The notes below the pieces were generated by a model that saw only the letters and a program-made list of their open reading frames with translations, searched no databases and was not told the DNA's origin. Shown here in pieces: positions 1 to 34,412 of a stretch of 34,412 nucleotides of DNA. Within the stretch, counting starts at the first letter, position 1; the number at the start of each line of letters is the position of its first letter. The position numbers and the translations under genes were made by a program. The DNA is from Clostridia bacterium (lineage in GTDB: Bacteria > Bacillota > Clostridia > Oscillospirales > Acutalibacteraceae). The DNA is taken from assembly GCA_017431035.1 (NCBI GenBank), contig JAFRLW010000016.1, positions 1 through 34,412 of the forward strand. Reading direction: 5' to 3'.

Positions 1-769
1 CAACACCAGCGAGATAGCCGTTTCTCTCATCCGCCAAAGTCGCTATGGCAAAGCCTAATTCTTCCGGTTTGCCCATATGCTCTTCTGCGGCAAACTTTAT
101 AAGATATCCGCCGTTTTCCTTTTCGGCGTTGCCCATATCGGTTGAGATAAGTCCCGGGCTGAGTGATACAACCCTAATACCTTTTTTGCCGTATTCAAAG
201 GCGCATTTTGCCGCATACCAGCAAACAAAGTTTTTGGAAATAGCATAAGCAAAACCTGCTTTTTGATAGTCGGTTTTAGCGATGTTTGCTCTTTTTAATA
301 TCTTTTTAACAAAGGCTTCCTCATCGGTTTCGGCAAGGGGATATGCTTTTTTGGGTATTATAAAGTTCGGCAGCGAGTAAGCGGAGTTTGAGGATATGTC
401 GACAATAACACTGCCTTCACTCATCAATTTACTGAACTCTTCGTTCACGTAAACGGTGCCAAGCGCATTGATACGAAGCAGTTTTTCGCCGTTTGTTTGC
501 GCAGGGCTCATACCTGCCGAGTTGATAACGTTTGTTATAGTGCCGAGCGTTGCGGCATAATTTGCAAGTTCACGAACGCTTTTTCTGTCAGAGGTATCAA
601 CGGCGTGAGCATAAGCCTCAAAACCGAGTTCTTTTAGTTCTTCTACCGCTTTTTCAAGTTTTGCAACCGTTCTGCCGGCTATGACAATAACCCTGTCTTT
701 AGGCATAAACTTTGCCGCCTCAAGACCCATACCGCTGCCGCCACCGGTAATAACACATACTTTTTTCAT
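1..769 (-). CDS. SDR-family NAD(P)-dependent oxidoreductase (3' end outside window)
   Basis: Classical short-chain dehydrogenase/reductase, cut off at its C-terminus by the window edge. Seen: the N-terminus MKKVCVITGG runs into the Rossmann cofactor motif TGGGSGMG (residues 8-15), followed by a YxxxK catalytic pair (Y175/K179, in YAISK) with a serine-rich strand (DISSNS) upstream. The C-terminal part has SPGLISTDMG, the usual segment after the active site. The substrate cannot be read from the sequence. The start ATG lies 3 nt after the stop of the upstream LtrA-like gene and uses an SD (AAAGGAG) inside that gene's last codons, so the two are co-transcribed and probably translationally coupled. 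Confidence 0.9.
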   Translation of the reverse strand, partial: MKKVCVITGGGSGMGLEAAKFMPKDRVIVIAGRTVAKLEKAVEELKELGFEAYAHAVDTSDRKSVRELANYAATLGTITNVINSAGMSPAQTNGEKLLRINALGTVYVNEEFSKLMSEGSVIVDISSNSAYSLPNFIIPKKAYPLAETDEEAFVKKILKRANIAKTDYQKAGFAYAISKNFVCWYAAKCAFEYGKKGIRVVSLSPGLISTDMGNAEKENGGYLIKFAAEEHMGKPEELGFAIATLADERNGYLAGV

Positions 770-772
770 TTT

Positions 773-1933
773 TTATTCTCCTTTATTATAAGTATTTATC
801 TTTTTGTCTTGCGCTTTTGAAAAATAGTAAAGCACAAAAAACACAGCAAAAACAAACAATACCGTAATGGCGATGTTTATAATCATTTGACTTCTTGAAA
901 CAAACATACCGCCTATAAAGACAAGGCATATTATAACAGCCGACAAAATAAAACTCACGCTCGGTTTGCAGTTTTGTTTTGCATAGCGCCTTGTTGCCAT
1001 AAGGCAGGTGTAATACAGAACAATGGAAATTGAAATAAAAAGTATTTTCGCCACAAGGTTTACGTCAGCAATTCTCATAAACTCAAGCGCCGCCGTAACG
1101 TTATTAAGGGCAAAGATTAAAAACATATGTATAATGATATAGCCTATTCCGTTTGTGCGTTTTTCCCGGTCTAAAAGGTGGTCGTATAAAACGCCGTATG
1201 ACAAAAACAAACCCACCACAATTAAAAACGCCATAGCGCAAAAATAAAGACTGTTAAAACTAAATCCGCCCTTAAAATACTCTGAAATGGCAATTATCAT
1301 CTCACCGAAAGTAAAAACAACGTAAAGCATAACCCTCTCTGAGAGGTGGCTGAAATCGACTACGTCCTCACCGTTGTCTTTGCCTGAAACGGCGGTTATA
1401 AGTATAGTAATAAGTATTGCCGCAACTGAGAGGTATGAGGTGCCCATTTTATTAAACTCAAATACAGAGCCTATAATAATAAGCGCTTCGAAAAATATCA
1501 CCGCAGACATTCTTGTTATCCGCTTTTTGTGTTCTGTATCTTCTTTGTGATGACGGTATTCTATCACGTACTGCAAGGCTATATTTATCAAAATAAGCGC
1601 CCAAGCCACGTGATATTCAGTATGGTATTTTTGCCAGTCGTTTCTCGTAGCGTCGCCTATAAAATACATAAGGAACATATTTATGAAAAGCATAATATGG
1701 TCTCTTACACTTTGCCTGCCGTAAACGTTTATATAATATGTGGTCATGGTCCACATTTGTATAACCGCAAAGGTGCAAATTATATAATTTATAAAAGTCA
1801 AGCCGTCAACAAATCCGCCGCTTATATTGTGCAAAAGAGAATTGTTTCGCCCTATGATATAAACAAAAATCAGGTCGTAGATAAGTTCTATATATTCTAC
1901 TTTTTTCTCTTTCCTGTTAAGAAGAACACTCAC
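773..1933 (-). CDS. LtrA-like (low temperature requirement A) multi-pass membrane protein
   Basis: About 386 aa, almost entirely hydrophobic with roughly ten predicted membrane segments. Near the N-terminus it has the LtrA family signature: a charged stretch followed by VEYIELIYDLIFVYIIG, which matches the ELxxDLxFV pattern of PF06772. The biochemical role of LtrA proteins is not established. I chose the GTG at 1931-1933 as the start. It has an SD (TTTGAGGT) at proper distance, while the ATG 45 nt upstream (1976-1978) overlaps the -10 hexamer of a near-consensus promoter and so cannot be in the mRNA. The gene is followed after 3 nt by the SDR gene, suggesting a two-gene transcript. Confidence 0.75.
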   Translation of the reverse strand: MSVLLNRKEKKVEYIELIYDLIFVYIIGRNNSLLHNISGGFVDGLTFINYIICTFAVIQMWTMTTYYINVYGRQSVRDHIMLFINMFLMYFIGDATRNDWQKYHTEYHVAWALILINIALQYVIEYRHHKEDTEHKKRITRMSAVIFFEALIIIGSVFEFNKMGTSYLSVAAILITILITAVSGKDNGEDVVDFSHLSERVMLYVVFTFGEMIIAISEYFKGGFSFNSLYFCAMAFLIVVGLFLSYGVLYDHLLDREKRTNGIGYIIIHMFLIFALNNVTAALEFMRIADVNLVAKILFISISIVLYYTCLMATRRYAKQNCKPSVSFILSAVIICLVFIGGMFVSRSQMIINIAITVLFVFAVFFVLYYFSKAQDKKINTYNKGE

Positions 1934-1968
1934 CGCTTTTACCTCAAAAAAATTATTATTACCGGAAA

Positions 1969-1997
1969 AGTATATCATATTTTTACCGATTGTTCAA
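1969..1997 (-). promoter_or_regulatory. Promoter of the LtrA-SDR transcript
   Basis: On the minus strand, a -35 TTGAAC (1992-1997), a 17-nt spacer and a -10 TATACT (1969-1974) form a good vegetative promoter. It sits just downstream of the terminator of the XRE gene and places the transcript start near 1962, before the GTG at 1933. Confidence 0.7.
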
Positions 1998-2007
1998 TTA
2001 TTATGGT

Positions 2008-2035
2008 AAAAAAAGACGCCATAGGCGTCTTTTTT
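2008..2035 (-). terminator. Rho-independent terminator after the XRE gene
   Basis: The hairpin AAAAAGACGCC / loop ATA / GGCGTCTTTTTT is flanked by A and T runs, so it can work in either direction. It starts at the stop codon of the minus-strand XRE gene and separates it from the LtrA promoter. Confidence 0.85.
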
Positions 2036-2273
2036 ATATTTCAAGTAAATCCTTAAAATCTTTTTTCAGCACTTTTGATAACGAAACCAGTTCAATATCG
2101 GTTACAAATCTTTTGCCGCATTCTATACGCTGTATGGCGTTTTTATCAACGTCAAGCCCGTAGAGTTGCAGTCTGTCGGCAAGTTCTCTTTGGGAAATAT
2201 TCAACGCTTTGCGATATTTTGCAATATTTATCCCGCAAATATTGTTTTTTCCGTCTTTAGATTTGTTAATAAA
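2034..2273 (-). CDS. Small XRE-family (Cro/CI-type HTH) transcriptional regulator
   Basis: About 79 aa, essentially one helix-turn-helix domain: IAKYRKALNISQRELADRLQ, then DKNAIQRIECGKR, the usual order of an HTH_XRE (PF01381) domain. No second domain is present. I place the start at the internal ATG (MFINKSKDG), which has a GTGAGG SD 5 nt upstream; an ATG 24 nt earlier lies before that SD. The gene diverges from a zinc-ribbon membrane protein, and the intergenic region holds two TGACA-type palindromes, so the regulator probably controls the divergent gene and itself. The latter is inference. Confidence 0.8.
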   Translation of the reverse strand, partial: FINKSKDGKNNICGINIAKYRKALNISQRELADRLQLYGLDVDKNAIQRIECGKRFVTDIELVSLSKVLKKDFKDLLEI

Positions 2274-2290
2274 CATATAAACCTCACTTT

Positions 2291-2311
2291 TTGACATTTA
2301 GTGCTTGTCAA
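2291..2311. promoter_or_regulatory. Candidate operator 1 for the XRE regulator
   Basis: Perfect inverted repeat TTGACA-9 nt-TGTCAA. Its right arm overlaps the -35 box (2305-2310) of the divergent zinc-ribbon gene. Its half-site matches that of the second palindrome, whose centre is about 53 bp away, close to five helical turns. Confidence 0.5.
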
Positions 2312-2333
2312 CAGTAAAATTATATGCTATAAT
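2305..2333 (+). promoter_or_regulatory. Promoter of the zinc-ribbon membrane protein gene
   Basis: -35 TTGTCA (2305-2310), 17-nt spacer, perfect -10 TATAAT (2328-2333). It is the best promoter for the plus-strand gene starting at 2382. A weaker minus-strand -10 (2319-2324, TATAAT) lies inside the spacer and may serve the XRE gene, giving overlapping divergent promoters. Confidence 0.7.
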
Positions 2334-2344
2334 CATACAAAATA

Positions 2345-2363
2345 TGACATTCACAAGATGTCA
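2345..2363. promoter_or_regulatory. Candidate operator 2 for the XRE regulator
   Basis: Perfect inverted repeat TGACAT-7 nt-ATGTCA. It lies just downstream of the predicted transcript start of the zinc-ribbon gene and overlaps the place where a -35 of the divergent XRE gene would be. It shares the TGACA half-site with operator 1. Confidence 0.5.
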
Positions 2364-2381
2364 AAAAAAGGAGAAGAAAAT

Positions 2382-2669
2382 ATGGCAATAAACAAAAAAT
2401 GTCCCAAATGCGGAAGTACGCATGTTCAACTATCAAACGAAAGGAGTAAACATGGCTGTTTGTGGTTTCTTATTTTCGGACTTTACTATATTGGGTTGTT
2501 GTTTGTTAAATGGATAATAGGCTTTATGATTTTTTGTTTCTATGACTGGTATATGTCTATTATAAAAAAATCAACAGGGAAAGGCTATGTTTGGAAGTGC
2601 AGAAAGTGGTTTTCAGGCAATAAAAGGGTATTTTATTGCCACGATTGCGGATACAATTTCAAAGCATGA
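2382..2669 (+). CDS. Small zinc-ribbon membrane protein, function unknown
   Basis: 95 aa. The N-terminus carries CPKCGSTHVQLS and the C-terminus CHDCGYNFKA, so two CxxC knuckles could form one zinc ribbon. Between them lies a hydrophobic stretch (residues about 27-58, CLWFLIFGLYYIG and following) that would cross or dip into the membrane once or twice. The start ATG has a strong SD (AAAAGGAGAAG); upstream in-frame codons lie before the SD and across the promoter and are rejected. I know similar uncharacterised Firmicutes proteins but no function. The divergent XRE regulator and shared palindromes suggest a regulated pair. Confidence 0.75.
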   Translation: MAINKKCPKCGSTHVQLSNERSKHGCLWFLIFGLYYIGLLFVKWIIGFMIFCFYDWYMSIIKKSTGKGYVWKCRKWFSGNKRVFYCHDCGYNFKA

Positions 2670-2684
2670 TAAATATTTATCCCC

Positions 2685-2713
2685 TTGCAAACCCGTTTAT
2701 TAAATGGTAAAAT
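2685..2713 (+). promoter_or_regulatory. Promoter of the DUF308-like gene
   Basis: -35 TTGCAA (2685-2690), 17-nt spacer, -10 TAAAAT (2708-2713), followed by a strong SD (AAAGGAGAGGGG, from 2722) ahead of the ATG at 2738. No terminator is visible between the zinc-ribbon gene and this promoter. Confidence 0.6.
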
Positions 2714-2737
2714 AATAATATAAAGGAGAGGGGATAT

Positions 2738-3268
2738 ATGAACAATAAAGGAAATAAAACACCTGCACTTTTATTTGTGCTTTTTGAAATAGCCGTAGGC
2801 GTCCTGCTTTTCCGTGACCCCGAAGGTTTCTCAATGACCATTATCAAGATTTTGGGTATCGTTTCACTCGCTATAGGAATAGTTTATCTTTTATCCTATT
2901 TTTCAAACAGAAAAAAATACGGAAGCGGCGGATACGGGTTGCTCATTTTATCGGTGCCCGCCATTATAATCGGCGCTGTTTGTGCTATTTTGCCCAAATG
3001 GGTGTATAGCCTATTTGCCGTTGCGGTTGTGATTTACGGTATAGTTCTCATAGTCACTTCCGTTTTCAAAACGAGAAATTATTTCGAAAGCAAAAAGTTA
3101 GGTTTTCCGGTGTCAAAACTCACAATACTAAGCGCCGTATTATCGCTTATACTCGGAATAGTGATAACGATAAATCCTTTTGGCGCCACCGAGTTTGCTT
3201 TCACCTTTGCAGGTATCTCGCTTATAATAGAAGCGGTGATTGACTTTATAGCCCTTATTATTGTTTAA
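2738..3268 (+). CDS. DUF308/HdeD-like integral membrane protein
   Basis: 176 aa with about six membrane segments arranged as repeated pairs of helices, each pair ending in short glycine- and isoleucine-rich turns (for example ILGIVSLAIGIVYLL). This is the pattern of the DUF308/HdeD family. HdeD is linked to acid resistance in enterobacteria, but for Firmicutes members no role is established and none is claimed here. The gene has its own promoter and ends in a strong terminator, so it is monocistronic. Confidence 0.7.
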   Translation: MNNKGNKTPALLFVLFEIAVGVLLFRDPEGFSMTIIKILGIVSLAIGIVYLLSYFSNRKKYGSGGYGLLILSVPAIIIGAVCAILPKWVYSLFAVAVVIYGIVLIVTSVFKTRNYFESKKLGFPVSKLTILSAVLSLILGIVITINPFGATEFAFTFAGISLIIEAVIDFIALIIV

Positions 3269-3273
3269 TAATT

Positions 3274-3308
3274 GAAAAAGCCCGACAGTATTACTGTCGG
3301 GTTTTTTT
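3274..3308. terminator. Bidirectional terminator between convergent genes
   Basis: Stem CCCGACAG / loop TATTA / CTGTCGGG (3281-3301) flanked by an A run on the left and T7 on the right. It serves the DUF308-like gene on the plus strand and the M50 protease gene on the minus strand. Confidence 0.9.
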
Positions 3309-3906
3309 ATTCTTTTTTCATAAAAAGAGCGCAAAACATTATATAAAAAGCGGCAAAAATAAGGGATAAGTTTTTTACACCGCTTAGATAAACGTATATG
3401 GCGCCCGATAGAAAAAGCAGAGAAATAAAAAACGACATATAAGTCAGTATCCTCTCTGATAAATTATAGGAAAACTTTTTATATAAAAGGCCTACAAGTA
3501 TTGTTCCGCCGTCAAGTCCACGGGCAGGAAGCAGGTTAAAAAGTCCCAGCGCCAAATTAACTCCGGCAAAATACAGTACGCCCTCTCTTTTATATAAATA
3601 ATAGTTCATAAATGAGGTAAGCGCTACGGCGATATTAAGCATAGGCCCCGATAGAGATATTAAAAATATATTTCCGCCGTAGTCACTCTTTCGCCGTGTT
3701 ATCTCTATTCCGCAGGGGACAAAACGTATACTGCTCGGCAAAGTGTCGTACACAAAAAGACAAAACAAATGTCCCGCCTCGTGAATTAAGGCGGCGGCAA
3801 AGGCTTTGAGAAAAAGCCCCGTTTTGTCAATTAAAAGCACAAGACAAATAACAAGGCAAAAGGGAAAAGAAACGTAGATTTTAATGCCAAAAAGATTAAA
3901 TCTCAT
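3307..3906 (-). CDS. M50-family intramembrane metalloprotease, SpoIVFB-like
   Basis: 199 aa site-2 protease. Seen: zinc-binding HEAGH (H42, E43, H46) within the first membrane helices, and the third zinc ligand in NLLPARGLDGG (D132), with several other hydrophobic helices. Family knowledge: SpoIVFB cleaves pro-sigma-K at the forespore membrane in sporulating Firmicutes. This protein ends after the membrane domain and lacks the C-terminal CBS domain of Bacillus SpoIVFB, so its substrate is uncertain. The upstream small membrane protein overlaps its start by 11 nt, which parallels the spoIVFA-spoIVFB arrangement and implies translational coupling. Confidence 0.85.
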   Translation of the reverse strand: MRFNLFGIKIYVSFPFCLVICLVLLIDKTGLFLKAFAAALIHEAGHLFCLFVYDTLPSSIRFVPCGIEITRRKSDYGGNIFLISLSGPMLNIAVALTSFMNYYLYKREGVLYFAGVNLALGLFNLLPARGLDGGTILVGLLYKKFSYNLSERILTYMSFFISLLFLSGAIYVYLSGVKNLSLIFAAFYIMFCALFMKKE

Positions 3907-4102
3907 CTTTTATTCTTTCAAGCAGCTCGTCGGCGCTTGTTTCCTCTAAAATATGAGAGGTATAATATTTTATAACCGCCTTGTGTGTTTTCGGGAAAAA
4001 CTTTGTCGCAAATATTAAAAATATAAGCAGCGCCACGCATATAGTTTCCGTCAAAACTGTTATTGCAAAAATGCTGTTTTTTGTTTTATTATCTCTTGCC
4101 AC
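3896..4102 (-). CDS. Small single-pass membrane protein upstream of SpoIVFB-like protease
   Basis: About 68 aa: a short basic N-terminus, one strong membrane segment (about residues 10-35, FAITVLTETICVALLIFLIF), then an extracytoplasmic tail ending SADELLERIKDEI. I chose the GTG at 4100-4102 because the SD (AGAAGGGTG) sits 6 nt upstream; the GTG three codons earlier is inside that SD. The position resembles SpoIVFA, the membrane regulator of SpoIVFB, and the topology resembles the N-terminal anchor of SpoIVFA-type M23 proteins, but there is no LytM/peptidase domain. The role is therefore inferred from context only. Confidence 0.55.
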   Translation of the reverse strand: MARDNKTKNSIFAITVLTETICVALLIFLIFATKFFPKTHKAVIKYYTSHILEETSADELLERIKDEI

Positions 4103-4119
4103 GTTGTTCACCCTTCTGC

Positions 4120-4148
4120 TTGAAATAAATAATAAAAAATGTTATATT
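4120..4148 (+). promoter_or_regulatory. Promoter of the LUD-domain gene
   Basis: -35 TTGAAA (4120-4125), 17-nt spacer, -10 TATATT (4143-4148) in an A+T-rich divergent intergenic region. Confidence 0.6.
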
Positions 4149-4194
4149 AAAATATATTAAAAAAGTAATCGGTTTATGAAAGGTGAAAAGTTTT

Positions 4195-4848
4195 ATGGAA
4201 AATGTTCTTGAAAAAGTATCTCGTGCACTGAATAAAAATAACATAAACGCCCTTTTGTTCCAAAATACACCTGCGGCTGTGGATTATCTTAAATCGGTCT
4301 TAAAGGCGGGGGAAACCGTGACCTGCGGCGGAAGTGTAACCCTTGCGGAGTCGGGCGTATATTCTCTGATATCAAACGGAGATTATAACTTTTTAGACCG
4401 CACAAAACTATCGGGCGAAAAAATGGAAACTGCCGCCTTTTATAAAAACACTCTCTCGGCGGATAGTTATTTTTGTTCGGCAAATGCCGTGACCGAAAAT
4501 GGTGAGATAGTAAACGTTGACGGTATGGGAAATAGAATTACCGCATCCGCTTTCGGCCCTGAAAGAGTGTTTATGATAGTGGGAAAAAATAAAATTGTAA
4601 AGGATTTGGAAGAGGCGTTTTTAAGAATAAAAAGGGTAGCCTCGCCCCGCAACGCAGTAAGATTATCTTTGCCGACGCCCTGCGCTAAAATAGGCAAATG
4701 CGTGTCACTTCTTAAAAGCGACAAACCGGGTATTACCGACGGCTGTGACTCGCCATACCGTATATGCAGGGATTATCTGATTTTGGGCAAACAAAACGAC
4801 TCAAAAAGAATTACCGTTCTTCTTGTAAACGAAGAACTCGGATATTAA
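4195..4848 (+). CDS. LUD-domain protein (lactate-utilization/DUF162 family)
   Basis: 217 aa, a single LUD domain. Seen: the conserved GGSVTLAESG segment, FLDR, SADSYFCSANAVTENGEIVNVDG, and the C-terminal PCAKIGKCVSLL with a cysteine pair. This matches stand-alone LUD proteins related to LutC/YkgG, an NADH-dehydrogenase- or hydrolase-like fold of unclear reaction when found alone. No LutA or LutB genes are nearby, so lactate oxidation cannot be claimed. The start ATG follows the SD AAAGGTG by 9 nt; a GTG four codons upstream is part of that SD. The gene has its own promoter and terminator. Confidence 0.85.
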   Translation: MENVLEKVSRALNKNNINALLFQNTPAAVDYLKSVLKAGETVTCGGSVTLAESGVYSLISNGDYNFLDRTKLSGEKMETAAFYKNTLSADSYFCSANAVTENGEIVNVDGMGNRITASAFGPERVFMIVGKNKIVKDLEEAFLRIKRVASPRNAVRLSLPTPCAKIGKCVSLLKSDKPGITDGCDSPYRICRDYLILGKQNDSKRITVLLVNEELGY

Positions 4849-4852
4849 ACGG

Positions 4853-4888
4853 AAAGTCCCGAGGTTAAACCCTCGGGACTTAATTTAT
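4853..4888. terminator. Terminator, usable by both strands
   Basis: Stem GTCCCGAGG (4856-4864) / loop TTAAAC / CCTCGGGAC (4871-4879), followed by a T-rich tail on the plus strand. It ends the LUD gene and could also stop the orphan minus-strand transcript that starts near 5149. Confidence 0.75.
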
Positions 4889-5150
4889 TGTTATTTGTAC
4901 TTTACTTGTACATTGGAGTTCACTCGTTTCTTAAATCTATTTCTTTTATATAAAACCAAATCATATCAAAACACTCGCTTTATAATTTGCTTTATAGATT
5001 ATATAGATTAAACAAGTTATATTTTAATGCCCCTCAACTTGAAAATCGGGGACGTTACATTTTCATCGGACTCACCTCTTTTTTTATTTTTGTTGACTGT
5101 TAGGTGGAGTATCAATTTTCATTTTGTTTTTTTCTCCTTTCTTCTTTCTG
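4885..5150 (-). ncRNA. Candidate orphan minus-strand transcript (small RNA or leader-peptide RNA)
   Basis: This A+T-rich stretch contains no convincing gene on either strand. A perfect consensus promoter (5156-5184) reads leftward into it and the two-way terminator at 4853-4888 closes it, predicting an RNA of about 260-290 nt. Within it are an SD followed by a 12-codon frame (5084-5122), a second SD-like GAGGTG before ATG AAA ATG TAA (5055-5066), and a hairpin with CCCC/GGGG arms (about 5031-5052). No RNA family is recognised. It could be a small regulatory RNA, a short-peptide mRNA or the remains of a lost gene. Confidence 0.35.
5084..5122 (-). CDS. Possible 12-aa microprotein in the orphan transcript
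   Basis: ATG AAA ATT GAT ACT CCA CCT AAC, then AGT CAA CAA AAA and TAA. A strong SD (AAGGAG, 5134-5139) lies 11 nt upstream, behind a consensus promoter. The peptide shows no recognisable motif. It is reported because of its signals, not its sequence, and may be a leader peptide or nothing. Confidence 0.2.
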   Translation of the reverse strand: MKIDTPPNSQQK

Positions 5151-5155
5151 TCTAT

Positions 5156-5184
5156 ATTATAATGCAATATATACAAAATGTCAA
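5156..5184 (-). promoter_or_regulatory. Perfect consensus promoter without a recognised gene
   Basis: Minus strand: -35 TTGACA (5179-5184), 17-nt spacer, -10 TATAAT (5156-5161). Both hexamers are exact consensus, as strong as the 5S rRNA promoter in this window. Confidence 0.75.
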
Positions 5185-5267
5185 TATAAAAATTAAAAAA
5201 ATTATGAATATAGCACAAAAACTATCAACATCGCACAGGTTATTACAATTAAATTATAATATTACCG

Positions 5268-5296
5268 TTGACTTGGCGGCATACTTATACTAAAAT
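5268..5296 (+). promoter_or_regulatory. Promoter of the DUF1292 gene
   Basis: -35 TTGACT (5268-5273), 17-nt spacer, -10 TAAAAT (5291-5296), followed by SD TAAGGAG ahead of the ATG at 5327. Confidence 0.65.
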
Positions 5297-5326
5297 ATTT
5301 ATGTAAAAATTATAAGGAGAAAACAA

Positions 5327-5638
5327 ATGAGCGAGAAAGAAACACAAAAAGAATACGATCCCGATATCATCACCCTTGCCGATGATGAGGGAAAAGAATA
5401 TACCTTTGAGGTGCTTGACGCCATAGAAACCGATGATGGCAGATATTTGGCGCTTTTGCCTCAATACAGTGACCCTGCAAAAATGCTTGAAGACTCAGGC
5501 GAACTTGTAATCGTTAAAGAAGAAGAGGAAAACGGCGAGGAGTTCTTCAGCGAAATAGAAGACGACGAGGAATATGAAACCATAGCCGACGCCTTTACCG
5601 ACCGTCTTCAAAACTTCTTTGAAATAGAAGAAGAATAA
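5327..5638 (+). CDS. DUF1292 domain protein (YrzB-like)
   Basis: 103 aa, very acidic. The N-terminal half has the DUF1292 pattern IITLADDEGKEYTFEVLDAIE followed by DDGRYLALLPQ; the C-terminal half is a Glu/Asp-rich tail (for example EIEDDEEYETIADAF). YrzB-type proteins often sit beside yrrK/ruvX and alaS in Bacillus, but here the gene stands alone with its own promoter and is followed by a probable 6S RNA. The function is unknown. The start is supported by a TAAGGAG SD. Confidence 0.9.
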   Translation: MSEKETQKEYDPDIITLADDEGKEYTFEVLDAIETDDGRYLALLPQYSDPAKMLEDSGELVIVKEEEENGEEFFSEIEDDEEYETIADAFTDRLQNFFEIEEE

Positions 5639-5664
5639 AAACAAAAAAGGCAGAAAAACTAAAT

Positions 5665-5858
5665 ATCATCCTGCTCTGTTCGTGTATCGGCTTTTTATAG
5701 CCTCACAAGTTTATTTTAGGGATTTGCTTTAAGACAGACCGTGTGCAGACCTCCCACGGCTTTGCCGAATATGGACGAAGGGAGCCTAAAGTCTGTCTAA
5801 CATAACCCACCTGAAAAAATCAGGTTATTATATAATCCGTTACGGCAGAGCGGGAGCA
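5665..5858 (+). ncRNA. ssrS: Probable 6S RNA (SsrS)
   Basis: About 190 nt with the 6S architecture. The ends pair in a closing stem (CCTGCTCTG at 5670-5678 with CAGAGCGGG at 5846-5854) that continues as GTATCGG against CCGTTAC with one mismatch. A long apical arm follows (GACAGAC at 5733-5739 with GTCTGTC near 5791-5797, and CTCCC with GGGAG inside it). A large open central region carries a short hairpin on its 3' side (ACCTGA/TCAGGT, near 5809-5825), as in other 6S RNAs. 6S RNA binds the housekeeping RNA polymerase holoenzyme by mimicking an open promoter. A terminator follows immediately. No clear promoter is seen, so it may be processed from the DUF1292 transcript. Confidence 0.72.
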
Positions 5859-5890
5859 AAAAATCTCGTTTTAGTAACGAGATTTTTTTA
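5858..5890 (+). terminator. Terminator after 6S RNA
   Basis: Stem AATCTCGTT / loop TTAGT / AACGAGATT followed by T7. Confidence 0.9.
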
Positions 5891-5985
5891 TCCAACGCGA
5901 AAGCGTTGGTATATCATCACACCTCAAGGTGTGTATATCATCGCCCGTAAGGGCGCATATCATCACGGCAAAGCCGTGTATATTC
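5891..5985. repeat. Tandem hairpin array with TATATCAT linkers
   Basis: Four short hairpins of unrelated sequence are joined by near-identical 8-nt linkers. H1 5892-5909 is CCAACGC-GAAA-GCGTTGG. H2 5918-5933 is CACACC-TCAA-GGTGTG. H3 5942-5955 is CGCCC-GTAA-GGGCG. H4 5964-5978 is CACGGC-AAA-GCCGTG. Linkers TATATCAT (5910-5917 and 5934-5941) and CATATCAT (5956-5963) separate them; a truncated TATATTCC follows H4. Stems differ while pairing is kept, which implies selection on structure or a generating mechanism. I believe similar linker-hairpin runs occur in other gut Clostridia but cannot name a family. Confidence 0.8.
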
Positions 5986-6019
5986 CGCATTTATATTTAC
6001 TTTTAGCAAAATTATAACA

Positions 6020-6056
6020 AAACACCGCAGTCTTTTCGGACAGCGGTGTCTTTTGT
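6020..6056 (-). terminator. Terminator after the P-loop gene
   Basis: ACACCGC (6022-6028) pairs with GCGGTGT (6043-6049), with a further short stem GTC/GAC inside. A- and T-rich flanks on both sides make it usable in both directions. It closes the pgi-side minus-strand unit. Confidence 0.75.
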
Positions 6057-6075
6057 TTATAAAACCGGTATGAAA

Positions 6076-6483
6076 TTATATCTTTTCGGCAAGAGTAAAT
6101 ACTTCAGCCGGAAGTTCGCTTTCATCAGCGGAGATAGCAAATATAAACTCAACGTCTTTAATCTTGTTAAGTCTTTTGAAGAACAAAACAAGTTCGTCTA
6201 AATCGCTTGTGCCGATTCTTAAAGTTGCGTCACCGAAAATGTGTGTAACGTCATAGTTGCTCGCTTTAATACCGGCGAGCAGTCCGAAATACTCACTGTA
6301 TCCCGAAATACCGAACTCTTCTGTATCTATAAGACGTGCTTTATTATTAACCGAATGGGTGAGAGCGTCACCTTTTTCTACGCAAACAACATTACCAAGA
6401 CTTTTAGAAGTGGTCTCGTTTACCATATCAACGAGTTTTTTTGTTTTGCCTGAACCTTTTTTGCCTATGATTATTTTAATCAT
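6076..6483 (-). CDS. Small P-loop NTPase-like protein, function unknown
   Basis: 135 aa. A Walker A motif GKKGSGKT occupies residues 8-15 directly after the first beta strand (MIKIII); a later hydrophobic strand ending in D (NYDVTHIFGD) could act as Walker B. Annotated relatives in Clostridia are simply called ATP-binding proteins, and I recognise no specific function. The start ATG is preceded by AAAGGAG. It lies 45 nt downstream of pgi with only a weak short hairpin between them, so it is probably the last gene of that transcript. Confidence 0.7.
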   Translation of the reverse strand: MIKIIIGKKGSGKTKKLVDMVNETTSKSLGNVVCVEKGDALTHSVNNKARLIDTEEFGISGYSEYFGLLAGIKASNYDVTHIFGDATLRIGTSDLDELVLFFKRLNKIKDVEFIFAISADESELPAEVFTLAEKI

Positions 6484-6528
6484 AAAATCAACTCCTTTAT
6501 ATTGTTACCGCCAAAGCGGATAATAGGT

Positions 6529-7869
6529 TTATTTGTTTAGTCTTTTTTCGAGTTCTGCCTTGCTTTCCTCATATCCGGGTTTGCCGAGCAGGGCGAACAT
6601 ATTCTTTTTATAAGCCTCAACGCCGGGTTGGTCAAACGGGTTGACACCGAGAACGTATCCCGATATAGCACAAGCCTTTTCGAAGAAATAGAACAGTCTG
6701 CCGAGGTTCTCCTCATCACACTTATCTATTGTAATGTTTAGTGTAGGCGTACCGCCGTCGGCGTGAGCCAAAACGGTGCCTTCAAAAGCCTTGTGATTAA
6801 CGTATGACAGGGTCTTTCCTGCAAGGAAGTTAAGTCCGTCGCCGTTGTTGTCGTCATATTCAACGGTAACGTCATTATCAACACTGTTTACGGTAAGCGC
6901 AGTTTCAAACATAATGCGTGTGCCGTCTTGTATAAACTGTCCCATTGAATGCAGGTCGGTAGAAAAAGTAACTGCGGCAGGGAAAAGACCTTTGTTATCT
7001 TTGCCCTCGCTTTCGCCGAAAAGTTGCTTAAACCACTCGCCCAGCATTACAAATCTCGGTTCATAGGAAACAAACAGTTCTACCGATTTGCCTTTTCTGT
7101 AAAAGGCGTTTCGAAGCGCCGCATATTTATAGCAGGGGTTAGCCTCAACGTCTAAAACGTCATAGTCCTTTGCCGCCGCCGATGCGCCTTTCATCAAAGC
7201 GTCAATATCAAGTCCCGCCGCCGCAATGGGCAAAAGTCCTACGGCTGTCAAAACGGAATATCTGCCGCCTACGTTATCGGGCACTACAAAACTTTCCCAT
7301 CCGTTTTGGTCGGCAAGTTCTTTAAGGGTGCCTCTCGCCTTATCGGTGGTGCAGTAGATACGTTTTGAAGCCTCCGCCTCGCCGTAGCGCTCTACAAGAT
7401 ATTTCCTGAAAATACGGAAGGCTATAGCCGGCTCGGTGGTAGTACCTGATTTTGAAATAATATTAAGCGAAACTCTTTTGTTTTCGCAAACCTTTAATAT
7501 ATCATTCAGTGCGCTGCCGCTTATGTTGTTTCCTGAAAAATAAACTTTCGGGAAACCGTCTGAAATCTCGTTATACATAGGTCCTTTGAGAAACTCTATT
7601 GCCGCTCTCGCACCGAGGTATGAGCCGCCGATACCGATTACTATCAAAACGTCGGTATCGCTTTGTATTTTTTTTGCCGCCGCTTTTATGCGGGCAAACT
7701 CCTCTTTATCATAGTTGAAAGGGAGGTCCGCCCAGCCTAAAAACGCCGACATATCGTCTTTTTTGTTTTGTATGGTTTTATGCGCAGCTTCTATCTGGGG
7801 GATTAACCCCAGGGTATCATTTTCACGCAAAAACTGTTTGGCATAATCGCTTTTTAATGCAAGTGACAT
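6529..7869 (-). CDS. pgi: Glucose-6-phosphate isomerase
   Basis: 446 aa, the compact bacterial/archaeal-type length. It interconverts glucose-6-phosphate and fructose-6-phosphate in the cytoplasm (glycolysis and supply of fructose-6-phosphate for amino-sugar and wall precursors). Seen: [16 protein letters not shown], the sugar-phosphate loop [29 protein letters not shown], and the C-terminal [12 protein letters not shown] signature. The ATG at 7867-7869 follows an AAGGTG SD; the GTG three codons upstream is part of that SD. It has its own promoter at 7907-7935 and lies between the DD-carboxypeptidase and P-loop genes on the same strand. Confidence 0.97.
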
Positions 7870-7906
7870 ATAATTCACCTTATCTTTTATAATATTCTTT
7901 ATTTAT

Positions 7907-7935
7907 ATATTACATTAAAAGACGATATTTTTCAA
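7907..7935 (-). promoter_or_regulatory. Promoter of pgi
   Basis: Minus strand: -35 TTGAAA (7930-7935), 17-nt spacer, -10 TAATAT (7907-7912), placed right after the stop of the DD-carboxypeptidase gene. Confidence 0.6.
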
Positions 7936-7946
7936 GGGATATTTTG

Positions 7947-9173
7947 CTAAAGAATAAAAAGGGATTTTATAAGTTCGAAAAAATCAAAAAAGTAGGTTTT
8001 TTTATCCACCGATTCTTTAGCGACAATATCCATAGTGGCGGCAGGTGTGTTGCCTATAAATATCTCAACCGTTCCCACCTTATCGCCCTGTTTTACGGGG
8101 GCGGTGATGTCTTTTATAAAGGTTGTTTTTTCGGTTATATCGGCAACTTCGCTTTTAAGGGTCAGGATAGGAACGCTTTTTGGCATTTCTATATTTATTT
8201 TATCTTTAACCCCGTTAATAACAGGTAGTGTTTTTGTATCGGTTTCGGGCTTTATTTCCTTAAAAGTATAGTTTGCAAAGCCGTAATCAAGCAATTTTTT
8301 TGCGCCGCCGAACCTATCGTTACTGCTGTCACCTTTCATAATAACCGCAACAAGAGAAAGTCCGTTTCTTTCCGCCGTTGCCGAAAGACAGTATCCGGCG
8401 GTGGATGTGGTGCCGGTTTTAAGACCGGTTGCCCCCTCATAAAACCTTATCAGGCGGTTGGTGTTGACAAGTTCGGTTTCGCCGTTTCGCAAAGACTCCA
8501 TCCAAACGGTAGAATACTTTTTTATAAGCGGATGTTTTATCAGTTCTTTTGATATTATGGCAACGTCGTGTGCGGTTGAAATATGGCCGTCGGCGTCAAG
8601 CCCTGTTGCGTTCATAAAATGGGTAGAGTCCATACCGAGCTTTTTTGCCCTCTCGTTCATCAGGGCGACAAATCCCTCTTCGCTACCGGCAACCTTTTCG
8701 GCGAGGGCGACTGTGGCGTCGTTTGCGGAGGCTATAACCGCCGCTTTAAGCAGTTCGTCTACGGTCATTTCCTCGTTTTCTTCAAGCCATATTTGCGACC
8801 CGCCCATACCGGCAGCGTGTTCGCTTGTTGTCACTCCCTCGTCAAGCGATAAATTGTTTTTCTCTATCGCTTCGATTATAAGAAGCAGGGACATTATCTT
8901 TGTTATGGAAGCAGGAGGCAGCGCCTCGTCGGGATTCATTTCATAGAGTATTTCGCCGGTTGTCACCTCCATAAGTACGGCGGAGGCGGCGTTTATCTCG
9001 AGCGCCTCGCCTATATTGGCAGGTCTTGCGGCAGTTTCAAAAACGATATTCTCGCCCGTGTCGTCATACTCGCTGACCTTGTTTACACAAAGTGCGACAG
9101 GACTAAAACAAAGGACAAAAGAAACGGTAAGCACCAGCAAAATAAGTAATGTTTTATAAGGTTTATATTTCAT
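7947..9173 (-). CDS. D-alanyl-D-alanine carboxypeptidase (S11 family, DacF/PBP5-like)
   Basis: 408 aa. It trims the terminal D-Ala of peptidoglycan pentapeptides outside the membrane. Seen: an N-terminal signal segment (about residues 8-28, TLLILLVLTVSFVLCF), then the three penicillin-binding motifs SITK (S89, K92), SAN (149-151) and KTGT (K252). A beta-rich C-terminal domain follows, and a final hydrophobic/amphipathic tail (YFFDFFELIKSLFIL) could anchor it to the membrane. It follows ddl and murF on the same strand, a peptidoglycan cluster. Its SD lies in the 3' arm of a terminator-like hairpin (9177-9213), which may control expression. Confidence 0.95.
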   Translation of the reverse strand: MKYKPYKTLLILLVLTVSFVLCFSPVALCVNKVSEYDDTGENIVFETAARPANIGEALEINAASAVLMEVTTGEILYEMNPDEALPPASITKIMSLLLIIEAIEKNNLSLDEGVTTSEHAAGMGGSQIWLEENEEMTVDELLKAAVIASANDATVALAEKVAGSEEGFVALMNERAKKLGMDSTHFMNATGLDADGHISTAHDVAIISKELIKHPLIKKYSTVWMESLRNGETELVNTNRLIRFYEGATGLKTGTTSTAGYCLSATAERNGLSLVAVIMKGDSSNDRFGGAKKLLDYGFANYTFKEIKPETDTKTLPVINGVKDKINIEMPKSVPILTLKSEVADITEKTTFIKDITAPVKQGDKVGTVEIFIGNTPAATMDIVAKESVDKKTYFFDFFELIKSLFIL

Positions 9174-9176
9174 AAA

Positions 9177-9213
9177 AAATCCCCCTTAGCAAATAATATG
9201 CCAAGAGGGATTT
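9177..9213 (-). promoter_or_regulatory. Terminator-like hairpin containing the SD of the DD-carboxypeptidase gene
   Basis: On the minus-strand RNA, AAATCCCTCTT pairs with AAGGGGGATTT (11 bp including one G-U), with a 15-nt loop. The 3' arm holds the SD AAGGGGG, the following T6 run looks like a terminator tail, and the ATG comes directly after it. The element could end ddl transcripts, hide the SD, or both. Confidence 0.65.
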
Positions 9214-9222
9214 ATTTATTAT

Positions 9223-10419
9223 TTAGAGTTTGCCTTTTGTGCCCTTTGCGCCGCCTATATTTGCGCTTTCAAGAATATTGCTTTCATAAACAAATGTGAG
9301 GTTATCACGCTTTCTTTGTCTGTAAAACGCCGTATCTACAAGGCGGTCGATAAGTTCTTTGTATTCTATGCCGCTTTCCCGCCACAAATAAAAGGCAAGT
9401 GAACCCGGTATAGTGTTTATCTCGTTTGCAAAAACCTCTCCGGTTTTATCGTTCATAAGGTAGTCTATTCTGACAACTCCGCTGCAACCAAGCGCTTTGA
9501 ATATACGCTTTGAAAGGTCTTTTATCTCGTTTGTTTTATCACTGTCAAGGTCGGCAGGTATTTTTCTTGAAAGCGAAGCCATACCTTGTTTTTCGCCGCC
9601 CTGCTTTTTGCCGCCTTTAAGATATTTATCGCTAAAGGAGAGTATATCGTCGCTCATCACAGGCTCTTCCAAAACAGAAGCCTCGCACTCATCGGTGTTG
9701 CCGAGAACCGAGCAGTTTATCTCTCTTAAGTTTTCCACCGCTTTTTCCACAAGAACTTTATCGGCGAAAGAAACGGCAAGGTCAATACACTCGGCAAGTT
9801 TATTTTCTTCATATACTTTGCTGATACCGACGCTTGAGCCTAAATTAACAGGTTTTACAATAAGCGGAAAACCTATTTCATCCTTTATTTTTTTGAGGGT
9901 TTCTTTTTGTTTTGCTCTATATTCTTTTGCGGTAAAACAAATGCAGTCAAGCATCGGAAGATTATGGGCGGCAAGTACGTCCTTAAAAACCTTTTTATCC
10001 ATACCGACTGCGGCGGAAATTATATCACAACTGATATAAGGAACGCCGAGATATTCAAAATATCCCGCAAGTGTTCCGTCCTCACAATTCGTGCCGTGAA
10101 CTATGGGGAAACAAATATCAATATTTTTATCCTCGTTTTTCTTAAAGAGTTTGTTATCAAGAAAACGCATAACAACACGGTCGTTTTCACGAAGAAGCGT
10201 CACGGGGTGCAGAGTGGTAAGAAGACTTTCCATATTTTTATAATTCTCTATATCAAAAAGTCGGTCACCCGTGTAGGAAGTACCGTTTTTTGCAACGTAG
10301 ACGGGAATAACGTTATATTTTTCTTTGTCAACCGCACGCATAGCCTGAACGGCGGAGATTATAGAAACCTCGTGTTCTACCGAACGGCAACCGAAGAATA
10401 CCGCCATATTGATTTTCAT
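9223..10419 (-). CDS. ddl: D-alanine--D-alanine ligase
   Basis: 398 aa ATP-grasp ligase that makes the D-Ala-D-Ala dipeptide used by MurF. Seen: the N-terminal FFGCRSVEHEVSIISA signature, PIVHGTNCEDGTLAGYFEYLGVPYI, the ATP-binding FPLIVKPVNLGSSVGISKV, and the metal-binding NEINTIPGSLAFYLW. Length exceeds the usual 310-370 aa because of a Gly/Lys/Gln-rich insertion in the substrate (omega) loop region (KGGKKQGGEKQG) and a short C-terminal tail (GGAKGTKGKL). A D-Ala-D-Lac specificity cannot be excluded from sequence alone, but no van accessory genes are present. SD AGAGGTG precedes the ATG; murF ends 18 nt upstream. Confidence 0.95.
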   Translation of the reverse strand: MKINMAVFFGCRSVEHEVSIISAVQAMRAVDKEKYNVIPVYVAKNGTSYTGDRLFDIENYKNMESLLTTLHPVTLLRENDRVVMRFLDNKLFKKNEDKNIDICFPIVHGTNCEDGTLAGYFEYLGVPYISCDIISAAVGMDKKVFKDVLAAHNLPMLDCICFTAKEYRAKQKETLKKIKDEIGFPLIVKPVNLGSSVGISKVYEENKLAECIDLAVSFADKVLVEKAVENLREINCSVLGNTDECEASVLEEPVMSDDILSFSDKYLKGGKKQGGEKQGMASLSRKIPADLDSDKTNEIKDLSKRIFKALGCSGVVRIDYLMNDKTGEVFANEINTIPGSLAFYLWRESGIEYKELIDRLVDTAFYRQRKRDNLTFVYESNILESANIGGAKGTKGKL

Positions 10420-10437
10420 TAAAAAACACCTCTTGAA

Positions 10438-12015
10438 TTATTTTAGATAGTTATCGGGCAAATCGTTTTCTATAAGCAAAACCGAGTTTTTATCGGCATA
10501 GTTTAAGAATATATCAAGTCCCTCTTTGAAAGAGGAAACAAAGTGTAAACGTTCCGTGTTAAAATCAGTTTCATTTATAGCGTCGGCTATCGGTTTTGTG
10601 TAGTTTTTGCCGACAAGGATAATATCGTCGGCATTTTCGGCACACGCCTTGCCGAGATTAAAGTTCGCCTCATACTCCATATCGCCAAGTTCTATCATAC
10701 CGGGGGTAATAACCGTTTTTCTCATACCCTCAAAAGACCCTAATACTTTCAGCGCCTCAGTGGAGCCTACGGGGTTTGAGTTGTAGGCGTCGTCTAAAAG
10801 GGTAGAGCCGTTTATATAAGATTTCAGTTGCAAACGGTGTTCGTGGGGTGTAAGAGAGGCAACCGCCCCTATAATATCATTGTCCGAAACGCCGAGCATA
10901 TTGCTAAGCAGCGCCGCCGCCATAATATCACTTATACTGTGCGCACCGAGAAGTTTTGTGCGAAGAGGCAACCGTTTATCCTTTATATTAAGCACAAACT
11001 CGCTGCCGAGAGGAGAGGACTTAATATCGCTTGTATAATAGTTTGTGCCCTTTCCGATATATAAAGCGTGCGGCTTTTTGCCTGCTCGCTCACAAATTGC
11101 CGGACTGTCAAGTGAAGCCAGACAAACTCCGCCGTTTTTCTCTACGCTGTCCAAAAGTTCAAACTTTGTGCTGAATACGTTATCAAGTGTCTTGAAGGTT
11201 TCAAGATGTTGCTCACCGACAGAGGTGATAATTCCGTATTTCGGGTTTACTATATCGCAAATCTCTTTTATATCGTTTTTCTTCTTAGCCCCCATTTCAC
11301 AAATAAAAACTTGTGTTTCGGGCTTTATGTTTTCACGTATAGTACGCACAACGCCAAGCGTGGTATTAAAACTTTTCGGGGTGCAAACGGTGTTGTATTT
11401 TTCACTTAGTATACGGTTTAGTATAAACTTTGTGGTTGTTTTTCCGTAACTTCCCGTAATACCGATAACTATTAGTCCCTTTTGGCTTTTGAGTATTTTT
11501 TTTGCATCGTTTATATAGTAGCGGTTAAACGCCTTTTCTACAGGACTGCAAATAAGAAGGGATAAAAAACACAAAAGCGGAGTAAGAGATGAAAGCAGCA
11601 ATATAAGCAACATAGCCAATTGTCCGCTTATATTTTCTTTTCTTAATGCAAATAATAATGTGAGCAGAACGAGAACAAGCAGCGCCGCCGCAAAAAGTCT
11701 TTTAACCCTTGCGGTAAAAACAATGGGCTTTATTGATTTTTTTGTTCTTCTTATCATCAATAAAAGTCTTATAACAAATAAAACTGCGGCGAAAATAAAG
11801 AAATATTTATAAAGTTTAGCCGTGAATAAAAAGGTCAGGGCAAAATACAAAAGCGAAAGTATCACCGAAGTTACGGCAAAACTGTTTTTTATCCACTTAA
11901 AATATCTGCTTGCATAATAAGAGTTTTGTTGCAACATCTGGAACTGAAAACAAAGGGAAAAAAGAGATGAAGCGGCAACAAGCAAAAGGGCTGAATATAT
12001 ATAAAAAAGTTCCAA
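10438..12015 (-). CDS. murF: MurF-type Mur ligase with N-terminal membrane domain
   Basis: 525 aa. UDP-MurNAc-tripeptide--D-Ala-D-Ala ligase by its C-terminal two thirds: ATP loop GSYGKTTTK (188-196), TPKSFNTTLGVV, FICEMGAKKKNDI, the central-domain histidine in GAHSISDIMAA, and LDDAYNSNPVGSTEAL of the C-terminal domain. Instead of the normal soluble UDP-binding N-terminal domain, residues 1-155 hold about five to six hydrophobic segments, so the enzyme should be membrane anchored. The start is a TTG at 12013-12015 with AGGAG 8 nt upstream. It is flanked by ddl and an alpha/beta hydrolase on the same strand. Membrane MurF variants occur in other Clostridia as annotated 'Mur ligase family' proteins. 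Confidence 0.9.
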   Translation of the reverse strand: MELFYIYSALLLVAASSLFSLCFQFQMLQQNSYYASRYFKWIKNSFAVTSVILSLLYFALTFLFTAKLYKYFFIFAAVLFVIRLLLMIRRTKKSIKPIVFTARVKRLFAAALLVLVLLTLLFALRKENISGQLAMLLILLLSSLTPLLCFLSLLICSPVEKAFNRYYINDAKKILKSQKGLIVIGITGSYGKTTTKFILNRILSEKYNTVCTPKSFNTTLGVVRTIRENIKPETQVFICEMGAKKKNDIKEICDIVNPKYGIITSVGEQHLETFKTLDNVFSTKFELLDSVEKNGGVCLASLDSPAICERAGKKPHALYIGKGTNYYTSDIKSSPLGSEFVLNIKDKRLPLRTKLLGAHSISDIMAAALLSNMLGVSDNDIIGAVASLTPHEHRLQLKSYINGSTLLDDAYNSNPVGSTEALKVLGSFEGMRKTVITPGMIELGDMEYEANFNLGKACAENADDIILVGKNYTKPIADAINETDFNTERLHFVSSFKEGLDIFLNYADKNSVLLIENDLPDNYLK

Positions 12016-12034
12016 AAAAACAACTCCTTTAATT

Positions 12035-12790
12035 CTACTTTATAAAACTGCGCAGTATAGCGGCGGTATCATACGGGCGCTCTATAAAAGCAAAATGTCC
12101 TGCGCCCTTTAGTACGCAAAGTCCGGCGTCGGGAATAAGACTTTCTATCACCTTTGCATCCCTTAGCGGAGTCGCCGTATCGTTCTCGCCCCAAATAAGA
12201 AGCGTAGGGCAGGAGATAGAGGGCAACATCTCTCTGATATCAACGTTAACAAGGCTAACAAGCGTTTGTCTTAAAACAGGCGGTGCGGCAAGGTAATCCG
12301 CCGAGCCGTAATGCCGTCTTGCTTTTTCAAGAAGCGGCTCTCCCGCTTTTCCTAAAATCTTTGAAAATGATTTTATTATCTTAAAACTTTTTGCCCTGAG
12401 CTTTTGTTTTGCGCTCTTTTTCGGGATTAGTCCCGCTGCGTCAAAAAGGACTAATTTTTCGGGGGTTATAATTTTTTTTGCCGTCATATACATGGCTACT
12501 CTTCCCCCGTGGGAGTGCCCCATAACTATGGCGTTTTCAAGTCCGAACTTATTTATAAAAGCCAAAACAAGTTCGGCATAGTTTTCAAGCGACCATGCCG
12601 TGCTCATAACCTCACTCTGTCCGCAACCGGGAAAGTTCAGCGCATAGAGTTTGCACCGGTCAGAAAGGGCATTTATAATCCCGTTAAAAGTATCGAAGGA
12701 AGCGCCCCAACCGTGAAGCAACAAAACGGGAATATCGCCCTCGCCCGACACGGTATATTCGATTTTCAAATCAAGCAAATCAGTAAACAA
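12035..12790 (-). CDS. Alpha/beta-hydrolase fold protein
   Basis: About 251 aa. Seen: oxyanion-hole motif LLHGWGAS, nucleophile elbow GHSHGG (serine near residue 93), acid WGENDTATP and histidine GAGHFAFIE, i.e. a full catalytic triad of a soluble ester/amide hydrolase. The substrate cannot be inferred; its place as first gene ahead of murF-ddl hints at an envelope-related role but proves nothing. Start choice: the AGGAGG SD (12799-12804) is 8 nt from the TTG at 12788-12790 but only 2 nt from the GTG at 12794-12796, so I prefer the TTG. Confidence 0.85.
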   Translation of the reverse strand: MFTDLLDLKIEYTVSGEGDIPVLLLHGWGASFDTFNGIINALSDRCKLYALNFPGCGQSEVMSTAWSLENYAELVLAFINKFGLENAIVMGHSHGGRVAMYMTAKKIITPEKLVLFDAAGLIPKKSAKQKLRAKSFKIIKSFSKILGKAGEPLLEKARRHYGSADYLAAPPVLRQTLVSLVNVDIREMLPSISCPTLLIWGENDTATPLRDAKVIESLIPDAGLCVLKGAGHFAFIERPYDTAAILRSFIK

Positions 12791-12885
12791 CGGCACAGCC
12801 TCCTCTCATAATCTTTTATATTATAACAAAGAATATATAAAAATAGAAGACTTTTTTGAAATCTTTATTATAAAGCGGTGAAAAA

Positions 12886-13251
12886 ATGAACAAAAAAATG
12901 AAAACTAGCGTAAAAAGATTGTCCTTCGGATTTTTTGCGGGAATGCTTTCTTCCGCCGCAGGAATGGGTGGCGGACTTATAATTGTGCCCTATCTTAAAA
13001 GGGCGGGATTTTCTCAAAAACTATCGCAAAAAACTGCGGTCGCAACCGTACTGCCGATAGCCGCCGTTTCCGCCGCTTTCTATATTCTTAAAGGTTACGT
13101 AAAACCGACTGATTTTTTGCCGCTTTTACCGGGCGGAATATTAGGGGCGTATTTAGGGGTAAAACTGCTAAACAGAATAAACGAAACCGTCCTTAGAATA
13201 CTTTTCGGCGCCTTTTTACTTTACGGCGGAGTGAGGCTTGTTTTAAGATGA
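12886..13251 (+). CDS. Half-size TauE/SafE (TSUP) transporter subunit A
   Basis: 121 aa with four membrane segments, half the length of a typical TauE/SafE sulfite/organosulfur exporter. Seen: the glycine-rich repeat motif of the family near the N-terminus (GFFAGMLSSAAGMGGGLIIVPYL) and LPGGILGAYLGVKLLNRI. Its stop overlaps the start of the next half-transporter by 4 nt (ATGA, 13248-13251), so the two are translated in a coupled way and likely assemble as a heterodimer equivalent to one full TSUP protein. The transported substrate is unknown. Confidence 0.85.
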   Translation: MNKKMKTSVKRLSFGFFAGMLSSAAGMGGGLIIVPYLKRAGFSQKLSQKTAVATVLPIAAVSAAFYILKGYVKPTDFLPLLPGGILGAYLGVKLLNRINETVLRILFGAFLLYGGVRLVLR

Positions 13252-13634
13252 AAACTCTTTTGTTGTTCTTTATTTCGGTACTATCTGCAACGGTAGGCTC
13301 AATGGGATTTGGCGGAGGAAGCGTCCTACTATTGATTTTGACCGTTTTTTTTGATACAAATCAATTAAAGGCGCAGGGAATAAACCTGTTGTTTTTTATA
13401 CCCGTAGCCCTTGTGGCAACAATTATTAACACCATAAAAGGCAAAATTGATTTTGATACCGTTCTTCCTTTGTGTTTAGGCGGTATGATAGGCTCGCCGT
13501 TAGGTATTTTTATAGCGGAAAAAATCGGCAAAACCACCCTCTCTCATATTGTCGGCATAGGGATAATTCTGCTATCGGTAAAAGAACTGTTTTTTGTTTT
13601 CAAAACAATACTTGAAAGATTAAAGAGAGGATGA
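13248..13634 (+). CDS. Half-size TauE/SafE (TSUP) transporter subunit B
   Basis: 128 aa, four membrane segments. It carries the same family motif as its partner but distinct sequence (VLSATVGSMGFGGGSVLLLI), followed by LCLGGMIGSPLGIFIAEKIG. Full TauE/SafE proteins are internal duplications, and these two genes look like the two repeats encoded separately. The 3' end of the gene contains the lexA promoter (-35 at 13612-13617), so expression of the transporter pair and lexA overlaps in DNA but need not be co-regulated. Confidence 0.85.
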   Translation: MKTLLLFFISVLSATVGSMGFGGGSVLLLILTVFFDTNQLKAQGINLLFFIPVALVATIINTIKGKIDFDTVLPLCLGGMIGSPLGIFIAEKIGKTTLSHIVGIGIILLSVKELFFVFKTILERLKRG

Positions 13635-13640
13635 TATAAT
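13612..13640 (+). promoter_or_regulatory. lexA promoter
   Basis: -35 TTGAAA (13612-13617), 17-nt spacer, perfect -10 TATAAT (13635-13640). The -35 and most of the spacer lie inside the end of the upstream transporter gene. Confidence 0.75.
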
Positions 13641-13646
13641 AAAAAA

Positions 13647-13660
13647 AGAATATTTGTTCG
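13647..13660. promoter_or_regulatory. LexA binding site (SOS box)
   Basis: AGAATATTTGTTCG matches the Firmicutes SOS box CGAACATATGTTCG at 11 of 14 positions, with the right half-site intact. It lies about at the transcript start of lexA, between -10 and SD, as expected for autorepression. Confidence 0.65.
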
Positions 13661-13671
13661 GGAGGTTTAGT

Positions 13672-14259
13672 ATGTCTAAAGTACCGCTTACAAAGAAACA
13701 GGAGGACGTCTACCGTTTTCTTGTTAAAAAATCAAACGAGGGTATACCGCCCACAATAAGAGAGATTTGCGAGGCAACGGGGATAAAATCCACATCTACC
13801 GTTCACGATATTTTGGGATTTTTAGAGCGTGAGGATTATATCGAGCGTGAACAAGGGTATTCCCGTGCCATAAAAATAAGAAATGATTATGCTTCTTCTA
13901 TGGTGCCGCTTGTCGGCAGGGTAACGGCAGGACAACCGATACTTGCCGTAGAACAAATAGAGGACTACATACCCTACCCCTCGACTAAAAACGAAGGTCT
14001 TTTCGCTCTTAAAGTTAAGGGTGACAGTATGATAAACGCCGGCATACTGAACGGCGATATAGTCATAGCCGATAAAAACTCTCCCTGCAAAAGCGGAGAT
14101 ATTATAATAGGTATGGATGATGACAGCGCCACCGTTAAGCGTTTGCTTATAAAGGAAGGGGAAGTTATCTTTATGCCGGAAAACCCCGACTACTCGCCCA
14201 TTTATCCGAAACGTCCTTCGGTGCTCGGTCGTGTTGTCGGCGTACTGAGGAAATACTGA
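13672..14259 (+). CDS. lexA: SOS response repressor LexA
   Basis: 195 aa. N-terminal winged HTH (residues 1-65, with [21 protein letters not shown] as recognition region) and C-terminal S24 autoprotease. Seen: cleavage pair A86-G87 in VTAGQP, catalytic S119 in GDSM, and lysine K156 in ATVKRL. LexA represses DNA-damage genes and cleaves itself when RecA filaments form. The ATG follows GGGAGG by 6 nt; an upstream in-frame start would cross the SOS box. It heads a run of nucleic-acid genes (rnhA, yhaM, trmK, rqcH). Confidence 0.97.
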
Positions 14260-14261
14260 TA

Positions 14262-14726
14262 ATGGATATAAAGAAATATGTTGAAGTGTTTACCGACGGC
14301 GCCTGTTCGGGCAACCCGGGACCGGGCGGTTGGGGTGTTTTGCTTAGATACGGCAACCGTGAAAAAGAGTTATCCGGCGGAGAGACAGACACCACCAACA
14401 ACCGTATGGAACTGACCGCCGCCATAATGGGACTTTCCGCCCTAAAGGAGCCCTGTAAAGTAAACCTTGTAACCGACTCGAAATACGTTGCCGACGGAAT
14501 AAATCTCGGCTGGGCTAAATCGTGGCAGCAAAACGGCTGGAGAAAAGCCGACAAAAAGCCGGCTCAAAATGTGGAGCTTTGGGAAAAGCTGCTTGCTCTT
14601 ATAGACTATCACGATGTTAAAATCGTTTGGGTAAAAGGTCACGCAGGTCATCCCGAAAACGAGCGTTGCGACCGCCTTGCCACCGCATATTATAAAAACC
14701 TTGAGAAAAAGACAAAAGGGGAATAA
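14262..14726 (+). CDS. rnhA: Ribonuclease HI
   Basis: 154 aa, normal length. It cleaves the RNA strand of RNA-DNA hybrids. Seen: the catalytic acidic residues D12 ([12 protein letters not shown]), E50 (NNRMEL), D72 (VTDSKY) and D137 (NERCDRLA), with H127 in the VKGHAGHP loop; the basic-protrusion region [12 protein letters not shown] is present as in E. coli RNase HI. The start ATG lies 2 nt after the lexA stop, so it is translated from the lexA mRNA and may be induced with it. Confidence 0.97.
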
Positions 14727-14729
14727 TAT

Positions 14730-15701
14730 ATGAAACTTACTCCTATTGAGCGCAGCGATAAAGTGGAGTGCTTTTGCATTATTAAAAATCTTGATAAAAA
14801 GACCACCGTCAAGGGCGATACATATCTCGATATGACCATAGGTGATAAAGAGGGAGATATGAACGCAAAAGTTTGGGGCTATACACCTGAGGAATACGGT
14901 GTTTACACCGCAGGCGATATAGTAAAAATCAGAGGGAACGTTGTTGATTTTAAGGGGGCTAAACAACTACGTGTCGATAGAATAAGACACACCCTTGAAA
15001 GCGATAATATAGAGGCGTCTGACCTTGTTCGTTCGGCGGCGTTTGAGCCTTCTGATATGTATAACGAACTGATAAGAATTGCCGAGGGGTTTAGTGATAA
15101 CGATATTAAAAATATCGTCAAAGCAATATATACCGATTATAAAGAAAAACTCCTCTTTTGGCCTGCCGCTTATAAACTTCACCACGCTATCAGAGGCGGA
15201 CTTTTAATGCATACGCTCTCAATAGTCAGACTATGCGAGTCGGTATGCGCTATTTATCCGTTTTTAGATAGGGAACTTCTCATAGGCGGCGCTATGCTTC
15301 ACGATATTGCAAAAATAAAAGAATATGATGTAAACAGTGCGGGCACGGCGGAAAAATATTCTATTGCCGGAAACCTGCTCGGTCACATCAGTATGGGCGC
15401 CGAAATTGTCGGAGAATATGCCAAAAAGACCGGCGCTGACGAGAGGTGCGAAATACTCCTTAAACATATGATTTTATCCCACCACGGTCAACCCGAGTTC
15501 GGTGCGGCGGTAAGACCCATGATTATGGAGGCGGAGATTTTGTCCGAACTCGACCTTATGGATGCAAGACTTTATGAGATGAAAGAGGCGCTCTCTAGCG
15601 CCGAAAAAGGAGAGTTCACCTCGCCGGTTTGGGCGCTTGAAAATGTGAAACTCTTTAATCACGGAAGAAAAGACTCGGATATTGATCCGAAACTTATATA
15701 A
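14730..15701 (+). CDS. yhaM: YhaM-family 3'-5' exoribonuclease (OB fold plus HD domain)
   Basis: 323 aa. N-terminal OB-fold (about 1-95; KTTVKGDTYLDMTIGDKEGDMNAKVWG) joined to an HD-type phosphohydrolase domain. Metal-binding residues are visible: the histidine in GGLLMHTLSIV, HD in GAMLHDIAKIKEY, and HH in ILSHHGQPEFG. YhaM in Bacillus is a metal-dependent 3'-5' exonuclease acting on short RNA and single-stranded DNA. It begins 4 nt after rnhA with an AAAGGGG SD. Confidence 0.93.
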   Translation: MKLTPIERSDKVECFCIIKNLDKKTTVKGDTYLDMTIGDKEGDMNAKVWGYTPEEYGVYTAGDIVKIRGNVVDFKGAKQLRVDRIRHTLESDNIEASDLVRSAAFEPSDMYNELIRIAEGFSDNDIKNIVKAIYTDYKEKLLFWPAAYKLHHAIRGGLLMHTLSIVRLCESVCAIYPFLDRELLIGGAMLHDIAKIKEYDVNSAGTAEKYSIAGNLLGHISMGAEIVGEYAKKTGADERCEILLKHMILSHHGQPEFGAAVRPMIMEAEILSELDLMDARLYEMKEALSSAEKGEFTSPVWALENVKLFNHGRKDSDIDPKLI

Positions 15702-15724
15702 ATTAAAAAGAGAGGTAAAATAAT

Positions 15725-15916
15725 ATGATTACAAAAGATATGATTATAGGCGACGTACTTGATAAATACCCGAACCTTGCAGATAGTTTTTTTGCTATCG
15801 GTATGCATTGTCTCGGTTGTCCGGCGTCACGTGGAGAAACAATTGCCGAGGCCTGCTCGGTACACGGCGTAGACGTTGACGAGTTTTTAGATAAACTTAA
15901 TAAGACAGTAGGCTGA
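15725..15916 (+). CDS. DUF1858 small redox-disulfide domain protein
   Basis: 63 aa, a single DUF1858 domain. The N-terminus is MITKDMIIGDVLDKYP and the centre holds MHCLGCPAS, a CxxC motif that could form a redox disulfide or bind metal. Relatives occur as small proteins next to hybrid-cluster or thiol-related proteins in anaerobes; no precise role is known. The stop overlaps the ATG of trmK by one base, implying coupled translation. SD AGAGAGG. Confidence 0.88.
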   Translation: MITKDMIIGDVLDKYPNLADSFFAIGMHCLGCPASRGETIAEACSVHGVDVDEFLDKLNKTVG

Positions 15917-16587
15917 TGTTTCGTTTAAGCAAGAGGCTCAGCCTTGCCGCCTCTTATGTTAAAACGGGCAGCAGCGTTTGTGACGTCGGAACCGACCACG
16001 GCTATCTGCCCGTATTTTTGTATAAAAGCGGCATTTGTAAAAGCGTTTGTGCTACCGAGATAAATGAAAAACCGCTTAATAATGCAAAATCTACCTTTGA
16101 AAAATACAATGCGGATATAGATATTTATCTTTGCGACGGAATAGAAGCCGTACCAAAAGACAAAATACAAACGGTTATTATAACCGGTATGGGCGGCGAC
16201 GTCATATCGGGTATAATAGACAGAGCGCCGGTACTTTTCAAAGAGGGTATAAACCTTATTTTGCAACCTATGACTGCGGCAAGGGAATTAAGAAAGTACC
16301 TCTCTTCTAAAGGTTTCAAAGTTTGCAGAGAAGAGGCGGTAGTAGATACAAATCGGGTTTATTCGGTTATGGACGTTTCCTATACGGGCGTTTCATATAC
16401 CCTTTCTCCTTATGAATACCGCATAGGTATTTTGAAGCCCGACAGCGAGGCAAATATAGTTTACATAAAACGTCAAAAAAGACTGATAGAAGAACTGCTG
16501 AAAAAACTTGAAAACGTACCGGATAAACGTGATTTATATGAGTTTGAGAAAAAGGCGTTAGAGCAAATAAACAATTATTTAGGATGA
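15916..16587 (+). CDS. trmK: tRNA (adenine(22)-N1)-methyltransferase TrmK
   Basis: 223 aa. Class I SAM-dependent methyltransferase of the TrmK/YqfN family, which methylates N1 of A22 in tRNA. Seen: RLSLAASYV at the N-terminus, the SAM motif CDVGTDHGYLP, the acidic ATEINEKPL strand, ITGMGGDVIS, and LILQPMTAARELRKYL, all TrmK signatures, followed by a C-terminal coiled helix. In many Firmicutes trmK is paired with the Nif3-like gene yqfO; here that partner is absent and a rqcH gene follows instead. Confidence 0.95.
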   Translation: MFRLSKRLSLAASYVKTGSSVCDVGTDHGYLPVFLYKSGICKSVCATEINEKPLNNAKSTFEKYNADIDIYLCDGIEAVPKDKIQTVIITGMGGDVISGIIDRAPVLFKEGINLILQPMTAARELRKYLSSKGFKVCREEAVVDTNRVYSVMDVSYTGVSYTLSPYEYRIGILKPDSEANIVYIKRQKRLIEELLKKLENVPDKRDLYEFEKKALEQINNYLG

Positions 16588-16591
16588 TTTT

Positions 16592-18307
16592 ATGCCCTTT
16601 GACGGATATTTTTTACACTCGGTTGTAAAAGAGATAAACACCGCAAGTAATGCACATATATATAAAATCTACCAACCCTCAAGAGAGGAGTTGGTTTTAA
16701 GTTTGCGCAAAAGCGGATTTAGTGAAAAGTTGTTTATTTCCGTAAAGGGCGGTATGGCGAGAATACATTTCACCAATGAAAAACCCGAAAACCCCGACAC
16801 GCCGCCTATGTTTTGTATGCTGCTTAGAAAACATCTTTCAAACGGCAAACTGATAGCGGCAAAAACTTTTGGATTTGAGCGTGTCGTAAGCCTTGAGTTT
16901 CTTTGTTCTAACGAGATGGGCGACAAGGTAAAGTTATTCCTCGTTTGTGAACTTATGGGCAATACGGCAAACGTTATTCTCCTTGACAGTGAGTTTAGGA
17001 TAATAGACGCCGTGAAACGTACCGGTATAGAGAATACCGACAGGATAATTGCGCCGGGCGCCGTCTATAAACTGCCTAAAAGAGAAGAAAAATTAAACAT
17101 TGTAAACGACGATATTTCTTGTGTTTTAGACCGTATAAAAGACAAAAGCGGAAACCTGACAAAATTGCTTTTAAGTAGTCTGGACGGTATGTCGCCTTTA
17201 ATTGCAAGAGAGGTTTTGCATAAAGCAAAAATTGATGAAACCGACACTATCAACAAGGATAATATAAAAAGTATAAAAGCATCGCTTTTATCGCTAAGGG
17301 ACGAGGTGAAAAACGGAACGCCCTATATTATTGCCGATAAAAACGGGGATTATAAAGATTTTTCATTTTGCAATATTTCGCAGTACGGCGATTTTTACAT
17401 AGTGAAAAAAGCGGAGAGTTTTTCCTCTTTGCTTGATGAGTTTTATTCCGCCAGACAAAAGGCGGCGATAAAAAAAAGAGCCGGCGGAGACCTTGAAAAA
17501 CTGCTTAAAAACCTGATAGCAAGAACAAATAAAAGGCTTCTTTTAAGAAAAAAGGAACAAAGCCTTGCCGCTGGTCGCCAAAATCTGCTTTTATACGGCG
17601 AACTGTTAAAAGCGAATATCCACCTTATAAAACCGGGCGCAAAATCGGTAAGCGTTATAAACTACTATTCGGAAAACGCCGAAGAGATAAAAATACCGCT
17701 TGATGAGAGCCTTAGTCCGCAAAGCAACGCCCTTAAATACTTTAAGGAATATAAAAAGAGCAAAAGCGCCGAAGCGGCGCTAAAAGAACTTATCGAAGCG
17801 GATGAGCGTGAAAAAGCCTATCTTGACTCGGTCATTTTTTCGGTGCAAAGGGCGGAAAACATCAAAGAAATGGCGGAAATTAGGGAGGAACTTATTGAGG
17901 GCGGTTATATAAAGGCGCAAAAGAGGGCAAAAAAACCTCAAAAGATAAAAATGAATATCGAAACCCATATTTCAAAAGAGGGGTATAAAATACTTGTCGG
18001 AAAAAACAACCTTCAAAATGATTATATAACTACAACTCTTGCAGGTAAAAATGATACTTGGTTTCACGTAAAAAACATACCCGGCTCTCACGTTGTTATT
18101 TTTAACGGCGGAAAAGATATAAGCGAGGAAACCTTGACCTTTGCCGCCACCCTTGCGGCAAAAAACTCAAAAGCCGCATCATCTTCCAACGTGCCGGTAG
18201 ATTATACGGTTATAAAAAACGTTAAAAAACCGCAAAAACAAAAGGCCGGTATGGTAATATACACCACCAACAAAACAATATACGTAACACCCGGAGAAGA
18301 ATTATGA
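16592..18307 (+). CDS. rqcH: RqcH/NFACT-family ribosome quality control protein
   Basis: 571 aa, usual length. RqcH binds stalled 50S subunits with peptidyl-tRNA and adds C-terminal alanine tails. Seen: NFACT-N (MPFDGYFLHSVVKEIN, then PPMFCMLLRKHLSNG), a helical/coiled-coil middle (about 270-430), and C-terminal NFACT-R (GKNNLQNDYITTT, then NDTWFHVKNIPGSHVVI). Odd: the functional Asp-Arg pair (D97-R98 in B. subtilis) reads Glu-Arg here (E96-R97, FGFERV), and the EIMGRHSN motif reads ELMGNTAN (120-127). The last four bases overlap the next gene (ATGA). Confidence 0.93.
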   Translation: MPFDGYFLHSVVKEINTASNAHIYKIYQPSREELVLSLRKSGFSEKLFISVKGGMARIHFTNEKPENPDTPPMFCMLLRKHLSNGKLIAAKTFGFERVVSLEFLCSNEMGDKVKLFLVCELMGNTANVILLDSEFRIIDAVKRTGIENTDRIIAPGAVYKLPKREEKLNIVNDDISCVLDRIKDKSGNLTKLLLSSLDGMSPLIAREVLHKAKIDETDTINKDNIKSIKASLLSLRDEVKNGTPYIIADKNGDYKDFSFCNISQYGDFYIVKKAESFSSLLDEFYSARQKAAIKKRAGGDLEKLLKNLIARTNKRLLLRKKEQSLAAGRQNLLLYGELLKANIHLIKPGAKSVSVINYYSENAEEIKIPLDESLSPQSNALKYFKEYKKSKSAEAALKELIEADEREKAYLDSVIFSVQRAENIKEMAEIREELIEGGYIKAQKRAKKPQKIKMNIETHISKEGYKILVGKNNLQNDYITTTLAGKNDTWFHVKNIPGSHVVIFNGGKDISEETLTFAATLAAKNSKAASSSNVPVDYTVIKNVKKPQKQKAGMVIYTTNKTIYVTPGEEL

Positions 18308-19095
18308 AAATAGGAATGTCATCATCTTGTCTTTATCCCGTTTACACCGAAGAGTCACTAAAAAAACTCGGTGAAAACGGTGTTAAAACCGCTGAAATCT
18401 TTTTTAACTCGTACGGAGAACTTGAAAGTGATTTTGTAAAGCAACTAAAGGCTATAAAAGAGCGCTATGATATGAATATCATATCGGTGCACCCCACCTT
18501 TTCTCTTGCCGAGTCTTTTGTCTATTTTTCTTCTTATAAAAGAAGATATGACGAGGGTATGGAACTTTATAAACGCTACGCCGAAATAGTTTGCGAACTC
18601 GGCGGAAAATATATCATAATGCACGGCGGAAAACCGAATAAGGTATTAACCGATACCGAGTATTTCGACCGCTTTGGCGAAATGAACAGGATAATAAAGA
18701 GTATGGGCGCCGTCATTTTGCAGGAAAACGTTGTGAAGTTTCGTGCAGGCAATCTCGACGTGCTTAAAAATATGTCGGAATATTTAGGGGATGACGCCAC
18801 TTTCTGCCTTGATATAAAACAAGCCATAAGAGGCGAGTATTCACCCTTTGACGTTTTGAAAGTCTTAAAAGGCAAGGTAAAACATTTGCACGTCAGCGAT
18901 AATCTTATGCCCGAAAAGGACTGTGTTCTGCCACTAAGCGGTAATTTCGATTTTGAAAAGTTTTTTAATACCGCAAAAGATGAGGGCTTTATAGGAGACG
19001 CTATTGTAGAGGTTTACTCAGACTGTTATAAGAAAGAGGACGAACTTTTTTCAGCCTATAAAAAGTTTAGAGAAAAATTTCAAAATAACTCTTGA
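18304..19095 (+). CDS. Sugar phosphate isomerase/epimerase-like TIM-barrel protein
   Basis: 263 aa of the xylose isomerase-like/AP endonuclease family 2 fold. Seen: the metal-ligand positions of the family, with E in LQENVVK, D in CLDIKQA, H in HLHVSDN and E in IVEVYSD, plus SVHPTF and IMHGG on earlier strands. Members act as sugar epimerases or isomerases; the substrate here is unknown. It overlaps rqcH by 4 nt, and its stop codon lies inside the -35 box of the 5S rRNA promoter, so the end of this operon abuts the rRNA unit directly. Confidence 0.85.
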   Translation: MKIGMSSSCLYPVYTEESLKKLGENGVKTAEIFFNSYGELESDFVKQLKAIKERYDMNIISVHPTFSLAESFVYFSSYKRRYDEGMELYKRYAEIVCELGGKYIIMHGGKPNKVLTDTEYFDRFGEMNRIIKSMGAVILQENVVKFRAGNLDVLKNMSEYLGDDATFCLDIKQAIRGEYSPFDVLKVLKGKVKHLHVSDNLMPEKDCVLPLSGNFDFEKFFNTAKDEGFIGDAIVEVYSDCYKKEDELFSAYKKFREKFQNNS

Positions 19096-19120
19096 CATTA
19101 GCATTTTGCTGTGCTATAAT
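19092..19120 (+). promoter_or_regulatory. 5S rRNA promoter (perfect consensus)
   Basis: -35 TTGACA (19092-19097), 17-nt spacer, -10 TATAAT (19115-19120); the -35 contains the stop codon of the upstream gene. Confidence 0.9.
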
Positions 19121-19154
19121 CTCACTTGCCGTCGAAAAAAGACGGCGATAATCA

Positions 19155-19270
19155 GTCGGTGCTGATTGCGGCGAGGGTCCACCCGTTCCCATACCGAACA
19201 CGGAAGTTAAGCTCGCTTGCGCTTACGATACTTGGCGGGCAGCTGCCTGGGAAAATAAGTAGGTGCCGAC
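19155..19270 (+). rRNA. rrf: 5S ribosomal RNA, stand-alone
   Basis: About 116 nt. The ends pair as helix I (GTCGGTG with GTGCCGAC). Internally the universal 5S segment CCCGTTCCCATACCGAACACGG (positions about 19182-19203) is intact, followed by AAGTTAAGC and the TTGGCGGG loop-E region. No 16S or 23S sequence flanks it: it has its own consensus promoter, a leader hairpin GCCGTC/GACGGC (19128-19146) and a terminator. The exact mature ends may differ by a few bases. Confidence 0.95.
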
Positions 19271-19279
19271 ACTTTATAA

Positions 19280-19313
19280 GAAACCCGGTTTTTTTAAGAC
19301 CGGGCTTTTTTTA
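19280..19313 (+). terminator. Terminator of the 5S rRNA unit
   Basis: AAACCCGGT / loop / ACCGGGC followed by T7. Confidence 0.9.
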
Positions 19314-19315
19314 TA

Positions 19316-19344
19316 TTTACAAATTACGATATTATTGTTATAAT
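19316..19344 (+). promoter_or_regulatory. Promoter of the DnaD-domain gene
   Basis: -35 TTTACA (19316-19321), 17-nt spacer, perfect -10 TATAAT (19339-19344), directly after the 5S terminator. Confidence 0.6.
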
Positions 19345-19383
19345 GTTATTCCAAAAACCAAAAAGTATAAGGAGGGAAAAGGT

Positions 19384-20295
19384 TTGAAATATCATATAAA
19401 TACCGAGTCGCTCGGCAGTACCTTTATGTTGCCGACGCCGGTTATTGACAAATGGATTAAACTTGCCTCCAATACACAGCTAAAGGTTATTTTATATGTT
19501 TTCCGCAACATAGCAAACGGACTTGATGCGGAGAATACGGCAAAGGCGTTAGGTCTTGGCATAGATGAGGTTTCAGACGCCCTCTCTTTTTGGGAGGAAA
19601 GAGGACTGCTTTGTTCCGAAAAAGAAGTAATTAAAGAAAAAGAAACCAAAAATATTGTTCAAAAGACCGAAATGCCAACAAGGGAGGACGTTATCGCCAG
19701 AGGACTTGAAGATGATAACGTCAAACTGATTATGCGTGAAGCCCAGATATTTTTCGGCAGGGGACTAAAGCAAAACGAGAGCAGTTGGTTGCTTTATCTT
19801 TATGATGATTGCGGTATGGACCCGGCGGTCATACTCTGTCTTTTATCCCACTCTGCCGCAGAGGGAAAATGTAACCTTAATAATATAAAAAAGACCTCTA
19901 ACCGCTGGCTCAAAGAGGGTGTAGAGACCGTTGCCGACGCCGAGAGAATAATAAATCTCTCAGCAAGGGAAGAACTCGCCTGGCGGACCGTTCAAAGCAT
20001 TTTCGGTATGGAAAAAAGGAATCCGAGCGAAAAGGAAAAGGCGCTGGCTTTTCTTTGGCTTACAGAGTGGGAAATACCCACCGATATCCTAAAAGCCGCC
20101 TATGATACCTGCGTTGATACAACCTCTAAGTTTTCTTTTCCCTATGTTGCAAAAATTGTAGAAAAATGGCATAAAAAAGGCTATAAAACGGTAGAAGACG
20201 TAAAAGAGAATCCAGTAAAGAAAAAAGCGGAAAAGAATCGTAGCTTTGCCGGTTATGATTTAGACGATGTTTATGAAATATTAAACAGAGATTAG
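19384..20295 (+). CDS. DnaD-domain replication protein
   Basis: 303 aa. The N-terminal winged-helix-like part starts KYHINTESLGSTFMLP, and two DnaD (DnaB_2) domains follow: one around residues 95-185 (LIMREAQIFFGRGLKQNESSW and on) and one around 195-270 (SAREELAWRTVQSIFG, then LAFLWLTEWEIPTDILKAAYD). DnaD acts in primosome assembly with DnaB and DnaI to load the replicative helicase. The start is a TTG at 19384-19386 behind AAGGAGGG; longer in-frame readings upstream run through the 5S gene and are not real. The helicase loader follows after 16 nt. Confidence 0.88.
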   Translation: MKYHINTESLGSTFMLPTPVIDKWIKLASNTQLKVILYVFRNIANGLDAENTAKALGLGIDEVSDALSFWEERGLLCSEKEVIKEKETKNIVQKTEMPTREDVIARGLEDDNVKLIMREAQIFFGRGLKQNESSWLLYLYDDCGMDPAVILCLLSHSAAEGKCNLNNIKKTSNRWLKEGVETVADAERIINLSAREELAWRTVQSIFGMEKRNPSEKEKALAFLWLTEWEIPTDILKAAYDTCVDTTSKFSFPYVAKIVEKWHKKGYKTVEDVKENPVKKKAEKNRSFAGYDLDDVYEILNRD

Positions 20296-20311
20296 TTTAG
20301 GGAGAAACGGT

Positions 20312-21256
20312 ATGTTGACAAGAAAAGAAGCTATTTCCAAAGCTATTAATCGAAAGAAAGCCGAGCTTGAAAGAAAACTAGCAATTAAAGAAAAAAAAAT
20401 CGACAAACTTAAAGAAGAAAATATAGACTACAAAAAAATATGTGACGAGATAAAAATGTACGGTTCTCGTCTAGCTATCACTGCTCTTTCTGGCAACACA
20501 CTGGAAATAGAAAGACTAAAAGAGCGGCTTAATGCCCTAAATATAGCGAAGGAGGAGATTATTAAATCTTCTGATATAGGGGATATCAAATATGAATGCC
20601 CGGTTTGCAAAGATACATGTTATGTTGATGGAAAAATATGCAATTGCATAAACTATGAAGCAACAAAAATTTGTCTTGACGAATTAGCAAAAGAATCAGA
20701 TTCAGATGTTTCACATTTTTCGAATTTTGATATTTCTTTATACAATGACGATATAGCAAAAAATAAAATCAGGTCTGCATTGTCAGCTGCAAAAAGATTT
20801 GTAGAAGAATTTAATGACTATTCTAAAAACAATTTGTTGTTTATGGGTGAGACGGGGCTTGGAAAAACGCATTTATCTCTTGCAATAGCAAATGAAATAA
20901 TAAAAAAAGAGTATGATGTTTTATATTTTCCGGCATTTATTTTGTTTAGTCAAATAGAAAAAGAAAACTTTGTTGATCACATTGATAAAACCTTTAAAAA
21001 CGCTGTTTCTTGCGATTTATTAATAATTGATGATCTTGGTGGGGAATATACAACAGATTATGTGCGTAGCGTTTTATATAACATAATAAACACAAGGCTG
21101 ATTCGTTCAAAATCTACGCTTATTAATACAAATTTGTATTTTGAAGATTTAGAAAAAAAATATACTGCCAGAGTAACATCGAGAATCATTGGCCAATATG
21201 ATGTAAAACAATTTTTTGGCAAAGATATTCGAATATTAAATAAGCTTGATAAGTAA
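20312..21256 (+). CDS. DnaI/DnaC-type helicase loader ATPase
   Basis: 314 aa. An N-terminal coiled coil (about 10-90) leads to a zinc-binding cluster CPVCKDTCYVDGKICNC, then an AAA+ domain with Walker A GETGLGKT, Walker B LLIIDDLG and an arginine-rich sensor segment (TSRIIGQYD). It matches DnaI/DnaC loaders that place DnaB helicase at the fork. Codon use looks more A+T-rich than in the upstream DnaD gene. The ATG follows AGGGAGA; a terminator closes the pair. Confidence 0.92.
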   Translation: MLTRKEAISKAINRKKAELERKLAIKEKKIDKLKEENIDYKKICDEIKMYGSRLAITALSGNTLEIERLKERLNALNIAKEEIIKSSDIGDIKYECPVCKDTCYVDGKICNCINYEATKICLDELAKESDSDVSHFSNFDISLYNDDIAKNKIRSALSAAKRFVEEFNDYSKNNLLFMGETGLGKTHLSLAIANEIIKKEYDVLYFPAFILFSQIEKENFVDHIDKTFKNAVSCDLLIIDDLGGEYTTDYVRSVLYNIINTRLIRSKSTLINTNLYFEDLEKKYTARVTSRIIGQYDVKQFFGKDIRILNKLDK

Positions 21257-21260
21257 TAAC

Positions 21261-21293
21261 AAAAACCGACGCAATTTTTGTGTCGGTTTTTCT
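21261..21293 (+). terminator. Terminator after the helicase loader gene
   Basis: AAAACCGACGCA / loop / TGTGTCGGTTTT hairpin followed by more T residues. Confidence 0.85.
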
Positions 21294-21310
21294 CTTTTAA
21301 CGCTATAATC

Positions 21311-21339
21311 TTGACAATATGCGTAAATATATATATAAT
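21311..21339 (+). promoter_or_regulatory. Promoter of the amino-sugar glycan operon
   Basis: -35 TTGACA (21311-21316), 17-nt spacer, -10 TATAAT (21334-21339); both hexamers are exact consensus. The next in-strand gene starts at 21382, and no further terminator is seen until after the rnf genes. Confidence 0.85.
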
Positions 21340-21381
21340 AATTTATTATATATCTATAAAAAGGTGTCAGGAGAATAGCGG

Positions 21382-22773
21382 ATGAATAAAAGCCTAAGGG
21401 AGAATGAACATTTTCTTATCAAAAGAAAAAAAAGACTCTCAAATTTTATCCCTTGCGAGCCATTGTCAAAGAACGAAAAATTCTTTTTGGCTTTTTGTTT
21501 TATTGTTTATTTTGGATGGTCAATTGTTTTTTTGAACAAAGGTTACGGACCTGACGAAACCATGCGATATGATGTACCGATGTATATTTATAAGCACCTT
21601 TCTTTGCCCTTTGGTAATGAGGCGGAAATAGTCAATTCTTATTGGGGAATGTCATACGGATATTCTATTATGTTTCCATACCTTTTAAGTGCGGCGTTTA
21701 TGAAAACGGTGTCCTTTTTTACACAAAGCCCAAATGTTTTATGGATAGCCGCAAGATTTACAAGTGTGATATCCGGAATAGGTGTTGTCTTTTATGCAAT
21801 GTGTATTGCTCGCTCGATTACTAACAAGTCTATAAGATGGGTGTTTATTATTCCCTTATCGCTTATGCCGCAAATGATTTTTATATTCAGCTATTGCAAT
21901 TTGGACTCGTTTGGTTTGTTTACGGCAGTATTTTTGCTGTATTTATGGATTTATGGCATGAAAAACAAATGGGATATAAAAAGTTGTTTTTGGCTTGGAA
22001 TAGGTATAGGGTTATGTTTTTTGTCATATCCATTTGCTTATCCTTTTATTTTTGGAAGTTTTCTTGTTTATTGTATATGGCATATATTGCATTTCAAAGA
22101 AACCTCTTTCAAAAAGTTTATAGGACACGGTGCAATTGTATTGCTGCTGGTCTTTGTTGTTTCCGGCTGGTACTTTATACGAAATGCATTTTTGTATAAC
22201 GGAGATATTTTTGCTTTGAACGCTTCAACCCCATATGCCGAAAAACTTGCCGCACCGGAAATGAAACCGTCGGTAAGAAGTATGCAGACAATGCGAGCAA
22301 CGGGCTACTCTATATTTGGAATGCTCAAAAACACACCGTGGATAAAAATGACATTTTATTCGATGTTCTACGGATTAGGATATATGACAATTTTCGCATC
22401 TGAAGCTCTATATGAAATCATATTCGTTATTATATGCATAGGAGCTGCAGGTTGTGTTCTTTCGCTGATAAAGGGTGAAAAAATATCGCAAGATACGGTC
22501 GTTTGTTCGGTTGTTTTGATAATAGTGTCAATTATAACGGTGCTTTTGTCATTGTATTACTCATGGTCGTCGGATTATCAGCCGCAAGGGCGATATATTA
22601 TAACTTGCTTACCGCTCATATATGCTATAGTGGCATACGGGATTTATAATATTACTAAGCTGTTACCTCAGCAAAAAAAAGTTCAGCGTTGTATTTGTAT
22701 AGTTGTTTTTTTAGCAGTTATGTTTGTAGATTTTAAGGCCACATACGATTGTCTTAAAAACTTTGTTTATTAA
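21382..22773 (+). CDS. GT-C-fold glycosyltransferase-like multi-pass membrane protein
   Basis: 463 aa with about ten to eleven hydrophobic segments. The first extracytoplasmic loop carries the acidic pair GYGPDET (D58, E59), the hallmark position of GT-C enzymes that take sugars from polyprenyl-phosphate donors (ArnT, PMT and related). The last third has QPQGRYIITCLPL, a motif also found in PMT-like and DUF2142 proteins. Family assignment is therefore approximate. It is first in an operon with a polyprenyl-phosphate glycosyltransferase and SMR half-transporters, the expected partners of a GT-C enzyme. The acceptor is unknown. SD CAGGAG. Confidence 0.7.
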   Translation: MNKSLRENEHFLIKRKKRLSNFIPCEPLSKNEKFFLAFCFIVYFGWSIVFLNKGYGPDETMRYDVPMYIYKHLSLPFGNEAEIVNSYWGMSYGYSIMFPYLLSAAFMKTVSFFTQSPNVLWIAARFTSVISGIGVVFYAMCIARSITNKSIRWVFIIPLSLMPQMIFIFSYCNLDSFGLFTAVFLLYLWIYGMKNKWDIKSCFWLGIGIGLCFLSYPFAYPFIFGSFLVYCIWHILHFKETSFKKFIGHGAIVLLLVFVVSGWYFIRNAFLYNGDIFALNASTPYAEKLAAPEMKPSVRSMQTMRATGYSIFGMLKNTPWIKMTFYSMFYGLGYMTIFASEALYEIIFVIICIGAAGCVLSLIKGEKISQDTVVCSVVLIIVSIITVLLSLYYSWSSDYQPQGRYIITCLPLIYAIVAYGIYNITKLLPQQKKVQRCICIVVFLAVMFVDFKATYDCLKNFVY

Positions 22774-22787
22774 ATGGGGGTACTAAT

Positions 22788-23915
22788 ATGATTTCTTTCA
22801 ATTGTCCGCCTTATGTCGGAAAAGAACTTGATTATATTAAACAGGCTGTAGAGGCGCATAAGATTTGCGGCGACGGTGAGTTTACAAAAAAGTGTAACGA
22901 GTGGATGGAAAAACGCTTTGGCGCACAAAAGGTACTTCTTACCACAAGCGGAACAACAGCTCTTGATATGGCGGCTCTGCTTTGCGATATAAAACCCGGC
23001 GATGAAGTTATTCTTCCGAGTTTTACCTTTTCAAGCACCGCTACGTCTTTCGTACTTGCGGGGGCAACGCTTGTCTTTGTTGATATAAGACCCGACACTA
23101 TGAATATTGATGAAAGAAAAATCGAAGCGGCTATCACCGATAAAACAAAGGTTATAGTTCCCGTTCATTATGCCGGCGTTGCCTGTGAAATGGATACTAT
23201 AATGGCTATCGCCAAAAAGCATAATCTCCTTGTTGTTGAGGATGCGGCTCAGGGTGTTATGAGTGAGTATAAGGGCAGAGCGCTCGGTACAATAGGCGAT
23301 TTTGGCTGCTATTCTTTCCACGAAACAAAGAATTACTCAATGGGTGAGGGCGGAGCCCTTGTGATAAACCACGAAAAGTATAACGAACGTGCCGAGATAC
23401 TTCGTGAGAAAGGCACTAACCGTTCAAAGTTCTTTCGTGGACAGGTTGATAAATACACGTGGGTTGATTTCGGCGACAGTTATTTGCCGAGCGAACTAAA
23501 CGCCGCTTATCTTTGGGCGCAACTAAACGAGGCGGATAAAATCAACCTTGACCGTATAGGCACGTGGAATAAGTATTATGAAGGTCTAAAACCTCTTGCC
23601 GACAAAGGACTTTTTGAAATACCTACAGTGCCGGAAGAGTGCAAACACAACGCCCATATGTTCTATATAAAATGCCGTGATTTAAGCGAGAGAACTGAAC
23701 TTATTTCTTTCCTTAAAGAACATAACGTCAACAGTGTGTTCCACTATATACCGCTTCATAGCGCACCGGCAGGCTTAAAATACGGTCGTTTTCACGGTGT
23801 GGATGAATATACCACCCAAGAAAGCGAAAAATTGGTTCGCCTGCCTATGTATTACGGATTGAATGAGGTGGATTGTGAACAAGTCATTAAATCTGTAATA
23901 GAATTTTTCAAGTAA
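22788..23915 (+). CDS. wecE: dTDP-4-amino-4,6-dideoxygalactose transaminase (WecE/RffA-like)
   Basis: 375 aa PLP-dependent DegT/DnrJ/EryC1 aminotransferase. It matches E. coli WecE closely throughout: ICGDGEFTKKC, PGDEVILPSFTFSSTA, RPDTMNIDERKIEAAITDKT, VPVHYAGVACEMDTIMA, and FHETKNYS with PLP lysine K181. WecE converts dTDP-4-keto-6-deoxyglucose to dTDP-4-amino-4,6-dideoxygalactose (TDP-Fuc4N) for enterobacterial common antigen. The dTDP-glucose synthesis genes rmlA and rmlB are not in the window. Base composition looks more like the housekeeping genes than its A+T-rich neighbours. Confidence 0.92.
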   Translation: MISFNCPPYVGKELDYIKQAVEAHKICGDGEFTKKCNEWMEKRFGAQKVLLTTSGTTALDMAALLCDIKPGDEVILPSFTFSSTATSFVLAGATLVFVDIRPDTMNIDERKIEAAITDKTKVIVPVHYAGVACEMDTIMAIAKKHNLLVVEDAAQGVMSEYKGRALGTIGDFGCYSFHETKNYSMGEGGALVINHEKYNERAEILREKGTNRSKFFRGQVDKYTWVDFGDSYLPSELNAAYLWAQLNEADKINLDRIGTWNKYYEGLKPLADKGLFEIPTVPEECKHNAHMFYIKCRDLSERTELISFLKEHNVNSVFHYIPLHSAPAGLKYGRFHGVDEYTTQESEKLVRLPMYYGLNEVDCEQVIKSVIEFFK

Positions 23916-23937
23916 AAAAATAATGTGAGGGTTTAGA

Positions 23938-24879
23938 ATGAAAATATCCGTTGTAGTTCCTGTATACGGTTGTCCAGGTGCGGTTTTACCTTTATGTGAA
24001 AGGGTGGCCGATACGGTTAAAAAAATTGCCGATGACTATGAAATAATACTCGTAAACGATGCGTGCCCAAAGCACTCTTGGGAACAGGTGGAAATTGCGT
24101 GCAAAACAGACAGACACATCGTAGGAGTGGAGTTAGCAAGAAATTTCGGACAAATTCATGCGATAACAGCCGGACTTGATATTTGTGACGGTGACTGGGT
24201 TGTAGTAATGGACTGTGATTTGCAGGATCGTCCAGAGGGAATTATTGAACTCTTCAACAAGGCGCAGGAAGGCTATGACGTCGTATTTGCCAAACGCAAG
24301 GAGCGCAAAGATACTGCCATCGTCAAGTTTTTTTCAAAAGCTTTTTATAAAGTATATGATTATTTCACTGACGGAAAATTCGATAATTCAATTTGTAATT
24401 TCAGTATTTCCAAAAAGGAAGTTATAGACTCCTATTGTAGCCTAAGGGAACAAAATCGTGCTTATACTTTGTTCTTAAAATGGCTGGGATATAGGCAAAC
24501 CGCTATTGAAATCGAATCAGATATGCGGTATGAAGGAAAATCCTCTTATAACTTCAAACGAAAAATCAATATGGCTACTCAGTTTATAACAGCACAGTCT
24601 AATAAACCGTTGTTGTTCTCTGTAAAATTCGGATTCCTTATGTCAATTTTGGCTTTTATTTTTGCCATAATAAAATTTGTACAGTTTTTTGTTACAGGAG
24701 AAGTGCCGTCTGGATGGACAAGTTTGTTTGTTTCTATTTATTTTTTAGGCGGGCTTGTATTGTTTGCAATTGGAGTGATTGGTGTATATATCGGTTATAT
24801 TTTTGATGAGGTAAAACATCGACCGATTTATGTAATAAGAACAGTTTTGAACAAAGAAATAAAAAAGGAGAATAAATAA
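23938..24879 (+). CDS. Polyprenyl-phosphate glycosyltransferase (GT2; GtrB/ArnC/DPM1-like)
   Basis: 313 aa. GT2 catalytic domain: VVPVYG, D41 in LVNDACP, LARNFGQIHAITAGLD, and the metal-binding DCDLQD (D92, D94). Two C-terminal membrane helices (about 225-250 and 263-290; FGFLMSILAFIFAIIKF and LGGLVLFAIGVIGVYIG) place it with enzymes that load a nucleotide sugar onto undecaprenyl phosphate on the inner face, such as GtrB, CsbB and ArnC. The sugar is probably the WecE product or a derivative (inference). Its stop overlaps the next start by one base. Confidence 0.92.
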   Translation: MKISVVVPVYGCPGAVLPLCERVADTVKKIADDYEIILVNDACPKHSWEQVEIACKTDRHIVGVELARNFGQIHAITAGLDICDGDWVVVMDCDLQDRPEGIIELFNKAQEGYDVVFAKRKERKDTAIVKFFSKAFYKVYDYFTDGKFDNSICNFSISKKEVIDSYCSLREQNRAYTLFLKWLGYRQTAIEIESDMRYEGKSSYNFKRKINMATQFITAQSNKPLLFSVKFGFLMSILAFIFAIIKFVQFFVTGEVPSGWTSLFVSIYFLGGLVLFAIGVIGVYIGYIFDEVKHRPIYVIRTVLNKEIKKENK

Positions 24880-25880
24880 TGATATTGGTTATAGGAGCAA
24901 CGGGCTATATAGGAAGATATTTTTGTACCGAAATGGTGGATAAGGGCGAAGATATTCTTGCTCTGGGTCGCTCAAGGCAAGTTGCTGATTTTTTTGCACA
25001 CAACAATGTTCCTTATCAATACTTTGATTTGAATGATGAGGCGTCTTTTGAAAAACTACCTAAGAACAATATTGAAGCGATAATAGATTTATCTGCTTGC
25101 CTTGCGGAGTTGGAAACACCGGTTGAACAATTTTTTAAAATAAACACAATTGGCGTTTATCGGGTTTTGGAATATGCAAAGCAAAATAATATAAAAAAGG
25201 TTGTTATAACATCTTCTCATAAGGTTTATAATGATGTTTATAAAGATGTAATATCCGAGAACGATTCGATCAGTTTTCGTGGAGACCATTCTCCCTACAT
25301 TATATCTAAAATTGCGGCTGAAAATTTTGTTGATTACTATAACAAGGATTTTGATATGCAAGCTGTAGCCTTAAGACTTACCGGCGTTCATGGGTATGGT
25401 GAGATATTGGGTCACTTAAATGCCGATGGCTCTTATAAAAAAAGCACTTTTGAGATTTTCTTTGAAAATGCATTGTGTGGTAAAACGATTGAGGTATGGG
25501 GTGATCCTTCAATTAAAAGAGATCATATATACGTGAAAGATGTAGTATCCGCCTTGTTGGCTGCTGTACGTAGTAAAAACGCAAAAGGTATTTATAACAT
25601 AGCATCTGGTGTGGGCTATTCACAATATGAAGAGGCACTGGTACTGGCTGATGTGTTTGGAAAAAAAGGCAATAAAAGCAAAGTTATACAAAGGCCTGAT
25701 CTTCCCGGGCTTACCAGAGGTTATATTTACGACATTAAAAAAGCTCAAAAGGATTTGAACTGGAATCCCGAATATAGCGACCTGACACGCCTTTATACAG
25801 ATTATAAAAAAGAATGGGAATCAAAACGTTATCACAATTATCATAAAATATTAGAAAGTCAGCAACCGGCAACTTTATAA
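24879..25880 (+). CDS. NAD-dependent epimerase/dehydratase (extended SDR)
   Basis: 333 aa. Seen: Rossmann motif GATGYIG at residues 6-12, and the catalytic SPYIISK (YxxxK) after VVITSSHKVY. Then RLTGVHGYGE, and the substrate-side IKRDHIYVKDVVSALLAAV typical of UDP/dTDP-sugar epimerases and 4-reductases. It could epimerise or reduce the deoxy-sugar nucleotide used in this operon; the exact reaction cannot be read. One-base overlap with the preceding glycosyltransferase gene. Confidence 0.9.
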   Translation: MILVIGATGYIGRYFCTEMVDKGEDILALGRSRQVADFFAHNNVPYQYFDLNDEASFEKLPKNNIEAIIDLSACLAELETPVEQFFKINTIGVYRVLEYAKQNNIKKVVITSSHKVYNDVYKDVISENDSISFRGDHSPYIISKIAAENFVDYYNKDFDMQAVALRLTGVHGYGEILGHLNADGSYKKSTFEIFFENALCGKTIEVWGDPSIKRDHIYVKDVVSALLAAVRSKNAKGIYNIASGVGYSQYEEALVLADVFGKKGNKSKVIQRPDLPGLTRGYIYDIKKAQKDLNWNPEYSDLTRLYTDYKKEWESKRYHNYHKILESQQPATL

Positions 25881-25893
25881 TGGGGATATAAGA

Positions 25894-26928
25894 ATGTTTG
25901 ATGGTAATGCTTTTTATGTAAGTCGTGCTGCAACCGGAATATATTTAATACTAAAAACAACAATTCAAAATCCAGAAAAAAAGACAGTTTTAATTCCGGC
26001 AAATATTTGCTATGCTGCAGTACTTCCTATTGTCTATTGCGGTCTTAAAGTGCGTTTTTGTGATGTTGATTCAGTAACAGGAAATGTTACTTATAAATCG
26101 TTTGTTGAAAAATGTAGCGATGATGTTGCCGCTGCAATTGTTCCGCATATGTACGGAAATCCGGTTGATGATTTGCACGACATATCGTTGTACTGTAGAA
26201 AAAAATGCATTTTACTTATAGAAGACTGTGCATCTGCTATGGGGTCAAAGAGCGAAAAATACAAACTTGGAAGTCAAGGCGATTTTACGGTTTATAGTAT
26301 GGGCTACTCAAAAACAGTTGATTTGGGATATGGCGGCATAATTGTAAGTGAGCTTGACTTGAAAGCGATTGAAAATGAGGAAAGAAGTCTTTCGCTTTAT
26401 AATGAAAATGCTAACGAACTTGCTTTTTTTTCAAAAATATATCGGGATTTAAGAAACGACAATAACAACACAAAGTTAAGACGCAAAATATATTCAGCGC
26501 TACCAGGGGTTGTCAAAGATGAATTGTTGTGTCGTATTAATGATAAACAAAAAGAATATTTGAAAAATGGTCTAAAATCACTCGAAAGTGTTATTCAAAA
26601 TCGCAGATATTCACAATCTTTGTATGAAAGCCAGTTGCCTGATTTGAAAGAGAATATTTATCATTTTAGCGATGGCTCTGTTCCGTGGCGTTTTTGTATG
26701 CTGTTAGACAAAAAAATAAAAAAACAGATAATAAGTGAATGCTTAAAAAACAACCTACCTATAAGTGATTGGTATCCTGTTGTTGCCCCGGTTTTTGGAG
26801 ATTATAGCGAATATCCTGGTGCAAAGGCACATGAGGAACATATACTAAATTTTCCATTACCGAATTCCGAAAAACAGATAAATGATATTTGCAGGATAAT
26901 AAATTCGACTGTTAACAAAAGGATATGA
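25894..26928 (+). CDS. Divergent DegT/DnrJ-family PLP aminotransferase-like enzyme
   Basis: 344 aa. It shares the DegT fold pattern: VLIPANICYAAVLPIVYCGLKVRFCDVD, IVPHMYGNP, LLIEDCASAMGS (D111 near PLP N1), and the Schiff-base lysine K140 in MGYSKTVDLGYGG. The usual SGTxAL phosphate-binding turn is replaced by SRAATGIY at residues 10-17 and the N-terminus is about 40 residues shorter than in WecE. This suggests an altered substrate or oligomer. A+T-rich codon use, unlike wecE upstream and the ATP-grasp gene downstream. Confidence 0.82.
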   Translation: MFDGNAFYVSRAATGIYLILKTTIQNPEKKTVLIPANICYAAVLPIVYCGLKVRFCDVDSVTGNVTYKSFVEKCSDDVAAAIVPHMYGNPVDDLHDISLYCRKKCILLIEDCASAMGSKSEKYKLGSQGDFTVYSMGYSKTVDLGYGGIIVSELDLKAIENEERSLSLYNENANELAFFSKIYRDLRNDNNNTKLRRKIYSALPGVVKDELLCRINDKQKEYLKNGLKSLESVIQNRRYSQSLYESQLPDLKENIYHFSDGSVPWRFCMLLDKKIKKQIISECLKNNLPISDWYPVVAPVFGDYSEYPGAKAHEEHILNFPLPNSEKQINDICRIINSTVNKRI

Positions 26929-26934
26929 ATATAA

Positions 26935-28092
26935 ATGAAAAAGATAGCGATTATAGGTGCTTCTTATTTACAAGAGCCGCTTATCAGTTTGGCAAAAAAT
27001 ATGGGTATTGAAACACACGTTTTTGCCTGGGCGGCAGGAGATGTCGGTGAAAAAATTGCCGACCGGTTTTATCCTATCAGTATTGTGGAAAAAGAGGAAA
27101 TACTATCCGTTTGCCAAAAGATAGGTGTTGACGGTATATGCAGTATTGCCTCCGATCTTGCTATGGTTACGGTAAACTACGTTGCCGAAAAGATGGGACT
27201 TGCCGGCAATAGTTTTAACGCCACCTTGAAAAGTACCAATAAACACCTTATGAGAGAGGCTTTTAAGGCGGCGGGGGATCCAAGCCCCGAAAGCGTAGAG
27301 GTAGATACCGATACAGATCTTTCCGCACTCGGATTTACCTACCCTGTAATAGTAAAGCCGACCGACCGCAGCGGCAGCAGGGGAATATGCAAGGTTTATG
27401 ATAAATCGCTTTTAGAAAAAGCCGTAAAAGTTGCTATAGAGCAAAGTTTTGAAAAAAAGGCGCTTATTGAAGAGTTTTGTGAGGGAAAAGAGTATAGCGT
27501 AGAGTTTATCTCTCAAAACGGGGAACATCAATTTTTGGCGATTACCGAAAAGTTCACCACCGGCGCACCTCATTTTATAGAAACGGGGCATATTGAACCG
27601 CCGGATCTTAATCCCGAAACAGAAAAAAAGGTTATAAAAATTGTAGAACACGCACTCACTACGCTCAGCATCAAAAACGGTGCGTCACATACAGAAGTAA
27701 AAATTGATAAAAACGGCGTTATCAAAATTATAGAAACAGGCGGCCGTATGGGCGGAGATTTTATAGGAAGCGACCTTGTAAAACTCCATACCGGATTTGA
27801 TTTTGTCAGGGCGGTTATAGATATAGCGCTCGGCATAAATTATAAAGAAGATAAAGAATGTTTTACAGATGATAAAAGCGCCGCAGCGGTCAGATTTATA
27901 TTTGGCGAAAATGATATAAAAGTTTATGAAAAACTTTTAAGAGAACATAAAGAGTATATAGTTTCAAAAGAGATAGGCACCCCCGATAAAGAGGTAACCG
28001 ACAGCGCTTCAAGATTTGGCTATTATCTGTTTAAGGCGGAAAAAAGGGAAGATCTGCTTTCCTACTTGCCGGAGAGTGAAAACAATGAATAA
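26935..28092 (+). CDS. ATP-grasp ligase
   Basis: 385 aa. Pre-ATP-grasp Rossmann-like domain (MKKIAIIGASYLQEPLI, about 1-95), then the ATP-grasp core: FTYPVIVKPTDRSGSRGICKV (nucleotide lysine and glycine loop), LIEEFCEGKEYSVEFI, and the metal-binding HTEVKIDKNGVIKIIETGGRMGGD. These enzymes join a carboxylate to an amine or thiol through an acyl phosphate; within this operon a plausible job is attaching an amino acid or other acid to the amino sugar (inference). Its 3' end overlaps the first SMR gene by 8 nt. Confidence 0.88.
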   Translation: MKKIAIIGASYLQEPLISLAKNMGIETHVFAWAAGDVGEKIADRFYPISIVEKEEILSVCQKIGVDGICSIASDLAMVTVNYVAEKMGLAGNSFNATLKSTNKHLMREAFKAAGDPSPESVEVDTDTDLSALGFTYPVIVKPTDRSGSRGICKVYDKSLLEKAVKVAIEQSFEKKALIEEFCEGKEYSVEFISQNGEHQFLAITEKFTTGAPHFIETGHIEPPDLNPETEKKVIKIVEHALTTLSIKNGASHTEVKIDKNGVIKIIETGGRMGGDFIGSDLVKLHTGFDFVRAVIDIALGINYKEDKECFTDDKSAAAVRFIFGENDIKVYEKLLREHKEYIVSKEIGTPDKEVTDSASRFGYYLFKAEKREDLLSYLPESENNE

Positions 28093-28480
28093 AGGCGAAA
28101 AGATAAAATACTTTTTTATACTTCATTTAATGCTTATGCTCTATTCTATGAGCGGTATCGCAAGTAAACTTGCCGCCGGGACAAAGTTTTTGAGTTTCAA
28201 GTTTTGTCTTTGTTACGGCGTGATAATACTGCTTCTCGGCATTTATGCAATAGGTTGGCAACAAATTATAAAACACCTGCCGCTTACCACCGCATTTTCA
28301 AATAAAGCGGTAACGATTATTTGGGGGCTTGTTTGGGGGGCTCTCCTTTTCCACGAAAAAATAACCGCAGGCAAAATAGCGGGCGTTATTCTGGTTGTTA
28401 TAGGCGTTGTCCTTTTTGCAAAAGCGGATAATGAAACCGAAAAAGAGCAGGAGAATATAAAGGCGGTGGATGAAAAATGA
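28085..28480 (+). CDS. SMR/EamA-type half-transporter, ArnE-like
   Basis: 131 aa with four hydrophobic segments, the size of small multidrug resistance proteins and of ArnE/ArnF. Seen: the final helix pair WGLVWGALLFHEKITAGKIAGVILVVIGVVLF carries the ExIxxxKxxGxxLIxxGV pattern of the EamA/SMR superfamily. The C-terminus is a charged tail. The start ATG is inside the end of the ATP-grasp gene with a GGAGAG SD; its stop overlaps the next SMR gene by 4 nt (ATGA). The pair probably forms a heterodimeric flippase for a lipid-linked sugar. Confidence 0.83.
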   Translation: MNKGEKIKYFFILHLMLMLYSMSGIASKLAAGTKFLSFKFCLCYGVIILLLGIYAIGWQQIIKHLPLTTAFSNKAVTIIWGLVWGALLFHEKITAGKIAGVILVVIGVVLFAKADNETEKEQENIKAVDEK

Positions 28481-28833
28481 TAAACCGCCAAATGATACTT
28501 TATTCCTGTCTTTTACTGCTTGGTGTTTTTATAAGCGCCGTTTCGCAGGTGATGCTAAAACGGGCGGCTATGAAAAAGTATCCCTCAAAAATAAAGGAAT
28601 ACTTAAATCCGCTTGTTATTTTTGCGTATGCGCTTTTTGTCGGCACGACCTTTTTATCTATTTTTGCCTATAAGGTTATACCCCTTTCTATAGGTCCTGT
28701 GCTTGAGTCAACAAGTTATATATATGTAACTTTCTTCGGCGCTACCATATTCAAAGAAAAAATAACGGCAAAAAAAATAATCGCTTTGATATTTATCATA
28801 TCCGGAATAGTCGTTTTTGCGCTTGCCGGATAA
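28477..28833 (+). CDS. SMR/EamA-type half-transporter, ArnF-like
   Basis: 118 aa with four hydrophobic segments. SAVSQVMLKRAA at the end of helix 1 resembles the ArnF/EmrE start, followed by VIPLSIGPVLESTSYIYVTFFG (helix 3) and FKEKITAKKIIALIFIISGIVVF (helix 4). Second half of the coupled pair. With the GT2 enzyme upstream, the best parallel is ArnE/ArnF, which flip undecaprenyl-phosphate-aminoarabinose; this role is inferred. rnfC starts 19 nt downstream with no terminator in between. Confidence 0.83.
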   Translation: MINRQMILYSCLLLLGVFISAVSQVMLKRAAMKKYPSKIKEYLNPLVIFAYALFVGTTFLSIFAYKVIPLSIGPVLESTSYIYVTFFGATIFKEKITAKKIIALIFIISGIVVFALAG

Positions 28834-28852
28834 AACGGGAGGAAAAGAGGAT

Positions 28853-30181
28853 ATGAAACTTATAAAAAAGGAACTAAAACCCTTAAAGAAACTTCGTGGC
28901 GGCATACATCTTGACCACCATAAAAACTCCGAAAATGCCGAAACGATAGTAATGCCCGCACCTGAAATGGTGTATATCCCCATGTCCCAGCATATCGGCG
29001 CTCACGCCTCTTCTTGTGTAAAGAAAGGGGATAAAGTTTACGTCGGCACCGTAATCGGCGAGGCGTCAGGCTTTGTCAGCGCTCCTGTTCACTCAAGCGT
29101 ATCGGGAGAGGTTGAGGATATTATCGTTAAGAATATCGGCGGCAGGGATACAGACGTTGCCGTTATCAAATCGGACGGAGAAATGACGATAGACCCCGAA
29201 CTTAAACCCTTTACAGTCAGAAAGGTTGCCGATTTGACAGAGGCGGCAAAGAGGTGCGGACTTGTAGGCCTCGGCGGTGCAGGTTTCCCCGCCGGAGTAA
29301 AACTCTCTTTGCCTGACGGTGTAAAAATAGATACTCTTGTTGTAAACGGTGCAGAGTGTGAGCCTTATATCACTTCAGACAACCGTGAACTTATAGAAAA
29401 CAGCAAAGACGTGGTTGAAGGCGTTTACCTTATTAAGAAAATTATGAAAATAGATAAGGCTGTTATCGGAATTGAAAGTAACAAGCCCGGCGCTATTGAA
29501 AATATAAATGAACTTGTTAAAAATCATAAAGAATACGACGGCTCTATCACGGTAATGCGTTTGCCGTCTACATATCCTCAAGGCGCCGAAAAGGCGATAA
29601 TCTATTCAGCGACAGGCAGAAAAATGCCGGGCGGTGCGCTGCCCAGTGCGGTAGGTTGTATAGTTATGAACGTTACAAGTATCGGCACACTTTACCGTTT
29701 TATAAAAACGGGCATGCCCCTTGTCAGAAAACGTATCACCATTGACGGAACTGCCGTAAGTGAGCCTAAAAACGTATCGGTTTGTATTGGAACACCCATT
29801 AAAGACGTTATAGATTTTGTCGGCGGTGTGGATGAAAATGCCGACCGTATAATAATGGGCGGACCTATGATGGGCGCCCCCGTTGCAAGTGAGGACGTTG
29901 TTGTTGAAAAAAGAAACAACGCCATACTCATTATGAAGGAAAGAGAAAAGCGCACCACAACCAACTGTATCCGTTGCGGAAGATGTGCGGCGGCGTGTCC
30001 TATGCACCTATATCCTCAGCAGGTTGAGTCGGCGTATAATGCAGGTCTTAAAGACCGCTTTAGTGAGATGAACGTTAATTATTGTATGGAATGCGGAAGT
30101 TGCGCCTATGTTTGTCCGGCAAAACGTCCGCTTACCGAGGTTATGCGTATAGCAAAACAAACGCTTAGGGGGAAGAAGTAA
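28853..30181 (+). CDS. rnfC: Rnf complex subunit RnfC
   Basis: 442 aa. Peripheral NADH- and Fe-S-binding subunit of the membrane ferredoxin:NAD+ oxidoreductase. Seen: GGIHLDHHKN near the N-terminus, the glycine-rich LVGLGGAGFPAGVKL and VVNGAECEPYITSDNR (NADH/FMN fold), and two 4Fe-4S motifs CIRCGRCAAACP and CMECGSCAYVCP. Start ATG behind GGGAGG; an in-frame reading 12 codons upstream starts before the SD. It shares its last base with the rnfD start. Confidence 0.96.
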   Translation: MKLIKKELKPLKKLRGGIHLDHHKNSENAETIVMPAPEMVYIPMSQHIGAHASSCVKKGDKVYVGTVIGEASGFVSAPVHSSVSGEVEDIIVKNIGGRDTDVAVIKSDGEMTIDPELKPFTVRKVADLTEAAKRCGLVGLGGAGFPAGVKLSLPDGVKIDTLVVNGAECEPYITSDNRELIENSKDVVEGVYLIKKIMKIDKAVIGIESNKPGAIENINELVKNHKEYDGSITVMRLPSTYPQGAEKAIIYSATGRKMPGGALPSAVGCIVMNVTSIGTLYRFIKTGMPLVRKRITIDGTAVSEPKNVSVCIGTPIKDVIDFVGGVDENADRIIMGGPMMGAPVASEDVVVEKRNNAILIMKEREKRTTTNCIRCGRCAAACPMHLYPQQVESAYNAGLKDRFSEMNVNYCMECGSCAYVCPAKRPLTEVMRIAKQTLRGKK

Positions 30182-31110
30182 TGCAAAATAAACTGTCTGT
30201 ATCAACTTCACCGCATATAAGGCATTTTGACACTACAAGAGGCATTATGCTCGACGTAATCATAGCGCTTTTGCCTGCTACCGTGTTCGGTTTCGTTATA
30301 TTCGGGTGGCGTGCGGTTTTACACGTGGCGATATGCGTTGCGGCGTGTTTGCTCTGCGAGTTTTTGTGGAACGTTATTCTCAAAAAACCGCAGAGTATAG
30401 GCGACCTCTCCGCCGCAGTCACGGGACTGATTTTAGGACTTAATATGCCGACCGGCGCTCCGTTTTGGATAGATATTATCGGAAGCGTTGCGGCAATAAT
30501 TGTTGTTAAGCAGATGTTTGGCGGACTAGGTCACAACTTTATAAACCCGGCTATGGGCGCTCGTATAATACTGCTTGTGTCTTTCCCTTCGTTTATGACC
30601 TCTTTTACCGAGCCGCTTGTACATACCGTGTCAAGTGCAACTCCTATTGCTCTTGAATCTACCGCTCCCGTATCGTACAAAACGCTGTTTTTCGGTATGC
30701 ATCCGGGCGCTGTCGGTGAAGTTTCGGCGTTTTTACTCCTTGTCGGCGGACTTTACCTTGTTGCGAGAAAGGTTATTTCTCCCATTATTCCGGTATGCTT
30801 TATCGGCGTGACGGCAGGTCTTACCTATATTGCCGGGGGTGACGGACTATACGCCATACTTTCAGGCGGCGTTATGCTCGGCGCGATATTTATGGCGACC
30901 GACTACGTCACAAGTCCTACCACCAAATGGGGTAAAGCGATATTCGGTATAGGTTGCGGAATTATCACATTTGTTATAAGACAATTCGGCTCTTTACCGG
31001 AGGGTGTGTCTTATGCGATTATACTTATGAATATACTTACCCCTCATATAAACACCCTCACCGCACAAAAGCCCTTTGGTTACGTAAAGGAGGGCAAAAA
31101 AGATGAATAA
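30181..31110 (+). CDS. rnfD: Rnf complex subunit RnfD
   Basis: 309 aa integral membrane subunit with covalent FMN. Seen: about nine membrane segments, the N-terminal SPHIRHFDTTRGIMLDV, the FMN-attachment segment SSATPIAL with T154 as candidate attachment residue, the GHNFINPAMGAR loop, and the DYVTSPTTKWGKAIFGIGCG region conserved in RnfD/NqrB. It overlaps rnfG by 8 nt. Confidence 0.96.
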   Translation: MQNKLSVSTSPHIRHFDTTRGIMLDVIIALLPATVFGFVIFGWRAVLHVAICVAACLLCEFLWNVILKKPQSIGDLSAAVTGLILGLNMPTGAPFWIDIIGSVAAIIVVKQMFGGLGHNFINPAMGARIILLVSFPSFMTSFTEPLVHTVSSATPIALESTAPVSYKTLFFGMHPGAVGEVSAFLLLVGGLYLVARKVISPIIPVCFIGVTAGLTYIAGGDGLYAILSGGVMLGAIFMATDYVTSPTTKWGKAIFGIGCGIITFVIRQFGSLPEGVSYAIILMNILTPHINTLTAQKPFGYVKEGKKDE

Positions 31111-31786
31111 GTTAAAAGAGATATTTAAGGAATACCCTGCTCGCTTTTTTAATAAGTTCAAAGGTTTATCTATAGTTTATCCCACCGTTATAATGCTTCT
31201 TATTTGTCTTGTTATAACGGCGGCGTTAGCCGGTACAAATGCCATAACTAACAAAAGGATAGATACACTCGCCGAACAAAAAGAAACAAAGGCGATGCAA
31301 AGAATAATAAAAGCCGATTCCTATGATAAAGAAACTACCGAACTAAACGGAGAAAAATACGATTACTTTGTTGCAAAAGAGAATAATGAAGTAAAAGGTT
31401 TTATCTTCAAAATAAGTGAAAAGGGATATGGCGGAACGGTTCTTGCCCTTATCGGCGTTAACGTAGATAACACGGTTAAAGCGGTTGAACTGCTTGACGT
31501 TTCAACCGAAACACCGGGACTCGGACAAAACACCGCAAACAAAGATTTTACAAAGCAGTTTGAGAATAAAGGCGGAGAGTTTACCGCCGTTAAATACGGC
31601 ACCGCAACGGCTGATTCGCAAATCAATGCGGTTGCAAGCGCTACCATAACTTCAAAAGCCGTAACCAAAGCGGTCAACGAAGCGATAACGGTGTCGGAAC
31701 ATATAAACAATATAAGCAAAAACGATGAAGAAACAGAAGAGATAGAAACGGGCGACATAGAAACCGATATCTCGGAAGAAAATTAA
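31103..31786 (+). CDS. rnfG: Rnf complex subunit RnfG
   Basis: 227 aa. One N-terminal membrane helix (about 24-44) and an extracytoplasmic FMN-binding domain. Seen: ETPGLGQN, and the flavin-attachment pattern VASATITSKAV with T183 as likely covalent FMN ligand (SGATxT in most members, here SATIT). The C-terminus is a long acidic tail (DEETEEIETGDIETD). Conserved position between rnfD and rnfE. Confidence 0.95.
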   Translation: MNKLKEIFKEYPARFFNKFKGLSIVYPTVIMLLICLVITAALAGTNAITNKRIDTLAEQKETKAMQRIIKADSYDKETTELNGEKYDYFVAKENNEVKGFIFKISEKGYGGTVLALIGVNVDNTVKAVELLDVSTETPGLGQNTANKDFTKQFENKGGEFTAVKYGTATADSQINAVASATITSKAVTKAVNEAITVSEHINNISKNDEETEEIETGDIETDISEEN

Positions 31787-31799
31787 GGGGGTGCGCAAA

Positions 31800-32495
31800 A
31801 TGAAATCAAAAAACCTTAATGTTTTTACTAACGGACTTTTGCGTGAAAACCCCGTTTTACGCCTGGTGCTCGGCACTTGTCCCACCCTTGCGGTAACTAC
31901 CGCCGCTAAAAACGGTATCGGTATGGGTATTGCCGCCACGATAGTTCTTGTTTGCTCAAATTTAGTTATATCGCTTTTAAGAAACGTAATTCCCGATAAA
32001 GTGCGCATACCCGCCTTTATCACCATAATAGCAGGTTTTGTAAGCGTTGTTCAAATGCTTGTAAAGGCGTTTACTCCTGCAATAGATGAGGCGCTCGGAA
32101 TATATCTTCCGCTCATAGTTGTTAACTGTATCATTTTGGCTCGTGCCGAGATGTTTGCCTCTAAAAACTCGGTTTTGCCGAGCATACTTGACGGACTCGG
32201 AATGGGTATAGGCTTTACCGCCGTGCTGACACTTATGGGCGCCATAAGAGAGTTTTTCGGCGCCGGCACAATACTCGGTTTTGCGGTAACTTCTAAGTTT
32301 ATCAGTCCTATGATAATCTTTTTACTGCCGCCCGGAGGCTTCTTTGTTTTCGGTATGCTTGTAGCCCTATCTAACGCCCTTGCAAAACGCAAAGGTAAAC
32401 CGATAGTTGAAAAAATGGGTTGTGAAAACTGCCCCGCCAAAGACAGTTGCGACAAAAGTACAGAGTCTTGTGAAAATGCAAAGGAGGCGGAGTAA
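31800..32495 (+). CDS. rnfE: Rnf complex subunit RnfE
   Basis: 231 aa, six membrane helices as in RnfE/NqrD. Seen: NGLLRENPVLRLVLGTCPTLAVTT and YLPLIVVNCIILARAE with the conserved helix cysteines that hold the intramembrane Fe-S centre shared with RnfA. The C-terminal soluble tail is cysteine-rich: CENCPAKDSC and TESCENAKEA (four cysteines). The ATG follows GGGGGTG; the GTG three codons upstream is part of this SD. Confidence 0.95.
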   Translation: MKSKNLNVFTNGLLRENPVLRLVLGTCPTLAVTTAAKNGIGMGIAATIVLVCSNLVISLLRNVIPDKVRIPAFITIIAGFVSVVQMLVKAFTPAIDEALGIYLPLIVVNCIILARAEMFASKNSVLPSILDGLGMGIGFTAVLTLMGAIREFFGAGTILGFAVTSKFISPMIIFLLPPGGFFVFGMLVALSNALAKRKGKPIVEKMGCENCPAKDSCDKSTESCENAKEAE

Positions 32496-32498
32496 TCT

Positions 32499-33107
32499 AT
32501 GAAAACCACTACTATGATTGTTTCAATACTTCTTGCAGGACTGCTCACAAACAATATGGTGCTCTCAAAGTTTTTGGGTATATGTCCTTTCCTCGGCGTT
32601 TCAAAAAAGGTAAACACCGCCGTTTCAATGTCTATAGCCGTTACTTTTGTTATGATAATTGCCACTGCGGTTACCTATCCTATCTACTATTATCTTTTGC
32701 AACCTAAATATGAATATCTCGAAACGGTCGTATTCATACTCGTTATAGCGGCAATTGTTCAGTTTATAGAGATATTCCTTAAAAAGTACATAAAACCGAT
32801 TTATAATGCGCTTGGTATATATCTACCGCTTATAACCACCAACTGCGCTGTACTTGGTATAACAATGCTCAACGTTACCGATTTTGATATAACAAAGTAT
32901 TCTTTCGGTAAACTTTATTTGTTTTCTCTCACAAATGCACTTTCTGCCGGTCTTGGATTTATGCTCGCTATGGTGCTTTTTGCCGGCGTTCGTCAACGTC
33001 TTGAAACCGCAGATATTCCCGAGTTTATGAAAGGTCTGCCGATAACCCTTGTTGCAGCGGCGCTTTGTTCTCTTTCGTTCCTCGGCTTTGCAGGAATAGG
33101 GGGTTAA
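32499..33107 (+). CDS. rnfA: Rnf complex subunit RnfA
   Basis: 202 aa, six membrane helices, homologous to RnfE. Seen: LTNNMVLSKFLGICPFLGVS and YLPLITTNCAVLGI, the cysteine-bearing helix motifs of the family, and the C-terminal KGLPITLVAAALCSLSFLGFAG. It begins 4 nt after rnfE and ends 4 nt before rnfB. Confidence 0.96.
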   Translation: MKTTTMIVSILLAGLLTNNMVLSKFLGICPFLGVSKKVNTAVSMSIAVTFVMIIATAVTYPIYYYLLQPKYEYLETVVFILVIAAIVQFIEIFLKKYIKPIYNALGIYLPLITTNCAVLGITMLNVTDFDITKYSFGKLYLFSLTNALSAGLGFMLAMVLFAGVRQRLETADIPEFMKGLPITLVAAALCSLSFLGFAGIGG

Positions 33108-33110
33108 TAT

Positions 33111-33887
33111 ATGCAAATACTTATACCTATTATAATTGTTGTAGTTATAGGCGTTTTAGCGGGACTCCTCCTCGCTTTTGCTTCTAAGTTTATGTCGGTA
33201 AAAAGCGATGAAAAAACCGAAAAGATAAGAGAGTGTCTGCCGGGTGCTAACTGCGGCGCTTGCGGATATTCCGGATGCGACGGCTACGCCGCCGCTATCG
33301 CCTCTGGAGAAGCCACTCCCGATAAATGCGCCCCCGGTGGCAGTACAACCGCCGCCGCTCTTTCCGAGATACTCGGTATAGAGATAAAAAATGAAAAGCA
33401 TATCGCCTTTATCGCTTGTGGCGGAAATAGTGAAAACACAACTACAAAGTTTAATTATGACGGGATGAAATCCTGCGCTGCGGCGGCTATGTCGCTTGGC
33501 GGTCCGCTTGACTGTGAGTTTGGATGTTTAGGCTTTGGCGATTGCGTAAAGGCTTGTCCGTTTGGCGCCATTTCCCTTAAAGACGGAAGACCGCAGGTTG
33601 ACGAGGATACTTGTATGGCGTGCGGACTTTGCGTTTCAACCTGTCCTAAAGGTATTATCAAACTTATTCCGCAAAACAAGGCTGTTCGTGTCAATTGTTC
33701 AAACTGTAAACGGGGCGCCGAAGTTGTAAAGGCTTGTAAAGTTTCCTGCATAGCCTGCAAAATGTGTGAAAATAATTGTCCTACCGGCGCTATAAAGGTG
33801 GAAAACAACGTTGCTGTAGTTGACCCCAAACTTTGCAACGGATGCGGAAACTGTAAAACCGTATGCAAACGTGGATGTATTATATAA
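33111..33887 (+). CDS. rnfB: Rnf complex subunit RnfB (Fe-S electron-entry subunit)
   Basis: 258 aa. N-terminal membrane anchor (1-25), then the NCGACGYSGCDGYA cluster motif (4Fe-4S domain) and a chain of ferredoxin motifs: CLGFGDCVKACP, CMACGLCVSTCP, CIACKMCENNCP and CNGCGNCKTVCK. It accepts electrons from reduced ferredoxin and hands them to the membrane subunits. Last of the six rnf genes (order C-D-G-E-A-B). Confidence 0.96.
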   Translation: MQILIPIIIVVVIGVLAGLLLAFASKFMSVKSDEKTEKIRECLPGANCGACGYSGCDGYAAAIASGEATPDKCAPGGSTTAAALSEILGIEIKNEKHIAFIACGGNSENTTTKFNYDGMKSCAAAAMSLGGPLDCEFGCLGFGDCVKACPFGAISLKDGRPQVDEDTCMACGLCVSTCPKGIIKLIPQNKAVRVNCSNCKRGAEVVKACKVSCIACKMCENNCPTGAIKVENNVAVVDPKLCNGCGNCKTVCKRGCII

Positions 33888-33902
33888 AAGGCAGGTAATA
33901 AT

Positions 33903-34214
33903 ATGGTTTCAGATTCAGTAAAAACAATTATGGATGCCGAGAGCCGTGCGGAAAACACGGTAAAATCGGCAAATCTTGATGCCGAAAGAATTATCAAGGA
34001 CGCTAAAGATAAAGCCGAAAGTATTATAAATAAGGCGATTAACGAGGCAAACTGTGAAGTAGAGCTTGATATTAAAAAGGCTCTGGAAAATGCGGAACAA
34101 ATAAAAAAAGACGGTGAAGTTGCCGCAAAAAAGCGGGTGCAAACCCTTAAGGAAAACATAGCCGACAAAAGACAGGCGGCGTTTGACTTGGCGCTTAAAT
34201 GTTTTCTTGAATAA
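33903..34214 (+). CDS. V/A-type ATP synthase coiled-coil subunit (G/H-like)
   Basis: 103 aa, nearly all amphipathic helix (about residues 8-95) rich in Ala, Glu, Lys and Asp, with repeats such as AERIIKDAKDKAESIINKA. This is the pattern of peripheral-stalk subunits (AtpH/NtpF, subunit G) that open V-type ATPase operons in Clostridia. It follows rnfB after 15 nt with its own SD (AAGGCAGG). The subunit I gene expected next would start beyond the repeat-like segment or the window edge. Confidence 0.75.
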   Translation: MVSDSVKTIMDAESRAENTVKSANLDAERIIKDAKDKAESIINKAINEANCEVELDIKKALENAEQIKKDGEVAAKKRVQTLKENIADKRQAAFDLALKCFLE

Positions 34215-34412
34215 TCAAAGATGGCTTATCATTGATAAGGACAAAACGCCTGATAAAAGGCTAAATTCGGGCTTTTTACGGCTTGTTGTCCTTGCAAGGC
34301 GTCAGCCTTGCGGCGTCCTCCGCACCGAAAAATCCACGAATTTTTCTCTTTTTCAGGTGCGAAGCAGTTTTGTAGAAGACAAAACTTTTGCTTCCTTGAA
34401 GCCGAGAAACGC
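34215..34412. repeat. Hairpin-rich, gene-free segment; candidate dispersed repeat
   Basis: No gene is visible. Inverted repeats follow one another: CTTATC/GATAAG (34225-34239), AAGGACAA with TTGTCCTT (about 34237 and 34285-34292), GCAAGGC/GCCTTGC (34294-34311), GCACC/GGTGC (34322-34326 with 34356-34360), and GAAGCA..TTTTGT with ACAAAA..TGCTTC (34361-34394). On the minus strand two frames are free of stops to the window edge over about 110-130 nt, but neither has a start with SD. It resembles repeat-derived pseudo-ORFs I associate with gut Clostridia. Confidence 0.5.

What the first reader, a model, noticed from the sequence alone, without database searches (positions are those of the whole stretch)
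21311..28833. Arn-like amino-sugar lipid-carrier operon in a Clostridia genome
Eight adjacent genes behind one perfect promoter encode the roles of the Gram-negative Arn system: sugar aminotransferase (ArnB-type, here WecE-like), polyprenyl-phosphate glycosyltransferase (ArnC-type), GT-C membrane enzyme (ArnT-type) and a coupled pair of SMR half-transporters (ArnE/ArnF-type). An NAD epimerase, a second divergent DegT enzyme and an ATP-grasp ligase are added. Lipid A, the Arn target, is not expected in this group, so another surface polymer would be the acceptor. The ATP-grasp ligase suggests acylation or aminoacylation of the amino sugar. The individual families are known; the combination and its target are, as far as I can tell, not described.
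Basis: partly seen in the sequence, partly recalled or inferred. Interest (0 to 1): 0.8.

Follow-up and report, generated by a model that had tools for sequence, protein, structure and literature searches.

The report
Clostridial aminosugar-to-surface glycosylation operon
Eight bacterial genes appear to build a modified amino sugar, load it on a lipid carrier, flip it across the membrane and attach it to the cell surface; the logic is known from other bacteria, but we found no description of this combination of parts.

Summary
The eight genes are real, contiguous and inherited as a unit: the same eight in the same order occur in one genus of another family, and the five-gene set WecE, GT2, ATP-grasp, SMR1, SMR2 recurs in 11 further loci, one of them Bacteroidales. 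The Arn analogy holds for logic, not membership: the aminotransferase is WecE (a dTDP-Fuc4N maker), ArnA and ArnD are missing from the operon, and LpxC was not found. Best reading: a three-component extracytoplasmic glycosylation system. RmlA/RmlB (encoded elsewhere) and WecE make dTDP-Fuc4N; the ATP-grasp ligase amidates its amino group; GT2 loads it on a polyprenyl phosphate; SMR1/SMR2 flip it; the GT-C-type protein transfers it to an unknown acceptor. Main support: in sister cassettes a GNAT N-acetyltransferase takes the ATP-grasp position, and 15 of 15 sampled genomes with this ATP-grasp (48% identity or more, a limit set after viewing) have WecE, against 17 of 394 in the order. C. difficile type B flagellin offers a partial precedent. 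Weak points: nothing assayed; GT-C fold rests on distant profile matches; the SMR pair matches EamA rather than the SMR model; epimerase and second DegT unexplained.

The parts
21261..21291 (+). terminator-like hairpin that closes the upstream gene
   Evidence: 14-pair stem plus T-rich tail; a consensus match only
21311..21339 (+). sigma-70-type promoter, perfect TTGACA-17-TATAAT
   Evidence: 12 of 12; one of 3 perfect sites in the window, 0.02 expected
21382..22773 (+). GT-C-type membrane protein (463 aa), presumed glycosyltransferase
   Evidence: homologues in seven fetched loci (29-50% identity in alignment A2) with invariant PDExxR and QPQGRY; 5 of 8 members match PMT_2 at E up to 0.1, best 2.9e-8; the window protein itself is not shown to match
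22788..23915 (+). WecE, dTDP-4-amino-4,6-dideoxygalactose transaminase
   Evidence: TIGR02379 647 bits, cut-off 435; solved dTDP-4-amino-4,6-dideoxygalactose transaminases 4piw 8e-173 and 6blg 4e-169
23938..24879 (+). GT2 polyprenyl-phosphate glycosyltransferase (GtrB/ArnC/PgfS type)
   Evidence: sll0501 (GtrB) 7e-55, ArnC 1e-39; PgfS 216 bits of 500, ArnC 170 of 529, both under cut-off
24879..25880 (+). NAD-dependent epimerase/dehydratase-family enzyme, accessory
   Evidence: PF01370 2e-44; relatives near the ATP-grasp in L018, L021, L044, L045, L050
25894..26928 (+). second, N-terminally short DegT-type PLP enzyme, accessory
   Evidence: PF01041 1e-25, aligned from profile position 42; Lys aligned with the Lys of 7b0m; directly before the ATP-grasp in the window, L044, L045, L019 and L026/L129, the loci where it was the best match
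26935..28092 (+). ATP-grasp carboxylate-amine ligase, proposed N-acyl (amino acid) ligase for Fuc4N
   Evidence: PF13535 3e-24; model pLDDT 90.4; best folds 4dim, L-amino acid ligase 3vot, BacD, followed by many other ATP-grasp enzymes
28085..28480 (+). SMR-like half-transporter 1
   Evidence: EamA 24 bits (cut-off 28.2), ArnE 24 bits (cut-off 92) (scanned from 28082); Lys/Arg bias +5, no acidic residue in predicted TM1
28477..28833 (+). SMR-like half-transporter 2
   Evidence: EamA 30 bits (cut-off 28.2), ArnE 28 bits (cut-off 92); Lys/Arg bias -7, no acidic residue in predicted TM1

Best explanation
A three-component extracytoplasmic glycosylation operon, probably acquired horizontally, for an N-acylated 4-amino-4,6-dideoxygalactose (Fuc4N). 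RmlA and RmlB, encoded elsewhere in the genome, make dTDP-4-keto-6-deoxyglucose; WecE aminates it to dTDP-Fuc4N; the ATP-grasp ligase forms an amide on the 4-amino group, most likely with an amino acid; GT2 moves the sugar to undecaprenyl phosphate; SMR1/SMR2, an antiparallel heterodimer, flip it; the GT-C-type protein transfers it to a surface polymer or protein, not lipid A and not flagellin in this genome. Shown by sequence: gene families, operon conservation, linkage, presence of rml genes, no LpxC or flagellin match. Inferred: order of steps, nature of the acyl group, flipping, transfer, acceptor; the roles of the epimerase and second DegT are open.
For: Same eight genes in the same order in G003 and G065, one genus of another family (protein identity 50-79%). 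Six-gene core without epimerase and second DegT: G008 GT2-ATPg-SMR1-SMR2-WecE-GTC, G762 and G647 WecE-ATPg-GT2-SMR1-SMR2-GTC. RmlA-RmlB-WecE-ATPg contiguous in L046, RmlA and RmlB over cut-off. L099 and L100 read WecE-GNAT-GT2-SMR1-SMR2, the L100 GNAT PseH-like (83.7 bits, cut-off 93.1): the GNAT stands exactly where G762 and G647 have the ATP-grasp. ATP-grasp at 48% identity or more goes with WecE in 15 of 15 genomes; WecE in 17 of 394 genomes of the order; overlap in the order 7 of 7, hypergeometric P 7e-11, identity limit chosen after viewing and kinship not corrected. SMR pairs: 13 of 13 examined have opposite charge bias, no Glu in predicted TM1 of 26 proteins. RmlA and RmlB over cut-off in the own genome. 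Partial precedent: a PF13535 ATP-grasp mutant of C. difficile type B lacks the peptidylamido Fuc3N cap (PMC5207246, PMC5207245; abstract and passages).
Against: No enzyme was assayed. The window's GT-C protein has no direct family hit, its model is unusable (pLDDT 46.6) and its family profile finds nothing in the PDB. The SMR pair matches EamA, not an SMR model, in Pfam. Over all 16 ATP-grasp genomes of the order only 7 have WecE; the nine with 35-45% identity have none, one of them (G344, L050) with epimerase and GT2 beside the ATP-grasp. Two of 17 WecE loci show neither an ATP-grasp nor a GNAT (L101, L105) and 5 only a remote ATP-grasp (27-30%). In 2 of 8 further class genomes the ATP-grasp lies away from WecE. 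In the C. difficile case the authors name a FemAB-like protein (0244) as the candidate for acylating Fuc3N and leave the ATP-grasp's role open; mutants of GT3 and 0246 show the same loss. Epimerase and second DegT are unexplained.
Confidence: 0.62

Rival explanations
1. The ATP-grasp does not touch Fuc4N itself but ligates an amino acid or acid elsewhere (for example onto the product of the second DegT/epimerase branch), so two activated groups are made and the lipid-linked sugar carries free or otherwise acylated Fuc4N.
For: The second DegT directly precedes the ATP-grasp in the window, L044, L045, L019 and L026/L129, and L019 and L026 have no WecE in view; GT2 and epimerase lie beside the ATP-grasp in L018 and L050 without WecE in view, and the genome of L050 (G344, 94% complete, ATP-grasp 45%) has no WecE match.
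Against: L046 (RmlA-RmlB-WecE-ATPg) and L048 (WecE-ATPg) lack the second DegT and the epimerase in view; G626, whose locus reads DegT2-ATPg-GT2, also encodes WecE on another contig.
Confidence: 0.2
2. A Pgf-like system: GT2 plus epimerase serve a common UDP-sugar and the GT-C-type protein glycosylates secreted proteins; WecE and ATP-grasp add a second sugar.
For: GT2 scores best with PgfS among NCBIfam models (216 of 500 bits); pgf combines a GT2, membrane proteins and an epimerase and modifies surface proteins (PMC5856776, passages).
Against: PgfS score far below cut-off; pgf, as seen in the passages, is a four-gene set without SMR pair, WecE or ATP-grasp; the epimerase was not found in the five-gene-set loci L009, L010, L024, L049, L128, L132, L133, L134.
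Confidence: 0.1
3. The SMR-like pair is an unrelated drug or metabolite exporter and the other genes form an ordinary nucleotide-sugar cluster.
For: In Pfam the pair matches EamA (SMR1 below its cut-off, and PUNUT weakly); weak MdtJ and EbrA matches stand beside those to ArnE and ArnF.
Against: SMR1-type genes lie in 11 of 17 WecE loci of the order and in 4 of 8 further class loci; no Glu in predicted TM1, the residue that binds protons in proton-coupled SMRs (PMC9574504, passages).
Confidence: 0.05

Closest known systems
Arn pathway (ArnB, ArnC, ArnT, ArnE/ArnF), aminoarabinose on lipid A
   Same: aminotransferase, Und-P GT2, SMR-type flippase pair, GT-C transferase; amino group blocked before transfer to the lipid (in Arn by formylation, recalled)
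   Different: WecE not ArnB; no ArnA or ArnD gene in the operon; ATP-grasp instead of formyltransferase; hexose not pentose; no LpxC match in the genome
Three-component glycosylation systems (GtrA-GtrB-Gtr; CsbB-GtcA-YfhO)
   Same: GtrB-type GT2, small-membrane-protein flippase, GT-C transferase; acts outside the membrane (PMC11127046 and PMC7389260, passages)
   Different: SMR-like pair in place of GtrA/GtcA; dedicated dTDP-amino-sugar synthesis plus ligase. Relative L114, with a homologous GT-C-type protein, does use GtrA beside an FdtA-containing amino-sugar set
C. difficile type B flagellin peptidylamido-glycan locus
   Same: PF13535 ATP-grasp near a dTDP-amino-sugar transaminase; product is an amidated dideoxy-amino-galactose
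   Different: 3-amino (FdtB-like) not 4-amino; also needs GT3, a cyclodeaminase-like protein and perhaps a FemAB-like protein; no SMR pair or GT-C mentioned in the passages read; no flagellin match in the own genome
Enterobacterial common antigen Fuc4NAc branch (RmlA, RmlB, WecE, WecD)
   Same: same dTDP-Fuc4N route through WecE (recalled)
   Different: sugar is N-acetylated and built into a Und-PP repeat unit (recalled); here Und-P carrier and ATP-grasp (inferred)
Streptococcus mutans pgf operon
   Same: PgfS-like GT2, epimerase, multi-TM membrane proteins (PMC5856776, passages)
   Different: no amino-sugar synthesis, ligase or SMR pair in the passages read

Membership tests
Arn system | ArnB aminotransferase for UDP-Ara4N | tested here: not met
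   ArnB model 192 bits, cut-off 631; WecE model 647, cut-off 435
Arn system | ArnA (decarboxylase/formyltransferase) and ArnD (deformylase) in the operon | tested here: not met
   no such match over cut-off among the eight genes; the epimerase gives 20 of 294 bits to a UDP-4-keto-pentose synthase model. Rest of the genome not searched for them
Arn system | lipid A as acceptor | tested here: not met
   no LpxC (PF03331) match in G000 or G003, 0 of 2; the control rings in E. coli
SMR family | match to the SMR model of Pfam (PF00893, the one used in PMC9574504) | tested here: not met
   Pfam scan to 0.001 lists EamA (and PUNUT for SMR1) only
Arn system | SMR-type pair as lipid flippase (ArnE/ArnF) | tested here: inconclusive
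   ArnE and ArnF matches at 20-28 bits, under cut-offs 92-99; opposite charge bias, no TM1 Glu; transport not tested
Three-component extracytoplasmic glycosylation | GtrB/ArnC-type polyprenyl-phosphate GT2 | tested here: met
   closest solved relatives sll0501 (GtrB) and ArnC
Three-component extracytoplasmic glycosylation | GT-C transferase | tested here: inconclusive
   PMT_2 in 5 of 8 family members at E up to 0.1, best 2.9e-8; window member none; model unusable; no PDB hit
Three-component extracytoplasmic glycosylation | small-membrane-protein flippase | tested here: inconclusive
   pair linked to GT2 and WecE; flipping not tested
WecE family | over the curated cut-off of TIGR02379 | tested here: met
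   647 bits, cut-off 435
L-amino acid ligase-type ATP-grasp | ATP-grasp fold and sequence similarity to BL00235/BacD | tested here: met
   3vot 6e-30, BacD 1e-18; 3vot TM 0.83 of the query. BacD model of NCBIfam 79.5 bits, cut-off 850, so not an equivalog
L-amino acid ligase-type ATP-grasp | ligation of an amino acid carboxylate to an amine | not testable with these tools
   His219 and Arg271, aligned with BacD His276 and Arg328 (counted by hand, chain index minus 2; roles recalled), are invariant in 20 sequences

The most novel reading that the evidence does not exclude
A new class of lipid-linked donor: undecaprenyl-phosphate carrying an aminoacylated or peptidylated Fuc4N, made by a WecE/ATP-grasp pair and flipped by an SMR-like heterodimer, used by Clostridia and some Bacteroidales to put charged aminoacyl-sugar groups on surface polymers, a counterpart of both Arn and D-alanylation.
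Probability: 0.35. Interest if true: 0.75.

Novelty: new variant of a known kind. Interest (0 to 1): 0.52.

Why it matters
The SMR review says lipid-type SMRs (defined there by PF00893) occur mainly in Proteobacteria and were all singletons in its genome set (PMC9574504, passages). This cassette puts a paired, ArnE/ArnF-like transporter into a genome without an LpxC match, tied to a defined sugar route, so flipping by such heterodimers and aminoacylation of lipid-linked sugars become directly testable. It also suggests a function for a subfamily of PF13535 ATP-grasp enzymes and for a GT-C-type family of which two members (window, L114) match no Pfam model at 0.001.

Tried and rejected
Literal Arn membership: rejected. 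Drug-exporter reading of the SMR-like pair: judged unlikely. Flagellin as acceptor: no PF00669 match in G000 (95% complete); of 10 genomes searched G008 and G504 have flagellin. Phage or plasmid carriage: the ATP-grasp gave no phage match at 1e-30 and 12 plasmid records, all under 60% identity, the 8 listed at most 41.6%. Empty-site comparison with three congeners gave nothing: no window gene upstream of rnfC was matched syntenically beside their rnfC. Search for a glycan cluster near rml genes: contig 18 (rmlB) and 12 kb of contig 15 (rmlA) were read by ORF length and first residues only; no acceptor found. GT-C structure from a single sequence: unusable. PDB profile search with the GT-C alignment: nothing. 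A 264-aa ORF over SMR1-SMR2 in L044 first looked like a fusion; DNA alignment with L045 shows a wrong-frame artefact. My ORF picker missed genes in some loci (L049, L107, L108), so counts use tblastn. For one search I used 13 pairs and left out those of L021, L024, L044, L099, L102 and L128. Literature: the terms were searched; judged by the listed titles and abstract starts only, none is about this operon; long lists were cut and subscription papers are mostly outside the library. After checking, the main confidence was lowered from 0.66 to 0.62 because two facts had been left out (no PF00893 match; the C. difficile authors' FemAB candidate).
Full report
WHAT IS THERE. Eight genes on the + strand, 21382-28833, follow a hairpin terminator (21261-21291) and a perfect sigma-70 promoter (21311-21339). 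Three perfect promoters occur in the window against 0.02 expected. Gene order: GT-C-type protein, WecE, GT2, NAD epimerase-family protein, second DegT, ATP-grasp, SMR1, SMR2. Neighbours overlap by up to 8 bp or are at most 22 bp apart. SMR2 ends 19 bp before rnfC (ATG 28853), with no + strand terminator listed between them.

FAMILIES. WecE is over its curated cut-off (647 bits, cut-off 435) and matches the solved transaminases 4piw and 6blg. GT2 matches sll0501 (GtrB) and ArnC. The ATP-grasp matches PF13535 and the L-amino acid ligases BL00235 and BacD; its model (pLDDT 90.4) finds 4dim, 3vot and BacD first, then many other ATP-grasp enzymes, so the fold supports the superfamily more than the substrate. 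The second DegT starts at position 42 of PF01041, with its Lys aligned to that of 7b0m. The window GT-C-type protein has no Pfam or NCBIfam match at 0.001; a 50% identical homologue matches PMT_2 at 1.2e-5 (26 bits, cut-off 26.1), and 5 of 8 family members match it at E up to 0.1 (best 2.9e-8), with PDExxR and QPQGRY invariant. The two small proteins match EamA, not the Pfam SMR model, and ArnE/ArnF models below cut-off; I call them SMR-like.

CONSERVATION. Of 394 genomes of the same order, 16 including the own have the ATP-grasp at E 1e-40 or better and 5 the GT-C-type protein at 1e-5 (own, G003, G065, G008, G172). G003 and G065 (one genus of another family, so one lineage) carry all eight genes in order at 50-79% identity, whereas their RnfC is only 39-40% identical. 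Three of three congeners lack the ATP-grasp, WecE and the GT-C gene at the limits used. This points to horizontal acquisition. G008 has GT2-ATPg-SMR1-SMR2-WecE-GTC. Of 391 genomes of the class, 9 including the own have the ATP-grasp at 1e-85; of the other eight, WecE is in the fetched locus in 6, the five-gene set WecE+GT2+ATPg+SMR1+SMR2 in 4, and in two of these (G762, G647) a GT-C homologue follows; the remaining two, G626 and G728, encode WecE elsewhere. Of 20 named-genome loci, 10 have WecE at 50% or more, 6 both SMR genes, and 4 the five-gene set (L009, L010, L021 and the Bacteroidales L024); several of these contigs are short. In all, the five-gene set was seen in 11 loci besides the window (L009, L010, L021, L024, L044, L045, L049, L128, L132, L133, L134), with a GT-C homologue in 5 of the 11. 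L026 and L129 share contig length and layout and are probably one genome.

LINKAGE OF LIGASE AND SUGAR. Genomes with the ATP-grasp at 48% identity or more number 15 in the two samples, own included, and 15 of 15 have WecE (in 13 in the same locus). For ten of these the TIGR02379 cut-off was checked; for the other five WecE rests on 62-73% tblastn identity. The nine order genomes with weaker relatives (35-45%) have none, so over all 16 ATP-grasp genomes of the order the overlap is 7. The 48% limit was chosen after viewing. WecE occurs in 17 of 394 genomes of the order; 7 of 7 gives hypergeometric P 7e-11, uncorrected for kinship. The 17 WecE loci carry: this ATP-grasp 7, a GNAT 3 (L099, L100, L103), only a remote ATP-grasp (27-30%) 5, neither 2; SMR1-type genes 11 (L107 and L108 without a detected SMR2); GT2 12. 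L046 reads RmlA-RmlB-WecE-ATPg, and L100 WecE-GNAT-GT2-SMR1-SMR2-RmlA-RmlB. The exchange of a sugar N-acetyltransferase for the ATP-grasp at the same position is the main reason to call the latter an N-acylating ligase. L114 has a homologous GT-C-type protein with a DegT transaminase, a GNAT, FdtA, a GT2 and a GtrA protein, suggesting that the module swaps sugars and flippases.

SMR-LIKE PAIR. In 13 pairs examined (six others left out), SMR1 has a Lys/Arg bias of +1 to +8 and SMR2 of -3 to -9, as expected for an antiparallel heterodimer; no Glu lies in the predicted TM1 of any of 26 proteins, and three SMR1 rows have one Asp there (in L105 at the segment's first residue; L132 and L134 not inspected). 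Lipid SMRs often have Asn for the central Glu (PMC9574504, passages).

PRECEDENT AND ITS LIMITS. In C. difficile type B flagellin modification a PF13535 ATP-grasp gene lies near an FdtB-like transaminase; its mutant lacks the cap, Fuc3N amidated with a taurine-alanine-glycine unit (PMC5207246, abstract and passages; PMC5207245, outline with abstract and passages). But mutants of GT3 and 0246 lose it too, the authors name a FemAB-like protein as candidate for acylating Fuc3N, and they leave the ATP-grasp's exact role open. Three-component systems in Gram-positive bacteria use CsbB, GtcA and YfhO (PMC7389260, passages); PMC11127046 (passages) describes related pentofuranose systems and cites an SMR-family exporter in mycobacteria.

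SOURCE AND ACCEPTOR. RmlA and RmlB over cut-off are in the own genome on other contigs. LpxC was not found in G000 or G003, nor flagellin in the own genome. Two LCP-family genes are present, compatible with a wall polysaccharide acceptor but not evidence for it.

VERDICT. A coherent, recurrent glycosylation module, Arn-like in logic, not an Arn member; a new variant of the three-component kind. Gene content and conservation are firm; chemistry, flipping, transfer and acceptor are inference.

Noticed in passing
28833-28853: rnfC follows SMR2 by 19 bp without a listed terminator, so the Rnf operon may share the promoter of the glycosylation operon.
   Followed up: partly
L063 and L064 (rnfC of G065 and G003): The rnfC homologues there contain one in-frame TGA in the matched stretch; possibly a selenocysteine or a recoded codon.
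   Followed up: no
L114 6103-11680: GT-C-type homologue with a DegT transaminase, GNAT, FdtA, GT2 and GtrA: an apparent 3-amino-sugar sister system using a different flippase.
   Followed up: partly
L051-L058: More distant ATP-grasp relatives (33-44%) sit near a different DegT transaminase, in 4 of 8 with hexapeptide acyltransferases, suggesting further amino-sugar amidation systems.
   Followed up: no
L023 356-4633: The ATP-grasp gene in this Bacteroidales locus is followed by genes that look (recalled, no family search) like a MaoC-type hydratase and a CoA-ester lyase before WecE, so the acyl donor there may be a hydroxy acid.
   Followed up: no
L115 13516-16824: Own genome, contig 18: a DegT transaminase next to a 653-aa protein with a partial match to the RmlB model, just before rmlB; a possible second amino-sugar route.
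   Followed up: no
window 5156-5184 (-), 19092-19120 (+): Two further perfect sigma-70 promoters.
   Followed up: no
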